From assembly GCF_026965535.1 (NCBI RefSeq), contig NZ_CP114039.1, positions 3,720,001 to 3,784,000 of the forward strand: DNA of 64,000 nucleotides, written 5' to 3'. The position numbers and the translations under genes were made by a program. Positions 1 through 64,000 of this stretch are shown piece after piece; within the stretch, counting starts at the first letter, position 1, and every line of letters begins with the position of its first letter. The notes under the pieces are model-generated. The model saw only the letters and a list, made by a program, of their open reading frames with translations, searched no databases and was not told where the DNA came from. The DNA comes from Corallococcus sp. NCRR (GTDB lineage: Bacteria > Myxococcota > Myxococcia > Myxococcales > Myxococcaceae).

Positions 1-896
1 CGCGCGGCTCGCCCTGGGCGCCGGTGGTGATCACGGCCACGCGGTGGGGCGCGAGCTTGGGCACGTTGTCCAGGTGCACGAAGAGCGAGTCGGGCACGTC
101 CAGGTAGCCCATCTGCCGCGCCAGCTCCACGTTGCGCACCATGCTGCGGCCCTGGAGCGCGACGAGCCGGCCGGTGCGCTCGCACAGGTCCAACAGGTGC
201 CGGATGCGGTGGAGGTTGGAGGAGAACTGGGCCACGACGATGCGGCCCTTCGTCTCGTGGAAGAGGCGCTCGAAGGTGGTCTGCACCACGCGCTCGCTGC
301 CGGTCTCGTCCACGTGCTCGGAGTTGGTGGAGTCCGACAGCAGGCACAGCACGCCTTCGTCGCCCGCCTCGCCCCAGCGCTCCAGGTCCGTCTTGAGCCC
401 GTCGATGGGGTCGGGGTCCAGCTTGAAGTCGCCGGTGTGGATGACGGTGCCTTCGGGCGAGCGCACGATGTAGCCCACCGCGTCCGGCACGGTGTGCGTC
501 ACGCGCGTGGCCTCCACGCTGAAGACGCTGCCCACGGGGAAGGGCGTGCGCGGGTCGATTTCGCGCAGGTCCGCCTTCACGCCCAGCTCCTCCAGGCGCT
601 GACGCGCGAGCGCGAGCGTGAAGCGCGTGCCGTAGATGGGGACGGGCATGTCGCCCAGCAGGTAGGGGAGCGCGCCGATGTGGTCCTCGTGCCCGTGCGT
701 GAGGAGCACGCCCTTCAACTGGGCCGCGTTGCGCTGCAGGTGCGTGAAGTCCGGGACGATGATGTCCACGCCGGGCATTCCCGACGAGGGGAACATCAGG
801 CCGGCGTCGATGAGCAGCATCTCCCCACGACAGGCGAGCACCATGGCGTTGAGGCCGATTTCGCCAAGGCCGCCCAGAGGGATGACGTGGAGCATG
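1..896 (-). CDS. rnj: RNase J-type metallo-beta-lactamase ribonuclease (partial, C-terminus off window)
   Basis: Reading the minus strand from the ATG at 896, the protein begins MLHVIPLGGLGEIGLNAMV and soon shows the zinc motif THGHEDHIG, followed by LLGDMPVPIYGTRF. This is the opening of the RNase J/beta-CASP family, which processes and degrades RNA 5'-to-3' and endonucleolytically in the cytoplasm. About 298 residues are present and the frame stays open to position 1, so the rest lies outside. The gene diverges from the BlaI-type gene, with about 150 bp between them. The start is supported because the family begins almost directly with this strand-turn and there is no longer sensible extension. 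Other beta-CASP enzymes are less likely given the GGLGEIG/N-terminal pattern. Confidence 0.9.
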
Positions 897-976
897 TGCC
901 CGGAAGTCTAAGGGCACGGCCCCTCCCGTGCGTGGGAATCCGCACACCCTGCCACCGCGAGCCTCCGCCCGCCTGC

Positions 977-1030
977 TTGACGGATTTGAACTAAAGGCTT
1001 AGTTGTATTTGAACTAAGGATTTAGTTCGA
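977..1030 (+). promoter_or_regulatory. Two BlaI-type operator dyads upstream of the repressor gene
   Basis: Two perfect 6-bp dyads with the same arms occur before the GTG at 1049: AACTAAaggcTTAGTT at 989-1004 and AACTAAggatTTAGTT at 1012-1027. Their centres are 23 bp apart. A TTGACG at 977-982 could be a -35 element, so the first dyad would cover the -10 region. BlaI/MecI repressors bind paired dyads in their own promoters, so autoregulation of the downstream pair is the natural reading. The spacing and the match between the two copies are seen; the binding is inferred. Confidence 0.75.
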
Positions 1031-1048
1031 AGTCGGGAGGCCCTGCCC

Positions 1049-1450
1049 GTGACGAAGCCGCCGTCATCCGCCGAGGAGTCCAAGCCGCTCACGCCCGTGG
1101 AGCTGGAGCTGATGCAGCTCGTATGGAGGCTGGGGGAGGTGAGCGTGGCGGACGTGCTCGCGGCGCTGCCGCCGGAGCGCAAGCTGGCCTACACGTCGGT
1201 GTCCACGGTGCTGCGCATCCTGGAGCAGAAGGGCGTGGTGCAGAGCCGCAAGGAGGGGCGGGGGCACCTGTACTCGGCGCGGCTGTCTCGTGAGGCCTAC
1301 GAGGCCCAGAGCGTGCGCCACCTGGTGGCGACGGTGTTCGACGGGACGCCTTCGTCGCTCGTGGCGCGGCTGGTGGAGGCGGTGCCGCTGTCTCCGGAGG
1401 AGGTGGAGCAGATCCGCAAGCTCTTGGGCCGCAAGGGAGGCCGGGGATGA
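1049..1450 (+). CDS. BlaI/MecI-family transcriptional repressor
   Basis: A 133-residue protein with the winged-helix layout of BlaI/MecI: LTPVELELMQLVWRLGEVSV, then the recognition helix region YTSVSTVLRILEQKG and a wing GRGHLYSA. The family dimerises on dyads and is inactivated by proteolysis triggered by an M56 sensor protease. Translation starts at GTG 1049 with GGGAGG at 1035-1040 as ribosome binding site. Its stop overlaps the start of the M56 gene (ATGA at 1447-1450), and two dyads sit just upstream. That pairing makes the repressor/sensor-protease relation very likely, although nothing links it to beta-lactams specifically. Confidence 0.92.
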   Translation: MTKPPSSAEESKPLTPVELELMQLVWRLGEVSVADVLAALPPERKLAYTSVSTVLRILEQKGVVQSRKEGRGHLYSARLSREAYEAQSVRHLVATVFDGTPSSLVARLVEAVPLSPEEVEQIRKLLGRKGGRG

Positions 1451-3039
1451 GCGCCTTCGTCCGGGACGTGCTGGCCGCGTACCTCACGGCGGCGGTGCTG
1501 GTGGCGGTGGGGTTCGGGCTCTTGCGCGCGGCGCTGGCGTTGGGGATGGAGCGGAGGCTGGACGCGCGGCAGGCGCTGCGCGTGGGGCGGGTGACGCTGG
1601 GGCTGGCGGTGCTCCTGCCCTTCATGGCGCTCGCGGCGCGGGAGTGGATGCCGTCGGCGCCGCTCTTCAAGTTCGAGCGTTCCCTGGCGGGCCATGCCGC
1701 GCCGCTGGCGGCTGTCGAAGCGCGGTCCGTGCGCGGCGCCGTGCCGGAGACGCGGGCCCCGGGCATGGGCCTGCCGTGGGCGATGGTCGGCGTGGGGTGC
1801 GTGGGCGTGGGGGCGTTGGCGTTCCTGGCGTGGGAGCTTCGGCGGTATGCGCGCTTGCGGCGGAGGCTGGAGACGCTGCCCGTGCTTCGCCGCGTGGGCC
1901 GGGTGCGCGTGGTGCTGGGGGACGCGGCGGACGGCGCGTTCTCCGTGTGGTTCCCCGGTGGCGGCGCGTGGGCGGTGGTTCCCTCGGAGGTGTTGGAGGA
2001 CTCGGAGGCGCTCCGGCTCACGGTGCGGCACGAGCTGCAACACCACCGGCAGCGGGACACGGTGTTCGCCTATGCGCGGCTGGGGTTCGACAGCGCCTTC
2101 TTCTGGAATCCGTTCGCGCGGGCGTTCTCGCGGTGGTTGGCGGAGCGTCAGGAGTTCGCCTGTGACGAAGCGCTCGTCACCGTAAAGCGCGTGTCCGCGG
2201 ATGCGTATGCGCGGTGCCTGTTGCAGGCGTCGCTGCGCGTCCCTGTCGCCCTCTCTCTTCCCGCCGGTGTCACCGGCATGTCCCACCCCACTGTCAGGAG
2301 GATCCACATGCTGTTCCAGCCTCGTCCCCGTAGCTCCGTGCGCACACTGGGTCTGTCGTTGTCGCTGGCGTTGGTGCTCGCGCCGCTGGCGTTGTGGGCG
2401 CAGGGGACGGCGCGGGGGCGCGCGGTGTCGTTGACGGAGGCGCGTGCGCTGGCGGAGGCAGGGCAGAAGGCGGGGGACCTGCCCGTGGTGGTGGATGCTG
2501 CCGTGGTCGAACAGCTCAACAGGTTCGTCACCACGCAGAAGGGCCGCGACTTCATGCGCAAGGCGCTGGCGAACCTCAAAGAGCACCGCGAGGCGATGAC
2601 GGGCACGCTGCGTTCGCGCTCCCTGCCGGAGGGACTGCTCGCGGTGGCGATGGTGGAGTCGGCGGTGAGCAACCTGCCGGAGTCCTCTCGTGAGCCGTCG
2701 ATGGCGCCGGGGCCGAGGGGCGCGGGCGTGTGGATGTTCATTCCGGAGACGGCGCGCCGCTACGGCTTGAAGGTGGAGGCGGGGCGCGACGAGCGGCTGG
2801 ACGTGGCACGGGAGACGGAGGCCGCCGCGGCCCTCTTCCAGGCGCTGTATGGGCGCTACGGCGACTGGCGGCTCGCGCTCGCGGCCTACAACCAGGGGGA
2901 GGGCGTGGTGGACCGCGTCCTCGCGGAGAGCGGTGTGCGCGACGTGAGCGAGTTGGTGCGCACCGGCAAGCTCAATGGCTACACCGCCACCGTGCAGGCC
3001 GGAGTGCTGCTGCTGCGCAACCCGCACCTGCTCGACTGA
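1447..3039 (+). CDS. M56 (BlaR1-type) metallopeptidase fused to a lytic transglycosylase domain
   Basis: 530 residues. Membrane helices lie near residues 8-30, 48-66 and 108-130. The zinc protease motif HELQH is at 195-199 and the second M56 motif ERQEFACDE near 223-231. Another hydrophobic segment follows near 302-318. The C-terminal part resembles MltD/SLT lytic transglycosylases: catalytic-type ES at 404-405, GVWMFIPETARRYG, RLD and AAYNQGEG around 480-486. In BlaR1 the C-terminal sensor is a penicillin-binding domain; here a muramidase-like domain takes its place. The protein therefore probably couples cell-wall state to cleavage of the upstream BlaI-type repressor. M56 and transglycosylase parts are clear; the signalling role is inferred. 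Confidence 0.88.
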   Translation: MSAFVRDVLAAYLTAAVLVAVGFGLLRAALALGMERRLDARQALRVGRVTLGLAVLLPFMALAAREWMPSAPLFKFERSLAGHAAPLAAVEARSVRGAVPETRAPGMGLPWAMVGVGCVGVGALAFLAWELRRYARLRRRLETLPVLRRVGRVRVVLGDAADGAFSVWFPGGGAWAVVPSEVLEDSEALRLTVRHELQHHRQRDTVFAYARLGFDSAFFWNPFARAFSRWLAERQEFACDEALVTVKRVSADAYARCLLQASLRVPVALSLPAGVTGMSHPTVRRIHMLFQPRPRSSVRTLGLSLSLALVLAPLALWAQGTARGRAVSLTEARALAEAGQKAGDLPVVVDAAVVEQLNRFVTTQKGRDFMRKALANLKEHREAMTGTLRSRSLPEGLLAVAMVESAVSNLPESSREPSMAPGPRGAGVWMFIPETARRYGLKVEAGRDERLDVARETEAAAALFQALYGRYGDWRLALAAYNQGEGVVDRVLAESGVRDVSELVRTGKLNGYTATVQAGVLLLRNPHLLD

Positions 3040-3255
3040 GCGTCGGAGCGCGGTGCCTGTGCGTGCCGTGCGGGCGCCGCGCCATGCTGCTGGAACCGTT
3101 TCTCCGCGCGGTGACGACCTGTGGGCATCGTCCGGGGCTGGACGCCTCGTCTGTCTGGCCTCCGGGGAATGTCCCTGCCACACCGGGGTTCGGATGCGCG
3201 CCACCCTGCTTTCGCGCGAGGATGGCGGCGCTCAGCGCCAGGGGTGGGAAACGCC

Positions 3256-4056
3256 ATGAAGATTGTCGCGCTCGTTCGTCCCGCGGGTGAGGTTCCGGAG
3301 GCCGCCCAGGTGCTCGCCGCCGCGGCGGGCATGGCTCCGGCGGAGGCCCGCATGCGGCTGGCCCCCGAGCCTCCCGCACTGATTGCACGCCTGGCTCCCG
3401 ATGCGGCGGATGCCCTGGTGAAGACCCTCCGGGACGCGGGGCTCGCGGCGCTCGCCATCGACGAGTCGGAGGTCGCGGAGCGCGTCACGGCACGCACCGT
3501 CACGTTCGGCGCGGAACAGGCGACGTTCACGCCTCGCGCGGGCGCGCCGCTCACCCTGGCCTGGGAGGACGTGACGGTCATCCTCCGGGGCGCGTCATCC
3601 CTGCGCACGCAGAGCGAGCACACGGAGAAGACGACGAAGGTGGCGCTGGGCACGGCCCTCGTCACTGGCGGTTTGAAGTTGACGAAGACGGCGGAGAAGA
3701 GCGTGCGCGGCTCGCAGGAGGAGACGTCGCAGGCCATCTTCGTCTTCGACCGCGACGGCCGGGGCGCCGTGCTTCCGGAAATCGGTTTCGACTTCTCGTG
3801 TATGGGCCCCGCCATGCAGCCATCGCGCACCGCGAACATGGTGACCCTGGCGCGCCTGGTGCGTGAGCGCGCTCCGGCCGCGTTCTACGACGAGCGGCTC
3901 TTGCGGCTGGGGCGCCGGCCCCTGCCGTTCGTGCTGGGCGGAGCCGTGCAGGTGGTCAGCGGCGCCACGTCCCACTCCCGCATCAACACCGCGCAGGGCC
4001 TGGACGTGCTCGCGGAGGCCATGCGCCTGGGCGTGGCCCAGGGCGACCTGCCCTGA
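3256..4056 (+). CDS. Hypothetical protein, possibly a sequence-degenerate two-part regulator of unknown role
   Basis: I do not recognise a family. From the ATG at 3256 the product is 266 residues, starting MKIVALVRPAGEVPEAAQVL. The N-terminal ~85 residues are Ala/Pro/Glu rich and read like a degenerate alpha/beta domain (LAPEPPALIARLAPDAADALVKTLRDAGLAALAI). The second part has a strand-rich stretch (RTVTFGAEQATFTPRAGAPLTLAWEDVTVILRG, split here by meaning) and a tail with a clear globular pattern. No signal peptide or membrane helix is seen. An in-frame extension back to 3121 exists but has unnatural composition and was left out. It is followed by a convergent gene only 4 bp away. Confidence 0.75.
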   Translation: MKIVALVRPAGEVPEAAQVLAAAAGMAPAEARMRLAPEPPALIARLAPDAADALVKTLRDAGLAALAIDESEVAERVTARTVTFGAEQATFTPRAGAPLTLAWEDVTVILRGASSLRTQSEHTEKTTKVALGTALVTGGLKLTKTAEKSVRGSQEETSQAIFVFDRDGRGAVLPEIGFDFSCMGPAMQPSRTANMVTLARLVRERAPAAFYDERLLRLGRRPLPFVLGGAVQVVSGATSHSRINTAQGLDVLAEAMRLGVAQGDLP

Positions 4057-4060
4057 CCGC

Positions 4061-6883
4061 TCAGGTGAGCGGTGGGTTGGAGTCCGGAGGCGGACGGGAG
4101 ATCCACGCGGCGATGAACACGTCCAGTTCACCGCGCATCACGTCCTTCACCCGGGGCGTCCCCGCGCCCGTGCGCGGATCCTCCACGCGCGCTCCACGGC
4201 CCAGGAAGTAGCGGCGCGCTTCGTCGGTGCTGGCGCCCTGTCCGGCGACGACTCGCGCGGCGATGCCCTTGAGTTCGTCCATCTCTCCAGCGCCAATGAG
4301 CGTGAGCACGCGGCCGGTGGCCTCGTCCTTCGCGGTGACCTCGTTGCGCACGCGCTGGAGGTACTCGCCCTCGCGGCTCTTCACCGGCCGGCCCTCCAGC
4401 ACCAGCAGCTCCCGCTCCACCTCCTCCAGCGGTCCGCCCCGGTGCACGCGCACGTACGCGCGCTGGCGCTTCTCGTCCTCCAGGCGGCGGTGCAGCCCCG
4501 CCTCTCCCGCGAGGAAGCCGTACGCGCCCGGCCCCGCGATGCGCACCACCACGCGCGCGGGGGCGTCCGCCTCCGCGACGGCGGTGGCCTCGTAGCCCCG
4601 GCGCTGCGCCCAGCCCAGGTACATGGTGGCCAGCTCCTGCACCCACACGTCCTGCTGCTCCGACGCGTCGCTGGCGCAGATGTCCACCAGCGCCTCGTTG
4701 TCCAACGTCGTGGCCCCGGCGGCCCGCAGCGCCTCCGCCATCTGGACCTCGCGCGCGACCTCCTCCACCTGCTTCGCGGCGGAGCCCAGCTGCATCTCGT
4801 TCTTCGCCTCGCGCACCAGCCGGCGCCCGAACTGGCACGCGGCCTCCAGGCGGTCCAGCTCTCCCAGCTGCGCCTCCACCGTGCGGAAGGCCCGGAGGAC
4901 GTCCGCCGCGCGCAGCGAGTCGTCCCAGAGGTTGGGCGCCTGTGTCTCCGCGAGCAGCGCGGCCCGGCGCGCCTCCAGCTCCGAGCGCCCCGCGGACTCC
5001 GCGAGCGCGCGCGCACGGCCCACCAGCCGGTCCATTTCAATCAGCAGCGACTTGCGATCCAACCGGCGCTTCACCGCCGCGGCCTTGGGCGTGGGCAACA
5101 GCAGCTGCGCAGTCACCTCGCGGGGCGGTGGCACGGGCTCCGCGACCGCGACCACGCGGCCTCCCGGACGGGCCTCCACGCGCACGGGCGTGCCCGGCGG
5201 CAGCGGCCTGCGCGCGATCTCCACCGCGAGCGCCGCGGTGAGCGTCTTCTCGATTTCACGCTGCAGGTAGCGCGCGCCGAACTGCGGCGAATAGCCGCGC
5301 TCCACCAGCCGGTCCACGACCTCGGGTGTCACCTCCACGTCCAGGGCGCGGGCGCGGATGCCCTCGCGCTCCAGCACGCGGCCCACCTCGCGCTGGGCAA
5401 TCTTGCGGATGTCCACGCGCGACAGCGGACGGAAGTGGCAGATGGCGTCGAAGCGGTTGAGGAACTCCGGACGGAAGGCCTCCGCGATGCGGCGGTCCAC
5501 CTCCGACACCTGCTCCTCGGCGCGCTTGTGCGCGGCGAAGCCCAGGCCCGCCTCGCGGTACACCTCCGAGCCCACGTTGGACGTGGCCACGATGAGCGTG
5601 TTGTTGCACGACACCGCCTCGCCCGCGCCGTTGACGAAGGTGCCCTCGTCGAAGAGCTGGAGGAAACGGTCGTGCACGCTGCGCGCGGCCTTCTCGAACT
5701 CGTCCAGCAGCAGCACGGTGAACACCTTGCCGTCGAGCAGCGCGGACAGCTCTCCGCGCCGCGTCTCCAGCGCGGGCGCCCACGACGCGCCGAAGGGGAC
5801 GCTCTCGTCGCCGTCGTTGGGGTAGTCCGCCATGTTCAGGCGCACCAGCCTGTCGGCGGAGCCGAAGAGGTACTCCGCCAGCAGCTTCGCCAGCTGCGTC
5901 TTGCCCACGCCCGTGGGCCCGGCGAAGAGGAACACGCCCAGCGGGCGGCGCGGGTCGTTGAGCCCCGCCTTGAGCAGCGCCACCGAGCGCAGCACCGCGG
6001 CCACCGCGTCCGTCTGGCCGAGCAGCCGCTCTCCGAAGAAGCGCTCCGTCTCCTCCAGGTCCAGCGGCATCGCGTCGTCCACGACGAAGCGGGGCAGTCG
6101 CGTGGCGGCGCAGAAGCGGGTGAGCACGTCCTCCGGCCCCACGTGGTCGCGCGCCACGCCCGCGGCCTCCGCCGCCGTCTCCTTGAGCAGCTCGATGGCC
6201 TTGCGCGGCATGTGCTGCGCCAGCAGGAACTTCGCGGACAGCCGCAGCGCCAGGTCGCACGCGGCCGGGTCGATGGGCAGCCGCAGCTCGCGCTCCAGCT
6301 CCTCCGCCACGCGGCCGACGATCCAGCGCGCCTTCTCCAGCGGCGGCTCGTTCAGGGGCAGCAGGTGGAGCCGCTCGGCCAGGGCCTCGTCGGCGCGCAG
6401 CAGCTCCTGCACGCGCTTGGGCTCGGTCTCGAAGATGAATCGCAGGCCGCCGGTGCGCAGCGCGCGCACGGCCACCGGCGCCAGGGGCCCGCCCAGGGCC
6501 ACCGGCAGGTCGCGGATGTAGACGATGGGGCAGGGGTGGCGTCCCAGGTGGGTGAGCAGCTCCTCGAAGGACTCCGCCGCCTGGCGCTGGGTGCTGCGCG
6601 CCAGGATGTTCGCGACGGACACCTCCACGAGCCGCGCCTGGGCCAGGTCGCCGTCCACGCGCCCTTCCGCGATGCGGCGGGCCACCTCCTGCACGAGCGC
6701 GCTCTTGCCCACGCCGGGCTCGCCCGCCAGCAGCGGGTGCTTGCCTCCGCGCGCCAGCAGCCCCAGCACCTCCGTCACGGAGGTGTCCACGCCGTGGGCG
6801 GCCGGCAGCTTCCCCTCGCGCGCCATCGCGGTGAGGTCGCGGTCGATGAGCCGCTCCTGGTCTTCGTTCTTCCTCGTCGCCAT
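4061..6883 (-). CDS. Clp-type AAA+ ATPase fused to a release-factor-2-like module without GGQ or SPF motifs
   Basis: 940 residues with no Clp N-domain. First AAA+: Walker A GEPGVGKS at 54-61, but Walker B reads IVYIRDLP, lacking the usual DE. Second AAA+: GPTGVGKT at 322-329, LLLDEFEKA near 391-399, sensor ATSN at 433-436, a LGF tripeptide at 447-449 and GAR at 536-538. From about residue 610 to 932 it follows RF2: NLWDDSLRAADVL (RF2 N-terminal helical motif), SEQQDVWVQELATMYLGWAQ and GPGAYGFLAGEAGLHR (PCRF domain), and the RF2 end DPRTGAGTPRVKDVMRGELD. The SPF codon-reading tripeptide and GGQ hydrolysis motif are both missing. A ribosome-associated unfoldase or quality-control role is plausible but inferred. 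The gene stands alone on its strand. Confidence 0.9.
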   Translation of the reverse strand: MATRKNEDQERLIDRDLTAMAREGKLPAAHGVDTSVTEVLGLLARGGKHPLLAGEPGVGKSALVQEVARRIAEGRVDGDLAQARLVEVSVANILARSTQRQAAESFEELLTHLGRHPCPIVYIRDLPVALGGPLAPVAVRALRTGGLRFIFETEPKRVQELLRADEALAERLHLLPLNEPPLEKARWIVGRVAEELERELRLPIDPAACDLALRLSAKFLLAQHMPRKAIELLKETAAEAAGVARDHVGPEDVLTRFCAATRLPRFVVDDAMPLDLEETERFFGERLLGQTDAVAAVLRSVALLKAGLNDPRRPLGVFLFAGPTGVGKTQLAKLLAEYLFGSADRLVRLNMADYPNDGDESVPFGASWAPALETRRGELSALLDGKVFTVLLLDEFEKAARSVHDRFLQLFDEGTFVNGAGEAVSCNNTLIVATSNVGSEVYREAGLGFAAHKRAEEQVSEVDRRIAEAFRPEFLNRFDAICHFRPLSRVDIRKIAQREVGRVLEREGIRARALDVEVTPEVVDRLVERGYSPQFGARYLQREIEKTLTAALAVEIARRPLPPGTPVRVEARPGGRVVAVAEPVPPPREVTAQLLLPTPKAAAVKRRLDRKSLLIEMDRLVGRARALAESAGRSELEARRAALLAETQAPNLWDDSLRAADVLRAFRTVEAQLGELDRLEAACQFGRRLVREAKNEMQLGSAAKQVEEVAREVQMAEALRAAGATTLDNEALVDICASDASEQQDVWVQELATMYLGWAQRRGYEATAVAEADAPARVVVRIAGPGAYGFLAGEAGLHRRLEDEKRQRAYVRVHRGGPLEEVERELLVLEGRPVKSREGEYLQRVRNEVTAKDEATGRVLTLIGAGEMDELKGIAARVVAGQGASTDEARRYFLGRGARVEDPRTGAGTPRVKDVMRGELDVFIAAWISRPPPDSNPPLT

Positions 6884-6972
6884 GGTGTGGTCCGGAACGC
6901 CCCCTCGACGTGCGGCACTCTAACCGTTGCGGCGCGGAAGCGAAGTCCCGGCCCACTCCATGGGTCGGGACC

Positions 6973-7515
6973 CTACGCTTCCAGCTCCGTGTGCCAGTAG
7001 GCCACGTCCCTCAGGAACTTGCGCCAGGACAGGGGCAGGCCCTTCTCCACGAGGAACGACACGACCAGGGCGTCCGGCAGCCGCTTCGGCTTCGCGGGCA
7101 CGGTGCGCAGCGTCATCCGCGCCTGGGCCGGGGTGCGGTTGCCCTTCTTCTGGTTGCAGGGCACGCAGGCGATGACGATGTTCTCCCAGCTCGTGCGGCC
7201 GCCCTGCGCGCGCGGCAGCACGTGGTCGTACGTGGCCTCCGGACGGGTCACCTTGCGGCCGCAGTACTGGCAGCGGCACTGGTCGCGCTGGTAGACGTTC
7301 TCGCGGCTGAAGCGCACGCCGCGCGGGCCCTTCCACAGGGCGCGCACGAAGCGGATGACGGACGGCATGCGCAGCTCCACCGTCACCGAGCGGATGACGC
7401 GGTCCTCGTACTCCTCGACGACCTCCACCTTGCCCTGGACGAGCAGCATGACGGCGCGTTGCCACGGGATGCGTGCGACAGGTTCATAGGACTGGCTCAG
7501 CACCAGCGTTTCCAT
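6973..7515 (-). CDS. HNH endonuclease
   Basis: 180 residues from ATG 7515 (METLVLSQSYEPVARIPWQR). The HNH zinc-finger nuclease fold is plain: CQYCGRK, then ATYDHVLPRAQGG and NIVIACVPCNQKKGN, giving two CxxC pairs around the D-H and N-H catalytic core. This is a small stand-alone HNH type common in high-GC bacteria; its substrate is not known to me. An upstream in-frame extension would run through the tRNA-like element and was rejected. The tRNA-like element ends only 24 nt before the start and is on the same strand, so both could share a transcript. Confidence 0.88.
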   Translation of the reverse strand: METLVLSQSYEPVARIPWQRAVMLLVQGKVEVVEEYEDRVIRSVTVELRMPSVIRFVRALWKGPRGVRFSRENVYQRDQCRCQYCGRKVTRPEATYDHVLPRAQGGRTSWENIVIACVPCNQKKGNRTPAQARMTLRTVPAKPKRLPDALVVSFLVEKGLPLSWRKFLRDVAYWHTELEA

Positions 7516-7539
7516 GACACGGGGGCCTTTCGGGCGGGA

Positions 7540-7607
7540 CAGGCCGCCAGGGAGTCGAACCCTGCTCGTCCGGATTTGGAGTTCGGACTGCACCCGGTGC
7601 GCGGCCT
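7540..7607 (-). tRNA. tRNA-Trp-like element with almost no D-arm (degenerate or unusual)
   Basis: On the minus strand the 68-nt segment starts AGGCCGC (7607-7601) and ends GCGGCCT plus a G discriminator (7540), giving a perfect 7-bp acceptor stem. The T-arm CAGGG-TTCGACT-CCCTG is perfect. The anticodon loop CTCCAAA holds CCA (Trp), in a stem with one A-C mismatch. A1-U72 and G73 match known TrpRS identity elements. Between the acceptor and anticodon stems only 14 nt remain, folding at best as GCAC-CGG-GTGC, so the normal D-arm is missing. No CCA tail is encoded. It may be a pseudo-tRNA, a functional truncated tRNA or a tRNA mimic in the HNH leader. Confidence 0.6.
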
Positions 7608-7655
7608 ATGGGTGGAGATGGGAAGCGGAAGGTGAGCGGGAGCCCGGACGTGAAG

Positions 7656-7689
7656 AAGGCCGGGTCCCCTGTGTCGGGGGCCCGGCCTT
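7656..7689. terminator. Strong GC-rich hairpin, possible bidirectional terminator
   Basis: AAGGCCGGG (7656-7664) pairs with CCCGGCCTT (7681-7689); inside, four C-G pairs extend the stem around a loop at 7670-7675. Short A and T runs flank it. It lies between the S9 peptidase gene and the tRNA-like/HNH unit on the minus strand, and would isolate them. Confidence 0.55.
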
Positions 7690-7727
7690 TCAGGGGCATG
7701 CCGCGTCAGGGACGGGGCGTGACGCCT

Positions 7728-7859
7728 TCAGGAGCCGGGCGAGGCGAGGCGAAAGGACGCGAAGTCCCGCCAGCGGCACGTGGAAGGAGCGGTCACCGGG
7801 CTGGGACGCGAGGCCGCGTCGATGCCGTGACCGGAAGGATTCAGGTGCTTGAGGTTCAT
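7728..7859 (-). CDS. Possible small protein (43 aa), uncertain
   Basis: An ATG at 7859 is preceded on the minus strand by GGAGCGGCCCCG, a usable ribosome binding site. The product starts MNLKHLNPSGHGIDAASRPS and ends FRLASPGS. I recognise no family, signal peptide or membrane segment. It sits 56 bp downstream of the S9 peptidase gene and before a hairpin. It could be a small gene, or chance in a GC-rich spacer. Confidence 0.3.
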   Translation of the reverse strand: MNLKHLNPSGHGIDAASRPSPVTAPSTCRWRDFASFRLASPGS

Positions 7860-7915
7860 CGGGGCCGCTCCTTTCGCTCCCAGCGACGTACGCGGAAATT
7901 CAGTCCTGACAGCCC

Positions 7916-9877
7916 TCAGGGCTTGGGGGCCGTGGCGGTGGCGGGCCTCAGGTAGCGGTCGAGGAACGCCAGGATGCGCCGGTCCACCTCCGCCTCGTTC
8001 TTCTTCTTCTTGAAGCCGTGGCCCTCGTCGGGGAGCAGCAGGTACTCCACGGGCACGCCGTGCTTCTTCACCGCTGCCACGATGTCGTCCGACTCCGCCT
8101 GGATGACGCGCGGGTCGTTGGCGCCCTGCACGACGAACAGCGGCTTCTGGATGCGCTCCGTGTGGAAGAGGGGGGAGATCTCCTTGAGCATCGCCTCCTG
8201 CTTCTCCGGGTCGCCGATCTCCTGGATCATGGCCTGACGGAAGGCGCCCCATTCGGGCGGCATGCTCTTGAGCGTGCGCAGCCAGTTGGACGGGCCGAAG
8301 ACGTCCACGCCCACGTCGAAGGCGTCCGGGTGGAAGGCGAGCCCCGCCAGCACCATGTAGCCGCCATAGCTGGCGCCGAGGATGCCCACGCGCGAGCCGT
8401 CCACGTACGGCAGGCTCGCCAGGTACTTGCGCGCCTCCACGCAGTCGCGCAGCGGCTCCTTGCCGTGCTTCTGGTCGTCCGCCTTCAGGAACGTCTTGCC
8501 GTAGCCCGCGCTGCCCCGGTTGTTGATGCCCAGCACCACGTAGCCGTGGTTCACCAGGTACTGGACGAAGTTGTTGTAGCCCCGGCTCGTCTGGCCGCCG
8601 GGTCCGCCGTGCACGTAGATGATGGCGGGAGCCTTGTGCTCCGCCGAGGCCTGGTGCGGCTTGAAGAGCAGGTTGGGGATCTCCATCCCGTCGAAGGACT
8701 TGAAGCGCACCACCTGCGCGTCCACCAGGTCCTCGGAGTCCAGCTCGCGGCTCATCGTGTCCGTCACGCGCCGCGTCTTCTTCGTGACCAGGTCCAGGAC
8801 ATAGAGGTTCGCGGAGGTGCGGTCCGTCTCCAGCTGGACCGCCAGCTGCTTCTCGTCACGGGAGAAGACGACGTTGGAGATCATCCCGGCGGGCAGCTGC
8901 GTCAGCGGCACCTGCGTGCCGGCCTTCACGTCGTGCAGGCGGACCTCGATGCCGGCGTCCACGTTGACGATGGAGGCGCGGAACGCCCCCGAGCGCGAGA
9001 AGTACGTGCCATAGATGTCCCAGTCCTCCTTCTCCACGTCCTCCCACTTGCCGGCCTCCTTCGCCGGGCGCACCACGCGGGTGAACTCCGAACCGTCGTC
9101 CGTGAGGACGTACAGCTCCCCGGTGACGGGGTGGATGTCCCCCACGCGGTAGCTGGCCGAGCCCGTGTGGGGCGTGAGGTTCTTCAAGCCCTTCGTCGCG
9201 ACGTCGTAGCGCCACACGTTGCCGTCCGACGTGGTGACCGCCTCCTCCAGCGCCACCCAGCTCTCGTCCGGGGCCACGGCGGCGACGCCGAAGCCCTTGT
9301 CGTTCCGGGCCAGGAGCGTGCGCGCGTACGTCTTCGCGTCGTAGCGGTACACGTCCATGGCGCTCGGGTCGCGCTCGTTGGTGGTGATGTAGAACGCGCT
9401 GTCGTCCTGGCTGAAGCCCAGGAAGCCGGCCACGCCCTGCTTCATGGGCGTGAGGTCCTTCTCCTTGCCGTCCGGCGTGCGCACGTAGACGTGCGTCTGC
9501 TCGTTGCCGCCCTGGTCGTGCTCGAAGAGGAAGCGGCTGTCGCGCGGGAAGGCCGCGACCACCCGGATGCTGTCCGTCTTCGAGCGCGTCAACGCCGTGG
9601 GCTTGCCGCCGCCCACCGGCACGCTGTTCACGTTGAAGATGCCGGACGCGTTCGACGAGAACAGCAGCTGCTTGCCGTCCGCCGTGAAGACCGGGGCCAT
9701 CAACTCCGTGGACCCCATGAACTGCTCCACCGAGTACTGCTTCGACGGCCGGGCCACGGCCGCCTTCACGGCCGAAGCGGGCTTCGTGGCGGGTGAGGGG
9801 GCGGGCGGTGCGGCTCCCAGCAGCGGCAGGAGCAACGTCGGGGCAAGGACACGGGACAGGGACTTCCACGCGGGCAT
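7916..9877 (-). CDS. S9-family (prolyl oligopeptidase/acylaminoacyl-peptidase type) secreted serine peptidase
   Basis: 653 residues from ATG 9877. The N-terminus MPAWKSLSRVLAPTLLLPLL is a signal peptide, so the enzyme acts outside the cytoplasm. A beta-propeller follows (repeated blades such as SNASGIFNVNSVPVGGGK). The C-terminal alpha/beta-hydrolase domain has the oxyanion YVHGGPGG, nucleophile GASYGGYMV, an Asp in GANDPRVIQAESDD and the His in PDEGHGF. It cleaves peptides or N-acylated peptides, which fits nutrient scavenging. The frame extends upstream to 10075, but that part overlaps the divergent GFA gene and its promoter, so the signal-peptide start was chosen. Confidence 0.92.
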   Translation of the reverse strand: MPAWKSLSRVLAPTLLLPLLGAAPPAPSPATKPASAVKAAVARPSKQYSVEQFMGSTELMAPVFTADGKQLLFSSNASGIFNVNSVPVGGGKPTALTRSKTDSIRVVAAFPRDSRFLFEHDQGGNEQTHVYVRTPDGKEKDLTPMKQGVAGFLGFSQDDSAFYITTNERDPSAMDVYRYDAKTYARTLLARNDKGFGVAAVAPDESWVALEEAVTTSDGNVWRYDVATKGLKNLTPHTGSASYRVGDIHPVTGELYVLTDDGSEFTRVVRPAKEAGKWEDVEKEDWDIYGTYFSRSGAFRASIVNVDAGIEVRLHDVKAGTQVPLTQLPAGMISNVVFSRDEKQLAVQLETDRTSANLYVLDLVTKKTRRVTDTMSRELDSEDLVDAQVVRFKSFDGMEIPNLLFKPHQASAEHKAPAIIYVHGGPGGQTSRGYNNFVQYLVNHGYVVLGINNRGSAGYGKTFLKADDQKHGKEPLRDCVEARKYLASLPYVDGSRVGILGASYGGYMVLAGLAFHPDAFDVGVDVFGPSNWLRTLKSMPPEWGAFRQAMIQEIGDPEKQEAMLKEISPLFHTERIQKPLFVVQGANDPRVIQAESDDIVAAVKKHGVPVEYLLLPDEGHGFKKKKNEAEVDRRILAFLDRYLRPATATAPKP

Positions 9878-10022
9878 GGGGGCTCCGGGAACGGTGGACG
9901 GAGGCACTCTGGGCCAGGCCCCGCCGGGTTCAACAGGGAGCGGCGACAAACCTGACATAAGGCTGTCACGGGCCGGGGCGACATTGATTGCGTTCCCACA
10001 ACGCGGCACCGGAGACATCGCC

Positions 10023-10475
10023 ATGACCCAGACCAACACCCAGCAGAAGAACCCTGCACTGAGCGGCCTGCACACCTACGCGGGCGGCTGCCTGTGCGGC
10101 GCCGTGCGTTACGAGGCCACCGTGGACCTGGCCGGGGTGACCCGCTGCAACTGCACCATCTGCATGAAGTACGGCTACGGCGGCGGCGCGGGGATGAAGC
10201 CGGACGCCTTCCGGCTCCTGCAGGGCCAGGACGCCATCAAGAAGTATGGGCGCGACGGCAGCCCCAACACCCGCAGCTTCTGCGGGCGCTGCGGCGTCGT
10301 GTGCTTCGGCGATGGCGACGTCCCGGAGCTGGGCGGGAAGTTTGTTTCCATCTACGTCAACACGCTGGATGACGTGGACCCGTCGCTGCTCACGTTCCAT
10401 TACTGGGACGGCCGACACGACAACTGGGCGGCCGGGATGCGGGCCACGCCGTGGCCCTTCCAGGCCGCCGCCTGA
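10023..10475 (+). CDS. GFA/CENP-V family zinc protein
   Basis: 150 residues. It carries the family zinc ligands: GCLCGAVRYEA, CNCTICMKYG and SFCGRCGVVCFG. These beta-tent-fold proteins include glutathione-dependent formaldehyde-activating enzyme, but most members, likely this one too, have no proven substrate. The first 20 residues are polar and are not a signal peptide. The gene is divergent from the S9 peptidase and convergent with the FAD dehydrogenase, only 3 bp from its stop. Confidence 0.88.
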   Translation: MTQTNTQQKNPALSGLHTYAGGCLCGAVRYEATVDLAGVTRCNCTICMKYGYGGGAGMKPDAFRLLQGQDAIKKYGRDGSPNTRSFCGRCGVVCFGDGDVPELGGKFVSIYVNTLDDVDPSLLTFHYWDGRHDNWAAGMRATPWPFQAAA

Positions 10476-10478
10476 GGC

Positions 10479-12134
10479 CTACACACTCCCCGCCGCGGCC
10501 CGGCCCGCGGCGCGGCCGGAGAAGATGCAGCCGCCCAGGAACGTGCCTTCCAGGGCGCGGTAGCCGTGGACGCCACCGCCTCCGAAGCCGGCCACCTCGC
10601 CTGCCGCATAGAGCCCTGGGATGGTCTGCCCCCGGTCGTTGAAGACGCGGCCCTGGAGGTCCGTCTCGAAGCCGCCCAGCGTCTTGCGCGTGAGGATGTT
10701 CAGCTTCACGCCGATGAGCGGCCCCGCCTTGGGGTCCAGGATGCGGTGCGGCTTCGCGGTGCGCACCAGCTTGTCACCCCGGTAGTTGCGCGCCTGGCGG
10801 ATGGCCGCGAGCTGCAGGTCCTTGCTGAAGGGGTTGTCCATCTGGAGGTCGCGGGCCTTCACCTCGCGCTCCACCGTGGCGAAGTCCAGGAGCGGAGCTT
10901 CCGTCTTCGCGTTCATCCCGGCGACCAGGTCGCGCAGGTTGTTGGAGATGACGAAGTCCTCGCCCTTCTCCTTGAAGGCCTCCACCGGGCCCATGGCCTT
11001 CTTGCCCACGGCGCGGTTGAGCACGCCCAGCCAGTCCTTGCCGGTGAGGTCCGGGTTCTGCTCCGAGCCGGAGAGCGCGAACTCCTTCTTGATGATCCAC
11101 TGGTTGAGGATGAACCAGGTGTGCTCGTGGCCCGTCTTGAGGATGTGCTCCAGCGTGCCCAGCGTGTCGAAGCCGGGGAACAGCGGCGGCGGCAGGCGCT
11201 TGCCGGTGGCGTCCAGCCACAGCGAGCTGGGGCCCGGCAGGATGCGGATGCCGTGACGGGGCCAGATGGGGCTCCAGTTCCGCAGGCCCTCCGTGTAGTG
11301 CCACATGCGGTCGCGGTTGATGAGCCGTCCGCCCGCGGCCTCCGTGATGGCGATCATCCGGCCGTCCACGTGGTCGGGCACGCCTTGAATCATGAACTTC
11401 GGCGCGGGGCCCATGCGCTGGGGCCACGCCTTGCGCACCAGCTCGTGGTTGCCGCCGATGCCGCCGGAGGTGACGATGACCGCGCTCGCGCGCAGCTCGA
11501 AGTCACCCACCGTCACGCGCGAGCTGCTGGCGCCGCGCGGGACGTCCGTGGGCTCCAGCAACATGCCGCGCACGCCCACCACGGCGCCGTTCTGCGTGAG
11601 CAGTTCGTCCACGCGGTGGCGGAAGTGGAAGGTGAGGGTGCCCTTGGCCTCCGCGGCCTTGGCGCGGCGGACGAAGGGCTCCAGCACGCCGGGGCCGGTG
11701 CCCCAGGTGACGTGGAAGCGGGGGACGGAGTTGCCGTGGCCCACGGCGCCGTAGCCGCCTCGCTCCGCCCAGCCCACCACGGGGAACCAGCTCATGCCCT
11801 GCTGGACGAGCCAGGGGCGCATCTCGCCCGCGGCGAAGTTGACGAAGGCCTCCGCCCACTGGCGCGGCCAGTGGTCCTCCTCGCGGTCGAAGGCGGCGGT
11901 GCCCATCCAGTCCTCCAGCGCGAGCGCGTGGGAGTCCTTGATGCCCATGCGCCGCTGCTCGGGCGAGTCCACGAGGAACAGGCCGCCGAACGACCAGAAC
12001 GCCTGGCCGCCCAGGTTCTGCGGTCCCTCCTGGTCCACCACGGCGACGCGCTTGCCCGCATCCGCGAGCTCGGTCGCGGCGACGAGTCCCGCGAGCCCTC
12101 CGCCCACGACAATGACATCCACTTCCTGTCCCAT
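10479..12134 (-). CDS. FAD-binding dehydrogenase (fumarate reductase/ketosteroid dehydrogenase-like)
   Basis: 551 residues from ATG 12134, with GGGAGG about 6 nt upstream. The FAD dinucleotide fold is at the very N-terminus: VDVIVVGGGLAGLVAATELADAGKRV. The C-terminal FAD contact reads IPGLYAAGEVAGFGGGGVHG. The middle (IVTSGGIGGNHELVRK, GGRLINRDRMWHYTEG) matches the flavoprotein family of fumarate reductase, 3-ketosteroid dehydrogenase and similar oxidoreductases. The substrate cannot be told from sequence. No Tat or Sec signal is seen. The 23-residue upstream extension lacks a binding site and was not used. Confidence 0.9.
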   Translation of the reverse strand: MGQEVDVIVVGGGLAGLVAATELADAGKRVAVVDQEGPQNLGGQAFWSFGGLFLVDSPEQRRMGIKDSHALALEDWMGTAAFDREEDHWPRQWAEAFVNFAAGEMRPWLVQQGMSWFPVVGWAERGGYGAVGHGNSVPRFHVTWGTGPGVLEPFVRRAKAAEAKGTLTFHFRHRVDELLTQNGAVVGVRGMLLEPTDVPRGASSSRVTVGDFELRASAVIVTSGGIGGNHELVRKAWPQRMGPAPKFMIQGVPDHVDGRMIAITEAAGGRLINRDRMWHYTEGLRNWSPIWPRHGIRILPGPSSLWLDATGKRLPPPLFPGFDTLGTLEHILKTGHEHTWFILNQWIIKKEFALSGSEQNPDLTGKDWLGVLNRAVGKKAMGPVEAFKEKGEDFVISNNLRDLVAGMNAKTEAPLLDFATVEREVKARDLQMDNPFSKDLQLAAIRQARNYRGDKLVRTAKPHRILDPKAGPLIGVKLNILTRKTLGGFETDLQGRVFNDRGQTIPGLYAAGEVAGFGGGGVHGYRALEGTFLGGCIFSGRAAGRAAAGSV

Positions 12135-12242
12135 GCGTGCCTCCCGGTAGCACCTGGCGCGCGGATGATAGCGGTTCGCGCGAAAGGGCAGGGCTTCCTT
12201 CACCTGCGCATCCCGGCGCTCCGGAGGCTAGACTCCCCGCGC

Positions 12243-12947
12243 ATGGAGCCAGATGTGAAGGGCAACACGGGGCCGCTGGGCCATGATGCCGCCGCCTACG
12301 CGCGGCGTCAGGACGGGCTGTCCCCGGAGCCGCTGCGGGACGCGGCCTGGAGCGTGGCGGGGCAGCGGGCCTTCGGCGTGGTGCTCGACGTGGGCTCGGG
12401 CAGCGGCGGGTGGATCCGCCGGCTGCGACAGAACCCGGCCGTCGAGCGCATCCTCAGCACGGACATCCACGACGCGGGCGCCAGCCGCCTGCCGGGCGTG
12501 GAGTTCCAGCTGCGGGACGTGTCCCGGGACGCGCTGCCGTGGGGCGATGCGTCGGTGGACTGGGTGTTCGCCATTGAAGTGCTGGAGCACCTGGCCAACC
12601 CGCGCCACTTCGTGAAGGAGGCCTTCCGCGTGCTCAAGCCCGGGGGCCACCTCTTCTTCACCACGCCCAACAACGACAGCCTGACGGCGCGGCTGTCCTT
12701 CCTGGTCCGGGGCTACTTCCCCGCGTTCTGCGAGCAGGACTACCGGGACTCCGGCCACATCACGCCCATCACGGAGCTGGACGCGCGGCGCATGGCCGTG
12801 GAGGCGGGCTTCCAGTCCATCGACTTCGACTATCCGCTGCCCGGGCGCATTCCCCGCAGCAGCGTGTACTGGCAGCGGTTCCTGCCGGGGCTGCGCGGCC
12901 GGTGGTGGAGCGACGGGCTGTTCGCGCTGCTGACGCGCCCGCGCTGA
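12243..12947 (+). CDS. Class I SAM-dependent methyltransferase
   Basis: 234 residues. Motif I is VVLDVGSGSGGWIRRL; the acidic end of beta-2 is STDIHD; motif IV region VDWVFAIEVLEHLANP and post-motif FRVLKPGGHLFFTTPNND are typical of Methyltransf_11-type enzymes. The acceptor is unknown. Two basic or aromatic patches near the C-terminus (LPGRIPRSSVYWQRFLPG) suggest substrate or membrane contact. It precedes the Tag gene by 28 bp on the same strand and may be co-transcribed. Confidence 0.88.
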   Translation: MEPDVKGNTGPLGHDAAAYARRQDGLSPEPLRDAAWSVAGQRAFGVVLDVGSGSGGWIRRLRQNPAVERILSTDIHDAGASRLPGVEFQLRDVSRDALPWGDASVDWVFAIEVLEHLANPRHFVKEAFRVLKPGGHLFFTTPNNDSLTARLSFLVRGYFPAFCEQDYRDSGHITPITELDARRMAVEAGFQSIDFDYPLPGRIPRSSVYWQRFLPGLRGRWWSDGLFALLTRPR

Positions 12948-12975
12948 AGTAGACAGGGAATCGGGAGGAGCGCGG

Positions 12976-13542
12976 ATGCAACAGCGTTGCGTGTGGGTGG
13001 GGACGGATCCGCTGTACCAGACCTACCATGACGAGGAGTGGGGCGTGCCGGTGCGCGACAGCCGCGCGCTCTGGGAGATGTTGATGCTGGAGGGCTTCCA
13101 GGCGGGGCTCGCGTGGATCGTCATCCTGCGCAAGCGCGAGGCCTTCCGGAAGGCGTTCAAGGGCTTCGACCCGAAGGTGGTGGCGCGCTTCACGGAGAAG
13201 GACGTCACGCGCCTGATGGGGGACGAGGGCATCGTCCGGGCGCGCGCGAAGATTGAAGCGACCATCGGCAACGCGCGCGCTTATTTGAAGATGCAGGAGG
13301 CGGGCGAGGACTTCTCCGCGTTCGTCTGGGGCATGGCGGGCGGGAAGCCCATCCGCAATGTGTGGAAGGGCCGGGGCGACGTGCCGGCGAAGACGGAGCT
13401 GTCGGAGGCGTACTCCAAGGCCTTCAAGCAGCGCGGCTTCAAGTTCGTGGGGCCGGTCATCGTCTACGCATGGATGCAGGCCACGGGCATCGTGGATGAC
13501 CACACGGTGGACTGCTTCCGGCACGGCGTGCGTCACCGCTGA
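12976..13542 (+). CDS. tag: DNA-3-methyladenine glycosylase I
   Basis: 188 residues, the usual length of Tag. The zinc-snap ligands are in place: Cys5 (QQRCVWVG), His18 (YHDEEWG) and the C-terminal DDHTVDCFRH. The family helix GFQAGLAWIVILRKREAFRKAF and GRGD/NVWKG segments are present. The enzyme removes 3-methyladenine from alkylated DNA, starting base excision repair in the cytoplasm. The start ATG 12976 has GGAG a few bases upstream. Confidence 0.95.
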   Translation: MQQRCVWVGTDPLYQTYHDEEWGVPVRDSRALWEMLMLEGFQAGLAWIVILRKREAFRKAFKGFDPKVVARFTEKDVTRLMGDEGIVRARAKIEATIGNARAYLKMQEAGEDFSAFVWGMAGGKPIRNVWKGRGDVPAKTELSEAYSKAFKQRGFKFVGPVIVYAWMQATGIVDDHTVDCFRHGVRHR

Positions 13543-13601
13543 GCGGACGGGCCTTCGCGGGCGGTGGACCGGGGCCGCCGGGTGCTGGTTTAACGGAGCG
13601 C

Positions 13602-15068
13602 ATGCGCTTGCCCCTCATCGTCGCGGTGCTGTTGCTCTCATGGCATGCCGGGGCTGAACCGGCTCCCACGGTTCCCCGCTTCGAGCCGGGCGCCTGCGCC
13701 GTGGAGGTCGCCGCCACGGAGCGCATCGACTGTGGCCTGCTGGTGGTGCCGGAGAACCGGCACAAGGCGGACAGCCGCCCCATCCGCCTTCCCGTGACGA
13801 TCTTCCGCGGCCGTGCCGCGAAGCCCCTGGCGGATCCGGTGCTGTTCATGCCCGGAGGCCCGGGCCTCAGCGCGGTCGAGCACATGACCTCCGGCAAGAA
13901 CAACACGCTGCTGGACGAGCGCGACTACATCGTCCTGGAGCAGCGCGGCGCGAAGTTCGCGCAGCCGCCGCTCCAGTGCCCGGAGATCACGAAGCTCAAG
14001 GGCGAGGAGTCCGCGGGCCGGCTGCGCGGTCCGGCGGCGGCCACCGCGCTGGCGCAGGCGGCGGGACGCTGCCGGGCAACGCTGAGCGCGTCGGGCGTGG
14101 ACCTGGATGGCTACACCAGCGAGGCCTCGGCGGATGACATCGAGGACCTGCGCAAGGTGCTCGGCGTGGCGCGGTGGAATCTCTACGGCGTGTCGTACAG
14201 CACGCGGCTGATGTTGACCGTGCTGCGGCGGCACCCCGGAGGCGTCCGGAGCGTGGTGCTGGATTCGGTGCTGCCTCCGGAGGTGAACTTCGACGAGGTC
14301 TCCGCCACGAACGTGCTGCGCGTCCTGAATCAGGTGTTCGACGGGTGCGCGGTGGACCGCGAGTGCGGCGCCCGGTATCCCGACCTGCGCGCTCGCTTCG
14401 CGAAGCTGGTGGCCGACGCGGACCGTCGCCCCCTGAAGCTGGCCATCCGGGCGGCCGGCGGGCCGGCGGAGATCCGGGGCGCACAGGTGGTGGAGGCCAT
14501 CTACTCCGCGATGCACGAACCCGTACAGATTCCCCTCATCCCGAAGCTCATCGTGGACGCTTCCGAGGGGCGCTTCGAAGCCCTGTCAGGGCTGATCCGT
14601 GGCAACCAGGGGCCCTCGGCCATGGCCTGGGGCCTGCGCTATTCCGTGTGGTGCGCGGAGGAGCTGCCGTTCGAGGACGCGGGGCGCATCGCCGCGCAGC
14701 TCTCACCCGCCATGGGACTGGGCGGCTTGAATGAGGGGACGGCCTCGCCGCAGGAGTGCCGCGCATGGAACGTCCCCCCCGCGCCCGCCGTGGAGAACAC
14801 GCCGGTGAAGAGCGACGTGCCGGCGCTCGTCTTCGCGGGAGAGTTCGACCCGGACACGCCTCCGGAGTGGGGCCACCGGCTGCTCGATTCGATGCCCAAC
14901 GCGTACCCCGTCGACATGCGGGGCCGCAGCCACGCGGCCTCGTTCAACACGTGCGGCGCGAGCATCGTGAAGGCCTTCCTCCAGGACCCCTCGCATCCGC
15001 CCGCCGTTGACTGCGCGCTCAAGCGGCGCGGCGCGGACTTTTCCCTGAGCGTGCGGCCCCCTCCCTGA
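13602..15068 (+). CDS. Secreted alpha/beta hydrolase, TAP-like (tripeptidyl aminopeptidase/proline iminopeptidase type)
   Basis: 488 residues with a signal peptide MRLPLIVAVLLLSWHAGAEP. The hydrolase features are FMPGGPGLSA (oxyanion), nucleophile elbow NLYGVSYSTRL, Asp in GEFDPDTPPEWG and His in RGRSHAASFN. The last two fall in the TAP-like C-terminal domain, which places it with secreted mycelial-type peptidases. Eight cysteines suit an extracytoplasmic protein. Likely role: releasing amino acids or short peptides from external proteins. Confidence 0.9.
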   Translation: MRLPLIVAVLLLSWHAGAEPAPTVPRFEPGACAVEVAATERIDCGLLVVPENRHKADSRPIRLPVTIFRGRAAKPLADPVLFMPGGPGLSAVEHMTSGKNNTLLDERDYIVLEQRGAKFAQPPLQCPEITKLKGEESAGRLRGPAAATALAQAAGRCRATLSASGVDLDGYTSEASADDIEDLRKVLGVARWNLYGVSYSTRLMLTVLRRHPGGVRSVVLDSVLPPEVNFDEVSATNVLRVLNQVFDGCAVDRECGARYPDLRARFAKLVADADRRPLKLAIRAAGGPAEIRGAQVVEAIYSAMHEPVQIPLIPKLIVDASEGRFEALSGLIRGNQGPSAMAWGLRYSVWCAEELPFEDAGRIAAQLSPAMGLGGLNEGTASPQECRAWNVPPAPAVENTPVKSDVPALVFAGEFDPDTPPEWGHRLLDSMPNAYPVDMRGRSHAASFNTCGASIVKAFLQDPSHPPAVDCALKRRGADFSLSVRPPP

Positions 15069-15118
15069 GGCACGCTCCACGCAGTGGGGTGAACCCACGA
15101 GTCCCCCGGAGACACGGA

Positions 15119-15508
15119 ATGCGGATCACTGTGATGAGCGTGATGGTGGAGGACCAGTCCAGGGCCCTGAAGTTCTACACGGAGGTCCTGGGCTTCGTGC
15201 TGAAGGTGGACGTCCCGGTGGGGCCCAAGGACCGGTGGCTGACCGTCGTCGCGCCGGACGCGCAGGAGGGGACGCAGATCCTCCTGGAGCCCATGGGCTT
15301 CGCGCCCTCGCGCGTGTACCAGAAGGCCCTGTTCGACGCGGGCATCCCGGCGGCGTCGTTCGGCGTCGATGACTGTCAGGCGGAATATGAGCGCATGGAG
15401 AAGCTCGGCGTGGTGTTCAAGAGCAAGCCCACCACCCTGGGGCCCGTCACCGTCGCCGTCTTCGAGGACACCTGCGGCAACCTCATCCAGATCGCGCAGA
15501 TGATGTAG
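15119..15508 (+). CDS. VOC-superfamily (glyoxalase/bleomycin-resistance-like) protein
   Basis: 129 residues. The paired beta-alpha-beta-beta-beta motifs are visible: SVMVEDQSRALKFYTEVLGF, VVAPDAQEGTQILLEP, then SFGVDDCQAEYERMEKLGV and VFEDTCGNLIQIAQ, ending in the typical D-x-x-G-N-x-x-x-I/L strand. Usual roles are metal-dependent lyases, dioxygenases or drug-binding proteins; the substrate is unknown. The ATG at 15119 was chosen over one at 15089 because a purine-rich GGAG stands before it and the fold starts there. Confidence 0.9.
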   Translation: MRITVMSVMVEDQSRALKFYTEVLGFVLKVDVPVGPKDRWLTVVAPDAQEGTQILLEPMGFAPSRVYQKALFDAGIPAASFGVDDCQAEYERMEKLGVVFKSKPTTLGPVTVAVFEDTCGNLIQIAQMM

Positions 15509-15605
15509 CCGCCCCAGGTATCGGCCGGTCGTCGTATGTCACCCCATGTCGGACACGGGGTATACGCTGTGTCCTGACTGTTCATGCTTCACACAGGGGG
15601 ATGTG

Positions 15606-17171
15606 ATGACGATGCGGATCCAATCCAGGGTCCCGCCGCAGGAGCCTCGCAAGGGGCTCGCGGCGGGGGGACAGCCGGCGACGGCACGAAACAACGCGGC
15701 GCAGGGGACGCCTCCGCGCACGCCCGAAGCGGCGGCGCGCCGGGCGGGCTTCTCCGAGCAGAGCGCGTTCGTCTCCAAGCAGCCGGACGTGACGTCCACG
15801 CTCAAGCGCGAGTTCGGCGCGCTGGCGTCGGACAAGCAGCAGTTCCACCAGACGATGCGGACGGTCTACGGCGAGGGCTATGACGCCGCCAAGGCCGAGC
15901 AGTTCCGGCAGCAGGCCCTGAAGGGCGACTTCGGCTGGCTGCCTCCGGTCCGCACCGTGCCCGCGCAGACGCTGAACGGGGCCAACGGCGCCTATGACGC
16001 GGAATCCGGCACGGTGCTCATCAACGAGTCGCTGGACCCGTCGCTGGCGGCCTCCACCTACGTGGAGGAGGCGGGCCACCACCTGGACACGAAGCTCAAC
16101 ACCGAGGACACCCAGGGCGACGAGGGCGAGCTGTTCCGCCGCATCCTGTCCGGCGAGAAGCTGTCGCCGAAGCAGGTGGCGGACATCCGCGCGGAGAACG
16201 ACAAGGGCACCATCGTCGTGGACGGCAAGTCGAAGGAGGTCGAGTTCTGGAACCCCTTCAAGGCCGTGGGTGACCTCGTCAGCGGCGCGGCCAAGGCAGT
16301 GGGCAGCGCCGTCAGCACCGCGGCGAACTGGGTGGGCAACACGGCGAAGACCGTGGGCAGCGCTGTCTCCAGCGCGGCGAACTGGGTGGGCAACGCGGCG
16401 AAGAGCGTCTGGGGCGGCATCAAGACGGTGGCCAACCGCGCGGGCGACGGCGTGCGGAGCCTGTTCACGGGGGCTGTCAGCACCGTCGTGGGCGCGTTCC
16501 GCAATGTCGGAGAAGGCATCGGCACCTTCTTTGGCGGCATCGGCAAATTGTTCCAGGGCAAGTTCGGTGAAGGCTTCAAGCAGATGGGGCTGGGCCTGCT
16601 GAAGACCGTGGTGCAGACGCCCGTGGACGCCATCTTGATGATGGGCGGCCGGGCCCTGAGCGCCATCCAGACGCTGATTGGCGTGGAGCCTCCCGCGCGC
16701 AAGCTGTCGGACAGTGAGATCGCCACGCTGCGCAGCGTCTACGGGGACTCCATCGACTACTCGTCGATGCGCATCAAGGAGGGCAACTCCGGCCTCTTCA
16801 GCACCAGCGGGCGCGCGTTCACCCATGGCAACACCATCTACATCCCGCCGGACGACCTGCCCCTGACGCCGGACCTGCTGGTGCACGAGTCGGCGCACGT
16901 CTGGCAGCACCAGAACGGCGGCACGGACTACATGAGCGAGGCGCTGGTGGCCCAGAACCTGGGGGATGGCTACGACTTCGAGAAGGGCCTGGACGCGGGC
17001 AAGCCCTGGAGCGATCTCAACCCCGAGCAGCAGGCGGAGTTCCTCCAGCAGGCGCAGCTCGCCGGCTACTTCGCCAACCCCGCCGCCGGCTTCCACTTCA
17101 ACGGCAAGGACTACACGGCGCAGATTGAAGCGGCCATCGCCCAGGTCCGGGCCGGCAAGGGGGCTCCGTAG
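15606..17171 (+). CDS. Large putative secreted protein with two metalloprotease-like motifs (toxin/effector candidate)
   Basis: 521 residues from ATG 15606, with AGGGGG upstream. The first domain contains TYVEEAGHHLDTKLN at about 150-165 followed by a GDEGELF segment, a pattern also seen in RTX-type bacterial exoproteins. The middle (about 215-350) is hydrophobic and Gly/Ala-rich, with a duplicated 18-residue unit. The C-terminal part has LVHESAHVWQHQNGG near 425-440, an HExxH motif like that of DUF4157/eCIS-associated metallopeptidases. No signal peptide is seen, so a dedicated secretion route would be needed. It is followed 3 bp later by a lipoprotein gene, a possible partner or immunity protein. 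Function not established. Confidence 0.8.
   Translation: MTMRIQSRVPPQEPRKGLAAGGQPATARNNAAQGTPPRTPEAAARRAGFSEQSAFVSKQPDVTSTLKREFGALASDKQQFHQTMRTVYGEGYDAAKAEQFRQQALKGDFGWLPPVRTVPAQTLNGANGAYDAESGTVLINESLDPSLAASTYVEEAGHHLDTKLNTEDTQGDEGELFRRILSGEKLSPKQVADIRAENDKGTIVVDGKSKEVEFWNPFKAVGDLVSGAAKAVGSAVSTAANWVGNTAKTVGSAVSSAANWVGNAAKSVWGGIKTVANRAGDGVRSLFTGAVSTVVGAFRNVGEGIGTFFGGIGKLFQGKFGEGFKQMGLGLLKTVVQTPVDAILMMGGRALSAIQTLIGVEPPARKLSDSEIATLRSVYGDSIDYSSMRIKEGNSGLFSTSGRAFTHGNTIYIPPDDLPLTPDLLVHESAHVWQHQNGGTDYMSEALVAQNLGDGYDFEKGLDAGKPWSDLNPEQQAEFLQQAQLAGYFANPAAGFHFNGKDYTAQIEAAIAQVRAGKGAP
16296..16403 (+). repeat. Two tandem 54-bp units inside the metalloprotease-like gene
   Basis: The units at 16296-16349 and 16350-16403 encode AVGSAVSTAANWVGNTAK and TVGSAVSSAANWVGNAAK. 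They differ at only a few residues and form an amphipathic, small-residue-rich helix pattern that could insert into membranes. Confidence 0.85.
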
Positions 17172-17174
17172 GCC

Positions 17175-17585
17175 ATGCGGTCCTCGCGCTTCGCACTCCT
17201 GGGGTGGGCCTGGGTCCTGCTCCTGCTGCTCACCGCGTGCCGTCCGGTCATCCAGGTGTCCCTGGTGGCGGACGCACGGCGGCTGCCCGCTCCGCGCTTC
17301 ACCGTGGTGGATCCGGAGCACGAGGACCGCCCCCGCTACACCACCGTCCAGGTGCTGGACCGGGCGGGGGAGATGTATTGGCAGCTGCGGGCGGAGCCGT
17401 ACGGCGACATGGCCAGCGTGGCCTCGCTGACGTACGGCGAGTCGCCCCCCGGCTTCACCGTCCTGGACGGGCCCCGGGCGCTCCAGCCCGGGGGCCGCTA
17501 CGCCCTGTACGTGGTGGGCAAGAACCGGGGCACGCTCCACTTCGACGTGGACGCGGAAGGGCACGTCACCGAGGCCGACCCGTAG
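17175..17585 (+). CDS. Small lipoprotein of unknown function
   Basis: 136 residues. The N-terminus has a positively charged start (MRSSR), a long hydrophobic core (LLGWAWVLLLLLT) and the lipobox LLTAC, so it should be lipidated and held at a membrane. The mature part is a compact beta-rich domain (VQVLDRAGEMYWQLRAEP, YALYVVGKNRGTLHFDV) that I do not recognise. It starts 3 bp after the metalloprotease-like gene and is surely in the same transcript, so it may protect against, anchor or export that protein. Confidence 0.82.
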   Translation: MRSSRFALLGWAWVLLLLLTACRPVIQVSLVADARRLPAPRFTVVDPEHEDRPRYTTVQVLDRAGEMYWQLRAEPYGDMASVASLTYGESPPGFTVLDGPRALQPGGRYALYVVGKNRGTLHFDVDAEGHVTEADP

Positions 17586-17629
17586 CGTGAAGGCCCCGGG
17601 CCGCCGGGGTGTTGCGCTAGCGTGGCGCC

Positions 17630-18712
17630 ATGTCTTCGGAGCGCAGCAAGGGCCGTGTCCGCACGGTGGAGGAATGGTTGGGGCGGCTCGCCTCGCGGGA
17701 TTCAGGCGCGCGCGAGGAGGCGCAGTCGGCGCTGGAGGAGCTGCTGGTGTCCGGGGAGCCGGAGGCGCGGGAGCGGACCGCGCGGGCGCTCCTGGAGGAG
17801 CTGGGGCGGACCGGGACGGCGGTCGCGGAGCCCCTGCTGTTCCTGTTGCAGCGAAGCTGGTGGCCTCCGCAGGCGGGCCTCACCGGGCTCGCCGTGCGGA
17901 GCGTGCTGGCGGTGCTGCCGCGGATGGAGGCGGACGCCCCGGCCCTGGAGAACGCGGCGAGCGTGCTCGCCGGGGTGTGCCGGGTGGATCCCTTCCAACT
18001 CGCCGCGCTGGACGGGCTGTTCCAGCACCCGAGGGCCTCCGTGCGCGGCGCCATGGCGCGCGTCGTGGGCCGGCTGGGGACCGCCGCGGAGTCGGAGCTG
18101 CGCCAACTGCTGGCGCTCCTGGAGGACGAGGAGCCCGTGGCCCTCTCCGCGCTGGAGTCCCTGGCCGCGCTCGCCCCGTTGGCGCCGGAACTCACCGCGC
18201 CCCGGCTGCTGGAGCAGGTGCGCGGGTCGGAAGGCGCGCGCCTCTATCTGGCCCTGGTGTCGCTGCGGGGCCTGTTGGAGGAGCTGAATGGAGAGGCGCG
18301 GCCCGCGCCCGCGTTGCCGGACCTGGAGTCCGCGCTGGTGCGCACGTTGACCGCGCCGGAAGCGCCCATCCGGCAGGAGGCGGCGGCGCTGCTGGGGTTG
18401 AGCGGTCCGCTGTCGCTTGAGGCCATCGCGGCCCTGCGCGAGCACCTCCGCGACGAGAGCCCCCACGTCGCGGCCCGCTCCGCCGTGGCGCTGGTGCGCT
18501 CCGGTGCCCAGGCGGCGGAGGCCCTCTTCCTGCTGAAGGGACAGCTGGGCCCGGCCGCGTCGCGCGAGCTCCAGGAGGCCGCCGTGGCCGCCCTGGAGGA
18601 AGCGGACCCGGCCCGGTTGGGCCGGGCCCGGGGGATGCTGGAGACGGTGGCTCGCGACGCGGCGGGGCTGACGCGCGAGGCCCTCTTCGAACTGCTGGGT
18701 CAGCTGCCTTGA
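17630..18712 (+). CDS. HEAT-repeat protein
   Basis: 360 residues made almost wholly of short paired helices with regular Ala/Leu/Val spacing. Typical units are ALDGLFQHPRASVRGAMARV and LREHLRDESPHVAARSAVAL. It forms a HEAT-like superhelix used for protein binding. There is no signal peptide, membrane segment or catalytic motif. It lies 44 bp after the lipoprotein gene and runs into the convergent chitinase gene with a 4-bp gap. Its partner is unknown. Confidence 0.88.
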   Translation: MSSERSKGRVRTVEEWLGRLASRDSGAREEAQSALEELLVSGEPEARERTARALLEELGRTGTAVAEPLLFLLQRSWWPPQAGLTGLAVRSVLAVLPRMEADAPALENAASVLAGVCRVDPFQLAALDGLFQHPRASVRGAMARVVGRLGTAAESELRQLLALLEDEEPVALSALESLAALAPLAPELTAPRLLEQVRGSEGARLYLALVSLRGLLEELNGEARPAPALPDLESALVRTLTAPEAPIRQEAAALLGLSGPLSLEAIAALREHLRDESPHVAARSAVALVRSGAQAAEALFLLKGQLGPAASRELQEAAVAALEEADPARLGRARGMLETVARDAAGLTREALFELLGQLP

Positions 18713-18716
18713 GGCG

Positions 18717-19928
18717 TCAGCACCCCAGGTTGTTGCCGGGGCTCACGCCGAGCAGGGAGCAGAACTGCAGATACTTGTCGATGCGGCTCTGCACCTGGCC
18801 GGGGTTGCGGCCGTAGCACTCCACCGACCCGTTGATGGTGCGGATGGTCTCACCGAAGCCCGCGCCGTTGACGATGGCGTTGTGCGCCGTCATGGAGCCG
18901 GCGCCGTTCTGCGTGGTCCAGAACCAGAAGCCCGTGCGCCACGCGGCGTTCGCGTCCTGGGCCAGCAGGTCCGGGTTCGCCTGGAGCGGCAGGCCCAGCG
19001 CGTTGCCCGCCGCGCAGTAGTTGCCGTTCCACGACAGCTGCATGGGGCCGCGTCCGAAGTACCGCTTGCCCGGAGCGCAGCTGCACCCCGGCGGCCCCCA
19101 GGACGTGTCGCAGTAGTCGCCCTTGTTGATCTCCTCGATGTAAACGAGCCCGCCCGTCTCGTGTGACACGTTGGCCAGGAACGCGGCCACCTCGCGCTTG
19201 CGCGTGTCGGTGTCACCCGTGGTCGCCACGCTCGGGAAGGTGTTCGCGGCGGCGATGAGCGCGTCGTACGTGTAGAAGCCGTTGCGGCCGGGGAACATGG
19301 TGTTGAACATGTCCCGGGTGAGGATGCCCCCGAAGCCCGTGCCGCCGCTCCCGCCGCCGGAGACCTTGTCGAACGTCCAGCGCTGGTTGTCCCGGTCCGC
19401 GTAGTACGGGTACTGGACGATGAGCGTCCCGTTGTCGAAGGAGCCCCACGACAGGTCCATGGCCATGCCGGTGTGGCGCGGGTGGAAGCTGAACTGCGTG
19501 CCGCCCCGGTTGATGAACTGGAACTGCTGGTTGGCGCCGTCGACGTAGGTCCACTGGTGGAGGACGGCGTTCTCCGCGGTGCTGACCCCCACGATGTCCA
19601 GGGCCTTGCCGCTGTTGACGTTGATGATCTTCCAGAACCCGCCGGACGTGGGCGAGATGTGGAACTTCTGCGCGTTGGTGCCGTTGCAGTCCCACTGCTG
19701 CACCTTCGCGCCGTCCGCCGTGCTGGAAGACGCCACGTCGATGCACTTGTTCGTCCGCACTGAGCGGATGACGTAGTCGCCCTCCGTGATGGTCGACACC
19801 ACGGCGGCGCTCTCCACTTGGCCCACGGCTCCTGGCGCGGTGTCTTCCGCCTCCGGCCCCGAACAGCCCGCCAGCGCGCCCACGACTCCCAGCAACGACA
19901 GACCGCGGATCATTCCCTTGTGGCTCAT
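18717..19928 (-). CDS. Lipoprotein with ricin-type lectin domain and GH19 chitinase domain
   Basis: 403 residues from ATG 19928, with GGGAG 5 nt upstream. Signal with lipobox GVVGALAGC. Residues about 45-185 form a ricin B-type beta-trefoil (NKCIDVASSSTADGAKVQQWDC, DNQRWTFD; QxW motifs). After a Gly-rich linker comes the GH19 domain: catalytic-type HETGG in ANVSHETGGLVYIEE, then YFGRGPMQLSWNGNY and ASMT/SMTAHNAIV. It should bind polysaccharide and hydrolyse chitin or related glycans, including fungal or bacterial cell-wall material, at the cell surface. This suits a predatory lifestyle. Confidence 0.93.
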   Translation of the reverse strand: MSHKGMIRGLSLLGVVGALAGCSGPEAEDTAPGAVGQVESAAVVSTITEGDYVIRSVRTNKCIDVASSSTADGAKVQQWDCNGTNAQKFHISPTSGGFWKIINVNSGKALDIVGVSTAENAVLHQWTYVDGANQQFQFINRGGTQFSFHPRHTGMAMDLSWGSFDNGTLIVQYPYYADRDNQRWTFDKVSGGGSGGTGFGGILTRDMFNTMFPGRNGFYTYDALIAAANTFPSVATTGDTDTRKREVAAFLANVSHETGGLVYIEEINKGDYCDTSWGPPGCSCAPGKRYFGRGPMQLSWNGNYCAAGNALGLPLQANPDLLAQDANAAWRTGFWFWTTQNGAGSMTAHNAIVNGAGFGETIRTINGSVECYGRNPGQVQSRIDKYLQFCSLLGVSPGNNLGC

Positions 19929-19997
19929 GACATCTCCCATGGGTACCGCCAGCAGGTGGAGGAACTCCTGGGAGGTGGATTCGTACATCCCAGGTGT

Positions 19998-20022
19998 ACT
20001 TTGTTGCTTTGAAGAACAAAGT
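19998..20022. promoter_or_regulatory. Inverted repeat upstream of the chitinase gene
   Basis: ACTTTGTT-gctttgaag-AACAAAGT is a perfect 8-bp inverted repeat 70-95 bp before the chitinase start, in an AT-richer patch. A second, overlapping 5-bp dyad (GTACA/TGTAC, 19983-19999) lies beside it. It could be an operator or a leader stem-loop. Confidence 0.4.
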
Positions 20023-20178
20023 CTCCCGGGCTTCATGCCATTGGCCTGGGTATCCAGTCAATCCGGGGAATCCGAAAGGGCGTCAGGTGAACAGGGATTG
20101 AGCGCTCTCCGGGCGCGCGGGACGGGCCCCGGTTAGACTGCCGCGCCAGTTCGTTCCCTCATCCCCCGGAGGCCCCTC

Positions 20179-21057
20179 ATGCCCAAGTCGATTGGTGGCT
20201 CCAGCTTCAAGGCGCCGTCGCTCCCGAAGTCGCCGCCCGCCGCGTCCACGTCCAAGGCGCCCAACACCGTCTCCACGCCTTCCTCGAGCACCACGAGCAC
20301 GAGCAAGAAGCGCCCGCTGGACGCTTCGGACGCGTCGTCGTCGGAGCCGAACAAGCTGGCGAAGACGGACATCAAGGACAACACGACGGAGGCCCGGCTG
20401 AAGCGGGCGAAGCTTCGCGAGGATCGCCGTCAGTCGTCCGCGGACGCGGTGGGCTCGTCGGATGGCCGCAGCGGCTTCGTGAGCACCGCGCAGGGCTTCC
20501 AGAAGATGAACCCGAAGATCGACGGCAAGCAGCGCGTGGAGACGCCCTTCGGCCCGGTGAACGCGAGCAAGTTCCCCACGTCCGACCCGGCCTTCAAGAT
20601 CACCAGCCAGGCGAAGAAGGACTACGGCAACCAGAAGGTGGGCGACCGGTACTCGCACCTGGTGGATGCGCTGAAGGCCGGAGGCAAGAGCGACAAGGAG
20701 ATCGCCACCGACCTGCTCAACGCCCTGGACGGCAAGGCGCCCCAGCACCTCACGGACAACAAGTCGAAGAACGCCGCCGCCAAGCTCACGGCCATCATGA
20801 ACGTGTCCGAGCCCATGCGCGTCGGAGGCTCCGGCAAGGCGGGCCGCGCGACGCTGCGCGCGGTGCAGGACGGGACGCTCACCCTGGATCAGGCCTTCAA
20901 GGGGGACAGCCCCGCCTTCCCTATGGCGAAGAACCCGGACTACATGCGCCGCGCGGTGAACTACAACGACCAGAACTTCCGCAAGGAGATCACCCGGCCG
21001 GAGCAGTTCGACAAGCTGGGCGGCTACATGTCCGACAGCAGCGGCGACGAGTCCTGA
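20179..21057 (+). CDS. Hypothetical Ser/Lys/Pro-rich protein
   Basis: 292 residues, no known family. The first ~110 residues are low-complexity: Ser/Thr/Pro/Lys-rich with basic clusters KKRPLD and RLKRAKLREDRR that look like eukaryotic nuclear-localisation signals. The remaining ~180 residues look folded (VGDRYSHLVDALKAGGKSDK, KNAAAKLTAIMNVSEPMRVG, RRAVNYNDQNFRKEITRPEQ). There is no signal peptide. Disordered N-terminal tails of this kind occur on secreted effectors and on DNA- or RNA-binding proteins. The purine-rich GGAGGCCCCTC just before the ATG at 20179 supports the start. Confidence 0.8.
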   Translation: MPKSIGGSSFKAPSLPKSPPAASTSKAPNTVSTPSSSTTSTSKKRPLDASDASSSEPNKLAKTDIKDNTTEARLKRAKLREDRRQSSADAVGSSDGRSGFVSTAQGFQKMNPKIDGKQRVETPFGPVNASKFPTSDPAFKITSQAKKDYGNQKVGDRYSHLVDALKAGGKSDKEIATDLLNALDGKAPQHLTDNKSKNAAAKLTAIMNVSEPMRVGGSGKAGRATLRAVQDGTLTLDQAFKGDSPAFPMAKNPDYMRRAVNYNDQNFRKEITRPEQFDKLGGYMSDSSGDES

Positions 21058-21066
21058 GCCGCCGTC

Positions 21067-21813
21067 TCACAGCCTCTTCAGGAAGCGCTCCGTGAAGAGG
21101 TACGCGTCCCCCGGCCACCGCGCGGACACGTAGCGCCCGTCCTCCACCACGAAGGCGGGCGCGTGGTCCGTGGCGGTGCCGCGCTTGGACAGGACGCGGG
21201 GGCCGCGCTCGAAGTGGCTCGGGTCCGCGAGCGCGGCCATGACCTCCTCCTCCACGTACGCGGGGTAGGTCCGGTAGTAGCGCCCCAGCTTCCACGCGGT
21301 CAGCAGGTACGCGGAGCGCTCCATGTACTTGGGCAGGCACGTGGTGCGCGTGCCGTGGAGCACGCTCTTGCCCGTCGCGGGGGCCTTGGTGCGCGCCAGC
21401 ACCAGCACGCCGTGGCAGATGGCCGCCACGGGCCGCTGGAGCGCCCAGAACGCCGCCACCTTCGCCTGGAGTGCCCCGCTGCCCAGGTACTGCCGCATGC
21501 CCGGCGCGTGGCCTCCGGGCAGCAGGAGCGCGTCGAAGTCCGACGGCGTCACCGCGTCCCAGGTCAGCGGCTTCTGGAAGGCCTCCGTGAGGGTGAGGTC
21601 GCCATAGAAGCGCTTGGGCTCCGGATCCGCGCCCAGTTGTCCGAAGAGCACTCCGGTGAGCAGCAGCGGATCCGCCGCCGGCATGTGGCCCTTCTCCGTG
21701 GCGAAGACGACTTCATGGCCCGCGTCGGTGAGCATGCGCCAGGGCACGGCCACCTCGGTGACGTCGAAGTCATGGTCGGGCAGCGGGACGAGGACGCGGC
21801 GGGCGGAGGCCAT
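21067..21813 (-). CDS. DJ-1/PfpI-family protein
   Basis: 248 residues. A flavodoxin-like fold with the nucleophile elbow VAAICHGVLVLAR (Cys in AICHG) and the preceding FDALLLPGGHAPGMRQYLG acidic/glycine turn. This is the PfpI/Hsp31-like branch that includes glyoxalase III, chaperones and amidases. The exact activity is not decided by the sequence. It is convergent with the previous gene, with a 9-bp gap. Confidence 0.88.
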   Translation of the reverse strand: MASARRVLVPLPDHDFDVTEVAVPWRMLTDAGHEVVFATEKGHMPAADPLLLTGVLFGQLGADPEPKRFYGDLTLTEAFQKPLTWDAVTPSDFDALLLPGGHAPGMRQYLGSGALQAKVAAFWALQRPVAAICHGVLVLARTKAPATGKSVLHGTRTTCLPKYMERSAYLLTAWKLGRYYRTYPAYVEEEVMAALADPSHFERGPRVLSKRGTATDHAPAFVVEDGRYVSARWPGDAYLFTERFLKRL

Positions 21814-21895
21814 GCGGGGAGTGTTTCCCGCGGCCCTGGAGCTGACAAGCCATCAGGAGCCGCGCTTCAACCTTCAGTCCCTGGATGGCATTACC

Positions 21896-22342
21896 TCAGG
21901 GGGGCGGCGGCGGAGGGCTCACGACGGCAGGAGCCGGGGGAGCGTCCATCGGCAGACCCGCATCGAAATCGGGACGAGGGGGCCCGCACGCGACGCTGGG
22001 CGCGTTCGGGTCGGGAACCACTTCGGCGTGCACCCGCAGGGAGTGCCCTTCCTGGAACTGGAGGTCCGCGCGCACGTACAGGTGGTAGTACATCCGCTCG
22101 AAGCGCAGCGTGTAGCGCCCCGGCGGCAGGTGATGGATGCGGAAGTTCCCCTGGAGGTCCGTGACCACGACCTCTTCCTCCCCGCGGGAGGACGAGACCG
22201 CGGTGACGACCATGTCCGGGATGGGCTTCCGGGTCGCGGCGTCGATGACGGTGCCGAAGATGGCGCTGTCGGACTGTGCGCTCGTGGGGGCAGAGGCCAG
22301 CAGCAAGACGAGGCATGGCAGGACGTGGAACAGGAACCTCAT
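21896..22342 (-). CDS. Small secreted carboxypeptidase-regulatory-like domain protein
   Basis: 148 residues with signal peptide MRFLFHVLPCLVLLLASAP. One carboxypeptidase-D-regulatory-like (transthyretin-type) domain follows: IFGTVIDAATRKPIPDMVVT and GNFRIHHLPPGRYTLRFER. It ends in a Pro-rich tail. The domain is clearly paralogous to the N-terminal domain of the VWA protein encoded first in the same operon (IIGTVIDTETKKPLPDVVVT). It begins 18 bp after the response regulator stop and is likely a surface partner of the VWA protein. Confidence 0.85.
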   Translation of the reverse strand: MRFLFHVLPCLVLLLASAPTSAQSDSAIFGTVIDAATRKPIPDMVVTAVSSSRGEEEVVVTDLQGNFRIHHLPPGRYTLRFERMYYHLYVRADLQFQEGHSLRVHAEVVPDPNAPSVACGPPRPDFDAGLPMDAPPAPAVVSPPPPPP

Positions 22343-22360
22343 CGGTGACCCCCTCTCGAG

Positions 22361-23065
22361 TCAGGAACCGCGCTCGACCTCCATACGGTAGCCCACGCCG
22401 CGCACGGTCTGGATGGAGAAGCGGGACGCGCTGGTCCACTTGAGCTTGCGCTTCAGGCTGGAGACGAAGTTGTCCACGGTGTGCGGATCCACCACCACGT
22501 CCGTGCCCCACACGGCGTCCAGGATTTCGTCGCGCTTGAGCGCCCGCTCGCGCTCCTTCAGGAAGAAGGCCAGCAGGTCGAACTCCTTGCGCGTCAGCTC
22601 CACCTCCGCGCCCTCGGGGGAATCCACGCGCCGCCGGTCCAGGTCCACGCTGTAGCCCGCGAAGCGCAGGACCTTCGCCGGGGCCACGCCGCCGCGCCGC
22701 AGGTGGGCTCCCACTCGCGCGAGCAGCTCGCGCAGCCGGTAGGGCTTGCCCAGGTAGTCCTGCGCGCCGGACTCGAAGCCGCGCACCACGTCCTCCTCCA
22801 GCGTGCGCGCGGTGAGCATCAGCACCGGCACGCCCACGCCCTCCTCTCGCAGCGAGCGGCAGAGCGCATAGCCGTCTCCGTCCGGCAGCATCACGTCCAG
22901 GAGGATGAGCTGGAAGTCGCGGCGGGAGAGCTGCTCGCGCGCCTCCTTCACCGTGGCGGCTTCCTCCACGGCATAGCCGCCCTGGTGCTCCAGGTTGTCG
23001 CGCAGCGCGAGCCGCAGGTTCGGGTCGTCCTCCACGACGAGGACGGTGGGGGCGGCGGTGGTCAT
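22361..23065 (-). CDS. OmpR/PhoB-family response regulator
   Basis: 234 residues from ATG 23065, which overlaps the kinase stop (ATGA). Receiver domain: acidic pair VVEDD, phospho-acceptor Asp57 in LILLDVMLPDG, Thr in MLTART and Lys in LGKPYR. The C-terminal winged helix has ELTRKEFDLLAFFL and DNFVSSLKRKLK, with HTVDNFVSSLKRKL and RGVGYRM. It pairs with the adjacent kinase. OmpR-type regulators bind direct repeats about 11 bp apart; such a repeat lies upstream of the operon. Confidence 0.95.
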   Translation of the reverse strand: MTTAAPTVLVVEDDPNLRLALRDNLEHQGGYAVEEAATVKEAREQLSRRDFQLILLDVMLPDGDGYALCRSLREEGVGVPVLMLTARTLEEDVVRGFESGAQDYLGKPYRLRELLARVGAHLRRGGVAPAKVLRFAGYSVDLDRRRVDSPEGAEVELTRKEFDLLAFFLKERERALKRDEILDAVWGTDVVVDPHTVDNFVSSLKRKLKWTSASRFSIQTVRGVGYRMEVERGS

Positions 23066-24906
23066 GCGATGCTCCGGGCGTCGGGCCGGTACTCGGGGAG
23101 GGTCAATTCGAAGGTCGTGCCTTCGGGGCTGGAGGCCGCCACGCGCAGCGTGCCTCCGTGCAGCCGGGCAATCTTCCGGCACAGCGCGAGCCCCAGCCCG
23201 CTGCCGGGCACCTCGCGGCCGTCGCGTCCGGACAGCCGGTAGAACTCGCCGAAGACGCGCTCCCACTCGGTCTCCGGGATGCCGGTGCCGTTGTCCGTGA
23301 AGTGCACGCGGCCTCCGGACAGCGTCTGGACGTGCAGCCGCACGGGGCTGCGGGTGTTGTACGCGCACGCGTTGCGCGCCAGGTTCGCCAGCAGGAGCCG
23401 CAACAGCTGCGCGTCCGCGTTCAGTTCGCGCGCGTCCACGTTCGCCGTCAGCTCCACCGGCACCGGCGCGCCGGACTCCAGGTCGCGGCGCAGGTTGGAG
23501 ATCAGCTCGTCCAGCCGCACCGGCGCGAGCTTCGGCACCCAGCGCCCCTTGTCGATGCGGTTGAAGGACAGCAGGTTCTCCACCAGGAAGCCCAGCCCGT
23601 CCGCCTCGCGGATGATGCGCGCGGGGTAGTCCTTCGCGTCCGCGCCCTCCGCCACCCGCCACTCCAGCGTCTCCGCGAGCAGCCGGATGGAGGCCAGCGG
23701 CGTGCGCAGCTCGTGCGACACCGTGGCCACGAAGTCGCTCTTCAATTCGAGGAAACGGTATTTGCGCTGCTGCGCCACGAAGGCCAGCGCCGCGATGGTG
23801 AGCGCCAGCACCGCGCACAGGGCCAGCATCAGCGTCTTGATCCGGTAGCGGCGCTCCAGCGCCTCTTCGCCCAGGGCCCACTCGGACGACTCCACCGCCA
23901 CCGGCAGCGACGCCAGCGTCAGCACCGGCGCATCCCCCGGCAGGGTCACGTGTCCATCCGCCTTCAGCAGGCCGCGCTCCCGCATCTCGCGGGTGAGCCC
24001 CGCAAGGAGCCCTGACAGGTCCAGCGCCAGCCCGCGCACGTCGCTCCCCTGGAGTGGCTCCAGGTACCAGCCGGACCGCGCCAGCAATGGCTCCCGCACG
24101 TCCTCGGGAAGGGGCAGCGGCGTCGAAGCCAGCTCGCGCGCCCGCGCCTCGAAGTCCGCCACCGGCACGCCCACGCGCGTGGAGAGCGCCACCACCTTCC
24201 CGCGCAGGAAGTCGAAGTCCTCCGGCGTGAAGCGCGAGCGCTTGAGCAACAACAACCGCTGCAATCCCTCCAGCCGTCCACCGCCCTGGCCGTCCAGGAG
24301 CCCGTCGCGCACCAGGGCCCGCATCAGCTCTGGCACCACGTCGCCCCTCGCCGCTACGTCCTCCAGCACCACCAGCATCGAGGGCAGGTCCCTTGTGGAC
24401 GCGAGCACGAAGCGGGCCCGGTGCTGGAGCAGCGCCATCAACGACAGCTGCGTGGCCCTCCGGTCCTTCGCCTTCAGCGACTGCTCCACCAGCGCCATCC
24501 GTTCCAGCCGCTCCTTCCACGGGCCCTCGTCCTCGTCCGCGACCTCCGTGCCCGCGCGCAGCCTGGCGTAGCGGTCCTTCGCGGGCGCGTCCCCGGCCGT
24601 GTCGAACAGCGCCAGCCGAGGCAGGACCTGCTCCCCCTGTTCCCGCAGGTACAGCCCCGGCGTGGCCACCAACGGATCCTCCTTCGCCGCCGCCAGCGTG
24701 CCGCGCGCGCCCTCCAGGCCCTCGCGCAGCGCCTGGCTCAACGATGCGCGGGCGTACTGCTCCAGGGCCTCGCGCCGGGAGCGGAGCGAGGCCCGTGCAT
24801 CCTCGCGTTCCGCGGCGAAGATGCGGTGGAGGTAGCCCAGGCCCACCCCGAGCCCGGCGAGGCCGAGCACGAGGGCGACGAGGGTGGGCAGTAGCCTGCG
24901 CGGCAT
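23062..24906 (-). CDS. Membrane sensor histidine kinase
   Basis: 614 residues. N-terminal membrane helix (LLPTLVALVLGLAGLGVGLG), then an extracytoplasmic region of roughly 330 residues, mostly helical, with no recognised sensor fold. A second membrane helix (IKTLMLALCAVLALTIAALAF) follows. Kinase: H-box FVATVSHELRTPLAS with His near 398, N-box NLARNACAYN, G1 DNGTGIPE and G2 GSGLGLALC. The large periplasmic part is the input domain, and the VWA protein encoded just upstream is the obvious candidate ligand or partner. Stop overlaps the regulator start. Confidence 0.94.
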   Translation of the reverse strand: MPRRLLPTLVALVLGLAGLGVGLGYLHRIFAAEREDARASLRSRREALEQYARASLSQALREGLEGARGTLAAAKEDPLVATPGLYLREQGEQVLPRLALFDTAGDAPAKDRYARLRAGTEVADEDEGPWKERLERMALVEQSLKAKDRRATQLSLMALLQHRARFVLASTRDLPSMLVVLEDVAARGDVVPELMRALVRDGLLDGQGGGRLEGLQRLLLLKRSRFTPEDFDFLRGKVVALSTRVGVPVADFEARARELASTPLPLPEDVREPLLARSGWYLEPLQGSDVRGLALDLSGLLAGLTREMRERGLLKADGHVTLPGDAPVLTLASLPVAVESSEWALGEEALERRYRIKTLMLALCAVLALTIAALAFVAQQRKYRFLELKSDFVATVSHELRTPLASIRLLAETLEWRVAEGADAKDYPARIIREADGLGFLVENLLSFNRIDKGRWVPKLAPVRLDELISNLRRDLESGAPVPVELTANVDARELNADAQLLRLLLANLARNACAYNTRSPVRLHVQTLSGGRVHFTDNGTGIPETEWERVFGEFYRLSGRDGREVPGSGLGLALCRKIARLHGGTLRVAASSPEGTTFELTLPEYRPDARSIA

Positions 24907-24917
24907 CCGGACCGTCC

Positions 24918-27050
24918 CTACTTGAGGGTGGGGACGCGGTCGGCGTCCATGGTGCGCACCGGTGCGAAGGACTCGAAGCGGTCCTCGCGGCGGTCCAGCT
25001 TCTTCGCCAGCCGGATGAGCTCACCCAGCTCCACCACGTCCGCGCGCGCCTTCAGCGGCGTACCCAACTCCTCCCACAGCGACACCAGCGCGTCGTAGGT
25101 GAGCGGGCGCGCCCAGTAGGAGCCGCGCAGCTTCTCCGCGAAGGCGGCGGCGACATAGGACAGGCGGGTGGGGGACGCGGCCTTCTCATAGGCGGGGCGC
25201 AGGAGCGTCACGGGCATGGCCTTCTCGATGAGCTTCGAGCTGCCGCCCTCCGGGGCCTTGTAGCGGATGCGCAGCGTGCCGAAGTTCGTCTGGGCCGGGT
25301 CGCGCAGCTTCACCTCGTAGAGGGCGGTGACGGCGTGGCCCGCGCCCACTTCGCCCGCGTCCACTCGGTCGTCGTTGAACTGCTGCTGGGTGAGCAGCCG
25401 GTTCTCGTAGCCGATGAGGCGGTAGCGGGACACCGTCTTGCGGTCGAACTCCACCTGGAGCTTCACGTCCTTGGCCACCACCTGGAGCGTGCCGGTGAGG
25501 TTCTGCACGAAGATGCGGCGGGCCTCCTCCAGCTTGTCCACATAGGAGTAGTTGCCTTCACCCACCTGGGCCAGCCGCTCCATCAGCACGTCGTTGTAGT
25601 TGCCCATGCCGAAGCCCACGGTGGACAGGGTGATGCCCGCCGCCGCCTTCTCCTTCACGAGCGCCCAGATGCCGTCCGCCTCGGTGATGCCGTTGTTCGC
25701 CACGCCGTCCGAGCAGAGGATGACGCGGTTGATGCCGCCCTTGAGCATGTGGCTCGCGGCCAGCGCGTAGCCCAGCTCCATGCCCGCCTGCGCGTTGGTG
25801 GACCCCTCCGACTGGACGCTGTCGATGGCGCTCAGGATGGTGTCCTTCTGCGTGGCGTTGGTGGGCGCGAGCACCTGATGGGCGGTGGTGCCGTAGACGA
25901 CGATGGAGACCCAATCGCGCTCATCCAGCGCGTCCACCAGCAGGCGCAGCGAGCGCTTCACCAGGCCCAGCCGGTTCTCCATGGCCATGGAGCCGGACAC
26001 GTCGATGACGAAGACCAGGTGCCCCGGCTTGCGCCCGGCGCGGCTCACGTCGCGCGCCTTCACGCCAATGTGCACCACCTGGTAGCCCTTGCGCGCGGGG
26101 GAGGGGAATCCCTCCACGTTCACGCTGAAGGGCGCGTCCGGGGCGTTGGCGTAGCCGTAGTCGAAGGTGTTGACGAACTCCTCCACTCGCACGGCCTGCT
26201 CGTCAGGAAGCGCGCCGCGCTCCAGGTAGGCGCGCGTCAGCGTGTACGACGCCGTGTCCGTGTCCACGGAGAAGGTGGAGAAGCGCTCCTCCTCGGTGTC
26301 CACGGTCGGGTTCACGCCGTAGCCCTTGAAGTACATGTCGAAGAAGCGCTGGCCCTGCGGCGCGACGGTGCGCTCCGGCGCGGGCTGCGGCGTGGGCACC
26401 GCGGAGGCCTGGGGGGCGCGGTACACCGTCTGCGGCGTGCCGTCCGGGACGACGAGCATGTGCGGCAGGGCCCAGGACGGGGCTCGCGCGCGGTCGTTGT
26501 TGCTGCTCGGGTCGCCGTCTCCGGACGGCGCCCTCGCCGCCAGGGACTCGAAGCTCCGCGTCGCGCCGCCCTTGCTCTCCGGACGCGCCACCGCGATGCG
26601 CTTGATGAACTCCTGGTCCACGTTGACGCCATGGTTCGACGAGCCCACGTCGATGGTCGGCGGCGAGCCCATGATGGGCATCGTCGACGAGAAGCTCTCG
26701 GGGAGCATCTCCACGTTCACGCGGATGGTGCGGTTGAGGAGCAGTTGGAGCTCATTGCGGACGTATGGCTTGAACGCCTCCTTCTCGAACCGCAGGGTGT
26801 ACGTGCCCGCGGGGAGCTGGGGGATGCGGTAGTTCCCGTTGGCGTCCGTGACGACCGTCTGTTCACCCACCAGGCTCGGTGAGGTCGCGGTGACGACCAC
26901 GTCCGGCAGGGGCTTCTTGGTCTCGGTGTCAATCACCGTGCCGATGATGACGCTCTTGCCCACGGCGCCCGCGTCAGGCTGGGCCAGCGCGGGCTCGGCG
27001 GACGTCATCAGGAGCAGGGGAAGGGCACTTCTCAGGAGGGACTTCAGCAT
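24918..27050 (-). CDS. Exported von Willebrand factor A protein with carboxypeptidase-regulatory-like domain (YfbK type)
   Basis: 710 residues from ATG 27050 with GAGAGGTGG upstream. Signal peptide MLKSLLRSALPLLLMTSAEP. Residues ~30-115: carboxypeptidase-regulatory-like domain. Middle: low-complexity then the YfbK N-terminal motif VDTDTASYTLTRAYLERG. VWA domain with intact MIDAS DVSGSM, and T in GTTAHQ/STNAQAGM and D in CSDGVANNG. The C-terminal DUF3520-like part follows (FEVKLRDPAQ-type: YEVKLRDPAQTNFGTLRIRY). It should bind metal and protein ligands at the surface. It is first in the operon, 11 bp before the kinase gene, and may act as its input partner. Confidence 0.92.
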   Translation of the reverse strand: MLKSLLRSALPLLLMTSAEPALAQPDAGAVGKSVIIGTVIDTETKKPLPDVVVTATSPSLVGEQTVVTDANGNYRIPQLPAGTYTLRFEKEAFKPYVRNELQLLLNRTIRVNVEMLPESFSSTMPIMGSPPTIDVGSSNHGVNVDQEFIKRIAVARPESKGGATRSFESLAARAPSGDGDPSSNNDRARAPSWALPHMLVVPDGTPQTVYRAPQASAVPTPQPAPERTVAPQGQRFFDMYFKGYGVNPTVDTEEERFSTFSVDTDTASYTLTRAYLERGALPDEQAVRVEEFVNTFDYGYANAPDAPFSVNVEGFPSPARKGYQVVHIGVKARDVSRAGRKPGHLVFVIDVSGSMAMENRLGLVKRSLRLLVDALDERDWVSIVVYGTTAHQVLAPTNATQKDTILSAIDSVQSEGSTNAQAGMELGYALAASHMLKGGINRVILCSDGVANNGITEADGIWALVKEKAAAGITLSTVGFGMGNYNDVLMERLAQVGEGNYSYVDKLEEARRIFVQNLTGTLQVVAKDVKLQVEFDRKTVSRYRLIGYENRLLTQQQFNDDRVDAGEVGAGHAVTALYEVKLRDPAQTNFGTLRIRYKAPEGGSSKLIEKAMPVTLLRPAYEKAASPTRLSYVAAAFAEKLRGSYWARPLTYDALVSLWEELGTPLKARADVVELGELIRLAKKLDRREDRFESFAPVRTMDADRVPTLK

Positions 27051-27127
27051 GGACCACCTCTCGCGCATCAGGGTGGAGCCATCATCCAGATGCGCCCCGC
27101 ATCGAACCGCACGGGGGGCTCGTCTCC

Positions 27128-27146
27128 TCATCATGGTTTCATCATG
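27128..27146. promoter_or_regulatory. TCATCATG direct repeat, candidate response-regulator box
   Basis: TCATCATG at 27128-27135 is repeated exactly at 27139-27146, an 11-bp period, about 80 bp before the VWA operon and 48 bp before gapN. OmpR-family regulators bind such one-turn direct repeats, so the operon's own regulator is a candidate. Inference only. Confidence 0.35.
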
Positions 27147-27193
27147 ACGGGAAATCGTGCCGGGGGCGGGGTGTCTGATTAGAAAGGCCGTCC

Positions 27194-28810
27194 ATGACGG
27201 CACTCGACACCCTCTTTCCCACCGAAGAGCAGATTCCCCCCGGCGTGCGGCTGCCCGCGTACCTGGAGCAGCGCGAGTACCTGGTGGGCGGCGAGCTGCG
27301 CACCTGGGCCGGCGAGCTCAACCCGGTGGCGAGCCCCGTGTTCGTCCGGACCCCGGAGGGGCTGAAGCAGAAGGTGATTGGGGCCACGCCGCTGCTCACC
27401 TCGCGCGAGTCCCTGGACGCGCTCGCGGCGGCGGTGAAGGCCTATGACTCCGGCCGGGGCGTCTGGCCCTCCCTCAAGGTCGCGGAGCGCATCGAGCACG
27501 TGGAGCGCTTCCTCACCGCCATGCGCGCCCAGCGCACCGCCGTGGTGAACCTGCTCATGTGGGAGATTGGCAAGACGCAGCCGGACTCGGAGAAGGAGTT
27601 CGACCGCACGGTGGACCTCATCGTGGAGACCATCCGCGCGCTGAAGGAGCTGGACCGCACGTCGTCGCGCTTCGTCCAGGACCAGGGCATCATGGCGCAG
27701 ATCCGCCGCGCGCCCATGGGCGTGGCCCTGTGCATGGGGCCGTACAACTACCCGCTGAACGAAACCTTCAGCACGCTCTTCCCCGCGCTCCTGATGGGCA
27801 ACACCGTGGTGTTCAAGCCGGCGAAGTTCGGCGTGCTGCTGGTGAGGCCACTGCTGGAGGCGTTCCGGGACTGCTTCCCACCTGGCGTCATCAACATCAT
27901 CTACGGCCGGGGCCGGGAGACCGTGGGCGCGCTGATGGAGAGCGGGCAGGTGGACCTGTTCGCCTTCATCGGCACCAACAAGGGCGCCAGCGAGTTGAAG
28001 CGCATGCACCCGCGCCCGCACCGCCTCAAGTCCGTGCTGGGCCTGGACGCGAAGAACCCGGCCATCATCCTGGAGGACGCGGACCTGGATAACGCGGTGA
28101 AGGAGTGCATCACCGGCACGCTGTCCTTCAACGGTCAGCGGTGCACGGCGCTCAAGCTGCTGGTGGTGCACCGGAACATCGTGGACGCGTTCCTCGCGAA
28201 GTTCACCGCCGCCGTGGACAAGCTCAAGCCCGGCATGCCCTGGGACCCGGGCGTCGCCGTCACGCCGCTGCCGGAGCCGGGCAAGGGGACCTATCTCCAG
28301 GGGTTGGTGGATGACGCGGTGTCGAAGGGCGCGCGCGTGGTGAACTCGACGGGCGGGCAGGCGTCCCGGTCGTTCTATTCACCCACGGTGGTGTACCCGG
28401 TGACGCGCGACATGCGGCTGGCCACGGAGGAGCAGTTCGGTCCGGTGGTGCCGGTGATGGTCTTCGACGACGACGCGGAGGCGGTGCGGCTGGTGGTGGA
28501 GTCGCCGTTCGGTCAGCAGCTCAGCCTGTTCGGCAAGGACTCTGCGCGCATCGGGCGGTTCATCGACGCGTTCTCCAACCAGGTGGGCCGCATCAACCTC
28601 AACTGCCAGTGCCAGCGGGGGCCGGACACGTTCCCGTTCAACGGCCGCAAGGACTCCGCGGAGGGGACGCTGTCCGTGGCGGACGCGCTGCGGGTGTTCT
28701 CCATCCGCACGCTGGTGGCGACGAAGACGACGCCGGACAACACCGCGCTCGTCCAATCCATCCTGACCCGCAGAGAGTCGGATTTCCTCACCACGGACTT
28801 CCTCTTCTAG
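27194..28810 (+). CDS. gapN: NADP-dependent non-phosphorylating glyceraldehyde-3-phosphate dehydrogenase
   Basis: 538 residues of the aldehyde dehydrogenase fold. The NAD(P) and catalytic motifs are present: GPYNYPLNETF, ELKR/LGLDAKNPAIILEDAD (catalytic Glu replaced region), and FNGQRCTALKLLV with the nucleophilic Cys. The C-terminal RGPDTFPFNGRKDSAEGTL matches the GapN branch (QRGxDxFPF). The enzyme oxidises glyceraldehyde-3-phosphate to 3-phosphoglycerate while making NADPH, bypassing the ATP-forming step. It begins divergently from the VWA operon. A generic succinate-semialdehyde type is less likely because of the RGPD signature. Confidence 0.82.
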   Translation: MTALDTLFPTEEQIPPGVRLPAYLEQREYLVGGELRTWAGELNPVASPVFVRTPEGLKQKVIGATPLLTSRESLDALAAAVKAYDSGRGVWPSLKVAERIEHVERFLTAMRAQRTAVVNLLMWEIGKTQPDSEKEFDRTVDLIVETIRALKELDRTSSRFVQDQGIMAQIRRAPMGVALCMGPYNYPLNETFSTLFPALLMGNTVVFKPAKFGVLLVRPLLEAFRDCFPPGVINIIYGRGRETVGALMESGQVDLFAFIGTNKGASELKRMHPRPHRLKSVLGLDAKNPAIILEDADLDNAVKECITGTLSFNGQRCTALKLLVVHRNIVDAFLAKFTAAVDKLKPGMPWDPGVAVTPLPEPGKGTYLQGLVDDAVSKGARVVNSTGGQASRSFYSPTVVYPVTRDMRLATEEQFGPVVPVMVFDDDAEAVRLVVESPFGQQLSLFGKDSARIGRFIDAFSNQVGRINLNCQCQRGPDTFPFNGRKDSAEGTLSVADALRVFSIRTLVATKTTPDNTALVQSILTRRESDFLTTDFLF

Positions 28811-28849
28811 TCCCGCCTTGGCCCTGGGTGGTATGCCCTGGGGCAACCC

Positions 28850-29350
28850 ATGGCGCCGCGCACCACGACCCTCGAGCTGCACAAGGAAGAGATGAAGTTC
28901 TCCGCGGGGCACTTCACCATCTTCTCCGCCACGCACCGCGAGAACCTGCATGGGCACAACTTCTCCGTCTACGTCGCGCTGACGGGGGAGGTGTCCGACG
29001 ACGGCCTGCTTTCGGACTACGGTCCGCTCAAGCAGGCCATCATCCAGCGCTGCAAGGCCTGGAACGAGACCTTCTTCCTGCCCGCTCACTCCCAGCACCT
29101 GCGGCTGGAGCGGGACGAAAAGGGCAACCACGTGGCGCACTTCAACGGCGAGGAGCTGCGCTTCCTCGCTCGCGACGTCACTGTGCTCCCGGTGGCCAAC
29201 GTGTCGCTGGAGGAGCTGGCGCGCGTCTTCGGCGAGGAACTGGTGGGCGACGGCAGCGCCATGGCGCGCGACCACATCACGGGGCTGGTGGTGAAGTGCG
29301 CCTCCGGCCCTGGCCAGTGGGCCTCCTGGGAGTGGAAACGCGATGTCTGA
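28850..29350 (+). CDS. 6-pyruvoyl-tetrahydropterin synthase homologue with PTPS-III motif
   Basis: 166 residues. Zinc ligands KFSAGHFTIF and HRENLHGHNF. The active-site Cys of QueD (CxxxHGH) is missing; instead the sequence reads ENLHGH, the ExxHGH motif that defines PTPS-III in the COG0720 family. PTPS-III makes 6-hydroxymethyl-7,8-dihydropterin, so it can replace FolB in folate synthesis. It overlaps the following SDR gene by 8 bp. A true QueD is encoded nearby at 30048-30446, so this copy has likely been freed for a different pterin step. Assignment from motif and family knowledge. Confidence 0.85.
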   Translation: MAPRTTTLELHKEEMKFSAGHFTIFSATHRENLHGHNFSVYVALTGEVSDDGLLSDYGPLKQAIIQRCKAWNETFFLPAHSQHLRLERDEKGNHVAHFNGEELRFLARDVTVLPVANVSLEELARVFGEELVGDGSAMARDHITGLVVKCASGPGQWASWEWKRDV

Positions 29351-30044
29351 TCAGGTCCTCATCACCGGCGCCAGCCGGGGCATTGGCCGGGCGGCGGCGG
29401 AGCGGTTCAGTAAGGAGGGCTGGCGCGTCATCAACGTGTCGCGAAGCCCCTGCACCGTGCCGGGCGTCGTCAACGTGCCGGTGGACCTGGCCGCGCCGGG
29501 CTGGGAGCCCGCGGTCGAGGCGGCGCTGCGCGACGGGGCAGGGCAGGGGCGCCTGTCCGTCATCCACAACGCCGCGCTCTACGAGCACGACGACGCGCTG
29601 ACCATGGACGCGGACCACCTGCGCCGCGTGCTGGAGGTCAACGTCGTGGCCCCGCTGGTGCTCAACCGCCTGGCGAGGCCGCTGCTCACGGACGGCTCGT
29701 CCCTGCTCTACGTGTCATCCACGCTGGGGGAGAAGGCCGTGAAGGGCGTGGCGTCCTACGTGACGACCAAGCACGCGCTCATCGGGATGATGCGGGCCAC
29801 CTGCCAGGACCTGGCGGGGACCCAGGTCCACACCGCCTGCGTCTGCCCGGGCTTCACGGACACGGAGATGCTCCGCGAGCACATGGGCACGGACCCCGCC
29901 GTCCGGGCGAGCGTGGCGGGGATGACGACCTTCGGGCGGCTCATCACGCCGGAGGAGATCGCCGGCGTGCTCTACCTCTGCGCCACCACCCCGGTCCTGA
30001 ATGGCGCGGTCATCCACGCCAACCTGGGCCAGGTGGAGCGCTGA
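29343..30044 (+). CDS. Short-chain dehydrogenase/reductase, possibly pterin-related
   Basis: 233 residues. Cofactor motif TGASRGIGRAAAERF at the N-terminus, NNAG-equivalent HNAALYEHDD, catalytic Ser in YVSSTLG and YxxxK in SYVTTKHAL. The C-terminal part has the CVCPGFTDTEM stretch of classical SDRs. The start overlaps the PTPS-III stop, so the two are translationally coupled and probably act in one pathway. Sepiapterin reductase and FolM-type dihydromonapterin reductase are both SDRs that follow PTPS-type chemistry, so a pterin reductase is the leading guess. Cofactor probably NADP(H), from the basic residue in ASRG. Confidence 0.88.
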   Translation: MSDQVLITGASRGIGRAAAERFSKEGWRVINVSRSPCTVPGVVNVPVDLAAPGWEPAVEAALRDGAGQGRLSVIHNAALYEHDDALTMDADHLRRVLEVNVVAPLVLNRLARPLLTDGSSLLYVSSTLGEKAVKGVASYVTTKHALIGMMRATCQDLAGTQVHTACVCPGFTDTEMLREHMGTDPAVRASVAGMTTFGRLITPEEIAGVLYLCATTPVLNGAVIHANLGQVER

Positions 30045-30047
30045 GCT

Positions 30048-30446
30048 TCAGCCTTCCTGCGCGTAGACGGTGCACGAGGACGTGCACGTCTCCGCCACGC
30101 GGATGCGCGCGACGGTGGTGCCGGGCACGTTCACGCGCTCGAAGAGCCACGCGGCCAGCAGCTCGCTCGTGGGGTTCTCCAGGCCGGGGACGTCGTTGAG
30201 CAGGCGGTGGTCCAACTGGGCGTGGAGCGGCTGCCAGGCGGCGTTCAGCTCCGCGAAGTCCACGATCCATCCGAACCGCGGATGCACGGGGCCGCGGAGG
30301 GTGATTTCGATGCGGTAGCTGTGACCGTGCACCCGCGAGCACTTGTGCCCTTCCGGAACGTTGGGCAGGCGGTGCGCGGCCTCGAAGGTGAACTCCTTCG
30401 AGATTTCAGTGACGAGGGTGGGCTTGTTCACGGGGACGGCCTCCAT
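30048..30446 (-). CDS. queD: 6-carboxytetrahydropterin synthase
   Basis: 132 residues. It has the complete QueD active site: zinc His in FEAAHRL, then CSRVHGHSY, i.e. CxxxHGH with the catalytic Cys, and the C-terminal ETCTSSC segment and Glu-containing NPTSELLAAWL. QueD converts dihydroneopterin triphosphate to 6-carboxytetrahydropterin on the way to queuosine and other deazapurines. It is convergent with the SDR gene (3-bp gap), so it is near the pterin pair but not in its transcript. Confidence 0.9.
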   Translation of the reverse strand: MEAVPVNKPTLVTEISKEFTFEAAHRLPNVPEGHKCSRVHGHSYRIEITLRGPVHPRFGWIVDFAELNAAWQPLHAQLDHRLLNDVPGLENPTSELLAAWLFERVNVPGTTVARIRVAETCTSSCTVYAQEG

Positions 30447-30507
30447 TCGGCGGCCTTGTATCCGCGTTCCCCCCGTGCGTCCACGGCTCGTCTCAGGGGG
30501 CGGGCAC

Positions 30508-30912
30508 TCAGACGCCGAGTGCGGTTCCCAGACGTGCGAGCAGCCCCGGCCAGCCCGGCTTCATCCCCTCGAAGGCGCGGCGTCCCATGGGCGAGTCCAG
30601 GTTGAAGCCTTCGTGGACGAGCGTGAGCCGCGTCCCCGTGCCCTCTGGCACCAGCCTCCAGGTGAGGGTGGTGTCGAGCGTGCCGGTGGCGAAGCGGTAC
30701 TGGAGCAGCCGCTCCGGCTCCACCGCGACCACCTCACAGGGCTGCTGGCCCCAGGCGCCCATGTCGAGCGTGAATCGGTGGCCCACGACGGGGCGCACGT
30801 CGCCCGCGGCCCACCACTTCGCGTGGAGCTCCGGGGTCGTCAATGCCTTCCACACGGCGGAGGGCGGATGGGCATACACGTGGTCCAGTTGGATGACGGC
30901 GGGGGGATTCAT
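30508..30912 (-). CDS. SRPBCC/AHSA1-like ligand-binding protein
   Basis: 134 residues of the START-like helix-grip fold: VYAHPPSAVWKALTTPELHAKWW, RFTLDMGAWGQQPCEVVAVEP, and TLTWRLVPEGTGTRLTLVHEGF. Such proteins bind hydrophobic ligands or act in stress responses; the AHSA1-like ones next to ArsR regulators are a very common operon. Its start overlaps the ArsR stop (30909-30912, ATGA), so translation is coupled. Confidence 0.9.
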   Translation of the reverse strand: MNPPAVIQLDHVYAHPPSAVWKALTTPELHAKWWAAGDVRPVVGHRFTLDMGAWGQQPCEVVAVEPERLLQYRFATGTLDTTLTWRLVPEGTGTRLTLVHEGFNLDSPMGRRAFEGMKPGWPGLLARLGTALGV

Positions 30913-31226
30913 TTGCGTGACTCCTCGTCGAGCACGTCCTCGAGCGCGGCGAGCCGCTGCTTCCAGTAGTGCGTGAAGGCCTTGAGCCAGTCGTCCACCT
31001 CCGACAGGGGACGTGGATCCAGGTGGTAGTAGCGCTCCCGGCCGCGCGGCTCCTCGCGGACGAGCCGCGCCTTGCGCAGGACCTGGAGGTGTTCGGAGAC
31101 GGCGGGCCGCCCCAGGTTGAAGCCGCTCGCCAGGTCATTCACCGCGCGCGGCCCCTTGCGCAGCTGCAACAGGATTTCCCGGCGCACCGGGTTGGAGAGC
31201 GCCGAAAAGACATCCGGTTCGGACAT
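30909..31226 (-). CDS. ArsR-family transcriptional regulator
   Basis: 105 residues of winged helix: VFSALSNPVRREILLQLRKG, recognition helix LGRPAVSEHLQVLRKA and wing GRERYYHLD. No metal-binding cysteines are present, so it is the SRPBCC-partner subtype rather than a metal sensor. It controls itself and the SRPBCC gene most likely through the two palindromes immediately upstream. Confidence 0.93.
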   Translation of the reverse strand: MSEPDVFSALSNPVRREILLQLRKGPRAVNDLASGFNLGRPAVSEHLQVLRKARLVREEPRGRERYYHLDPRPLSEVDDWLKAFTHYWKQRLAALEDVLDEESRK

Positions 31227-31240
31227 GGCCCGGATTGATA

Positions 31241-31287
31241 CGTCGGAAATATCCGACGCGTCAAGAGGCGTCGGAGAATCCCGACGC
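31241..31287. promoter_or_regulatory. Two palindromes upstream of the ArsR gene (operator)
   Basis: CGTCGGAaataTCCGACG (31241-31258) and GCGTCGG-agaatc-CCGACGC (31268-31287) share the same arm sequence (GTCGG/CCGAC) and are centred 28 bp apart, just upstream of the start at 31226. ArsR dimers bind such dyads; autoregulation is the natural inference. Confidence 0.7.
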
Positions 31288-31320
31288 GTCGCCGGGCGTC
31301 CGTGGCTTCGCGTGAAGGGG

Positions 31321-31908
31321 CTACCTGCGGGCGGCGAGCGGCTGCGCGAGGGGGGCGCGCTGTTCCCGGCGGACGGGGAGCCGGAGGAGCTGGGCGTAGC
31401 GCGCGAGCCGGTCCTCGAAGCGCCGGGAGTCGCGGCCCCAGTGCAGGACGACGTTGCGCTCGGGGTCCTTCCGGTGCGTCAGCGCGATGCCGTACTCGTC
31501 CTGCGCGCCAATCCAGTCCGGGTGGTGGCGCCGCTCGCAGTCCAGGCCGACGTAGTGGTCCAGGGGCTCGTTCCAGGTGAAGGCGCTCAGGGCCCCGCCG
31601 CCGCGCAGCGACACCTCCGTGGCCGTCACCACCACCTCCAGCCGGGTGCGGACACACCGCAGGATGAACGTCACGGACACGAAGCCGCCCAGCACCACCA
31701 CCAGGGGCAGCATCCACTCCTCACGCAGCCGGGCCAGGGACAGGCCCTGGTCCAGCGCGTAGGCGATGGGAATCACCACGAACAGCACCAGCGTGAGCAG
31801 GGGCCACACGACCTGGCCCACCAGCGGACGCGTGTGGAAGCGCAGCGGGAGGTCTCCCCCCATGTCCATCTTCTGGGGAACCGGTGAGAGCACTTCGAAG
31901 AAGGACAT
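31321..31908 (-). CDS. Membrane protein with two helices and PH-like domain, unknown function
   Basis: 195 residues. Two membrane helices (VGQVVWPLLTLVLFVVIPIAYAL and MLPLVVVLGGFVSVTFIL) are followed by a beta-rich, PH-like region (LEVVVTATEVSLRGGGALSAFTW, NEPLDHYVGLDCE, GIALTHR). It looks like the bacterial PH/YcxB-type layout, where short hairpin helices precede a PH fold. No partner is visible; the gene stands alone. Confidence 0.75.
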   Translation of the reverse strand: MSFFEVLSPVPQKMDMGGDLPLRFHTRPLVGQVVWPLLTLVLFVVIPIAYALDQGLSLARLREEWMLPLVVVLGGFVSVTFILRCVRTRLEVVVTATEVSLRGGGALSAFTWNEPLDHYVGLDCERRHHPDWIGAQDEYGIALTHRKDPERNVVLHWGRDSRRFEDRLARYAQLLRLPVRREQRAPLAQPLAARR

Positions 31909-32027
31909 GGGGCCGGTGGCTCGGGTGTGCGGGCGATGGCTGCCTTTGACCCAAGCTCAACATGGCGGTGGAGGAACTGTCCACGTCTTCCCGGGTAGTC
32001 CGGGAGCTGTCGGACGGCCCGCGCCCT

Positions 32028-32797
32028 TCAGCGGGAGTGCTGTTTGAAGAAGTCCCACAGGATGGTGGTTCCGTCGGGACCCGCTGGGTCCGCGAACGGG
32101 AAGGCGCCGTCACCGCCGGGCCATGCGTGACCCATGCCCTGGATTTCAATGTGCTGCACCAGGAGCACGCCGTTGGAGACGTAATCCCTCGCGGTGTACT
32201 TGCGGCCTCCGGCTGAAACAGCGGACGTCGTCCGGGCCGGGGTGTTGGACACGCTGTTGTTGTTGGCGCCGTCATCGCCGTAGTCATTCGTCTGCAGGAA
32301 CTGGCGCGCGGCCTGCTGTCCATTGATGGGATTGACGACGTCATCCGCCGTGCCGTGGACCACGAGCACCGGCACCTTCCGTAGTGGCCCTTCACCCAGT
32401 CCACCATGCCGACGATGAGCGACGGCTCGCCAATGCCTCGCTCCTGGTTGGAGGAGAACATGAAGTTCCAGCACTGGGTGCCATTCGCATACAGGGCCTG
32501 GTTGGGATAGAGCACCAGGAACCTCTCCGCGTCCGCCTTCGCGTTCAGCCGCGTCAGGCCCGCGAACTGGTCCGGGTTCTGAAGACAGCCATGCAGTCCC
32601 ACGACGAGCGGGAGCGGCTCGCCGGGCTGGTAGCCGGTGGGGCCCCAGAGTTGGTAGCTCCGGGTGCCCCAGCTGTTGGAATAGACGCCGTGGACCCACT
32701 CGCCCGCGTGGGCCGGCGTGGCGCCCAGCACCGAGAACAGCGCGCACACCGCCACCGCCATGCGAGCCACGGCCTGGACCTTTCGAGTCACCGACAT
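32028..32797 (-). pseudogene. PHB-depolymerase/CE1-type esterase, internally deleted and frameshifted
   Basis: The N-terminal part starts with a signal peptide (MSVTRKVQAVARMAVAVCAL) and has VVGLHGCLQNPDQFAGLTRLN and the typical LIVGMVDWVKGHYG. Directly after this, near 32378-32382, the reading must shift to another frame to continue with KVPVLVVHGTADDVVNPING and GMGHAWPGGDGAFPF, the family's C-terminal half with its Asp and His. The segment that should lie between, with the catalytic serine GLSSGG, is missing (about 80 residues by comparison with the family). The intact product of the original frame instead continues as arginine-rich nonsense. A sequencing or assembly deletion cannot be excluded. 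Confidence 0.8.
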
Positions 32798-32813
32798 GTG
32801 TCTGCCTCCTGCT

Positions 32814-33629
32814 TCAGCCAGGACGCGCCATGCGTCCGGGTGACTCGACTTCCCGGAGGAACCTCTCCACGGCGGCGGCGACCTGTCCGGGTTGATCCAC
32901 GGGCGCGGCGTGCCCGGAATCCGTCAGCACTTGGAGCCAGGCGTCCTTGAACTGGCCCGCGTAGGCCTGCTTCGTGGACAGCGGCGTGTAGTCCCGCTCG
33001 GAGTGCAGCACGAGCACGGGGCAGGTGATGTCCTTCAGCCGGTCCTGGACGCTCCAGCCAATGAGCCCCCGCGTCGCGCGCAGGTACACGTCACGCGCGT
33101 TGGCGCCCAGGGATTCGATGGCCCGTTGGCGCAGGGCCTCCTGCTCCGGCTTGGGGAACAGCTTCGGGGCCACGCGCTTCGCCAGCCCCTTGGGACCCAG
33201 CAGGCGCAGCACCCAGAGGCGCGCCGCGAACTCCAGCTTGCGGCGGAACGTGCGCGCCACCATGTCCGGCCCGCTGTTGACCACGGTCAGGCTGCGCACC
33301 AGGTCCGGCCGGTCCACCGCCAACTGGAAGCCCATCATCCCGCCCATGGACAGGCCCATGACGTGCACCTGCGTCAGCCCCAGCCCGTCACACAGCGCGG
33401 CGATGTCCCTGGCGAAGAGGGCCACGCCGTACGCGCCCGCCGGCTTGTCGCTCTGGCCGTGGCCCCTCGCGTCCGGCACCAGCACCCGGTGATGCGCGGA
33501 CAGCCGGGGCACCACCGCGTCCCAGTCGCTGCCGGACGAACCCAGCCCGTGGAGGAGCAGGATGGGCGCTCCCTCGCCGGACTCCTGGAAGTGCAGGGTG
33601 ACGCCGTCGGGAAGGGTGAACGTGGGCAT
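32814..33629 (-). CDS. Alpha/beta-fold hydrolase
   Basis: 271 residues. LLLHGLGSSGSDWD (oxyanion loop), RGHGQSDKP, nucleophile elbow VMGLSMGGMMG, Asp near HSERDYTP and His in TDSGHAAPVDQPG. This is the 3-oxoadipate-enol-lactonase/epoxide-hydrolase-like class with an unknown ester or lactone substrate. It is transcribed divergently from a TetR gene, with one of two identical operators between their starts, so the TetR protein probably controls it. Confidence 0.9.
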   Translation of the reverse strand: MPTFTLPDGVTLHFQESGEGAPILLLHGLGSSGSDWDAVVPRLSAHHRVLVPDARGHGQSDKPAGAYGVALFARDIAALCDGLGLTQVHVMGLSMGGMMGFQLAVDRPDLVRSLTVVNSGPDMVARTFRRKLEFAARLWVLRLLGPKGLAKRVAPKLFPKPEQEALRQRAIESLGANARDVYLRATRGLIGWSVQDRLKDITCPVLVLHSERDYTPLSTKQAYAGQFKDAWLQVLTDSGHAAPVDQPGQVAAAVERFLREVESPGRMARPG

Positions 33630-33636
33630 CGGCTTG

Positions 33637-33707
33637 TGAACGACCGTTCAGAGAGGGGATGAACTACGCTTCCAGCATCGGTGGAACCGTAACTGAACGA
33701 CCGTTCG
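33637..33707. promoter_or_regulatory. Two identical 12-bp palindromic operators in the hydrolase-TetR divergent promoter
   Basis: GAACGACCGTTC occurs at 33638-33649 and again at 33695-33706, 57 bp apart; the first extends to the 14-bp palindrome TGAACGACCGTTCA. Each sits close to one of the two divergent starts. This is the standard arrangement for a TetR-family repressor acting on itself and its neighbour. Confidence 0.75.
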
Positions 33708-33724
33708 TTTTTCAAGGTGACCCC

Positions 33725-34369
33725 ATGGTGTCTTCCTCTCCATCCCGTCTTCGCGCGCGCAAGGCGGTGCTCCCGGACTCGGCGTCGGCTGACGGCACGC
33801 GCCGCCGCATCCTGGAGACGGCGCTCCAGCTCTTCGCGAGCCGGGGCTTCCACGACGCGTCCATCCGGGACCTGGCCAAGGAGCTGGAGCTGCGGCCCAG
33901 CGCGCTCTACGCGCACTTCCCCTCCAAGGAGCACGTGCTGGCGGAGCTGGTGCGGCTGGGGCACGAGGCGCACCACGAGGGCCTGCGCACGGCGCTGCTC
34001 GGCGCGGGGGCGAAGCCGGTGGAGCAGCTCCGGGCCCTGGTCCGGGCGCACACGCGACTGCACGCGATGCATCCGCAGCTGGCCGTGGTGGTGAACGACG
34101 AAATCCACGCGCTGCCGCCGGAGCTGGCGGCGCCGTCCCTGGCGCTGCGGGAGCAGTCGGCGGCGCTGCTGATGGCGGTCATCGAGCGGGGGCGCGCCCA
34201 GGGCGTGTTCTCCGTGCCGCACGCGGGCGTCGTCGCCGCGGCCATCTCCGCCATGGGGCTGCGGCTGCCCTACTGGTTCGAGCCCACGCCCGCGCTCGAC
34301 GTGGACGCGCTGGCGGATCTGCACGCGGAGCTGGCGCTGCGGATGCTGGGGGCCAAGGCGGGGAAGTGA
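33725..34369 (+). CDS. TetR-family transcriptional regulator
   Basis: 214 residues from ATG 33725, with AAGGTG upstream. N-terminal helix-turn-helix: TRRRILETALQLFASRGFHDASI and LELRPSALYAHFPSKEHVL. The remaining helices form the ligand-binding domain. The earlier in-frame start at 33659 lies inside the operators and has no binding site. Effector unknown, possibly the substrate or product of the divergent hydrolase. Confidence 0.92.
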   Translation: MVSSSPSRLRARKAVLPDSASADGTRRRILETALQLFASRGFHDASIRDLAKELELRPSALYAHFPSKEHVLAELVRLGHEAHHEGLRTALLGAGAKPVEQLRALVRAHTRLHAMHPQLAVVVNDEIHALPPELAAPSLALREQSAALLMAVIERGRAQGVFSVPHAGVVAAAISAMGLRLPYWFEPTPALDVDALADLHAELALRMLGAKAGK

Positions 34370-34528
34370 CGGATTAGGATGTTCACTCCCTCTTGGCTGG
34401 CTGGAGCTAACGATGGCCTGCGGCCCATGTGTCGCGAGAAAGCCTTCGAATGTTCTGCTTTTTCGCTAACCAATGGCCTCCGCAATGGATGTCATAGATG
34501 CGTCGCTCCCTGGCTTGGCAGGGATTGC

Positions 34529-36292
34529 TCACTCCGAATCTTCTTTGGGGGACTCCATCGAAGCTCGCAAGTCTCGGAGAAACGCATCGAGAGTTCTGAT
34601 GCTACGAGTGTCAAGAGGAAGTGCAGATTGTGGGCTGTCCTGTGGAGCAGTGGTTAATGGTCGCAAGGGCAGCAGAATGTGTCCGGCGGAGTTTATCTCC
34701 TCGATGAGGTCAAGGCTCTCAAAGTGCCCGCAGTAAACAACTACTCCATGCGGGCTAGGAAAACAGGCCTTGCCGGAATCGATTAGTACGAGGTCTTGGG
34801 CGTACTCTGACACTTTGCCCATCTTCTTTCGAATGTCTTCCGCTGGTTTGTCGGCAATGGTGTCAACACCTTCGGAAAAAATGGCATCCCCGACAGCTAC
34901 GGCAAGTCGATTTCCTCGTCGTAGCTCGAACCAGAAGTCAGGTTCTCTAGGGCCCTGGCGGGAATAAAGCCCAGGAGGTGTATCTGGGGCGTGTCCTGGG
35001 ATTTCCCTCTTCCAAGCATTCGCCTTCGGGACCTTGAGGTATTTTGGATGAGAATGTGCTGGTCGCTCATACCAGAACGTGAGGGATTCTCCGTCTCTGG
35101 TGAATGTAAAGGGACGGTTTCTCCAGAGTTCGAGCTCTACGAAGTCCTCGCGGACGAGTTCTGATAATTGCTTGAAACTGGGGGTGTATCTGAGTTCGCG
35201 CAAGGCGGAGACCAATGCGAGGATACACCAGTATTCGTACAGCGTAGATGCTCGGCGGGTGCCAAGTGCGCTAAGTAGTTCCTGGCTAGAGAATGCTAAC
35301 TGTTGATGTCCAAACGCTCGATGCCAGCGGGCGACCCGTATATAATCGGGGTGTTGGCGAATGCTGGGCGTGATGTGGGGAACACGGCCTCTCGATGCCA
35401 GATCCCGGGGAATGCCTGGCAGTTTTCGTCGAGTGCGCTGAAGAAAAAGAGCACGCTCGCGAGCAGTGTCGGCCATACGTTGACTGTTTTCGTGAAGCCG
35501 CTGGGCCTCCTGAACAGCTGGGTGAGGCTGATTCGCGTTTCGAGAACTGAAAACAGGGACGTCCTTGTAGCGCTCTCGAATTTCGTTCGCACTCCTCATT
35601 GTCGCTTCTGCTCGTCGGCGGATGTGATTGAGCGTAGCGGTCAGTCGTTCGGTCGTCAGGGCGACCATTTGGTTTTCGTAGATGTTTGCGCTTCGGATCG
35701 GGTTTGGCAAGTCCTCGGTATCTAGTTGGGGGGTCTGGGGAGGAGAAGGTCGGAATTCGGAACGCGGTGACCGAGTGATTCGGCCAAGGCTTGCACTGAA
35801 ATCCTTCCATTCTTCTTCCATTTGAGCCATTGCGGTGGCAGGTGAGAATTTGCGTGAGCGCTGCGCGAGTCCGCCCACGTGGGGGTTTTCAGGGCTCAGC
35901 CAGTCATTGACAAGCGCATCTGCTACCCGGCGCACGTCTTCGAATAGATGTGCCCACTGTTCTCGATTTAATCGACTCGGAACAATGCAGACGAAGAAGT
36001 CTTGAGTTGATTGGCTTGAGCCCGGAATTGAGACGCGAAGATGTAGCCAGCCATATGCGACTTTTCCTGCATGTTCGAATGGCCGCCAGATGAAATGGGC
36101 TCTGCCTGCATCAATTTGTTGGAGTTCGCCTGTGCATTCTATGTCCTGATCTTTTAGTAGGTGCGCATTGTGGCCGACGAACTGAAGTTGGATTCCTTCG
36201 TTTTCGGGTACCTCGAATGTCTTGATGCCGGGCCTGAGCGGTGTCCAGAGTGCATCACTGTCCTTCTTTACTTGGAGGAACAGTTCGCTCAT
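34529..36292 (-). CDS. DUF2357/McrC-like protein, partner of McrB-type ATPase
   Basis: 587 residues from ATG 36292, five bases after the McrB stop. The N-terminal ~150 residues are beta-rich, the middle is a long helical stretch (LTATLNHIRRRAEATMRSAN), and the C-terminus has EPDFWFELRRGNRLAVAVGDAIFSE. That last segment matches the position of the PD-(D/E)xK nuclease core in DUF2357/McrC-like proteins (PD...E...DAKY), but the Lys of the DAK motif is replaced by Ile, so cleavage activity is doubtful. Family assignment is by this motif and by the McrB neighbour, not by strong similarity. Confidence 0.6.
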   Translation of the reverse strand: MSELFLQVKKDSDALWTPLRPGIKTFEVPENEGIQLQFVGHNAHLLKDQDIECTGELQQIDAGRAHFIWRPFEHAGKVAYGWLHLRVSIPGSSQSTQDFFVCIVPSRLNREQWAHLFEDVRRVADALVNDWLSPENPHVGGLAQRSRKFSPATAMAQMEEEWKDFSASLGRITRSPRSEFRPSPPQTPQLDTEDLPNPIRSANIYENQMVALTTERLTATLNHIRRRAEATMRSANEIRERYKDVPVFSSRNANQPHPAVQEAQRLHENSQRMADTARERALFLQRTRRKLPGIPRDLASRGRVPHITPSIRQHPDYIRVARWHRAFGHQQLAFSSQELLSALGTRRASTLYEYWCILALVSALRELRYTPSFKQLSELVREDFVELELWRNRPFTFTRDGESLTFWYERPAHSHPKYLKVPKANAWKREIPGHAPDTPPGLYSRQGPREPDFWFELRRGNRLAVAVGDAIFSEGVDTIADKPAEDIRKKMGKVSEYAQDLVLIDSGKACFPSPHGVVVYCGHFESLDLIEEINSAGHILLPLRPLTTAPQDSPQSALPLDTRSIRTLDAFLRDLRASMESPKEDSE

Positions 36293-36297
36293 GTTTG

Positions 36298-37788
36298 TTA
36301 GGTCCAGAAGCTGGCGAATTGCTCGAACTCAAGCTGATCGAGCATTCGCTGCAGGCGCTTGGTTGAACGGTGGAGTTGGTGTTTATTTAGTAGGTGGGCA
36401 AGTTCCTTTAGCATTTCGTTTAGGCGCACGTCGCCCCGGATTTTAGGGAGGATTCGTTGCAGGATTTGAAGGTCGATTGCATCCTTGCGTCCGATGGTGC
36501 CCTTTAGCCGTTCGGCGTAATGTACGAAAAGAGTAATGTCTTGGATGATGCGATGGCCGATGGGGATACACATCCGCGTCTGCCGCAGGCTGTCGGATTG
36601 TTCATTGGCAGTGCCGGAAGGAATGGGTTCTCGCCGGGCCATGACTTCCCAAATCTCGCGGAGTTCAATGGGCACCGCTAGGAGGTCATCTGCTTCTTGC
36701 CATTCGCGGAGTTTCTCGAGTGTGATGTGAAATCGTGGAATGCGACGCGCGCGTTTGCGAACAGAGGAGACATGTGGGCTGGGCGCTTGTGCTTCCACTT
36801 CAATAACGTTTACACGGTCTACAACCTTGTCGCTGAGGATCTGTGTGCTCTCATCTACATTGATTGTGCCGTAGATGCGAAGTAGAGGCAGATTGTTGCC
36901 CATCGGGAGTTGGAGCGGAACTCCGCCCCTATCGTCTTCGTGGATCCAGAGCTGACCATCGCTTTCCATGGCGGAAAGAAGTTGCGCGAAGTAATACTCC
37001 ACATGGGCCAGATTCATCTCGTCTAAGAGGACGTGGAAGAGTCGGTCCGACGGGGCATTCTGTAGTAGTCGGTAGAATCTGGTGGGATGGAAACCTTGCG
37101 CGTCTCTTCGGCCAAAGAGGAAGCGACTGTCAGTCCAATTTGCCTCCACCGCTAAGCGAAGGGCATCTTGACCATCCAATGAGCCGCCAAAGGCTTCGAA
37201 CATAAGTTGCGCTAGTGCGGATTTGCCCACGCCTGATGGGCCAGCAAGTACAACGAAGGGACGTACCTTCATTGACAAGTATGTGGCTTCTAGCAGTTCT
37301 CGTGGGAATTCGAAGCCAGCTTCGCGGCAGGTCCCGTCCAGGTGTTGAAGGAAGTCTAGTTCGCTTCCAATGAAAGGTTTGCCTGGTCGCTCATATGCCT
37401 TGGGCGCGGTATTGAGCTTGGTTGTGGGCTCGCCGGGCTTGGGCTGAGACGGTGTCAATATGGATGTGGGATCGAGATTGACCTGAGTCCTGTTCGGTGT
37501 GCTTGGAGCCGAGGACTCGTTCGCGAGCATGCCTTCGGGAGATGGGGCCGCAAAGGTTGCTTCCGCCGATTGAGGGGGCGCAAGGGACTGCGACGATGAT
37601 GGGTTGGGGCTCGAGACTTGAGAGTGCGAAGGCTTGATGGGAACGTGCGCGGAGTCCGCGTCCAGTCTCTCCAACGGGAGTTGTGTCTGTGGCTCGGGAG
37701 GACTCGATCCATGAACTGTTCCTGAGTAATGTCCGAGGCCTCCACCAAATCTATGAGGGTGGTGTTGGTCGTGCCAAAGTCGATGCAA
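36298..37788 (-). CDS. McrB-type AAA+ NTPase
   Basis: Up to 496 residues. After a ~135-residue Pro/Ser-rich tail comes the AAA+ core: Walker A AGPSGVGKSAL at 182-192, Walker B HVLLDEMNLAHVEYYF at 252-267, and RIYGTINVDESTQ near 304-316, then DKVVDRVNVIE. The DEMNLA and G-T-x-N patterns are characteristic of McrB GTPases. Start is uncertain: a TTG at 37788 opens this frame inside the preceding gene, and the stretch encodes MHRLWHDQHH, which looks unnatural. The real reading may enter from the Hsp70 frame. It likely forms a ring with the DUF2357 protein and translocates nucleic acid. Confidence 0.8.
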   Translation of the reverse strand: MHRLWHDQHHPHRFGGGLGHYSGTVHGSSPPEPQTQLPLERLDADSAHVPIKPSHSQVSSPNPSSSQSLAPPQSAEATFAAPSPEGMLANESSAPSTPNRTQVNLDPTSILTPSQPKPGEPTTKLNTAPKAYERPGKPFIGSELDFLQHLDGTCREAGFEFPRELLEATYLSMKVRPFVVLAGPSGVGKSALAQLMFEAFGGSLDGQDALRLAVEANWTDSRFLFGRRDAQGFHPTRFYRLLQNAPSDRLFHVLLDEMNLAHVEYYFAQLLSAMESDGQLWIHEDDRGGVPLQLPMGNNLPLLRIYGTINVDESTQILSDKVVDRVNVIEVEAQAPSPHVSSVRKRARRIPRFHITLEKLREWQEADDLLAVPIELREIWEVMARREPIPSGTANEQSDSLRQTRMCIPIGHRIIQDITLFVHYAERLKGTIGRKDAIDLQILQRILPKIRGDVRLNEMLKELAHLLNKHQLHRSTKRLQRMLDQLEFEQFASFWT

Positions 37789-39611
37789 AGGACATCGAGT
37801 GCCTTGGTCGACAGCATGCCCTGAGGGGCTGACATGCGGCTTTCGGGCCTGGATGTACCCTTGGCGGCCTGTGTTGGCCCCTGAGGGTGAGGGGGCGTGG
37901 CCGCCTTGGGGGGCGCATCCTTCGAGAGAAAGGGGATTCGCCGCTCGCTGGTGTACTTGCCGTCCTGCGGCGAGAACACTTGAAGGATCATTTCCAGAGA
38001 GTGGCCAGGATCCCCCTGCATGTGGATCTGCATGTGGGCTGATTTCTTCTTTGCATCGGTCGGAAACTGGAGGCTGTGGTCGGTGACATTGAGTCGCTGA
38101 CCGCTCAAGCTACCTCTCGCTTCTGGATCGTTACGGAAGGCCACTTGGTACCCATGGCGATGGTCCCGGACATGGCGGAAGCCTTTGCCTCCGTTAACCG
38201 GCAACTTGATGTCCCGGGTGATGGGCTTTTCAAGAAGCTCCAATGGGCTTGTTTGGCTGTCGACTAGGAGTTGAGGTTCCATGTCTCCATGGTTTGGGTG
38301 CCAGGACAGGCACAGGTCGTCCTGGAACGCACCAATGAAGGTCGAGTCTGTTGAGCGGAGGGGTTCCGAATCGGTGAGTTCTGCTGTGCCTTGCGGTGGA
38401 GGTTGGGCGGTTGCTCTGTTATCGACCAAGGCGCGATTGAGGGCCAGATGGTTGAGCCCTGTTCCAACGGCCACCACATACGGATAGTCCTTTCCAACCC
38501 GGATGAACTCTGGATGTGAGGGGGCGAAATACTGCTTCACATGGTCGATAAAGCCGGGCAGACGAGAGGAGCCACCTGCAATAAGGACATGCGTGATGAG
38601 GGTTCTTGGGTCATGCTCCTCCGAGATGTCCTTGCGCTTGGCTGTTTTGGATAGTTTCGTGCGGAGTTTTGTGAGGACTCGATCCATTGCATCGCGGATT
38701 CCTCTTTCGCTCCAATGCTTGTCGACGATTGCTTTTAAGCGATTCTCGTCAAGCTCGATGACGAGTTCTTGCGTTCCTCCCGCAAGATCGGCGAGTTTTC
38801 CGTCAAGCTTAATCTTGAGTTTGTGCTTCTCCCCTGTCTCGCTCACCCTGCGCTTAAGTGCTTCTGCCTCGGAACTGTGGCGCTCGACCCATGCTTCATA
38901 GGCCTTACGCTCTTCTGTATGTGAGGCTGTTGCATAAAGATGCTTGAGTCCGGCTCCCAGAAGCGCTTGGGTAAGCAACTGCTGATCAATGTAGAGGCCA
39001 CCGGCTTTGGATGCTTCCGCAGCCACTGGGGCTGCGATGTATCGCTTCCAGAGTCCGCCTTGCCGTGTGGTAGAAACAACACTGACGTTGCAGGTCCCGC
39101 CGCCGAAGTCCAACACTAGGACATTGAGTGAGTTTCCCTGGGGCGGAATCTTTTGCTGGAGAAGCCGAAAGTATTCGAAGACGGCGTCAGGTTCCCGGAA
39201 GAAGCTAATAGCGCTGCCGAGGCCTGCTTCCTTGGCGGCAGCACGGACAGAATCCTGGTAGGCCTTGCGCTCTTCTGCTTTGGGGAAGGGCGGCTCTGAA
39301 AATCGTAACATTGTATCTTGGCCGATTTTCCTCCCGCCCTTTTTGAGAAGCTTGGAGATCTCCATCATGAATGCTTCACAGCACTGCCGTCCTGTGAGGG
39401 GAACCTGCTCGAACTTGCCATCAGCCCTCGGAAGAGAAATCCAGAACTCTTCGTCTGGCTCAATCAGCCTTGGCTTGAAATTGCCGACCAACGCTCCTTC
39501 GGCAGGAGTGTCTTGGCTGAGAAGTGAGAACTCCAGGGAAAGTCCGACCTTCCGGACGGCAAGCCGTGATGGAATATGTGGCTGACGGGAAAGCAGTTCC
39601 AGACACTTCAA
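37455..39611 (-). CDS. Hsp70-like actin-fold ATPase, 5'-truncated, with displaced phosphate-1 motif
   Basis: 718 residues from a TTG at 39611; there is no ATG or ribosome binding site there. Phosphate-2 LDFGGGTCNVSVV is at 167-179 and the adenosine motif HVLIAGGSSRLPG at 341-353, followed by a beta-rich region in the place of the peptide-binding domain. The phosphate-1 loop expected near residue 10 is absent. It appears instead at residues 610-617 (CIDFGTTNT), after a Pro/Ala-rich linker. Beyond residue ~640 the frame turns Arg/Pro-rich while the McrB frame looks coding. Either a circular permutation, or a rearranged remnant of two copies. Function not established. Confidence 0.7.
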   Translation of the reverse strand: MKCLELLSRQPHIPSRLAVRKVGLSLEFSLLSQDTPAEGALVGNFKPRLIEPDEEFWISLPRADGKFEQVPLTGRQCCEAFMMEISKLLKKGGRKIGQDTMLRFSEPPFPKAEERKAYQDSVRAAAKEAGLGSAISFFREPDAVFEYFRLLQQKIPPQGNSLNVLVLDFGGGTCNVSVVSTTRQGGLWKRYIAAPVAAEASKAGGLYIDQQLLTQALLGAGLKHLYATASHTEERKAYEAWVERHSSEAEALKRRVSETGEKHKLKIKLDGKLADLAGGTQELVIELDENRLKAIVDKHWSERGIRDAMDRVLTKLRTKLSKTAKRKDISEEHDPRTLITHVLIAGGSSRLPGFIDHVKQYFAPSHPEFIRVGKDYPYVVAVGTGLNHLALNRALVDNRATAQPPPQGTAELTDSEPLRSTDSTFIGAFQDDLCLSWHPNHGDMEPQLLVDSQTSPLELLEKPITRDIKLPVNGGKGFRHVRDHRHGYQVAFRNDPEARGSLSGQRLNVTDHSLQFPTDAKKKSAHMQIHMQGDPGHSLEMILQVFSPQDGKYTSERRIPFLSKDAPPKAATPPHPQGPTQAAKGTSRPESRMSAPQGMLSTKALDVLCIDFGTTNTTLIDLVEASDITQEQFMDRVLPSHRHNSRWRDWTRTPRTFPSSLRTLKSRAPTHHRRSPLRPLNRRKQPLRPHLPKACSRTSPRLQAHRTGLRSISIPHPY

Positions 39612-39689
39612 TCAAAGCCCCCAACTGTTTGTTGGCGCGAGCATAGCGCCTCTTGAGGATTTGTCGGATAGGTACATGACAGGCACACC

Positions 39690-39707
39690 TGGGTGGATAT
39701 CCACCCA
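39690..39707. repeat. 18-bp perfect palindrome at the island edge
   Basis: TGGGTGGATATCCACCCA is perfectly self-complementary. It lies about 80 bp upstream of the Hsp70-like frame, where island composition gives way to core composition. It may be an operator for the cassette or a remnant of the insertion site. Confidence 0.5.
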
Positions 39708-39836
39708 AGACTGCGATGGACGGCTCACGCAGAGCCTTGCTCTTGCATCACCGGGGGCATGACTGGGTGGCTCACGGGTTGCTAAATGTCGCCATGCCGG
39801 CCGGGCAGGGTGCCCGGCCGTGGCTTCCTGGCCGCG

Positions 39837-40625
39837 ATGCTCCCCGAACAGTCCCAAGCGCACGCGGCACCCGGCCCACGGCGCGGCCCGTGGGCCACTG
39901 CCGTCATGACGCTGCTGTGCCTGCCGCTGTCCGTGGCCCCGACGCCGCCGGTGTCTCCGCCGCCGCGCCTGGTCCTCTGGGCCTGGGAGCGGCCGGAGGA
40001 CCTGGGCTTCCTGGAAGGCCGCGCGGTGGACGTCGCCTTCCTGCTCGCGACGATGGACCTCACGGACGAAGACGTCCACGTGGTGCCTCGCAGGCAGCCG
40101 CTCCGGGTTCCGCCGGGCACCGCGTTGAAGGCCACCGTGCGGTTGCAGATGCTTCCGGGAAGCTCGTTGGCGCGCTTCGGTCCGGAGCGTCTGGAGTCGC
40201 TGGCCGCGAGCCTGGATGCGCTCGTGAGCCGCCGCCCTGACGTGACGGCGCTGCAACTGGACTTCGATGCGCGTGCATCGGAATACGACGCCTACGTCGA
40301 CCTGCTCCAGCGGCTGCGCGCGCGCCTGCCTCCGGGGATGCCGCTGTCCATCACGGGGCTCGCGTCGTGGTGTGTGCCCGGCAGCTGGATTGCCCGCGCG
40401 CCCGTGGATGAAGTGGTGCCGCAGCTCTTTCGCATGGGCCCGGACGCGCCGGTGTGGCGTGCCCGGTTCGCGCGCGGCCTGCCCCCTCCGTGCGTGGGCA
40501 GCATGGGCCTGGCCATGGACGAGTGGCAGCCCGTGCCCCCTGGCGTTTCGACCCTCTATCTCTTCAACCCCCGGCCGTGGACGCCCGATGCGTTCGCTCG
40601 TGCCGTGGCGGAGACCCGACCATGA
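39837..40625 (+). CDS. DUF3142-like protein, probably exported
   Basis: 262 residues from ATG 39837. After a basic stretch the segment TAVMTLLCLPLSVAPTPPVSP looks like a signal sequence. The body begins RLVLWAWERPEDLGFLEGRAVDVAFLLATMDL, with a TIM-barrel-like repetition (VTALQLDFDARASEYDAYVDLL, MPLSITGLASWC, VPQLFRMGPD). This matches DUF3142, a glycosidase-like barrel family of unknown role. The stop overlaps the next start (ATGA at 40622-40625). The start is uncertain, with ATGs at 39786 and 39906 as options. Confidence 0.78.
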   Translation: MLPEQSQAHAAPGPRRGPWATAVMTLLCLPLSVAPTPPVSPPPRLVLWAWERPEDLGFLEGRAVDVAFLLATMDLTDEDVHVVPRRQPLRVPPGTALKATVRLQMLPGSSLARFGPERLESLAASLDALVSRRPDVTALQLDFDARASEYDAYVDLLQRLRARLPPGMPLSITGLASWCVPGSWIARAPVDEVVPQLFRMGPDAPVWRARFARGLPPPCVGSMGLAMDEWQPVPPGVSTLYLFNPRPWTPDAFARAVAETRP

Positions 40626-42877
40626 AGAACGCAAGAACAGTCCTGGGGCTCGTGGGCCTCGCGGTGCTGCTCCCCCCCTTCGTCGCCGACGCGTGTGGTC
40701 CCGACTTCGGGCCCGAGCCCCGCTTCTTTGTTGTCGACAATCCCGACCGGCCCTTCGGCCCTTTCGCCGCCGGACGCCTGGGCATCCTCCGCCGCACCTT
40801 CGACCCGCCGTACCTCGCCTTCGCCTTTCGCTCGATGATGGGCATCCCCACCACGCCGGAGGAGCAGAAGCACCTGGTGGCGGGGTGGACGGACGCGGAG
40901 TCCCGCTATGGGCCCGACGCGAGCTGGGCCCGCGACCAATGGGCCGCCGTCCGTCAGGAGGTCGCGCCCTTCAAGGACCTGCCTCCGGTGGACGTCAACC
41001 AGATGGTGTACGCCTCCAACGACGCCTATATCCACGGGGATGCCTTCCTGCATGCTGCGGCCACGGCCCGCGCGCTCGCGAAGGAGTGGAAGCAGCGGCC
41101 GGCCCTGCTGAAGGAGTGGTTGGGCAACCAGGACGCCGTCTTCAGCAAGGGCTGCACCCTGGCCGACCCGGCGCCGGGCATCGAGGAGTCGCTGACGCCC
41201 AAGGAGAAGGCGCGCCGACAGGCCGAGCGCGATTACCAGGCTGCGGCCATGCACCTGTACTGCGGGAAGTTCGACGAGGCGGCGGAGGCCTTCCAGCGCA
41301 TCGCCAGCAGCGCGGATTCTCCCTACCGGGTCCTCGGCGCGTACCTCGTGGCCCGCACCCGCGTTCGCGAGGCGCTGTTCGGGATCCCCCCGTACGAAGA
41401 GGGCCCGCGGGAGGTGGACCCCGCCGTGCTGGGGCGCTTCCGGCGGGCGGAAGAGGCCATCCAGAAGGTGCTCGCGGATCCGAAGCTGCGCGAGGTGCAT
41501 GGGCCCGCGCGGCGGCTGCTGTCGCTCGTGCGTCTGCGCCTGTCGCGCGACACCTGGCGGTGCGAACTGTTCTCGCGGGTGCTGGAGAAGGGCACGGGCT
41601 CCGGGCTGGAGTCGGAGCTGGCCAGCATCTCGCTGGGGGCCGGCGCGGAGGGCAACGCCTGCCCGGGGTTGAAGCCTCGCGCGGCGGAGCTCTCCGAGTG
41701 GCTCGGGCTCATGGCCGCCCCCGCCCCGGAGGAGCCCGGTGACCCGGAGGCGCCATGGCCCGCGAAGGCCTACGCGACCGCCGTGGCCCGCTGGAAGAAG
41801 AGCGCGCATCAGCCCTGGCTCGTGCTCGCGCTGCTGTCAGCCCGCGCGGACTCGCCAGACGTGCCCACGCTGCTCGCGGACGCGGAGAAGGTGCCGGTGG
41901 ATGCGCCCGCGGGCATGACGCTCGCGTGGCGCTCCGTGCAACTGCTGCGGGAGCGGGGACAGCTGGCGGAGGCCCGGGCGCGGCTGGACGCCATTCCCCC
42001 GGAGCAGGTGCGCGACCTGGCCTCCGCGGACAACGCCCTGCGCGAGGAGCGCCTGCATCTGGCGAACAGCTGGGACGAGGCCCTGCGCAACGCGGCCCAG
42101 TTCCTGGTGGAGGAGCTCGTCCTGGCTCCCCTGAACGCGAATGACCCGGCGCCCTCTCCCGAGCCCATGGGACTCAGCGCCTCGCGTGCCCTCTTCCTGG
42201 AGTCCCATGTCCCCACGCGCCGGCTGCGCGAGTGGGCCGCGCTTCCCACGCTGACCCCCGAACTGCGCCGGCAGCTGTCATGGGCCGTGTTCGCCCGTGC
42301 CGCGGTGGTGGGGGACGACGCGATGCTCAAGGCCCAGGCGGCCACGCTCGCGGAGACAGAGCCCAAGGCTCGCGCGGAGCTGCTGGCCATCGTGGGGCGG
42401 CCCACGGCGGAGGAGCGCCTGTTCGACGCGCGGCTGCTGGTCATGGGGCTGCCGGTCGTCTCCGCGAGGGTGCAGCCCGCCCGGGACCGTCTGGCCAACG
42501 TCTCCCCGACGCTGGACCTCACCGAGGACAGGAGCTGGACCCGCAACGGCTGGTGCGTGCCGGGGACGAAGAACCTGGAGGATCCGCTGAAGACGCCGCT
42601 CCCGTTCGCGAGCCCGGAGGAGCGGGCGGACGCCGCCGCGGAGTGGAGGGCCCTCAACGAGGCGGGCTCCTCCGTGGCCTTCTTCTCCCGCGTGGCGTTG
42701 GACTGGGCGAAGGCGCACCCGCGCGACCCGCGCTCACCCATCGCGCTGTTCCGCGCGGTCCGCTCCAGCAAGCGCGGCTGCGGCCAGAACACCCCGGAGG
42801 CGAAGAAGGCCTTCGCGTACCTCCACAAGCAGTACGGCAAGACGGAGTGGGCGCGCAACACGCCCTACGTGTACTGA
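40622..42877 (+). CDS. Large exported helical-repeat protein of unknown function
   Basis: 751 residues from ATG 40622 (MKNARTVLGLVGLAVLLPPF signal, mature start near ACGPDFGPEP). The rest is mostly helical with TPR-like pairs (YCGKFDEAAEAFQRIASSAD, RGQLAEARARLDAIPPEQ). It is translationally coupled to the DUF3142 gene. DUF3142 followed by a protein beginning ACGPDF is likely a conserved pair that acts together outside the cytoplasm. I recognise no catalytic motif. The stop is 12 bp from the convergent nuclease-like gene. Confidence 0.82.
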   Translation: MKNARTVLGLVGLAVLLPPFVADACGPDFGPEPRFFVVDNPDRPFGPFAAGRLGILRRTFDPPYLAFAFRSMMGIPTTPEEQKHLVAGWTDAESRYGPDASWARDQWAAVRQEVAPFKDLPPVDVNQMVYASNDAYIHGDAFLHAAATARALAKEWKQRPALLKEWLGNQDAVFSKGCTLADPAPGIEESLTPKEKARRQAERDYQAAAMHLYCGKFDEAAEAFQRIASSADSPYRVLGAYLVARTRVREALFGIPPYEEGPREVDPAVLGRFRRAEEAIQKVLADPKLREVHGPARRLLSLVRLRLSRDTWRCELFSRVLEKGTGSGLESELASISLGAGAEGNACPGLKPRAAELSEWLGLMAAPAPEEPGDPEAPWPAKAYATAVARWKKSAHQPWLVLALLSARADSPDVPTLLADAEKVPVDAPAGMTLAWRSVQLLRERGQLAEARARLDAIPPEQVRDLASADNALREERLHLANSWDEALRNAAQFLVEELVLAPLNANDPAPSPEPMGLSASRALFLESHVPTRRLREWAALPTLTPELRRQLSWAVFARAAVVGDDAMLKAQAATLAETEPKARAELLAIVGRPTAEERLFDARLLVMGLPVVSARVQPARDRLANVSPTLDLTEDRSWTRNGWCVPGTKNLEDPLKTPLPFASPEERADAAAEWRALNEAGSSVAFFSRVALDWAKAHPRDPRSPIALFRAVRSSKRGCGQNTPEAKKAFAYLHKQYGKTEWARNTPYVY

Positions 42878-42889
42878 CGCGAGCGGGCC

Positions 42890-44137
42890 CTACTGCTTGG
42901 GCTTCACGATGCGGAAGATCTTCCGCCGGAAGATCTTGTCGCGCGCCTCGTCGGTCAGGCGCGTGGACTTCACCTCCAGGTAGATGGAGGGATGGTCCGA
43001 GTAGTACTTGCCCTCGGACTTGAGGTGCCGGGAGCCGCTGGCGCCCATCAGGCCGTACATGCCGGGCCCCACCAGCTCCAGGTGCTCCGTGTCCGCCTGG
43101 TAGTAGCCCATGTAGTGCGCGTTGCCGGCGGAGTTCGAATACTGCTGCTGGAAGAGCGGGATGGCCTCCGTGCTCTTGTGGGCCAGCATGTACGTGGGCT
43201 GCGTCTCCGGCCGGCCGTCGAAGAAGACGCCCCGGCTGCCCTGGGCCGTCTCCTGGAGGTCCATGTTGAAGTCCCCCACCATCACCTGGATGCCCTCGGA
43301 CTTGCAGAGGGTCTGCAAGGCATTGCGCTCCACCTGCCGCTCGTGCGGATTGGAGCCGGTCAGCGACGCGCGCAGGTGCACTCCGGCCACCGTCACCGAA
43401 TGGCCATACCGGTTCCCGAGCGTCACCTTGAGGATGTACTCGTCCTTGGACTTCAGCTTCGTCTGGATGGACGCCGTCTTGCGCGTGAGCGTGGTGGCCT
43501 CCAGGTAGAAGCCGTCCTCCTTCACGTTGTCCAACTGCCCGTCGATGTCCTCGCGCAGGTAGAGGGCGATCTCGTTGACGTGCTTGATGCCCTTCACCGT
43601 CGCGTCGTCAATCAGGTGCTTGCGCACGTAGGACATGCCCAGGCCGGGGACGTCGATGCGGTCCGGGAAGGGCGAGCCCGTGGGGTTCTCCGACAGGAAG
43701 ATGAAGACGGGGTAGTGCTTGTAGCCGCGCAGGTTGCGCTCGATGCGCTTCTTGCGCCGGTCGCTCCACTGGGACGTGTCCGCCGCCTGGGGACCGTTGC
43801 TCTCCAGCCATGACTGGAGGTTGTCGCCGTAATCCTCATCGCGGACATGCATGTTGCGGATGAGGTCGCACTCCTGCTCCACGATGTCCGCGAGCTTCGC
43901 CGCGATGTCCGGCCCCTGAAGGAACGCGCTGGAGGCCATGCTGGGGACGAGCGCGTTCGCGAGGTTCGCCCCGTCCACCCGCGCCCCCGTGTCATCCAGC
44001 GTCGCGCTCAGCCCCTTCACGCCCTTGGTCGTGTTGGCCTTGTAGAACTTCTTCGCCGCGTCGAACGGGATGAACAGGATGGAGACGCGGGGGAGCGTCG
44101 CGGTGTCGATGCCCTCGTCGAATTCGCGCTTCGGCAT
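42890..44137 (-). CDS. Endonuclease/exonuclease/phosphatase-fold protein
   Basis: 415 residues. The DNase I-like core is visible in the second half: SVTVAGVHLRAS (His), IQVMVGDFNMDL (the GDFN motif) and YYSDHPSIYLEV (SDHP). The N-terminal metal-binding Asn and Glu of the fold are not obvious; a stretch DIVEQECDLIR may carry the Glu. There is no signal peptide. The substrate could be DNA, RNA, inositol phosphates or sphingolipid-like phosphates. It follows the Cys-rich gene by 24 bp and is probably co-transcribed. Confidence 0.8.
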   Translation of the reverse strand: MPKREFDEGIDTATLPRVSILFIPFDAAKKFYKANTTKGVKGLSATLDDTGARVDGANLANALVPSMASSAFLQGPDIAAKLADIVEQECDLIRNMHVRDEDYGDNLQSWLESNGPQAADTSQWSDRRKKRIERNLRGYKHYPVFIFLSENPTGSPFPDRIDVPGLGMSYVRKHLIDDATVKGIKHVNEIALYLREDIDGQLDNVKEDGFYLEATTLTRKTASIQTKLKSKDEYILKVTLGNRYGHSVTVAGVHLRASLTGSNPHERQVERNALQTLCKSEGIQVMVGDFNMDLQETAQGSRGVFFDGRPETQPTYMLAHKSTEAIPLFQQQYSNSAGNAHYMGYYQADTEHLELVGPGMYGLMGASGSRHLKSEGKYYSDHPSIYLEVKSTRLTDEARDKIFRRKIFRIVKPKQ

Positions 44138-44161
44138 GGCGTCCCCGGCGGTGCGAGCGGG

Positions 44162-44539
44162 CTACTTCCAGGAGCAGCCCTTGATCTTCTTGCAGAACGC
44201 TTCGTTGGTGGCCTTCTCGCACGCGATGGCCACGCCGCCGCACATATTGGACCCGAACATGTAGGCACATCCAGGCTGGCTGCTGCAGTACGTCTGGGAG
44301 AAGACGCCACAGAAGTTCGCCTTGCCCGTGCAGCGGCCGGCGCCCTGGGACGCGCTGCCGTCCTTCTCCGGCGTGGCGGCCGTGCCCGCGTCCTTGCCTT
44401 CGACCCCGCCATCCGCCTTCGCGGAAGTGGAGGGCTTGGGCTTCTTCGCCGCGTCCTCCGCGTGCGCGGGAGCGCCCAGCAGGGCCGCCGCCATCGTGAG
44501 CGCCATGAAGAGACCGACACGCTGTCCGTGCTGCGCCAT
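44162..44539 (-). CDS. Small exported Cys-rich protein
   Basis: 125 residues from ATG 44539, with AAGGACAGGA upstream. Signal peptide (MAQHGQRVGLFMALTMAAAL, cleavage after AHA). A Lys/Ala/Gly-rich linker follows, and the last ~55 residues carry eight cysteines (RCTGKANFCG, YCSSQPGC, MCGG, ACEKATNEAFCKKIKGC). Even cysteine number suggests four disulfides. No family recognised; toxin-like, inhibitor-like or cell-wall-binding roles are all possible. Confidence 0.78.
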   Translation of the reverse strand: MAQHGQRVGLFMALTMAAALLGAPAHAEDAAKKPKPSTSAKADGGVEGKDAGTAATPEKDGSASQGAGRCTGKANFCGVFSQTYCSSQPGCAYMFGSNMCGGVAIACEKATNEAFCKKIKGCSWK

Positions 44540-44659
44540 GTTCCTGTCCTTTCGGTGTGGGACCGGCCCGACTTCCGCCATAACAGTCCACGAGAAGGGG
44601 ACTTGGCGACGCGCAGCATGCCCGTCTGCCCGACCGGGAGTCGAGCGGCCAGCCTTGTT

Positions 44660-45145
44660 TCAGCGGCGGGGGCCCGCGCCGTTGCGCAGCAGCAGCGCCG
44701 CGCGGTGGATGGCGGCGCGGATGCGGACGTAAGTGCCGCAGCGGCAGACGTTGTCGCTCATGGCCGCGTCGATGTCCGCGTCGGTCGGCTGGGGATTCCT
44801 TCGCAAGAGCGCGACCGCGGCCATGATCTGCCCCGGCTGGCAGAAGCCGCACTGGGCCACGTCCTCGGCGATCCACGCCTCCTGCACGGGATGCAGGCCG
44901 GATGCGTCCGCCAGGCCTTCGATGGTCTTCACCTCGCGGCCCGCGATGTCGCCCACGGGGTGGAGGCAGGGCCGGAAGGCTTCACCGTCCAGGTGGCTGG
45001 TGCACGCGCCGCAGACGCCCACGCCGCAGCCGTACTTGGGGCCGGTGACGCCCAGCATGTCGCGGAGCACCCACAACAGGGGCAGGTCCGCGGGCGAGTC
45101 CACCGACACCGGCTGACCGTTGAGGAGGAAGGAATGGGCCGGCAT
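44660..45145 (-). CDS. iorA: (2Fe-2S) subunit of an isoquinoline 1-oxidoreductase-type molybdenum hydroxylase
   Basis: 161 residues from ATG 45145. First cluster ligands [16 protein letters not shown] with a further Cys in FRPCLHP; second cluster CGFCQPGQI and [10 protein letters not shown]. This is the small electron-transfer subunit of xanthine-oxidase-family hydroxylases, and the one-piece (2Fe-2S)2 form fits the IorA type. It starts 2 bp after the stop of the molybdopterin subunit, on the same strand, so the two are one enzyme. Confidence 0.9.
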
Positions 45146-45147
45146 GG

Positions 45148-47316
45148 TCAGACTCCCTCGTCGAGGATGGGAAAGCGCGTGGGCATGGTGCCCGTCGCCC
45201 GGGCAATGGCGTTGGCCAGGGCCGCCGCCGCGCTGGGGTAGCCCAGCTCTCCCACGCCGCCCACGCGGTCGTCGGAGCGCACGAGGTGCACCTGGATGGA
45301 GGCGGGGGCGTGCTTCATCCGCAGCCACCGGTAGTCCGCGAAGCTGCCCTCGCGCACGGCGCCCGCGTCGATGTGGAGCCCGGCGCTCAACGTGGTGGAC
45401 ATCGCGTCCATCGCGGCGCCCTGGAGCTGGGCCTCGATGCCCTTCGGGTTGATGGGCAGCCCCACGTCCGCGGCGATGACCACGCGCAGCACGCGCGGCG
45501 TCCCGGACGTGACGTCCACTTCGACGAGGTGGGCGATGGTGCTGTCCCACTCCTCCAGCACGGCGACACCCTGCGCGACACCGGGAGGCAGCGCGCGGCC
45601 CCAGGCGCCTTCTTGCACCACCCGCTCCAGCACGGCCTTGAGCCTGCGGGACGTGAGGCGGGAGCGCCGCAGCTCCACCGGGTCGCGCTGGAGCTCGCGG
45701 GCCAACTGGTCGACGAAGATTTCGTTGGCCACGCCCACCTGGCTGGTGAAGACGGAGCGGAAGGACGCGGTGGGAATGGGGAGCGGCACCTCGGCCAGCT
45801 CCTGCGCCACCCAGCCGAACTGGTAGGGGACGTGCTGCGTCAGCGCGAAGAACACCGCGCTGGTGACGTCCGGCAGGACCTGTCCGACCAGGGAGGTGAG
45901 CAGGTCTCCGAAGCCGTGGGGGAACTCCACGGTGGGGATGGCGGCGCGGTGCTGCCAGCCGAGGATGGAACCGCCGGGACCCAGCGAGGCGAGGATGCGG
46001 TGATGGCTGGCGGGCCGGTAGTGCCCGTGGCGCATCTCGTCGTTGCGGCTCCACATCAGCTTCACCGGATGCCCGAGCGCGCGCGAGATGAGCGCGGCCT
46101 CCACGGCGGCCTCGGTGAAGAAGCGCCGGCCAAAGCCTCCTCCGGCGCGGATGGGATGCACGGTGACCCGCTGCGGAGTGAGCGCCCATCCGAGCGCCGC
46201 GGCGACCTGGCTCCGCGCGAACTTCGGATCCTGGACGCCGGACCAGATCTCCGCCGTGTCCGCCGTCACACGCGCCACGCAGCTCTGCGTCTCCATGGGC
46301 GCGTGCGCGAGGTACGGGAAGTCGAAGCGTCCCTCCACGACCCGGGTCGTGAAGAGCGGAGGCAGCGGCCGGGGCCCGATGGCGTCACGCAGCCGCGTCC
46401 GGATGTCGGCGTCGGAGAGGTGGCTGGCCGGGCCGGCGGCCCAGGTGACCTGCAAGGCGTCGCGAGCGGCGAAGGCCTGCGAGTACGTCCGCGCCGCCAC
46501 CGCGATGCCTGAGGGAATCTGCACCACGCCGACCACGCCAGGCAGGGCCCGGGCCGTGGAGGCATTGAAGGACTGGACCTTGCCGAGCAGCGTGGGAGGC
46601 CGCGCCACCACCGTGGGCACGGCGTCCGGGATGTCCAGGTCCAGGGTGAAGCGCGCCGCGCCGGTGACGATGTCCCGGGCGTCGACGCGGCCCGTGGGCT
46701 GTCCGACCACGGTGTACTTGCTCGGAGACTTCGGCAGCGGAGAGACCTCCGGCAGCAGCACGCGCGTGGCGTCCTCCGCCAGCTCGCCGTAGCCGAGCCT
46801 GCGTCCGTCGGGATGGCGCACTTCTCCCCGCGCGGTGGTGAGCGTGAGGGCCAGCACCCGCCAGCGGTGCGCGGCGGCGGTGACCAGCCGCGCCCGGGCA
46901 TCCGCGGCGGCGGCGCGGAGCGGACCGGCCAGGTAGCGCATCGTCGAGGACAGGCCGGTGAGCTGGATGAGCCAGCGCGGATCCGCGTCGGCGGTGTGCA
47001 CGTCCACGACGTCGAGGCCCGTGTCGAGTTCCTCCGCGACGAGCATGGCCACGGCGGTGGTGATGCCCTGGCCCATCTCCGTGCGGGGCAGGGTGGCGAC
47101 GACGCGTCCGTCCGTCCTGATGGCGACGTAGAGGTTGAGCGGCGTCTCCTCCGGGGCTGTCGAAGGCTCCGAAGCCTCGGCGGAGGGAACGTCGAGCGCG
47201 AGCCGGGCCGCGATCATCAACGTGGGCGAAGCCACCAGCCACGTGAGGAACTTGCGGCGGTCGAGTCCTTCAGGAGGAGCCGGGAGCGCTGTGTCCGTGG
47301 GCGGCAGGTCAGCCAT
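45148..47316 (-). CDS. iorB: Molybdopterin-binding subunit, isoquinoline 1-oxidoreductase type
   Basis: 722 residues from ATG 47316. [21 protein letters not shown] at the N-terminus is a twin-arginine signal, so the enzyme is exported folded. Typical IorB motifs follow: [53 protein letters not shown], and [21 protein letters not shown], ending [20 protein letters not shown] with the catalytic Glu region. It hydroxylates an N-heterocycle or aldehyde; the substrate is unknown. The upstream TTG at 47322 is less likely than this ATG. Confidence 0.9.
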
Positions 47317-47506
47317 GGGCAAAGTCTCTCACGCGGCCAAGGGCGGTCCCAACGACCTGGCAAGCCCTGTGCGGCACCTGTCACCTGGCGCGCGGAAGCA
47401 TCCGGGACACGACCTGGGACCTGGAGCCTGGGGCGGGACGCGCGCGATGCTTCGGGGGATACTGGCGGCCGGTGCTCCCATGGAGGCGGGGGCGAGGACG
47501 GACGTC

Positions 47507-50107
47507 ATGCGCAGGTGGCTCATCGGTGGAGTGGCGGTCCTGGTCGCGTGCGGCCTCGTGCTGTTCCTGTCGCTGCGCTCTGGTGGCCCCGGCGTGCCGG
47601 AGGGCCACGCGGAAACCACGCAGCCGCGGAAGCGTCCCACGAACCCCGTGCTCACACCGGAGCGCCTGGACCCTGAAGAAGCGCTTCCGGCGTCGCGGTC
47701 CCCGAATGAAGCGGATGGCATCCTGGACGTGGAGGTGCTCGCGGACGGGAAGCCTTCACCCGGCACCACCGTGCGTCTCTACGCACGGGGCGCGCGGGCG
47801 TCCACCTGGGTTCTGATGGGCTCTGGGGTCACGGATCCGCGAGGACACGTCCGGCTTGCCTCCGGACCCGGGCGCTACCTGGTGGCGGTGCGCGCTCCGG
47901 GCCGGGCCCCGCTGCTGCACGGCGTGTCCCGCCCGCTTGGCGAGTCGCGCACCGCGCTGCGGATCTCCCTGGAGCCCGCGCAATCCCTCACGGGCCGCAC
48001 GGTGGTGCGCGGAACGAATGAACCGCTTCCGCTCGTGGAGGTCGTCCTCACGGCGCACGCCCGTGACATGGAGTCCTGGCAACGCCCGGATGCTCCCGAC
48101 GACGAGCGTGTCTATGCGACGAGCGACGAGCGCGGGAACTTCCGCGTCGATGGCCTCGCCCCGGGCACCTACGTGCTGGAGGCCCGCGCGCCCGGCTACG
48201 CGCGCGTGGTGCTGAGCCGCGTGAGCATCCCCACGGAGGGCCCGCTGACGCTGGCGCTCCGGCTGGCGAGCGTCATCGAGGGCTTCGTCGTGGACTCGAA
48301 GGGCCTGCCAGCCGCGGACGCAGAGGTCCAGGTCGGCGGCAGCCCCTCTCAGGTCGTGACGACGGGCGCGCAGGGCGGCTTCTCCGTGGAGGTGGAGCCC
48401 GGCTCCCATCTGCTGTCCGCGCGGCGCGGAGAGGAGTCCGGCGCGCTCGACCTGCCGGTCCTCTGCGTCGCGGGCAGCACCGTGCGCGACGTGCGCATCC
48501 AACTGGGACCGGGCGCGGTGCTGGAGGGCCGCGTCGTGGAGGCGCCTTCGGGCAAGCCCGTGGAGGGAGCGCGCGTCGAGGTCAGCCTCTCCGGTGGGGA
48601 CGGAGACCCCGGCGTCACCCTGTCGGACGCGGAGGGGCACTTCGTCGTGCGGGGGCTCGCCCCCGGCGGCTACGACGCGAAGGTCACGGCCTCGGGCTAC
48701 TCGCCCGTCATGCGCCGGGGCCTGACGGTCACCCAGGGGGAACACTTTCCCGTGGAGATCCAGCTCTCGGGCACCGGCGCGGTGGAGGGCCAGGTGCGCG
48801 ACCGCAATGGAGCGCCGGTGGCCGCGGCCCGCATCTCCGGCATCAACGGCTGGAGCCGCGGAGTGGAGTTGACCTCCGTCGATGCCCGCACGGACGCGGA
48901 CGGCCGCTACCGGATCGAGGGGCTCGCCACGGGCACCCTGTCCCTCTCCGCGAGCCATGAGGGCTCCACGGCGGGCATCCGCCAGACCGTCTCCGTGGAG
49001 GAGAACCGCACGGCGCGGGCGGACTTCACCCTGGATGGCGCGGGGACCCTCGAAGGCCGGGTGCGCGCGGCCCGTGGAACCCTCGCGAACGGGCCGCTGG
49101 AGGTGACGGCCATCGCGGACGCGCAGCCCGGGGCCACGGGGATGACCCTCGGCACCACCGCGGTGGGCGCGGACGGGGCGTTCCAGATGAACCTTCCCGC
49201 CGGTGCCTACTCGGTCACGGTCTCAGCGCGCGGCCGTTTCGCCCAGAGCAAGCGGGAGCAGGTGCGCGTGGAGGCGGGACGGACAGCCCGGGTCGAGTTC
49301 ATCTGGGAGGAACCGCCCGAGGATCGCGCGTTCCGGGGGGCCGTCCTGGAGCCGGATGGCTCGCCGTCGCCCCACGCCTTCATTACCCTCACGGCCGCGG
49401 AGGGAGCGGGTGCCCCCCTGTCGATGACGCCCACGGATGCGGAGGGGCGCTTCGTCATTTCCTTCAGACCAGGGTTCGACATCCCGAACCGCGTGCTGCT
49501 GGTCGCACGCAATGGAGGACGCTCGAGCGAGCCCGTGCCCGTCAGCCTCGAAAAGGAGGTGGTGGTGCGGCTGAGGCCCTCGGCCTTCCTGCGTGGCCGC
49601 GTGGTGCGCAAGGGCGAGCCTGTTCGCGGCTTCACCCTCTCGCTCCAGCTCCAGAAGGGCTACCTCCCCAAGGGCGAAGGCCCCTTCGAGTTCTCCGGCG
49701 ACCGCTTCGAGCTGCGCGACGTCCCGCCCGACCCCGTGAAGCTGACGGCGCGCACGGTGGACGGCTCCATCGGCGAGACCACGATCGCTCCCACCACGGG
49801 CGCGGTGCTCGAAGTCGAAATCCCCCTGGAGGCCTCTGGCACCGTGCGGGGCCGGGTGGTGGACGCGGCCACGAAGACGCCCGTCTCCGGCGCGTTCGTC
49901 TTCATCGAAGGGGAGCAGCCCTTGCTGGAGCACGTCTCCAACTCGGAGGGCCGCTTCTCCGTCGGCGGGGTGCGCGCGGGCGAGCGCGTCCTCCTCATCC
50001 TGGGCGGCCCTTCGCGGGGACGTCTGCGCCGGCCGTTGAAGATGAAGGATGGTGACGTGCTGGACCTGGGCGACGTGTCCATGGAGGTGGCCCAGCCCAC
50101 GCCGTGA
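47507..50107 (+). CDS. Large membrane-anchored carboxypeptidase-regulatory-like repeat protein
   Basis: 866 residues from ATG 47507. An N-terminal membrane segment (WLIGGVAVLVACGLVLFLSL) is followed by about nine beta-sandwich domains of the carboxypeptidase-regulatory-like/transthyretin type, each with a G-x-V...A...G-x-F/Y-x-x-x-x-L-x-x-G-x-Y pattern (for example GNFRVDGLAPGTYVLEARAP, GHFVVRGLAPGGYDAKVTAS, GRYRIEGLATGTLSLSASHE). It should form a rod-like surface protein for adhesion or carbohydrate binding. Longer readings start in a region that overlaps the divergent iorB promoter. No catalytic motif. Confidence 0.85.
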   Translation: MRRWLIGGVAVLVACGLVLFLSLRSGGPGVPEGHAETTQPRKRPTNPVLTPERLDPEEALPASRSPNEADGILDVEVLADGKPSPGTTVRLYARGARASTWVLMGSGVTDPRGHVRLASGPGRYLVAVRAPGRAPLLHGVSRPLGESRTALRISLEPAQSLTGRTVVRGTNEPLPLVEVVLTAHARDMESWQRPDAPDDERVYATSDERGNFRVDGLAPGTYVLEARAPGYARVVLSRVSIPTEGPLTLALRLASVIEGFVVDSKGLPAADAEVQVGGSPSQVVTTGAQGGFSVEVEPGSHLLSARRGEESGALDLPVLCVAGSTVRDVRIQLGPGAVLEGRVVEAPSGKPVEGARVEVSLSGGDGDPGVTLSDAEGHFVVRGLAPGGYDAKVTASGYSPVMRRGLTVTQGEHFPVEIQLSGTGAVEGQVRDRNGAPVAAARISGINGWSRGVELTSVDARTDADGRYRIEGLATGTLSLSASHEGSTAGIRQTVSVEENRTARADFTLDGAGTLEGRVRAARGTLANGPLEVTAIADAQPGATGMTLGTTAVGADGAFQMNLPAGAYSVTVSARGRFAQSKREQVRVEAGRTARVEFIWEEPPEDRAFRGAVLEPDGSPSPHAFITLTAAEGAGAPLSMTPTDAEGRFVISFRPGFDIPNRVLLVARNGGRSSEPVPVSLEKEVVVRLRPSAFLRGRVVRKGEPVRGFTLSLQLQKGYLPKGEGPFEFSGDRFELRDVPPDPVKLTARTVDGSIGETTIAPTTGAVLEVEIPLEASGTVRGRVVDAATKTPVSGAFVFIEGEQPLLEHVSNSEGRFSVGGVRAGERVLLILGGPSRGRLRRPLKMKDGDVLDLGDVSMEVAQPTP

Positions 50108-50113
50108 GGCGCG

Positions 50114-50812
50114 TCAGCCCCGCGTGCGCCGCCAGCCCGGGGGCACGCCGTCGCGCAGCACCTCCGCCACCGCCACCGCGCAGGCGAAGCTGGTCGTCAT
50201 GGGCACCTGCCTCCAGTGGCCTCCCATGTAGAGCTTCACTTCCCGCTCCTTCACGACGTGGTCCACCTTCACGTCCGCGCCCACGTGCTCCAGGAGGGCG
50301 GTGTCGCCCACGGACACCACGGACTCCAGCTGCGCGGGCAGGGTGTGCATCGCGCCCGCGGAGGAGGCGATGAGGGCGCCCCGTGCCGCCGCGCGGTCGG
50401 TGAGCTCCCGCATGGAGGCCTCCAGCGCGCGGTGGGGTGTGCCCAGGCTCAGGTTGAGCACGTCCACGCCCACCTCCTCCAGCATCCACCCCATCGCCTC
50501 CACGAGGCACAGCGAGTGTCCGCGGCTGTTCCCGTCGAGGACGCGGGCGACGTAGACCTCCACGTCCGGCCACGGGCGGACCTGGTCGTGGAGGATGCTC
50601 AGGACGGCCGTGCCGTGCCCGTGCGTGTCCTCCAGGTCCAGCGTGCCGGTGCCATCCCGCCACGCCTCCAGCTCCGCCCGCTCGTAGGCGCGCGCCTCCA
50701 GCACCTGCGCGTCCAGGTCGAGCGAGAAGGACGCCGCCCCGGCCAGGTGCACCCCGTGCTCGCGCAGGAAGGCCACCTCCACGCCGCTGTCGATGATGCC
50801 CACCTTCTTCAC
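50114..50812 (-). CDS. Compact subtilisin-like (S8) protease of the peptide cluster
   Basis: 232 residues, close to a bare catalytic core without signal peptide or prodomain. Asp in VGIIDSGVEV, His in DTHGHGTAVLSIL, Asn-side SSAGAMH and Ser in MTTSFACAVAVAE (usual GTS replaced by TTS). It is the last gene of a coupled run (start overlaps the previous stop by ATGA). In lanthipeptide clusters a similar S8 protease removes leader peptides; that role is the natural inference here because the exporter lacks its own peptidase. It could instead be intracellular. Confidence 0.85.
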   Translation of the reverse strand: MKKVGIIDSGVEVAFLREHGVHLAGAASFSLDLDAQVLEARAYERAELEAWRDGTGTLDLEDTHGHGTAVLSILHDQVRPWPDVEVYVARVLDGNSRGHSLCLVEAMGWMLEEVGVDVLNLSLGTPHRALEASMRELTDRAAARGALIASSAGAMHTLPAQLESVVSVGDTALLEHVGADVKVDHVVKEREVKLYMGGHWRQVPMTTSFACAVAVAEVLRDGVPPGWRRTRG

Positions 50813-51114
50813 GGCGAGGCGCCTCCCGGCCGCGTTGGGCTCCAGAGCCTCAACTGCCGGAACACATAGGTGCCCAGCGACACGGACTCCGTGCGGGGCG
50901 GGACGGCGTCCGGAGCGGACACGGTCAGGTGCACGAGCGAACCCGCGAGCACCATCCCCGCGCCCAGCACCAGTACGAGCAGCAACGTGAGGGTGCCGAT
51001 GCGCCGCACGACGAAGAGGCCGGCGTGCTCCGGGTCCTCCAGGATTGGCAGCGGCGCGGTGGGGAGCGGGAGCTCCTTCGCCATGACCGGGACCCTTTCT
51101 TTCCGCCGCGTCAT
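50809..51114 (-). CDS. Single-helix membrane protein of the peptide cluster
   Basis: 101 residues starting at ATG 51114, which overlaps the exporter stop. One membrane helix (TLTLLLVLVLGAGMVLAGSLV) lies between a short polar N-terminus and a tail of about 45 residues ending in a WSPTRPGG segment. The stop overlaps the protease start. No family recognised. It could be an accessory or adaptor for the exporter, such as a reduced membrane-fusion protein, or an anchor for the protease. Confidence 0.75.
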   Translation of the reverse strand: MTRRKERVPVMAKELPLPTAPLPILEDPEHAGLFVVRRIGTLTLLLVLVLGAGMVLAGSLVHLTVSAPDAVPPRTESVSLGTYVFRQLRLWSPTRPGGASP

Positions 51115-52913
51115 GCGGCGTCCGCCTCGCCCATGCCCGCGCGGAACAGCCGCTGGTACGGCGCGCAGCGCCCGAGCAGCTCCGCGTGCGGCCCCTGGCC
51201 CACCAACTGGCCCCCCGCGAGCATCCACACCTCGTCGGCCAGGAGCACGTTGGCCAGCCGGTGCGTGATGAACAGCACCGTCTGGCCGCGCTCCCTGGCC
51301 CGCGCGAGCAGCGCCCGCACGATGGCGGACTCCGTCTCCACGTCGAGCTGCGAGGTGGCTTCGTCCAAGAGCAGCACGGGCGCGTCGCGCAGCACCGCCC
51401 GGGCCAGCGCCAGCCGCTGCCGCTGGCCGCCGGAGAGGCTCGCGCCCGCCTCGGCCACCGGCGTGTCGAAGCCCTGTGGCAGCGCGTCCAGGACGGGCTC
51501 CAGCGCGCACAGCCGCACGGCCTGCCGCAGGTCCTCGTCGCTCACGGCGGAGAGCCCCAGGGTGAGGTTGTCGCGCACGGTGCCGTGGTACAGCTCCACG
51601 TCCTGCCACACCACCGCGAGCTGCCGGCGCAGGTCGGACAGCTCCAGCGTCCGCGCGTCCCGCCCGTCGAACAGCACGCGCCCCCGGCCCGGCTCCTCCA
51701 GCCGCGTCAGCATCCGCGCGAGCGTCGTCTTCCCGGAGCCGCTGGAGCCGACGATGGTCACCACCGCGCCGGGCCGGATGCGCGCGCTCACCTCGCGCAG
51801 CACGTCCTGACCGGGCAGGTAGCCGAAGGACACGTCCTCCAGCTCCACCGCGCCGGAGAGCCGCTGCGTCACCGGAGCCGGCGGCGTCAGCGAGCGGGCC
51901 GGGTCCTGCTCCGGCGTCTCGTGCAGGTACTCGAAGAAGCGGCGCAGGTGGACCCCGCGCTGCTGCAGGCCGGTGACGAAGCCGATGACCTCGATGACCG
52001 GCCCGCGCAGGTACGCGGCATACGCCACGAAGGCCACGAAGCCGCCCAGCGTCAGCTTCCCCTGGAGGATGAGCCGCCAGCCCAGCCAGGTGAACAGCGC
52101 CGTCTGCGCGGCCTCCACCGCGCGCTCGAACAGCCGCAGCAGCCCCTCCACGCCATGGGCCTTGAGGTGCGCCCGCAGCACGGACTGCATGAGCCCCGCG
52201 GCGCGCTGGTAGATGAACGGCTCCAGCGCCAGCACCTTCGTGGTGCGGCTCTGCCGCAGCGTCTCCACCTGGAGCGCCTGGAGGGCGCCGTGCACGCCCA
52301 TCACCTCCTGCCACGCGAGCCCCATGGCGCGGCCGATGAGCAGCGGCACCGCCACCACGAAGGGCAGCGTGGCCACGGCCGCGAGCGCCAGCTCCCAGTG
52401 CAGTGACGCCAGGGTGAAGGGGATGACGACCAGGAAGGTGAGCTGCGAGAAGACCAGCCGGATGAGCCCCAGCACCAGCGCCATGCCCGCCTTCGCGTCG
52501 TCGAAGCGGCTGGTGAGCTCCCCCACCTGGCGCCGGGAGAAGAAGCGGTCCGGCAGGTGCTGCAGGTGGTTGAAGAGATAGAGCGCGGCGGAGCTCTCCA
52601 GCTTCACCGTGAGGTACGAGGAGTAGTAGCCGAACAGCGACTCCGCGAGCGCCGCCGCCACCGACGCGGCGAGGATGCTCAGCACCAGCACGTGCAACAG
52701 CCCCAGGTCCCGCGGGGACGACACGTGGTCGAACAACAGCCGCGTGAGGAAGGGCGGGATGAGCAGGAGCCCGGCGATGACCGGGCCCAGCATCGCGCTC
52801 CTCACGAGCGAGCCCCACGCCGGACGCAAGAGCCGCAGCAGCGCGGCGAGATAGCGCGCCGACTGCCGCAGCCCGGGGGCCCCTTCTGTCCGCATCGCGC
52901 CGCCCGCTTCCAT
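51111..52913 (-). CDS. ABC exporter (fused membrane and ATPase domains) without peptidase domain
   Basis: 600 residues from ATG 52913, sharing TGATG with the stop of the previous gene. The membrane domain has six helices (RLLRPAWGSLV, LSILAASVAAALAESLFGYY, LALAAVATLPFVVAVPLLIG). The ATPase domain has IVGSSGSGKTTLARML, Q-loop VVWQDVE, signature LSGGQRQRLALARAV, Walker B LLLDEATS and switch THRLANV. It belongs to the peptide/lipid exporter class, but lacks the N-terminal C39 double-glycine peptidase often found in bacteriocin exporters. It most likely exports the three small peptides encoded upstream. Confidence 0.92.
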   Translation of the reverse strand: MEAGGAMRTEGAPGLRQSARYLAALLRLLRPAWGSLVRSAMLGPVIAGLLLIPPFLTRLLFDHVSSPRDLGLLHVLVLSILAASVAAALAESLFGYYSSYLTVKLESSAALYLFNHLQHLPDRFFSRRQVGELTSRFDDAKAGMALVLGLIRLVFSQLTFLVVIPFTLASLHWELALAAVATLPFVVAVPLLIGRAMGLAWQEVMGVHGALQALQVETLRQSRTTKVLALEPFIYQRAAGLMQSVLRAHLKAHGVEGLLRLFERAVEAAQTALFTWLGWRLILQGKLTLGGFVAFVAYAAYLRGPVIEVIGFVTGLQQRGVHLRRFFEYLHETPEQDPARSLTPPAPVTQRLSGAVELEDVSFGYLPGQDVLREVSARIRPGAVVTIVGSSGSGKTTLARMLTRLEEPGRGRVLFDGRDARTLELSDLRRQLAVVWQDVELYHGTVRDNLTLGLSAVSDEDLRQAVRLCALEPVLDALPQGFDTPVAEAGASLSGGQRQRLALARAVLRDAPVLLLDEATSQLDVETESAIVRALLARARERGQTVLFITHRLANVLLADEVWMLAGGQLVGQGPHAELLGRCAPYQRLFRAGMGEADAA

Positions 52914-55897
52914 CACAGGTGCGTGAGCACGCTCCGCGCCAGCGCGTCCACTTCCTCCGGGATGGCGTGGACGCGCAGGCCGGTGTGCTGCTCCATCTTC
53001 CGCCGCGCCTCCTCCAGGACCTCGTCCCGGACGCCCAGGAACCACGTCTCCGTCCAGCGGCTGCCCAGCAGCTTGCGCCCGCCCATCATCGCCAGGCCCA
53101 CCACCGTGCAGGGCACGCCGTGCTCGCGGGCCAGCGACTCCACGTACTCGCGCGTCGCGATGACGTCCTCGGGCTTCGTGTCCACCGCCACGGTGAGCAC
53201 CACCAGGCGCGGCAGGAACGTCTCGTAGATGTGCGTGGAGGCGTTGGCCCGGCGGTCCTGGCCCTGCGGCACGTAGAGCAGGCCGTTCTGTCCGCCGGTG
53301 ATGACCAGGTCGCAGTCCTTCGCCAGCTCCGTCATGAGCCGCCGCTCGAACGCCAGCCGCTGCGGGCCCTCCACGCGCAGCACGCGCGAGTAGCCCGTGT
53401 CCGAGCCCAGCAGGATGCCCGTGGGCTCCGTGGCGTGGTGGCGCACGCGCACGTGCTTCGCCAGCGCTTCGCGCAGGTAGACCTGCGTGGTGAACTTGCC
53501 CTGCACCGTGTCCGTGCCGAAGACGCCCAGCAGGTTGCGCGGGCCGTAGTCCGCCAGGGCCGGCTTCGCGAGCGCGTCCTGCTCCGGCACCGCCACGCGG
53601 AAGAAGAGCTCCGGGTCCGGCTCCAGCCCGTCGAAGAGGTCGTAATAGAGGATGTCGTCGTACAGCGACACCACCGGCAGCCGCCTGCGCGTGGCCACCT
53701 CCAGGAGCGCGCGGACGTGCGGGACCTCGGACTCGAAGTTGAGCGAGCAGGTGAACACGACCGCGTCGAAGTCATGACTCGCGATGGCCGCCGGGTCGTT
53801 CACCACCGGCACGGACAGCTCACCCGCCTGGATGTACGTGCCCGCGTCGCTGAGCGTCACCGCGTCGTCGAAGACGACGCACGCCGGGGCGGGGCTGCGG
53901 TCGCGGAAGCGCAGGAGCGCGTAGCCTTCCTTGTTGTACTTGAAGACGGCGGTCCGCTTGCCCGCGAGCACCTCCATCACCTGCGCGCGCGTGTACATGT
54001 GACGGCTGCGCAGCGTGGGGTTCATCTTCAGGGGCAGCCGCTGGTCGCCCTCCCAGATTTCACCCAGCTTCTGGTACAGCACCTCCGGGTCGTACTTGGG
54101 ATAGGTGCGCGTGTCCGGCGCGATGAGCAGCGGAACGCCGTAGTCCGGCATCTGGAAGACGTGCTCGCGCTCGGAGCCCTCCACGCGCAGCGCGTAGCGG
54201 CCCTGCGGGTGCAAGAGGAAGTACTGGAACGCGACGCGCAGCCCCTCGACCTCCAGCACCTCCGCGTCCAGCGTCAGCTCCCGGCGCGCCCCGGTGTTCA
54301 CGCCCTCCAGCGACAGCCGGCGCAGCAGGAACGGCGGCTGCTCCTGCCCGCCGGCCTTGCTCACCTGGATGAGCACGCACTTGAAGGGGTCCACCGGGAA
54401 GGACGTGAGCAGCTCCGAGGAGAAGTCCTTCAGCCGCGACACGACGTCCGCGTAGCGCGCGAGGAACAGGGAGCGCGCCCGGTCCCGCTGTGTCGGGTCC
54501 GGAATCATGAACAGCAGGTCGCTGCCGCTGAAGACCTCGAAGCGGCGCCACGTCTCGCGCGTCTCCGCGTCCACCGGCTCCGGCAGCTGCGCCTCCACCA
54601 GCTTGATGAGCGCGTACATCCACGCGTTGCCCGGCGTCAGCCAGTGCTCGCTGTAGAAGTCGCGCCCCCACGTCGAATAGTAGAGCCGGGGCAGCGACGG
54701 CGGCTCGGGCGGCGGCGGGGCGGCCTGGACTTCGACGGGCGCGGCGGGCTGCATGACGCCCTCCAGCCACTCGATGCCTTCGTGCCACCAGTGGCCGAAC
54801 AGCTCCGTGTCGAACGCGAGCACGAACGTCTGCCCGTCCTGCACGAGCGAGCGGCGCGAGTCCAACAGCTCCCAGAACTCGCGCACGTGGTGCTTCACCT
54901 GCGCGCGGGCGGCCTCCACGTCGTAGAGCGCCTTCTGGCCCAGGTCGACCTTCTGGCCCGTCACCGCCTGGTACTTGAGGCCCGTCCACACGTGCCCCCG
55001 CTTGTTCGCGGGCACGGGCACGCCCAGCTCCTCGAAGTACTCGGGCCGCAGGTCGAAGCCCACGTCCCGGAAGAACTCGCGGTACACCGGGTGCGCGGGG
55101 AACGTGGACTCGGGTGACTTCCACAGGTGCAGCCCGATTCGGTAGTCGTGGACGAGCACCTCCAGGTCCTCGTGGCGGAACACGCCGCTGGGGTCCTGGG
55201 CCTGGGACGCGCCAATGCCTGTCAGGCTGAGCGCGGTGCGGCGGATGCCATGGCGCGTGAGCACGCGCTCCAGCCCCGGCTGGAAGGCGCACTCGGGCAG
55301 CCAGAGGCCGTCCGGCTCGCCGCCGAAGGTGTCCTGGAAGGCCTCCACGCCCCGCGCCACCAGCCGGTCCGCGACGGCGGGCTGGAAGAAGGGAAGGAAG
55401 TTGTGCTGCGGCGTGGAGGTCCACAGCTGCACGTTGGACGGCCGATGGCGCCCCAGATTGGCGAACACGTCCCGCAGGCTGTGCTGCTGGAGGAACGCGA
55501 GGCTGTCCTCCACGCGCCGCAGGTACATGCCCGCGGTGCGGTGCACCCGCGCGAGCGACTCGTCCGACAGGGCCTGGGGATACTTCTCGTAGCGGTTGTA
55601 GAGGTCCAACCGCGACGTGCGCTCCAGTTCGCGCGTGGCGATGCGCTTGAGCAACTGGAGGTAGCCCGTGTAGCGCTCCTCGCAGGCGACGAGCTGTTCG
55701 AAGAGGCACGGGGTGAAGGACATCACCAGCGTGCCGGCGAAGCGCCGGGCATCCCAGCGCTCCAGCATCCGGAACAGCGGGATGTACGTCTCCGTCAGCG
55801 CTTCGAAGAGCCAGTTCTCCGGCTCATCGAAGAGGGGCCCCTCGCCCAACACCTGCGGCATGTGGGTGTTGAGGATCAGGGTGAGGCGCGTGTTCAT
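52913..55897 (-). CDS. GH57 (alpha-glucan branching-type) domain fused to DUF1611 P-loop domain
   Basis: 994 residues. GH57 core: FTPCLFEQL, GLWLPECAFQPG with the nucleophile Glu near 202, and AFDTELFGHWWHEGIEWLEG with the Asp near 363; then a C-terminal region like DUF1957/branching enzymes (STWGRDFYSEHWLTPGNAWM). Residues ~690-980 resemble DUF1611: AVVFTCSLNFESEVPHVR, Walker A FGTDTVQGKFTT, ITGGQNGLLYVPQGQDRR and VVGLAMMGGRKLLG. The two domain families act on glucans and on amino-acid or peptide-like substrates. Fusion and position between peptide genes and exporter suggest it modifies the peptides, perhaps by glycan transfer. Specific chemistry is unknown. Confidence 0.88.
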   Translation of the reverse strand: MNTRLTLILNTHMPQVLGEGPLFDEPENWLFEALTETYIPLFRMLERWDARRFAGTLVMSFTPCLFEQLVACEERYTGYLQLLKRIATRELERTSRLDLYNRYEKYPQALSDESLARVHRTAGMYLRRVEDSLAFLQQHSLRDVFANLGRHRPSNVQLWTSTPQHNFLPFFQPAVADRLVARGVEAFQDTFGGEPDGLWLPECAFQPGLERVLTRHGIRRTALSLTGIGASQAQDPSGVFRHEDLEVLVHDYRIGLHLWKSPESTFPAHPVYREFFRDVGFDLRPEYFEELGVPVPANKRGHVWTGLKYQAVTGQKVDLGQKALYDVEAARAQVKHHVREFWELLDSRRSLVQDGQTFVLAFDTELFGHWWHEGIEWLEGVMQPAAPVEVQAAPPPPEPPSLPRLYYSTWGRDFYSEHWLTPGNAWMYALIKLVEAQLPEPVDAETRETWRRFEVFSGSDLLFMIPDPTQRDRARSLFLARYADVVSRLKDFSSELLTSFPVDPFKCVLIQVSKAGGQEQPPFLLRRLSLEGVNTGARRELTLDAEVLEVEGLRVAFQYFLLHPQGRYALRVEGSEREHVFQMPDYGVPLLIAPDTRTYPKYDPEVLYQKLGEIWEGDQRLPLKMNPTLRSRHMYTRAQVMEVLAGKRTAVFKYNKEGYALLRFRDRSPAPACVVFDDAVTLSDAGTYIQAGELSVPVVNDPAAIASHDFDAVVFTCSLNFESEVPHVRALLEVATRRRLPVVSLYDDILYYDLFDGLEPDPELFFRVAVPEQDALAKPALADYGPRNLLGVFGTDTVQGKFTTQVYLREALAKHVRVRHHATEPTGILLGSDTGYSRVLRVEGPQRLAFERRLMTELAKDCDLVITGGQNGLLYVPQGQDRRANASTHIYETFLPRLVVLTVAVDTKPEDVIATREYVESLAREHGVPCTVVGLAMMGGRKLLGSRWTETWFLGVRDEVLEEARRKMEQHTGLRVHAIPEEVDALARSVLTHL

Positions 55898-55948
55898 GAG
55901 GGGACCGCGAGACGGGGGGAAGCGGGGGAGGCACAGCGGACCGCGGGG

Positions 55949-56167
55949 CTAGGCGCCGCCGCCGCAGTCCTCGGAGGGAGACGTCGCGCCGTCCTCGGAA
56001 CACAGCCGGTGGGCCGAGTTGTAGAGGTCCTGCCAGACCGTTCCCGGTCCCGAGGCGACGAGCGTGTACGTGGTGCTGGAGAAGTTCGACGTGGCGAAGC
56101 CCAGGACGTCCGGACCTCCGGTGACCTGCTCCAGCAACTCCGAGACATCCTTGCGCGTGAATCGCAT
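55949..56167 (-). CDS. Peptide 3 of tandem small-peptide family (putative RiPP precursor)
   Basis: 72 residues with GGAGGTCCCCG before the ATG. It begins MRFTRKDVSELLEQVTGGPD, then VLGFATSN, matching the other two copies. The second half is divergent: it has only two cysteines (RLCSEDG, SEDCGGGA) and no C-terminal Tyr. The charged leader-like first 30 residues and variable tail suit a precursor peptide. It stands directly upstream of the GH57-DUF1611 gene (51-bp gap). Confidence 0.8.
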   Translation of the reverse strand: MRFTRKDVSELLEQVTGGPDVLGFATSNFSSTTYTLVASGPGTVWQDLYNSAHRLCSEDGATSPSEDCGGGA

Positions 56168-56224
56168 CGGGGACCTCCGTGTGGCGGGTGGAACGGCGGA
56201 AGAAGGAAGGCGCGGGCCGCGGGG

Positions 56225-56446
56225 CTAGTAGCAGCCGAACGTGGAGCGGTCCTCGGCGGTGACGGAGCCGCCGTCCTCGCAGGTCCACTGGTAGGTCCAG
56301 GAGTTCTGCCAGACAGCGCCGCCGCCGAAGGAAGGCACCAGGTTCCAGGTGGAGCCGGCGAAGGTGGAGGTGCCGAAGCCCTGGACATCCGGGCTGCCCT
56401 GCACCGCGTTCAACAGCTCACTGACGTTCTTGCGCGTGTAACGCAT
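56225..56446 (-). CDS. Peptide 2 of tandem small-peptide family (putative RiPP precursor)
   Basis: 73 residues with GGAGCACTCCC before the ATG. It begins MRYTRKNVSELLNAVQGSPD and continues VQGFGTSTFAG. A GGG stretch occurs near residue 41, then a variable region rich in Trp, Tyr and Ser, and the end TCEDGGSVTAEDRSTFGCY, with two Cys bracketing acidic and Ser/Thr residues. The conserved first third and variable last half are as expected for leader and core. Confidence 0.85.
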   Translation of the reverse strand: MRYTRKNVSELLNAVQGSPDVQGFGTSTFAGSTWNLVPSFGGGAVWQNSWTYQWTCEDGGSVTAEDRSTFGCY

Positions 56447-56491
56447 TGGGAGTGCTCCGGGTGTGGCGTGGAAGGACCGCGAAGCAGGGTG

Positions 56492-56713
56492 CTAGTAGCA
56501 GCCGATCTGCGCCGCGTCCTCGAACACGGTCTGGCCGCCGTCCTCGCACATCCGGTGATTCGGGTTGTAGATGTCCTGGAGGATGTTGCCGCCCGCGGAC
56601 GGGGTGATGTTGTACGTGTAGCCGCCGATGGTGGACGTCCAGAAGCCCACCACGTCGGGGTTGCCCTGCACGGTGCCAAGCAGCTCGGAGATGTTCTTAC
56701 GGGTGTACCGCAT
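56492..56713 (-). CDS. Peptide 1 of tandem small-peptide family (putative RiPP precursor)
   Basis: 73 residues with GGAGTCCTCACC before the ATG. Begins MRYTRKNISELLGTVQGNPD, then VVGFWTSTIGG. A SAGG sequence near residues 39-42 lies where copy 2 has GGG. It ends MCEDGGQTVFEDAAQIGCY, closely matching copy 2. It is first of the three and of the whole run, about 160 bp downstream of an unrelated gene, so a promoter should lie between 56714 and 56870. Confidence 0.85.
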   Translation of the reverse strand: MRYTRKNISELLGTVQGNPDVVGFWTSTIGGYTYNITPSAGGNILQDIYNPNHRMCEDGGQTVFEDAAQIGCY

Positions 56714-56876
56714 GGTGAGGACTCCAGGTGTTGAGGGGGGATCAGCGGAGCCCTGAATCCTAGGAAGGGACGGAGGAGCGGGCAAGCCAGGGAGTGCGGG
56801 GGGGCCTGGAACTGTCAGGAAACGCTCGCGATTTCCTGTTTCACGGGTGTCACAGAAGCCCTGTCGCCCGGCCGGT

Positions 56877-57671
56877 TCATTCTTCGGTGACGAGCGCCAG
56901 GACCAGGGCGTCCTGGTTGCGGCCCCGGAGGGTCGCGGCCTGTGTGTAGAGGGTCCGGGTTGTCCAGCAAGCTTCATCGTCGGGAAGCTCATTCATCCGC
57001 AGCAGGTTGGTGCGCAGGCGCAGGGTCTGCTGCGAGCCGATGCGGAAGCTGACCTCGGCGAAGGACTGTGCCACGTCGGCCGTCACAGACCTGCGGGGCT
57101 CGGGAGACCGTCGCAGCTCTGCGGCCATGGCTTCGGCCACGACAGTGCCGAACCGCTGGAGGGTCTCCTCATCCAGCTTGCTGAGGGTCCGGTTCATCCC
57201 TGCCTCCGTGATGTCGCCACGGCCGAACGCAGCGCAATCCGTCTCCTCGGCGCTCTCCACCATCTTCGAGAGGGCTTCGATTCGCTGCACCAGGAGCGGG
57301 TCGGAGAGCCGGCGCAGTCCGGCCTGCGTTATCAGCTTGGAGTGGTATTCCCGCTCGTCGCTCTTGAAGGTCGGTGTGGCGTCGTACCACTGGCGGATCT
57401 CAGGGTGGCCCTGGATGGACCGGGCCCAGTGCCGCAGGTAGCGATCCAGCCCTTCGTCGGAGTCGTTCGCGAGGATCTCCGCCACCGTGGTGTCGTAGTC
57501 CACGGGGCGCATCTGGTACGCCCGCCAGCCGAAGGCAGAGGCCACCGTCGCCACCGTGACGAACCCCACCGTGACAATCTTTCCCACTTTCAACTTGTGG
57601 CCCAGGAAGCCCGCGAGGCCTCCCGCCACGGCACACACTGCGATGTTGCCCAGCACGAACGGCCAATTCAT
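56877..57671 (-). CDS. Hypothetical membrane-anchored protein
   Basis: 264 residues. Two short hydrophobic segments at the N-terminus (FVLGNIAVCAVAGGLAGFLG and IVTVGFVTVATVASAFGW) anchor it. A soluble, helical domain of about 200 residues follows (DEGLDRYLRHWARSIQGHPE, EETLQRFGTVVAEAMAAEL). No family recognised. It is on the same strand as the peptide genes and upstream of them, but a 163-bp gap separates it, so membership in that cluster is unproven. Confidence 0.75.
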   Translation of the reverse strand: MNWPFVLGNIAVCAVAGGLAGFLGHKLKVGKIVTVGFVTVATVASAFGWRAYQMRPVDYDTTVAEILANDSDEGLDRYLRHWARSIQGHPEIRQWYDATPTFKSDEREYHSKLITQAGLRRLSDPLLVQRIEALSKMVESAEETDCAAFGRGDITEAGMNRTLSKLDEETLQRFGTVVAEAMAAELRRSPEPRRSVTADVAQSFAEVSFRIGSQQTLRLRTNLLRMNELPDDEACWTTRTLYTQAATLRGRNQDALVLALVTEE

Positions 57672-57766
57672 TCGATTCCCCCTCCACCGTCAGGCGTGAG
57701 TGTGAATGTAACGGGTTGGAGTTGGGAGCGGAATGGCACGTACCGTGAAGGTCTCCAGGTGGAGTC

Positions 57767-58291
57767 CTACCCGTTGCGAACGAGGGGCATCCGGGGCCGC
57801 ATGCCGGCATTCAGCCAGGGTTCGAGCGCGAGCTGGACGCCGCACGCCGCGACGGTGACGAGCGCGGCGGTGAGCCCCGGCGCCTTCCACGCGCCGACGA
57901 CCGCCGCCGCGGCGATGGCCCACGGGCGGATCAGCGTGAACGGCCCCAGGACCACCACGCTCGCCAGCGTCCGCACGTCGGCCTCCGCGGCGGCCCAGAT
58001 GCCCATGCCCACCAGCGTCAGGGTCGCGTAGGGCAGCAGCACCCAGAGCATCGCCCGCGCGCAGACGAGCAATTGGGGGAACAGGCCCGGTGAGAACAGG
58101 CAGGCCCCGGCGATGGCGGCACCCACCAGCGCGGTCGTGAAGAGCCCTCGCCCCATCCCCCGGCGGATGGCGGCCCGGTAGAAGTCGGCCTTGAAGATGC
58201 GGGCGTCCCGGCCCGCGGCCACCCGGAAGCCGCAGAACGCGGCGTCGGTGACGGCCAGCAGCGCGAGCAGCACCGGAAGGACGGCGTTCAT
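57767..58291 (-). CDS. Hypothetical multi-helix membrane protein
   Basis: 174 residues with about four membrane helices (VLPVLLALLAVTDAAFCG, LFTTALVGAAIAGACLF, LVCARAMLWVLLPYATLTLVG and VAACGVQLAL). No family recognised. The start at ATG 58291 overlaps the stop of the preceding methyltransferase gene by ATGA, so the two are translationally coupled. It may form or transport the methylated product. Confidence 0.78.
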   Translation of the reverse strand: MNAVLPVLLALLAVTDAAFCGFRVAAGRDARIFKADFYRAAIRRGMGRGLFTTALVGAAIAGACLFSPGLFPQLLVCARAMLWVLLPYATLTLVGMGIWAAAEADVRTLASVVVLGPFTLIRPWAIAAAAVVGAWKAPGLTAALVTVAACGVQLALEPWLNAGMRPRMPLVRNG

Positions 58292-59202
58292 GAAGTGTGG
58301 CCCAGCCGCGGGCGCAGCGGGCCCAGGTGGCGCTGGAGCGGCTCCCACAGCGCCGCGCGCGTTCCCAGCGTGGCGGTCATGGGCCGGAGCATGACGCCCA
58401 GGAGGTTCCGGGCTCCATCCAGGGACGCGCAGGTGAACTCCGTGGCGGACCGGGCCGCCGACAGCAGCGTCCGCGTGGGATGGGCGCGCCGCGCGGAGAC
58501 CACGCCATCGTGGCGCGCGAGCGGCTCCCGCATGCGGGCCTGGTGGAACATCCAAGAACCCCAGGGCGAGAGCACCGAGTTCTGGATGTCATAGTGCACG
58601 AACGCGTGCCCCTGCCGCTGGCCGGCGAAGAACGCGTGCAGGTCGTCGCCGCGAAAGTGATGCAGGACGCCCGTGGAGATGAAGATGTGTCCGGGCTGCT
58701 CCAACTGGAACGCGTTCGCGACCCGGAGCTCGCATGAGAGGGATTCCTCCTCCGCGAGCCGCCGGGCGTTTTCAATCAGCGTCACGTTCATGTCACAGCC
58801 GATGATTTCAACATCGCGCCCCAGCCGCCCGTGCGCCGCGAGCGAGCGGACGGCGTAGCCGAGCCCGCAGCCGACATCGACGATGCGCAGCGGAGGCTTC
58901 ACCCCGGACTCACGCAGCGCCTGCAACAGGGGCAGCAGCACGCAGCGGAGGCGGTCCGCCTGGAGGAACTCCTCGCTCAGCCGCTGCAGCTCGATGTGGG
59001 AGCGCAGCAGGGCCAGGTCGCAGGCCTCGAAGTCGAGCGTGTCATTGGACGCGGGGAGCCGCTGCACGAACCGCGCGGCGGCCCGCTGCCCGTTCGTCAT
59101 CAACCGCGCCACGACGGCGTCGCGCGACACCGGCCGGGGCTGGAGCGTCGCGACGTCGTAGTCGACGATGAGGTCTGAGATTTCCAGCAGGTCGGAGGGC
59201 AT
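58288..59202 (-). CDS. Class I SAM-dependent methyltransferase
   Basis: 304 residues. Motif I RIVDVGCGLGYAVRSLA near 105-121, acidic motif IIGCDMN, and post-motif GHIFISTGVLHHF. The first ~95 residues form a helical substrate domain (FEACDLALLRSHIELQRL). Together with the coupled membrane protein it may act on a lipid or quinone-like molecule; that is inference. The end, MTATLGTRAALWEPLQRHLG, resembles a membrane-associating helix. Confidence 0.86.
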   Translation of the reverse strand: MPSDLLEISDLIVDYDVATLQPRPVSRDAVVARLMTNGQRAAARFVQRLPASNDTLDFEACDLALLRSHIELQRLSEEFLQADRLRCVLLPLLQALRESGVKPPLRIVDVGCGLGYAVRSLAAHGRLGRDVEIIGCDMNVTLIENARRLAEEESLSCELRVANAFQLEQPGHIFISTGVLHHFRGDDLHAFFAGQRQGHAFVHYDIQNSVLSPWGSWMFHQARMREPLARHDGVVSARRAHPTRTLLSAARSATEFTCASLDGARNLLGVMLRPMTATLGTRAALWEPLQRHLGPLRPRLGHTS

Positions 59203-59232
59203 TCCAGCGGGTGCGCTGGAGTGTACCTCAAT

Positions 59233-60687
59233 CTACTCCCTTGCTCCGGCCAGGCCCGGCGGGCAGCTGAAGGTGGCCGGCACGGACCACAGCTGGCCTT
59301 CCTCGGCGGCATCGAGGGCGGTGAAGAAGATGCGGTGGCCCACGCGGGTGAACGAGCCCGGGAAGTGGATGTCCGCCAGCCGCCCCTGCGTCGCCAGAGA
59401 GCCCCGGGTGAAGTAGGGGAAGACGGGCCCCAGGGAGTCCGGTGTGCCACCGAACAGGACCTGGCCCGTGCCGGTGGCGAACAGCGGGTAGCGGTACCCG
59501 TACTCCACATTGTCGGTGTCGAAGAGCTGGCGGGTCCCCGAGGCCGTTCCATTCGTCGCCCACAGCGAGACGGCCCTGGACACGGGGGCGTCGCTTCCAA
59601 TGCTCACGTAGAAGTAGATGTCGCCGCCGGAGACCACGGTCGACCGCACGGCGGGATACGCGAACTCCTCGGCACCGTAGGGGTTGGGCAGGGTGGTGAT
59701 GCCCGTCTTGCCACCGCCGCTCAGGGAGAGCCGGTCGATGCGCAGCCGCTTCGTCACCGGGTTGTCCACGGACGCCAGATAGACATGCGTGCCCAGCGTC
59801 CCCAGCAGGTGCACGCGCCTGCCAAAGGCTTCCAGGCGGACGGTCCCCGCGGCGGTGCCATTCGTCTTCCACACCTCGGAGTTGGGGCCGTCCTCCAGGA
59901 TGAACAACGGCGGCTCACCCGGGTTGCTCACCCCCGAGAGGTAGGTGTTCCCCGCGTCCAGCCGCTTGACGGAGGTCGTCCCGGCCGACGTGCCGTCGGT
60001 GCGCCACAGCGTGGTGCCCGTGTCCTCGGAGAAGATGAAGAGCAGCGCGTTGCCGGCCTTCAGTGTGTAGTAGCCCAGGTTCGTGAGTCCGCCGAAGTCC
60101 TTCACCCGCAGCGTGCCGGCCGCCGTCCCGTCGGACCGCCACAGCTCCGGCCGGGCCCCGTCACCCGGCACCGGCACCCAGCGGAAGAACACCAGGCGGC
60201 CATTGAGCTCCGTGGCGTTGGTCATCACGGAGCCCTCCGCGCCGGGCGTGATGTCCTTGACCAGGCGGGTCCCGGCCGCCGTGCCGTTGCTGCTCCACAG
60301 CTCCATGCCGGTGGTATCCGTGCGGGCTTGGAAGAAGAGCGTGTTGCCCACCGCGACCAGGTTCTGGGGCTGATAGACGCCGGGCGGCCCCGGGAACACC
60401 TTCACCTGGACGGTTCCCGCCTCCGTGCCGTCGCTGCGCCACAGGACCGAACCGGTGTCGAAGCCCGAGGTGACGAAGAAGAGCGTGCCCTGGACGTTCG
60501 TGAGCTCTCCCATGAAGCCCGAGGAGCCCGCGGGCGTGATGTCCGCCACCCGCGCAGCCACGCCAGGCGGACAGGCCTGGGCGGTCACCTCGCGGGGGCC
60601 GTCCTCCACCGCCTCCGGCGATCCCCCACAGGCCACCACCCCTGCCAGCCCCAACCACAGCAGTGCACCCCAATTCCTTGCATGCAT
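59233..60687 (-). CDS. Lipoprotein with ELWxSDGTxxGT repeats
   Basis: 484 residues from ATG 60687, with GGCGTGGAC upstream. Lipobox GLAGVVACGG. The body is a propeller-like array of repeats with a fixed pattern: VLWRSDGTEAGT, ELWSSNGTAAGT, ELWRSDGTAAGT, TLWRTDGTSAGT, EVWKTNGTAAGT and SLWATNGTASGT. This repeat is common in myxobacterial surface proteins and forms a beta-propeller. Role is probably binding at the cell surface; no catalytic site seen. Confidence 0.88.
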   Translation of the reverse strand: MHARNWGALLWLGLAGVVACGGSPEAVEDGPREVTAQACPPGVAARVADITPAGSSGFMGELTNVQGTLFFVTSGFDTGSVLWRSDGTEAGTVQVKVFPGPPGVYQPQNLVAVGNTLFFQARTDTTGMELWSSNGTAAGTRLVKDITPGAEGSVMTNATELNGRLVFFRWVPVPGDGARPELWRSDGTAAGTLRVKDFGGLTNLGYYTLKAGNALLFIFSEDTGTTLWRTDGTSAGTTSVKRLDAGNTYLSGVSNPGEPPLFILEDGPNSEVWKTNGTAAGTVRLEAFGRRVHLLGTLGTHVYLASVDNPVTKRLRIDRLSLSGGGKTGITTLPNPYGAEEFAYPAVRSTVVSGGDIYFYVSIGSDAPVSRAVSLWATNGTASGTRQLFDTDNVEYGYRYPLFATGTGQVLFGGTPDSLGPVFPYFTRGSLATQGRLADIHFPGSFTRVGHRIFFTALDAAEEGQLWSVPATFSCPPGLAGARE

Positions 60688-60801
60688 GTCCACGCCTCCG
60701 GTCCACGAAGCGCGGACGGTGGGGTGCGCGGCTTTGCCTTCCAAGGGGGACCCCAAGGAGGTGGGAGTGTCGCGAGACCGGGGCGGGGGGCCCCTTCGTC
60801 C

Positions 60802-61575
60802 TCACGGCTGACGGCGAGGCAGTCCGATGAGGTAGGTGATGGTCATTCCATTCGCCTTGTGAACGCCGCTGTGCCAGCGGTAGCCGTGGGCGTCGAGCCC
60901 CTCGGTCAGCTCATCCAGGTCCTCCGGCGTGTAGGTCCGCAGCGACGACACCACGCCATCCCAGAGGATGAGCAGGGGGATGATGGGAATGAGGTAGGTG
61001 AAGACAAACCGCCATCCGGAGCGTGGGCGGATGAGCGGGGTGAAGCCCCAGACCAGGGGGATGATGAGCAGCAGTTGGAAGAGGACGTACAGCAGCGAGC
61101 GCTGCGTGAGCTCGAAGGCCGCGATGGGCAGGCCGCGCGTGGCGGCGTCCGCGAGGAGGGCCTTCGCCTGCTTCGGGCGGAAGTGGTGGAGTCCCTCGAA
61201 CAGGGTGCGCAGCCCCGTGAGCTCCTCCGGAACGCGCATGACGTCGACGGGAGTGTCGTGGTACCGCGCGCCCTCGGGCAGCTCCAGCGCCGGGGTGGGG
61301 TGCAGGTCGGTGAGCACCACCTCCGCCTCCCCGTGCACGCGGCGCAGCGCCGGCAGCAGCGTGCGCCAGGGGCCTCCCGTCCCCGAGCACAGGTCGATGA
61401 CGCGGTTCGTGCCGGACATCCGCAGCAGATCCGCCAACTGGGGGGCCACGGTGTCGTAGGGGCGCGTCTTGTCGAGCACGACGTGCAGGTAGTCGACCTC
61501 GCCACGGCGCAGGGCCGTGGGCAGCCACGACTGGTCGAGGAACTCGAAGAGGTGGAGCCGGGGGAGCAGTCTCAT
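60802..61575 (-). CDS. SAM-dependent methyltransferase-like protein with membrane-associated middle
   Basis: 257 residues. Motif I RVIDLCSGTGGPWRTLLP, acidic VVLTDLHP, then a MTase beta-strand region. After residue ~165 a hydrophobic hairpin (LLYVLFQLLLIIPLVWGFTP and FVFTYLIPIIPLLILWDG) is inserted before the last strand (GYRWHSGVHKANGMTITYLI). The enzyme is thus bound to the membrane, and probably methylates a membrane-soluble compound. No partner gene nearby. Confidence 0.85.
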   Translation of the reverse strand: MRLLPRLHLFEFLDQSWLPTALRRGEVDYLHVVLDKTRPYDTVAPQLADLLRMSGTNRVIDLCSGTGGPWRTLLPALRRVHGEAEVVLTDLHPTPALELPEGARYHDTPVDVMRVPEELTGLRTLFEGLHHFRPKQAKALLADAATRGLPIAAFELTQRSLLYVLFQLLLIIPLVWGFTPLIRPRSGWRFVFTYLIPIIPLLILWDGVVSSLRTYTPEDLDELTEGLDAHGYRWHSGVHKANGMTITYLIGLPRRQP

Positions 61576-61636
61576 CGCCCGGAGGATAGCGCCTCTCCCC
61601 GTCGTGGCCCACGCGCCGGTCCCGCGCCCCCGGGCC

Positions 61637-62761
61637 CTACTTGCTCACCGCGATGGACTTGCGGAACAGCGCCAGGCTGTAGACGAAGAACCCCACGCCC
61701 ACCGCGCTCACCATCAGGAACTGGCGCCAGACGGCCCACAGCCCTCCGCCGCGGTAGATGATGACCTGCGAGAAGCTGACGAAGTGCCGGGCCGGCAGCA
61801 GGTACGTGAGGGATTGCAGCCACTTCGGCTGGCTCTCCACGGGCGTGCTCCCGCCCGACAGCAGCATCAGCACCAGGACCACCAGGATGATGAGCAGCGC
61901 GAACTGCGCCATGGAGCGGGAGATGGTCCCCAGGAAGATGCCGAGCGCCGTGGCGAAGAACAGGTAGAGCACGACGCCCACGAACCACAGCACCACCGAG
62001 CCGGCGAACGGCACCTTCAACACCATGTGCACGACCAGCAACAGCGACGCCCCGGTCGCGACGAGGATGACCAGGCTGTTGGCCCAGACCTTCGCCATGG
62101 CGATCTCGAACGAGGTCAGCGGCATCACGAGCAGGTGCTCCAGCGTTCCGTGCTCGCGCTCGCGGATGACCGCCGCGCCCGTGAGGACGACCGTCAGCAG
62201 GGTGATTTGATTGATGATGGCCACCACGCTCTTGAACCAGGACGACACCCCGTTGGGGTTGAAGAGCTTGCGGACCACCAGGTTGACGGGCCTGGGCCCC
62301 GTCTCCTCCGTGCGCTTGAGGAAGGATGCGATGCGGTCGTTGAGGATGTTCTTGATGTAGCCGGAGCCGATGCCCGCCTGCTGCATGGCGGTCGCGTCGA
62401 TGTTCACCTGGACGTCCGGGTTGCGCCCCGCGCGCAGGTCGTGCTCGAAGCGGGGCGGAATCACCACGACGAACATGAACCGGCCCCGGTCCATGTCCGG
62501 CTGGATGTCATCCGCGATGATGACCTCCGGTGACTTGAAGCGGGGCGGATAGAACGCGTTGAGCAGCTCCTTGGACAACGCGGACCCGTCCTCGTCGACG
62601 AAGGCGATGGAGGCGTTGTTCACCTCGCTGGAGGTCCCCGTGGCCTGGACGTAGATGGCCAGGGTGAAGGCATAGACGACGAACACGATCAGCACCGCGT
62701 CGCTGAGTAGGCTGCGGATCTCCTTGAGCCCGAGCCACAGGATGTTCAGCAGTGAGTTCAC
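61637..62761 (-). CDS. ABC-2 type transporter permease (YhhJ/YbhR-like)
   Basis: 374 residues from GTG 62761. N-terminal membrane helix (LLSDAVLIVFVVYAFTLAIYV), a periplasmic domain of about 130 residues (EVIIADDIQPDMDRGRFMF, RPVNLVVRKLFNPNG), then five helices with INQITLLTVVLTGAAVIRE, REHGTLEHLLVMP and PARHFVSFSQVI. It starts 2 bp before the stop of the other permease gene, so the two form one transporter. Such pairs export toxic compounds or lipids. Confidence 0.9.
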   Translation of the reverse strand: MNSLLNILWLGLKEIRSLLSDAVLIVFVVYAFTLAIYVQATGTSSEVNNASIAFVDEDGSALSKELLNAFYPPRFKSPEVIIADDIQPDMDRGRFMFVVVIPPRFEHDLRAGRNPDVQVNIDATAMQQAGIGSGYIKNILNDRIASFLKRTEETGPRPVNLVVRKLFNPNGVSSWFKSVVAIINQITLLTVVLTGAAVIREREHGTLEHLLVMPLTSFEIAMAKVWANSLVILVATGASLLLVVHMVLKVPFAGSVVLWFVGVVLYLFFATALGIFLGTISRSMAQFALLIILVVLVLMLLSGGSTPVESQPKWLQSLTYLLPARHFVSFSQVIIYRGGGLWAVWRQFLMVSAVGVGFFVYSLALFRKSIAVSK

Positions 62762-62763
62762 CG

Positions 62764-64000
62764 CTATTTCTCCTGCTTTCTCAGGCCCAGGACGCTGATG
62801 GCCAGAAGGAGCGGGACGCACACGGCCATGAAGGCGACGTCCCTGAGGATGAGGCCCGCGCCCAATCCCTTGGTGAAGGCGCCCAGGCTGGCGTGCATGT
62901 AATAGGTGGCCGGCCAGATGGAGCCGACGACCTTGGCGCCCCCCTGGAGCGTGGAGACCGGCTGTAGCAGGCCAGAGAACTGGATGGTCGGCACGATGGT
63001 CAGGATGGCCGTGACGAAGACGGCCGCCACCTGGCTGCCGGTGAAGGTGGACGTCACCATCCCAATGCCTGTCGTCGCCATGACGTAGAACAGCGCGCAG
63101 ACCACCAACGTCAGGAAGCTGCCCTTGATGGGGACGCCGAAGACGACCAGCGACAGCGCGGTCAGGATGAAGAAGTTGGCCATGCCGATGGCCACGTAGG
63201 GCAGTTGCTTCCCGAGCAGGTACTCCAGCCGTCCCGTGGGCGTGACGTAGAAGTTGATGATGGACCCCAGCTCCTTCTCACGCACGATGCTGACCGTCAT
63301 GAGGATGGCGGGGATGAGCAGCAGCAGCAGCGCCGGGACACTCGGCACGATGGAGTAGATGCTCTCGAAGGTGGGGTTGTAGAGGTAGCGCTCCTCGATG
63401 TTGGCCGTGTCCTTCCGCGCGCTGGCGGAGTGGAAGCCGCTCGCGGGATCCCGGAGCATCCGGTTGTGCACCCCCTGCACGTACTGCTCGACGGTGTCGC
63501 CACGGAAGGTCATGGCTCCGTCCACCTGCGCCAGCACCTCCGGGCCGGAGCCCCGGCGGAGGTCCAGGCCGAAGCGGGGCGGAAGCTCCAGCACCACCGA
63601 GACATCGTCTGACTGGAGCCTGCGGAGCGCTTCATCCGAGGACTGGGCGGGCGGCGTCGGGGCGAAGTAGGGCTTCGCCGCGCTGAACTGCTCCAGGTAC
63701 GCGCGGCTCTCGGGCGACTGGTCGAGGTCCAGCGCGGCATAGCGGATGTTCTCCACGTCGGTCGTGATGCCGAAGCCGAAGACGAGCATCAACACCGCGG
63801 AACCGATGAAGGCGAACGCCAGCCGCACTTTGTCGCGGAGGATTTGTTGGGTCTCGTTGGAGGCATACGCGAGCAGCCGGCCCACCCGCAGACGGAGGCC
63901 GGCCCGGTCCGTCCGGGGCGCGGCCGGAGCCTGGGGTGGGGCGGCTTCGGGCGCGGGGGCGGGGGGCGTGTCCTTGTCCTCGGCGCGGGCCTTCTCGGCG
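62764..64000 (-). CDS. ABC-2 permease domain, probably the C-terminus of an RbbA/YhiH-like fusion (partial)
   Basis: The permease runs from VGRLLAYASNETQQILRDKVRL to LGLRKQEK, with periplasmic domain (ENIRYAALDLDQSPESRAYL) and helices such as VPALLLLLIPAILMTVSIV. The frame remains open back to 64000 and encodes a Pro/Ala/Glu-rich linker (AEKARAEDKDTPPAPAPEAA). That linker suggests an ATPase domain lies further upstream in the same protein, as in RbbA and YhiH. An ATG at 63885 would make a separate permease. Which start is real cannot be settled inside this window. Confidence 0.75.
   Translation of the reverse strand, partial: AEKARAEDKDTPPAPAPEAAPPQAPAAPRTDRAGLRLRVGRLLAYASNETQQILRDKVRLAFAFIGSAVLMLVFGFGITTDVENIRYAALDLDQSPESRAYLEQFSAAKPYFAPTPPAQSSDEALRRLQSDDVSVVLELPPRFGLDLRRGSGPEVLAQVDGAMTFRGDTVEQYVQGVHNRMLRDPASGFHSASARKDTANIEERYLYNPTFESIYSIVPSVPALLLLLIPAILMTVSIVREKELGSIINFYVTPTGRLEYLLGKQLPYVAIGMANFFILTALSLVVFGVPIKGSFLTLVVCALFYVMATTGIGMVTSTFTGSQVAAVFVTAILTIVPTIQFSGLLQPVSTLQGGAKVVGSIWPATYYMHASLGAFTKGLGAGLILRDVAFMAVCVPLLLAISVLGLRKQEK

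Follow-up and report, generated by a model that had tools for sequence, protein, structure and literature searches.

What does a bacterium make from three small cysteine-containing peptides that are encoded in tandem in front of a GH57-DUF1611 fusion protein, an ABC exporter, a one-helix protein, and a subtilisin-like protease? The question is raised by a seven-gene operon of Corallococcus sp. NCRR, which lies on the minus strand and runs from position 56713 to position 50114 of the window, meaning the whole stretch of 64,000 nucleotides that was analysed. All seven genes had been proposed in a sequence-only reading of this DNA, and every one of them was found at the place given there, on the minus strand. 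The three tandem paralogs described as peptides of 72-73 residues comprise 73, 73, and 72 residues, and their start is indeed conserved while their end is variable and contains cysteines. The genes and the parts of the fusion protein are as follows:

56492..56713, minus strand: precursor peptide 1, 73 aa; leader about residues 1-24, core of the form C-ED-x-ED-x-C
56225..56446, minus strand: precursor peptide 2, 73 aa; same plan as peptide 1
55949..56167, minus strand: precursor peptide 3, 72 aa; same plan as peptide 1, with the best-conserved core of the three
52913..55897, minus strand: GH57-DUF1611 fusion protein, 994 aa
54728..55897, minus strand: GH57 catalytic part of the fusion, about residues 1-390; E202 and D363 retained, motif-1 His replaced by Asn10
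54398..54700, minus strand: segment of the fusion resembling the GH57 C-terminal helical domain, about residues 400-500; W410 and W419 retained
52913..53980, minus strand: DUF1611 part of the fusion, about residues 640-994; P-loop GTDTVQGKFTT at residues 794-804
51111..52913, minus strand: ABC exporter, 600 aa; membrane and ATPase domains, without a C39 peptidase
50809..51114, minus strand: one-helix protein, 101 aa (91 aa if the start is at 51084); without a Pfam match
50114..50812, minus strand: S8 (subtilisin-like) protease of 232 aa; begins with GTG and has the Asp-His-Ser triad

The last four genes had been described as joined by TGATG, ATGA, and ATGA overlaps, of which the last is in fact GTGA because the start codon of the protease is GTG. 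In addition, the second methionine of the one-helix gene, at 51084, has GGAAAGAAAGGG upstream, and the similarity to two aligned relatives begins at this residue, which hints that the gene may start there. If this is right, the ATGA overlap with the ABC gene does not mark the true start. The promoter search found no sigma-70-type promoters, two terminators were found where 1.8 are expected, and PADLOC returned only ATPase-type matches, all of them on the ABC protein. Two neighbouring genes were rejected as members of the operon. The upstream gene for a 264-residue protein is present in only one of 15 loci and matches no Pfam family, and the convergent CarboxypepD_reg gene downstream lies on the other strand and, although found at 14 of the 15 operon loci, is also present in eight of nine operon-free genomes.

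The peptides have the build of ribosomal precursors with a conserved leader and a separate core. A leader of about 24 residues is common to them, and the conserved start and variable end are found across two phyla. A Glu-Asp pair is located between two core cysteines in all 101 distinct precursors checked, including ten that were found only after the signature rule had been fixed and that all fit it. These counts omit P0036, a protein of 135 residues in which a precursor start runs into GH57 sequence, as well as P0039, a fragment of 42 residues, and a leaderless core remnant in genome G006. The peptides, the full-length fusion, and the S8 subfamily occur together in the same 18 genomes, out of 96 genomes of the family and 195 of the phylum, and given this co-occurrence the gene arrangement is far beyond chance. 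The sequence-only reading would have fallen if the peptides were never encoded beside the exporter and GH57-DUF1611 genes elsewhere; in 17 further myxobacterial loci they adjoin the GH57-DUF1611, ABC, and S8 genes as far as the contigs permit, with the whole gene order retained in 14 and the other three ending at contig edges. These locus surveys list ABC matches from 45% identity upwards for operon loci and from 40% upwards for loci of peptide and S8 protease. Genome G080 carries a partial fusion and an ABC gene, and the remainder of its 5.9-kb contig has no match to the one-helix or S8 protein. No relatives were found on plasmids.

The GH57-DUF1611 enzyme is also encoded outside the genus and the phylum of the operon, and the same kinds of genes, peptides included, stand together in four Bacteroidota loci. 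Wider searches of the Bacteroidota were positive in one of 390 and one of 395 genomes, each time only in the genome on which the search was centred. In several lineages, precursor genes stand next to genes dedicated to their processing and export, and we regard RiPP-type maturation and export of the peptides as highly probable. It speaks for such a system that in 12 genomes a related peptide is found immediately before a second S8 protease of the subfamily of the operon protease. Some observations, that in G080 among them, count against it: 12 genomes encode peptide and S8 protease without the fusion beside them, and nine genomes contain a lone peptide of the 77-aa type.

The cassettes of peptide and S8 protease would suit a simpler explanation, in which unmodified disulfide peptides are trimmed and exported and the GH57-DUF1611 protein is merely co-expressed for carbohydrate sensing or storage-glucan turnover. 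The number of core cysteines, which is exactly two in 99 of the 101 distinct precursors and three in the other two, fits this explanation as well, as does a MauE/thioredoxin-like gene near the operon of the Bacteroidota locus L129. Against it speak the coincidence of peptides and fusion in 18 genomes and their adjacency in both phyla, the presence of another, ordinary GH57 paralog at a different place in the genome, and the strict Glu-Asp pairing, which a plain disulfide loop does not need. We consider this explanation rather improbable.

If the cores are modified, the fusion protein is the candidate enzyme. The presence of GH57 and DUF1611 in one protein, as proposed from the sequence, is borne out by a Pfam match to GH57 (E 9e-13; 48.6 bits compared to a cut-off of 21.2 bits) and by a match to DUF1611 that at 23.6 bits is slightly below the gathering cut-off of 25 bits, which the Fulvivirga protein exceeds with 30.9 bits; the DUF1611 part also matches the profile of 2g0t with an E-value of 6e-15. 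The fused forms constitute one clade (98/97). In all four Bacteroidota loci, GH57 and DUF1611 are two adjacent separate genes, and the segment resembling the GH57 C-domain is encoded on the DUF1611 gene. The catalytic residues E202 and D363 are retained in 17 of 17 aligned rows, and W410 and W419 of the C-domain in all 16 rows that have letters there. At the motif-1 position, all 16 rows have Asn compared to His in 29 of 29 branching enzymes, and with this replacement the GH57 part may have an altered activity or none. It may bind instead of transferring. The Walker-A-like P-loop GTDTVQGKFTT is invariant or nearly so over 20 aligned rows, and the DUF1611 part has conserved motifs of its own (FKYNKE, TEPTG, TGGQN, and RWTETxF). 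The score against the DgcN model is 11 bits (E 0.15), far from the equivalog cut-off of 480 bits.

The conserved P-loop and the missing motif-1 His would also suit a chemistry that follows the logic of graspetides without an ATP-grasp enzyme. The DUF1611 P-loop would then activate the carboxylates of the Glu-Asp pair and link them to Ser, Thr, or Cys, and the GH57 part would only bind or scaffold. In the excerpted account of graspetide enzymes, Asp or Glu is phosphorylated and subsequently joined to Ser, Thr, or Lys (PMC13097080), and 193 of the 196 core Glu residues are followed by Asp. Against such a linkage, the GH57 part has kept its nucleophile, its acid/base, and its Trp residues, the GH57 gene stays beside DUF1611 even where the two are split, no ATP-grasp family is among the Pfam and listed NCBIfam matches of the operon proteins, and Lys makes up only 0.4% of the core residues. 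This explanation seems unlikely to us. GH57-catalysed glycosylation as the main chemistry is a possibility that we favour tentatively.

The exporter belongs to the peptidase-less type, as had been claimed: besides weak generic P-loop/AAA matches, its Pfam matches are ABC_membrane and ABC_tran, and no C39 peptidase domain is among them. The one-helix protein has no Pfam match, and neither do two small Bacteroidota proteins apart from one spurious weak match. It is related to Bacteroidota proteins of 161-172 residues (E 5e-10), and in L129 a full HlyD protein is encoded right after the ABC gene. The direct profile match to this HlyD protein is very weak (best E 0.01, probability below 4%). The one-helix protein may well be a reduced HlyD-type adaptor.

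The comparison of exporter and S8 protease to lanthipeptide processing is not the nearest one, because the curated model that comes nearest to the protease is QhpE, which acts in the maturation of quinohemoprotein amine dehydrogenase (68 bits; the equivalog cut-off of 165 bits is not reached). At three of the four loci in Bacteroidota, the S8-like protein lacks all three residues of the triad (Asp, His, and Ser) and is encoded on the opposite strand, and it cannot be the protease there. The relation to QhpE could also mean that the peptide ends up in a larger secreted enzyme or surface protein and is not a free product. Qhp maturation likewise relies on a leader, on a protease of the S8 family, and on an ABC protein, and peptide 3 is highly conserved, with omega values of 0.00-0.23 for its core (nine ortholog comparisons), which would suit a structural part. 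However, the radical-SAM enzyme, the flavoprotein, and the dehydrogenase subunit are absent from the operon, and an operon with as many as three cores that differ from one another does not look like one for a single subunit. The QHNDH gamma family was found in none of seven genomes, which is a weak test because 14 control genomes were silent, too. Maturation of such a subunit is very unlikely.

How might the operon work as the RiPP-type system that its seven genes likely form? We infer that the leader would dock the precursor on the two-module GH57-DUF1611 enzyme. The GH57 module would then likely take a glucosyl unit or a short alpha-glucan from glycogen or maltodextrin and transfer it to one of the Ser, Thr, Tyr, or Cys residues in the core. 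The DUF1611 module, which has a P-loop and is a distant relative of the N-acetyltransferase DgcN, likely introduces a second change, for which Glu-Asp is the most probable site. Still in the cytoplasm, the leader would be cut off by the QhpE-like protease, and the ABC exporter, which has no peptidase, would carry the core out of the cell together with its small partner protein. Outside, a disulfide between the two cysteines probably closes a loop on which Glu-Asp is displayed. To this sequence of events as a whole we give an even chance. Of the proposed new RiPP or glycopeptide class, the RiPP-type operon is well supported by the genomes, and the modification of the core and the sugar are what we infer. 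Somewhat doubtful is the most far-reaching interpretation, a RiPP class in two phyla, in which a GH57 transglycosylase would have been recruited as peptide glycosylase and would form a functional unit with a P-loop enzyme of the DUF1611 type, the latter rewriting Glu-Asp in a Cys...Glu-Asp...Cys loop.

To our knowledge, no other RiPP pathway is based on an enzyme of a glycoside hydrolase family, and no other DUF1611 protein is known to modify peptides, so that both would be firsts; the literature that was searched contained no paper on this pairing. If true, a family of storage-glucan enzymes and a domain of unknown function would be peptide maturases, and genome miners would have a wider chemistry to seek. 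Genome searches that start from genes for LanM, YcaO, ATP-grasp, or radical-SAM enzymes would miss such loci. With a leader that is compact, a Cys...Glu-Asp...Cys signature that is strict, and an enzyme that exists in nature in both split and fused form, the chemistry can be tested directly in Escherichia coli.

Glycocins are made by nucleotide-sugar glycosyltransferases together with a C39-type exporter. The likeness to these and other glycosylated RiPPs would be a sugar-modified, cysteine-containing, exported peptide, but the operon encodes neither type of protein. Lanthionine synthetases (LanM, LanB/C, and kin) and ATP-grasp ligases are both missing from the Pfam and NCBIfam matches of the seven proteins (for the ABC protein, the best 25 of 198 NCBIfam matches). 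Graspetides such as microviridins, plesiocin, and corallotide, the last of which comes from Corallococcus according to the excerpted source (PMC13097080), also combine a leader with a core rich in acidic residues, but the operon has no ATP-grasp ligase, and its cores are nearly free of Lys and contain two cysteines each. As far as the excerpts of the qhp study go, QhpE trims the leader off the modified peptide before ABC export, the leader of QhpC has 28 residues, and the qhp operon contains a cytoplasmic subtilisin-like protease and an ABC exporter (PMC7876137). In this account, the two operons have in common that a small leader-bearing precursor is encoded together with a protease of the subtilisin type and an ABC exporter, whereas the radical-SAM enzyme QhpD, the flavoprotein QhpG, and the dehydrogenase subunits are absent here and the GH57-DUF1611 enzyme is present instead. 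The fusion resembles GH57 glucan branching enzymes in its fold as judged by sequence, in E202 and D363, and in the two Trp residues of the C-domain, but it has Asn for the motif-1 His, its C-domain is fused or moved to the DUF1611 protein, and the scores against the branching enzyme equivalogs (134 compared to 920 and 122 compared to 1000 bits) do not reach the cut-offs. With the DUF1611 proteins, such as the TM protein 2g0t and DgcN, it shares the P-loop GTDxxxGKxTT and its surroundings as judged by the profile match to 2g0t, and it differs from them in its own motifs and in the approximately 600 residues with the GH57 C-domain-like segment in front.

On the minus strand of a single-contig genome of 9.79 Mb, whose closest named relatives belong to Corallococcus, the operon runs from three peptides of 73, 73 and 72 residues through the GH57-DUF1611 fusion (994 residues) and an ABC exporter (600 residues) to a one-helix protein, 101 (or 91) residues long, and an S8 protease of 232 residues. 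It is probably a RiPP-type system with an unusual maturase. No Pfam family was found at E 0.1 for the three peptides or the one-helix protein; against NCBIfam the peptides were without any match and the one-helix protein had a single chance-level one (E 0.07). A large CarboxypepD_reg repeat protein (window 47135-50107, plus strand) is convergent with the operon at 14 of the 15 operon loci, and its homologs are also present in eight of nine operon-less genomes, but not in G025.

The sequence-only reading had proposed that the peptides belong with the exporter and enzyme genes, and this neighbourhood is indeed conserved in other myxobacteria. A profile built from five peptides and run on 96 genomes of the family found 18 positive, namely 15 of 16 in the own genus and two of six and one of four in the genera g3 and g6. 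The full-length fusion is present in 18 of 195 phylum genomes, 140 of which have some GH57 match of any kind, and 18 of the 96 family genomes encode a protease of the S8 subfamily. All three occur in an identical set of 18 genomes, and G025, from the same genus, lacks all of them. The coincidence of peptide and fusion has a chance of 7e-20 assuming independent genomes and of 4e-4 when counted per genus (3/26), which is still a rough figure because the genomes are related. Operon genes stand beside the peptides in 17 of 18 fetched loci, three of them cut by contig ends; the 14 complete ones all have the order peptides (one to three), fusion, ABC, one-helix protein, S8, and the eighteenth (L064) has a lone peptide only. 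In one more genome, G080, a partial fusion at the end of a 5.9-kb contig is followed by an ABC gene; neither a one-helix nor an S8 match occurs in the remainder of this contig, and the genome as a whole has no S8 match. In G006, a leaderless core remnant (L063:8131-8211, plus strand) lies directly behind the peptide gene of an Archangium-type operon in a different frame.

Related peptides are also encoded outside the operon. In 12 genomes of the genus, a peptide of 62-64 residues with the same leader is found directly upstream of an S8 protease that is 54-57% identical to the operon S8 (55% in the window's own genome). Peptides of the 77-residue type are placed elsewhere in nine genomes; a search of five regions around them gave no match to the fusion, the one-helix protein or S8. 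The own genome encodes both types:

L010:7031-7962 (G000:C1:3325029-3325937): two-gene cassette, 63-residue peptide and second S8 protease of the same subfamily
L009, about 10643-10876 (G000:C1:7707660-7707875), minus strand: lone 77-residue peptide of the same family

Glu-Asp lies between the first and the last core Cys in all of the first 86 distinct precursors (mean 3, maximum 9 in shuffled cores). Of these precursors, 84 contain exactly two core Cys and two contain three, and Asp follows 160 of the 162 core Glu. A later, wider search gave 43 proteins, 12 of them previously unlisted, and all ten new sequences obeyed the rule, resulting in 96/96 precursors and 183/185 core Glu (in shuffled cores, a fraction of 0.058 with a maximum of 0.119). 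Five more peptides, adding one Glu outside Glu-Asp, bring the totals to 101/101 and 193/196, although these counts are not independent trials, since related sequences were collected through similarity. The cores form 11 greedy clusters at 55% identity, with outer Cys spaced by 6 to 45 residues, 0.4% Lys and 22.5% Ser plus Thr. Strong purifying selection acts on the core of peptide 3 (omega 0.00-0.23 in nine ortholog comparisons, leaving out L055, which lacks an ortholog). The cores of peptides 1 and 2 are more weakly constrained (0.13-1.80 and 0.11-1.01, several values resulting from few changes), and the fusion has an omega of 0.15-0.39. Judged by these ratios, the peptides do not look like fast-evolving toxins. 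The fixed Glu-Asp suggests an event at this site, which could be modification, metal binding or a contact. Carboxylate chemistry at Glu-Asp is the main rival to glycosylation by GH57. The kept GH57 residues suggest the involvement of a sugar. GH57 glycosylation is the likeliest single chemistry, if only tentatively so.

E202 and D363 of the fusion, the nucleophile and acid/base of the GH57 family, correspond in the alignment to the Glu and Asp of GH57 enzymes with solved structures, and 17 of 17 rows retain them. The motif-1 His, present in 29 of 29 branching enzymes, is replaced by Asn in all 16 rows with a letter there. With the two acidic residues kept and this His changed, the GH57 module seems altered yet still competent. 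W410 and W419 are kept in the C-terminal helical-domain-like segment, and Trp residues of this kind line the glucan cleft. The DUF1611 part matches 2g0t (E 6e-15). DgcN performs acetyl transfer, as its model name also indicates, and its model reaches only 11 bits, over the P-loop. A study on DgcN places it in the metabolism of D-type acidic amino acids (PMC12363236). With conserved motifs of its own, the DUF1611 module is, by its sequence, a separate branch.

Among the best 7993 candidates of a database search with the fusion were further fusions, in Chondromyces crocatus and one Polyangia MAG, and 14 relatives of 570-613 residues without GH57 barrel. A pattern scan across GTDB species genomes yielded 16 loci, of which 12 are myxobacterial and four belong to Bacteroidota (Fulvivirga sp. 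M361, two Roseivirga MAGs and one Bacteroidetes MAG), a lower bound because exact short patterns were required. All four Bacteroidota loci have a peptide of 51-58 residues (two in L127, and two also in the L128 genome), an ABC gene, an S8-like gene, and a GH57 gene directly upstream of a separate DUF1611 gene. In L129 the ABC, HlyD and S8 genes precede the peptide; the opposite strand carries the S8-like gene in L126-L128. In a tree, the eight fused proteins included fall into a single clade apart from 18 split ones (98/97 support, some long branches being uncertain), and therefore a single fusion event suffices. The split is between the GH57 barrel and the helical-domain-like segment, which remains with DUF1611 and resembles the GH57 C-terminal helical domain (hhalign E 3e-5, probability 72%, 79 columns). 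To form one complete GH57 active site, the two split polypeptides would need to come together, which argues for a single working unit. A Bacteroidota DUF1611 protein (P0060) and a precursor (P0114) both report a longest contig of 16931; they are therefore probably on one contig and likely represent a fifth Bacteroidota locus. Near the L129 operon, beyond an apparent IS200-type transposase, a MauE-family protein that includes a CxxC thioredoxin-like part (L129:12533-13972, plus strand) could have a role in disulfide formation.

Three of the Bacteroidota loci further encode a small membrane protein, and the fourth a full HlyD protein behind the ABC gene. The one-helix protein is homologous to the small proteins (51 columns, E 5e-10) and matches the full HlyD directly only very weakly (E 0.01, probability under 4%); it is likely a reduced adaptor. 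The L129 S8 keeps His and Ser and has an in-frame IIDSG upstream. The other three S8-like proteins have lost Asp, His and Ser altogether and gained a Cys-rich tail:

L126:14262-15488, minus strand: S8-like protein, about 400 residues, conserved Cys-rich C-terminal part
L127:14257-15483, minus strand: S8-like protein, about 400 residues, conserved Cys-rich C-terminal part
L128:14142-15353, minus strand: S8-like protein, about 400 residues, conserved Cys-rich C-terminal part

This loss counts against a uniform scheme, and the three proteins are perhaps leader-binding pseudoproteases.

In a literature search with most subscription journals and preprints outside its scope, no paper combining DUF1611 with RiPPs was found, nor one pairing GH57 with a RiPP precursor peptide, and judged by title none of those on GH57 and RiPPs concerns such a system; by title, DUF1611 appears with Dickeya phages and Dickeya. 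The closest parallel for processing is quinohemoprotein maturation, in which cross-linked QhpC loses its 28-residue leader to QhpE in the cytoplasm and is then exported by the ABC protein QhpF (PMC7876137). The operon shares the S8 protease, leader and ABC exporter with this system, and QhpE is the best curated model for its S8, but at 68 bits well below the 165-bit cut-off. Corallotide, a graspetide of Corallococcus, is by contrast the product of a separate, ATP-grasp based cluster (PMC13097080).
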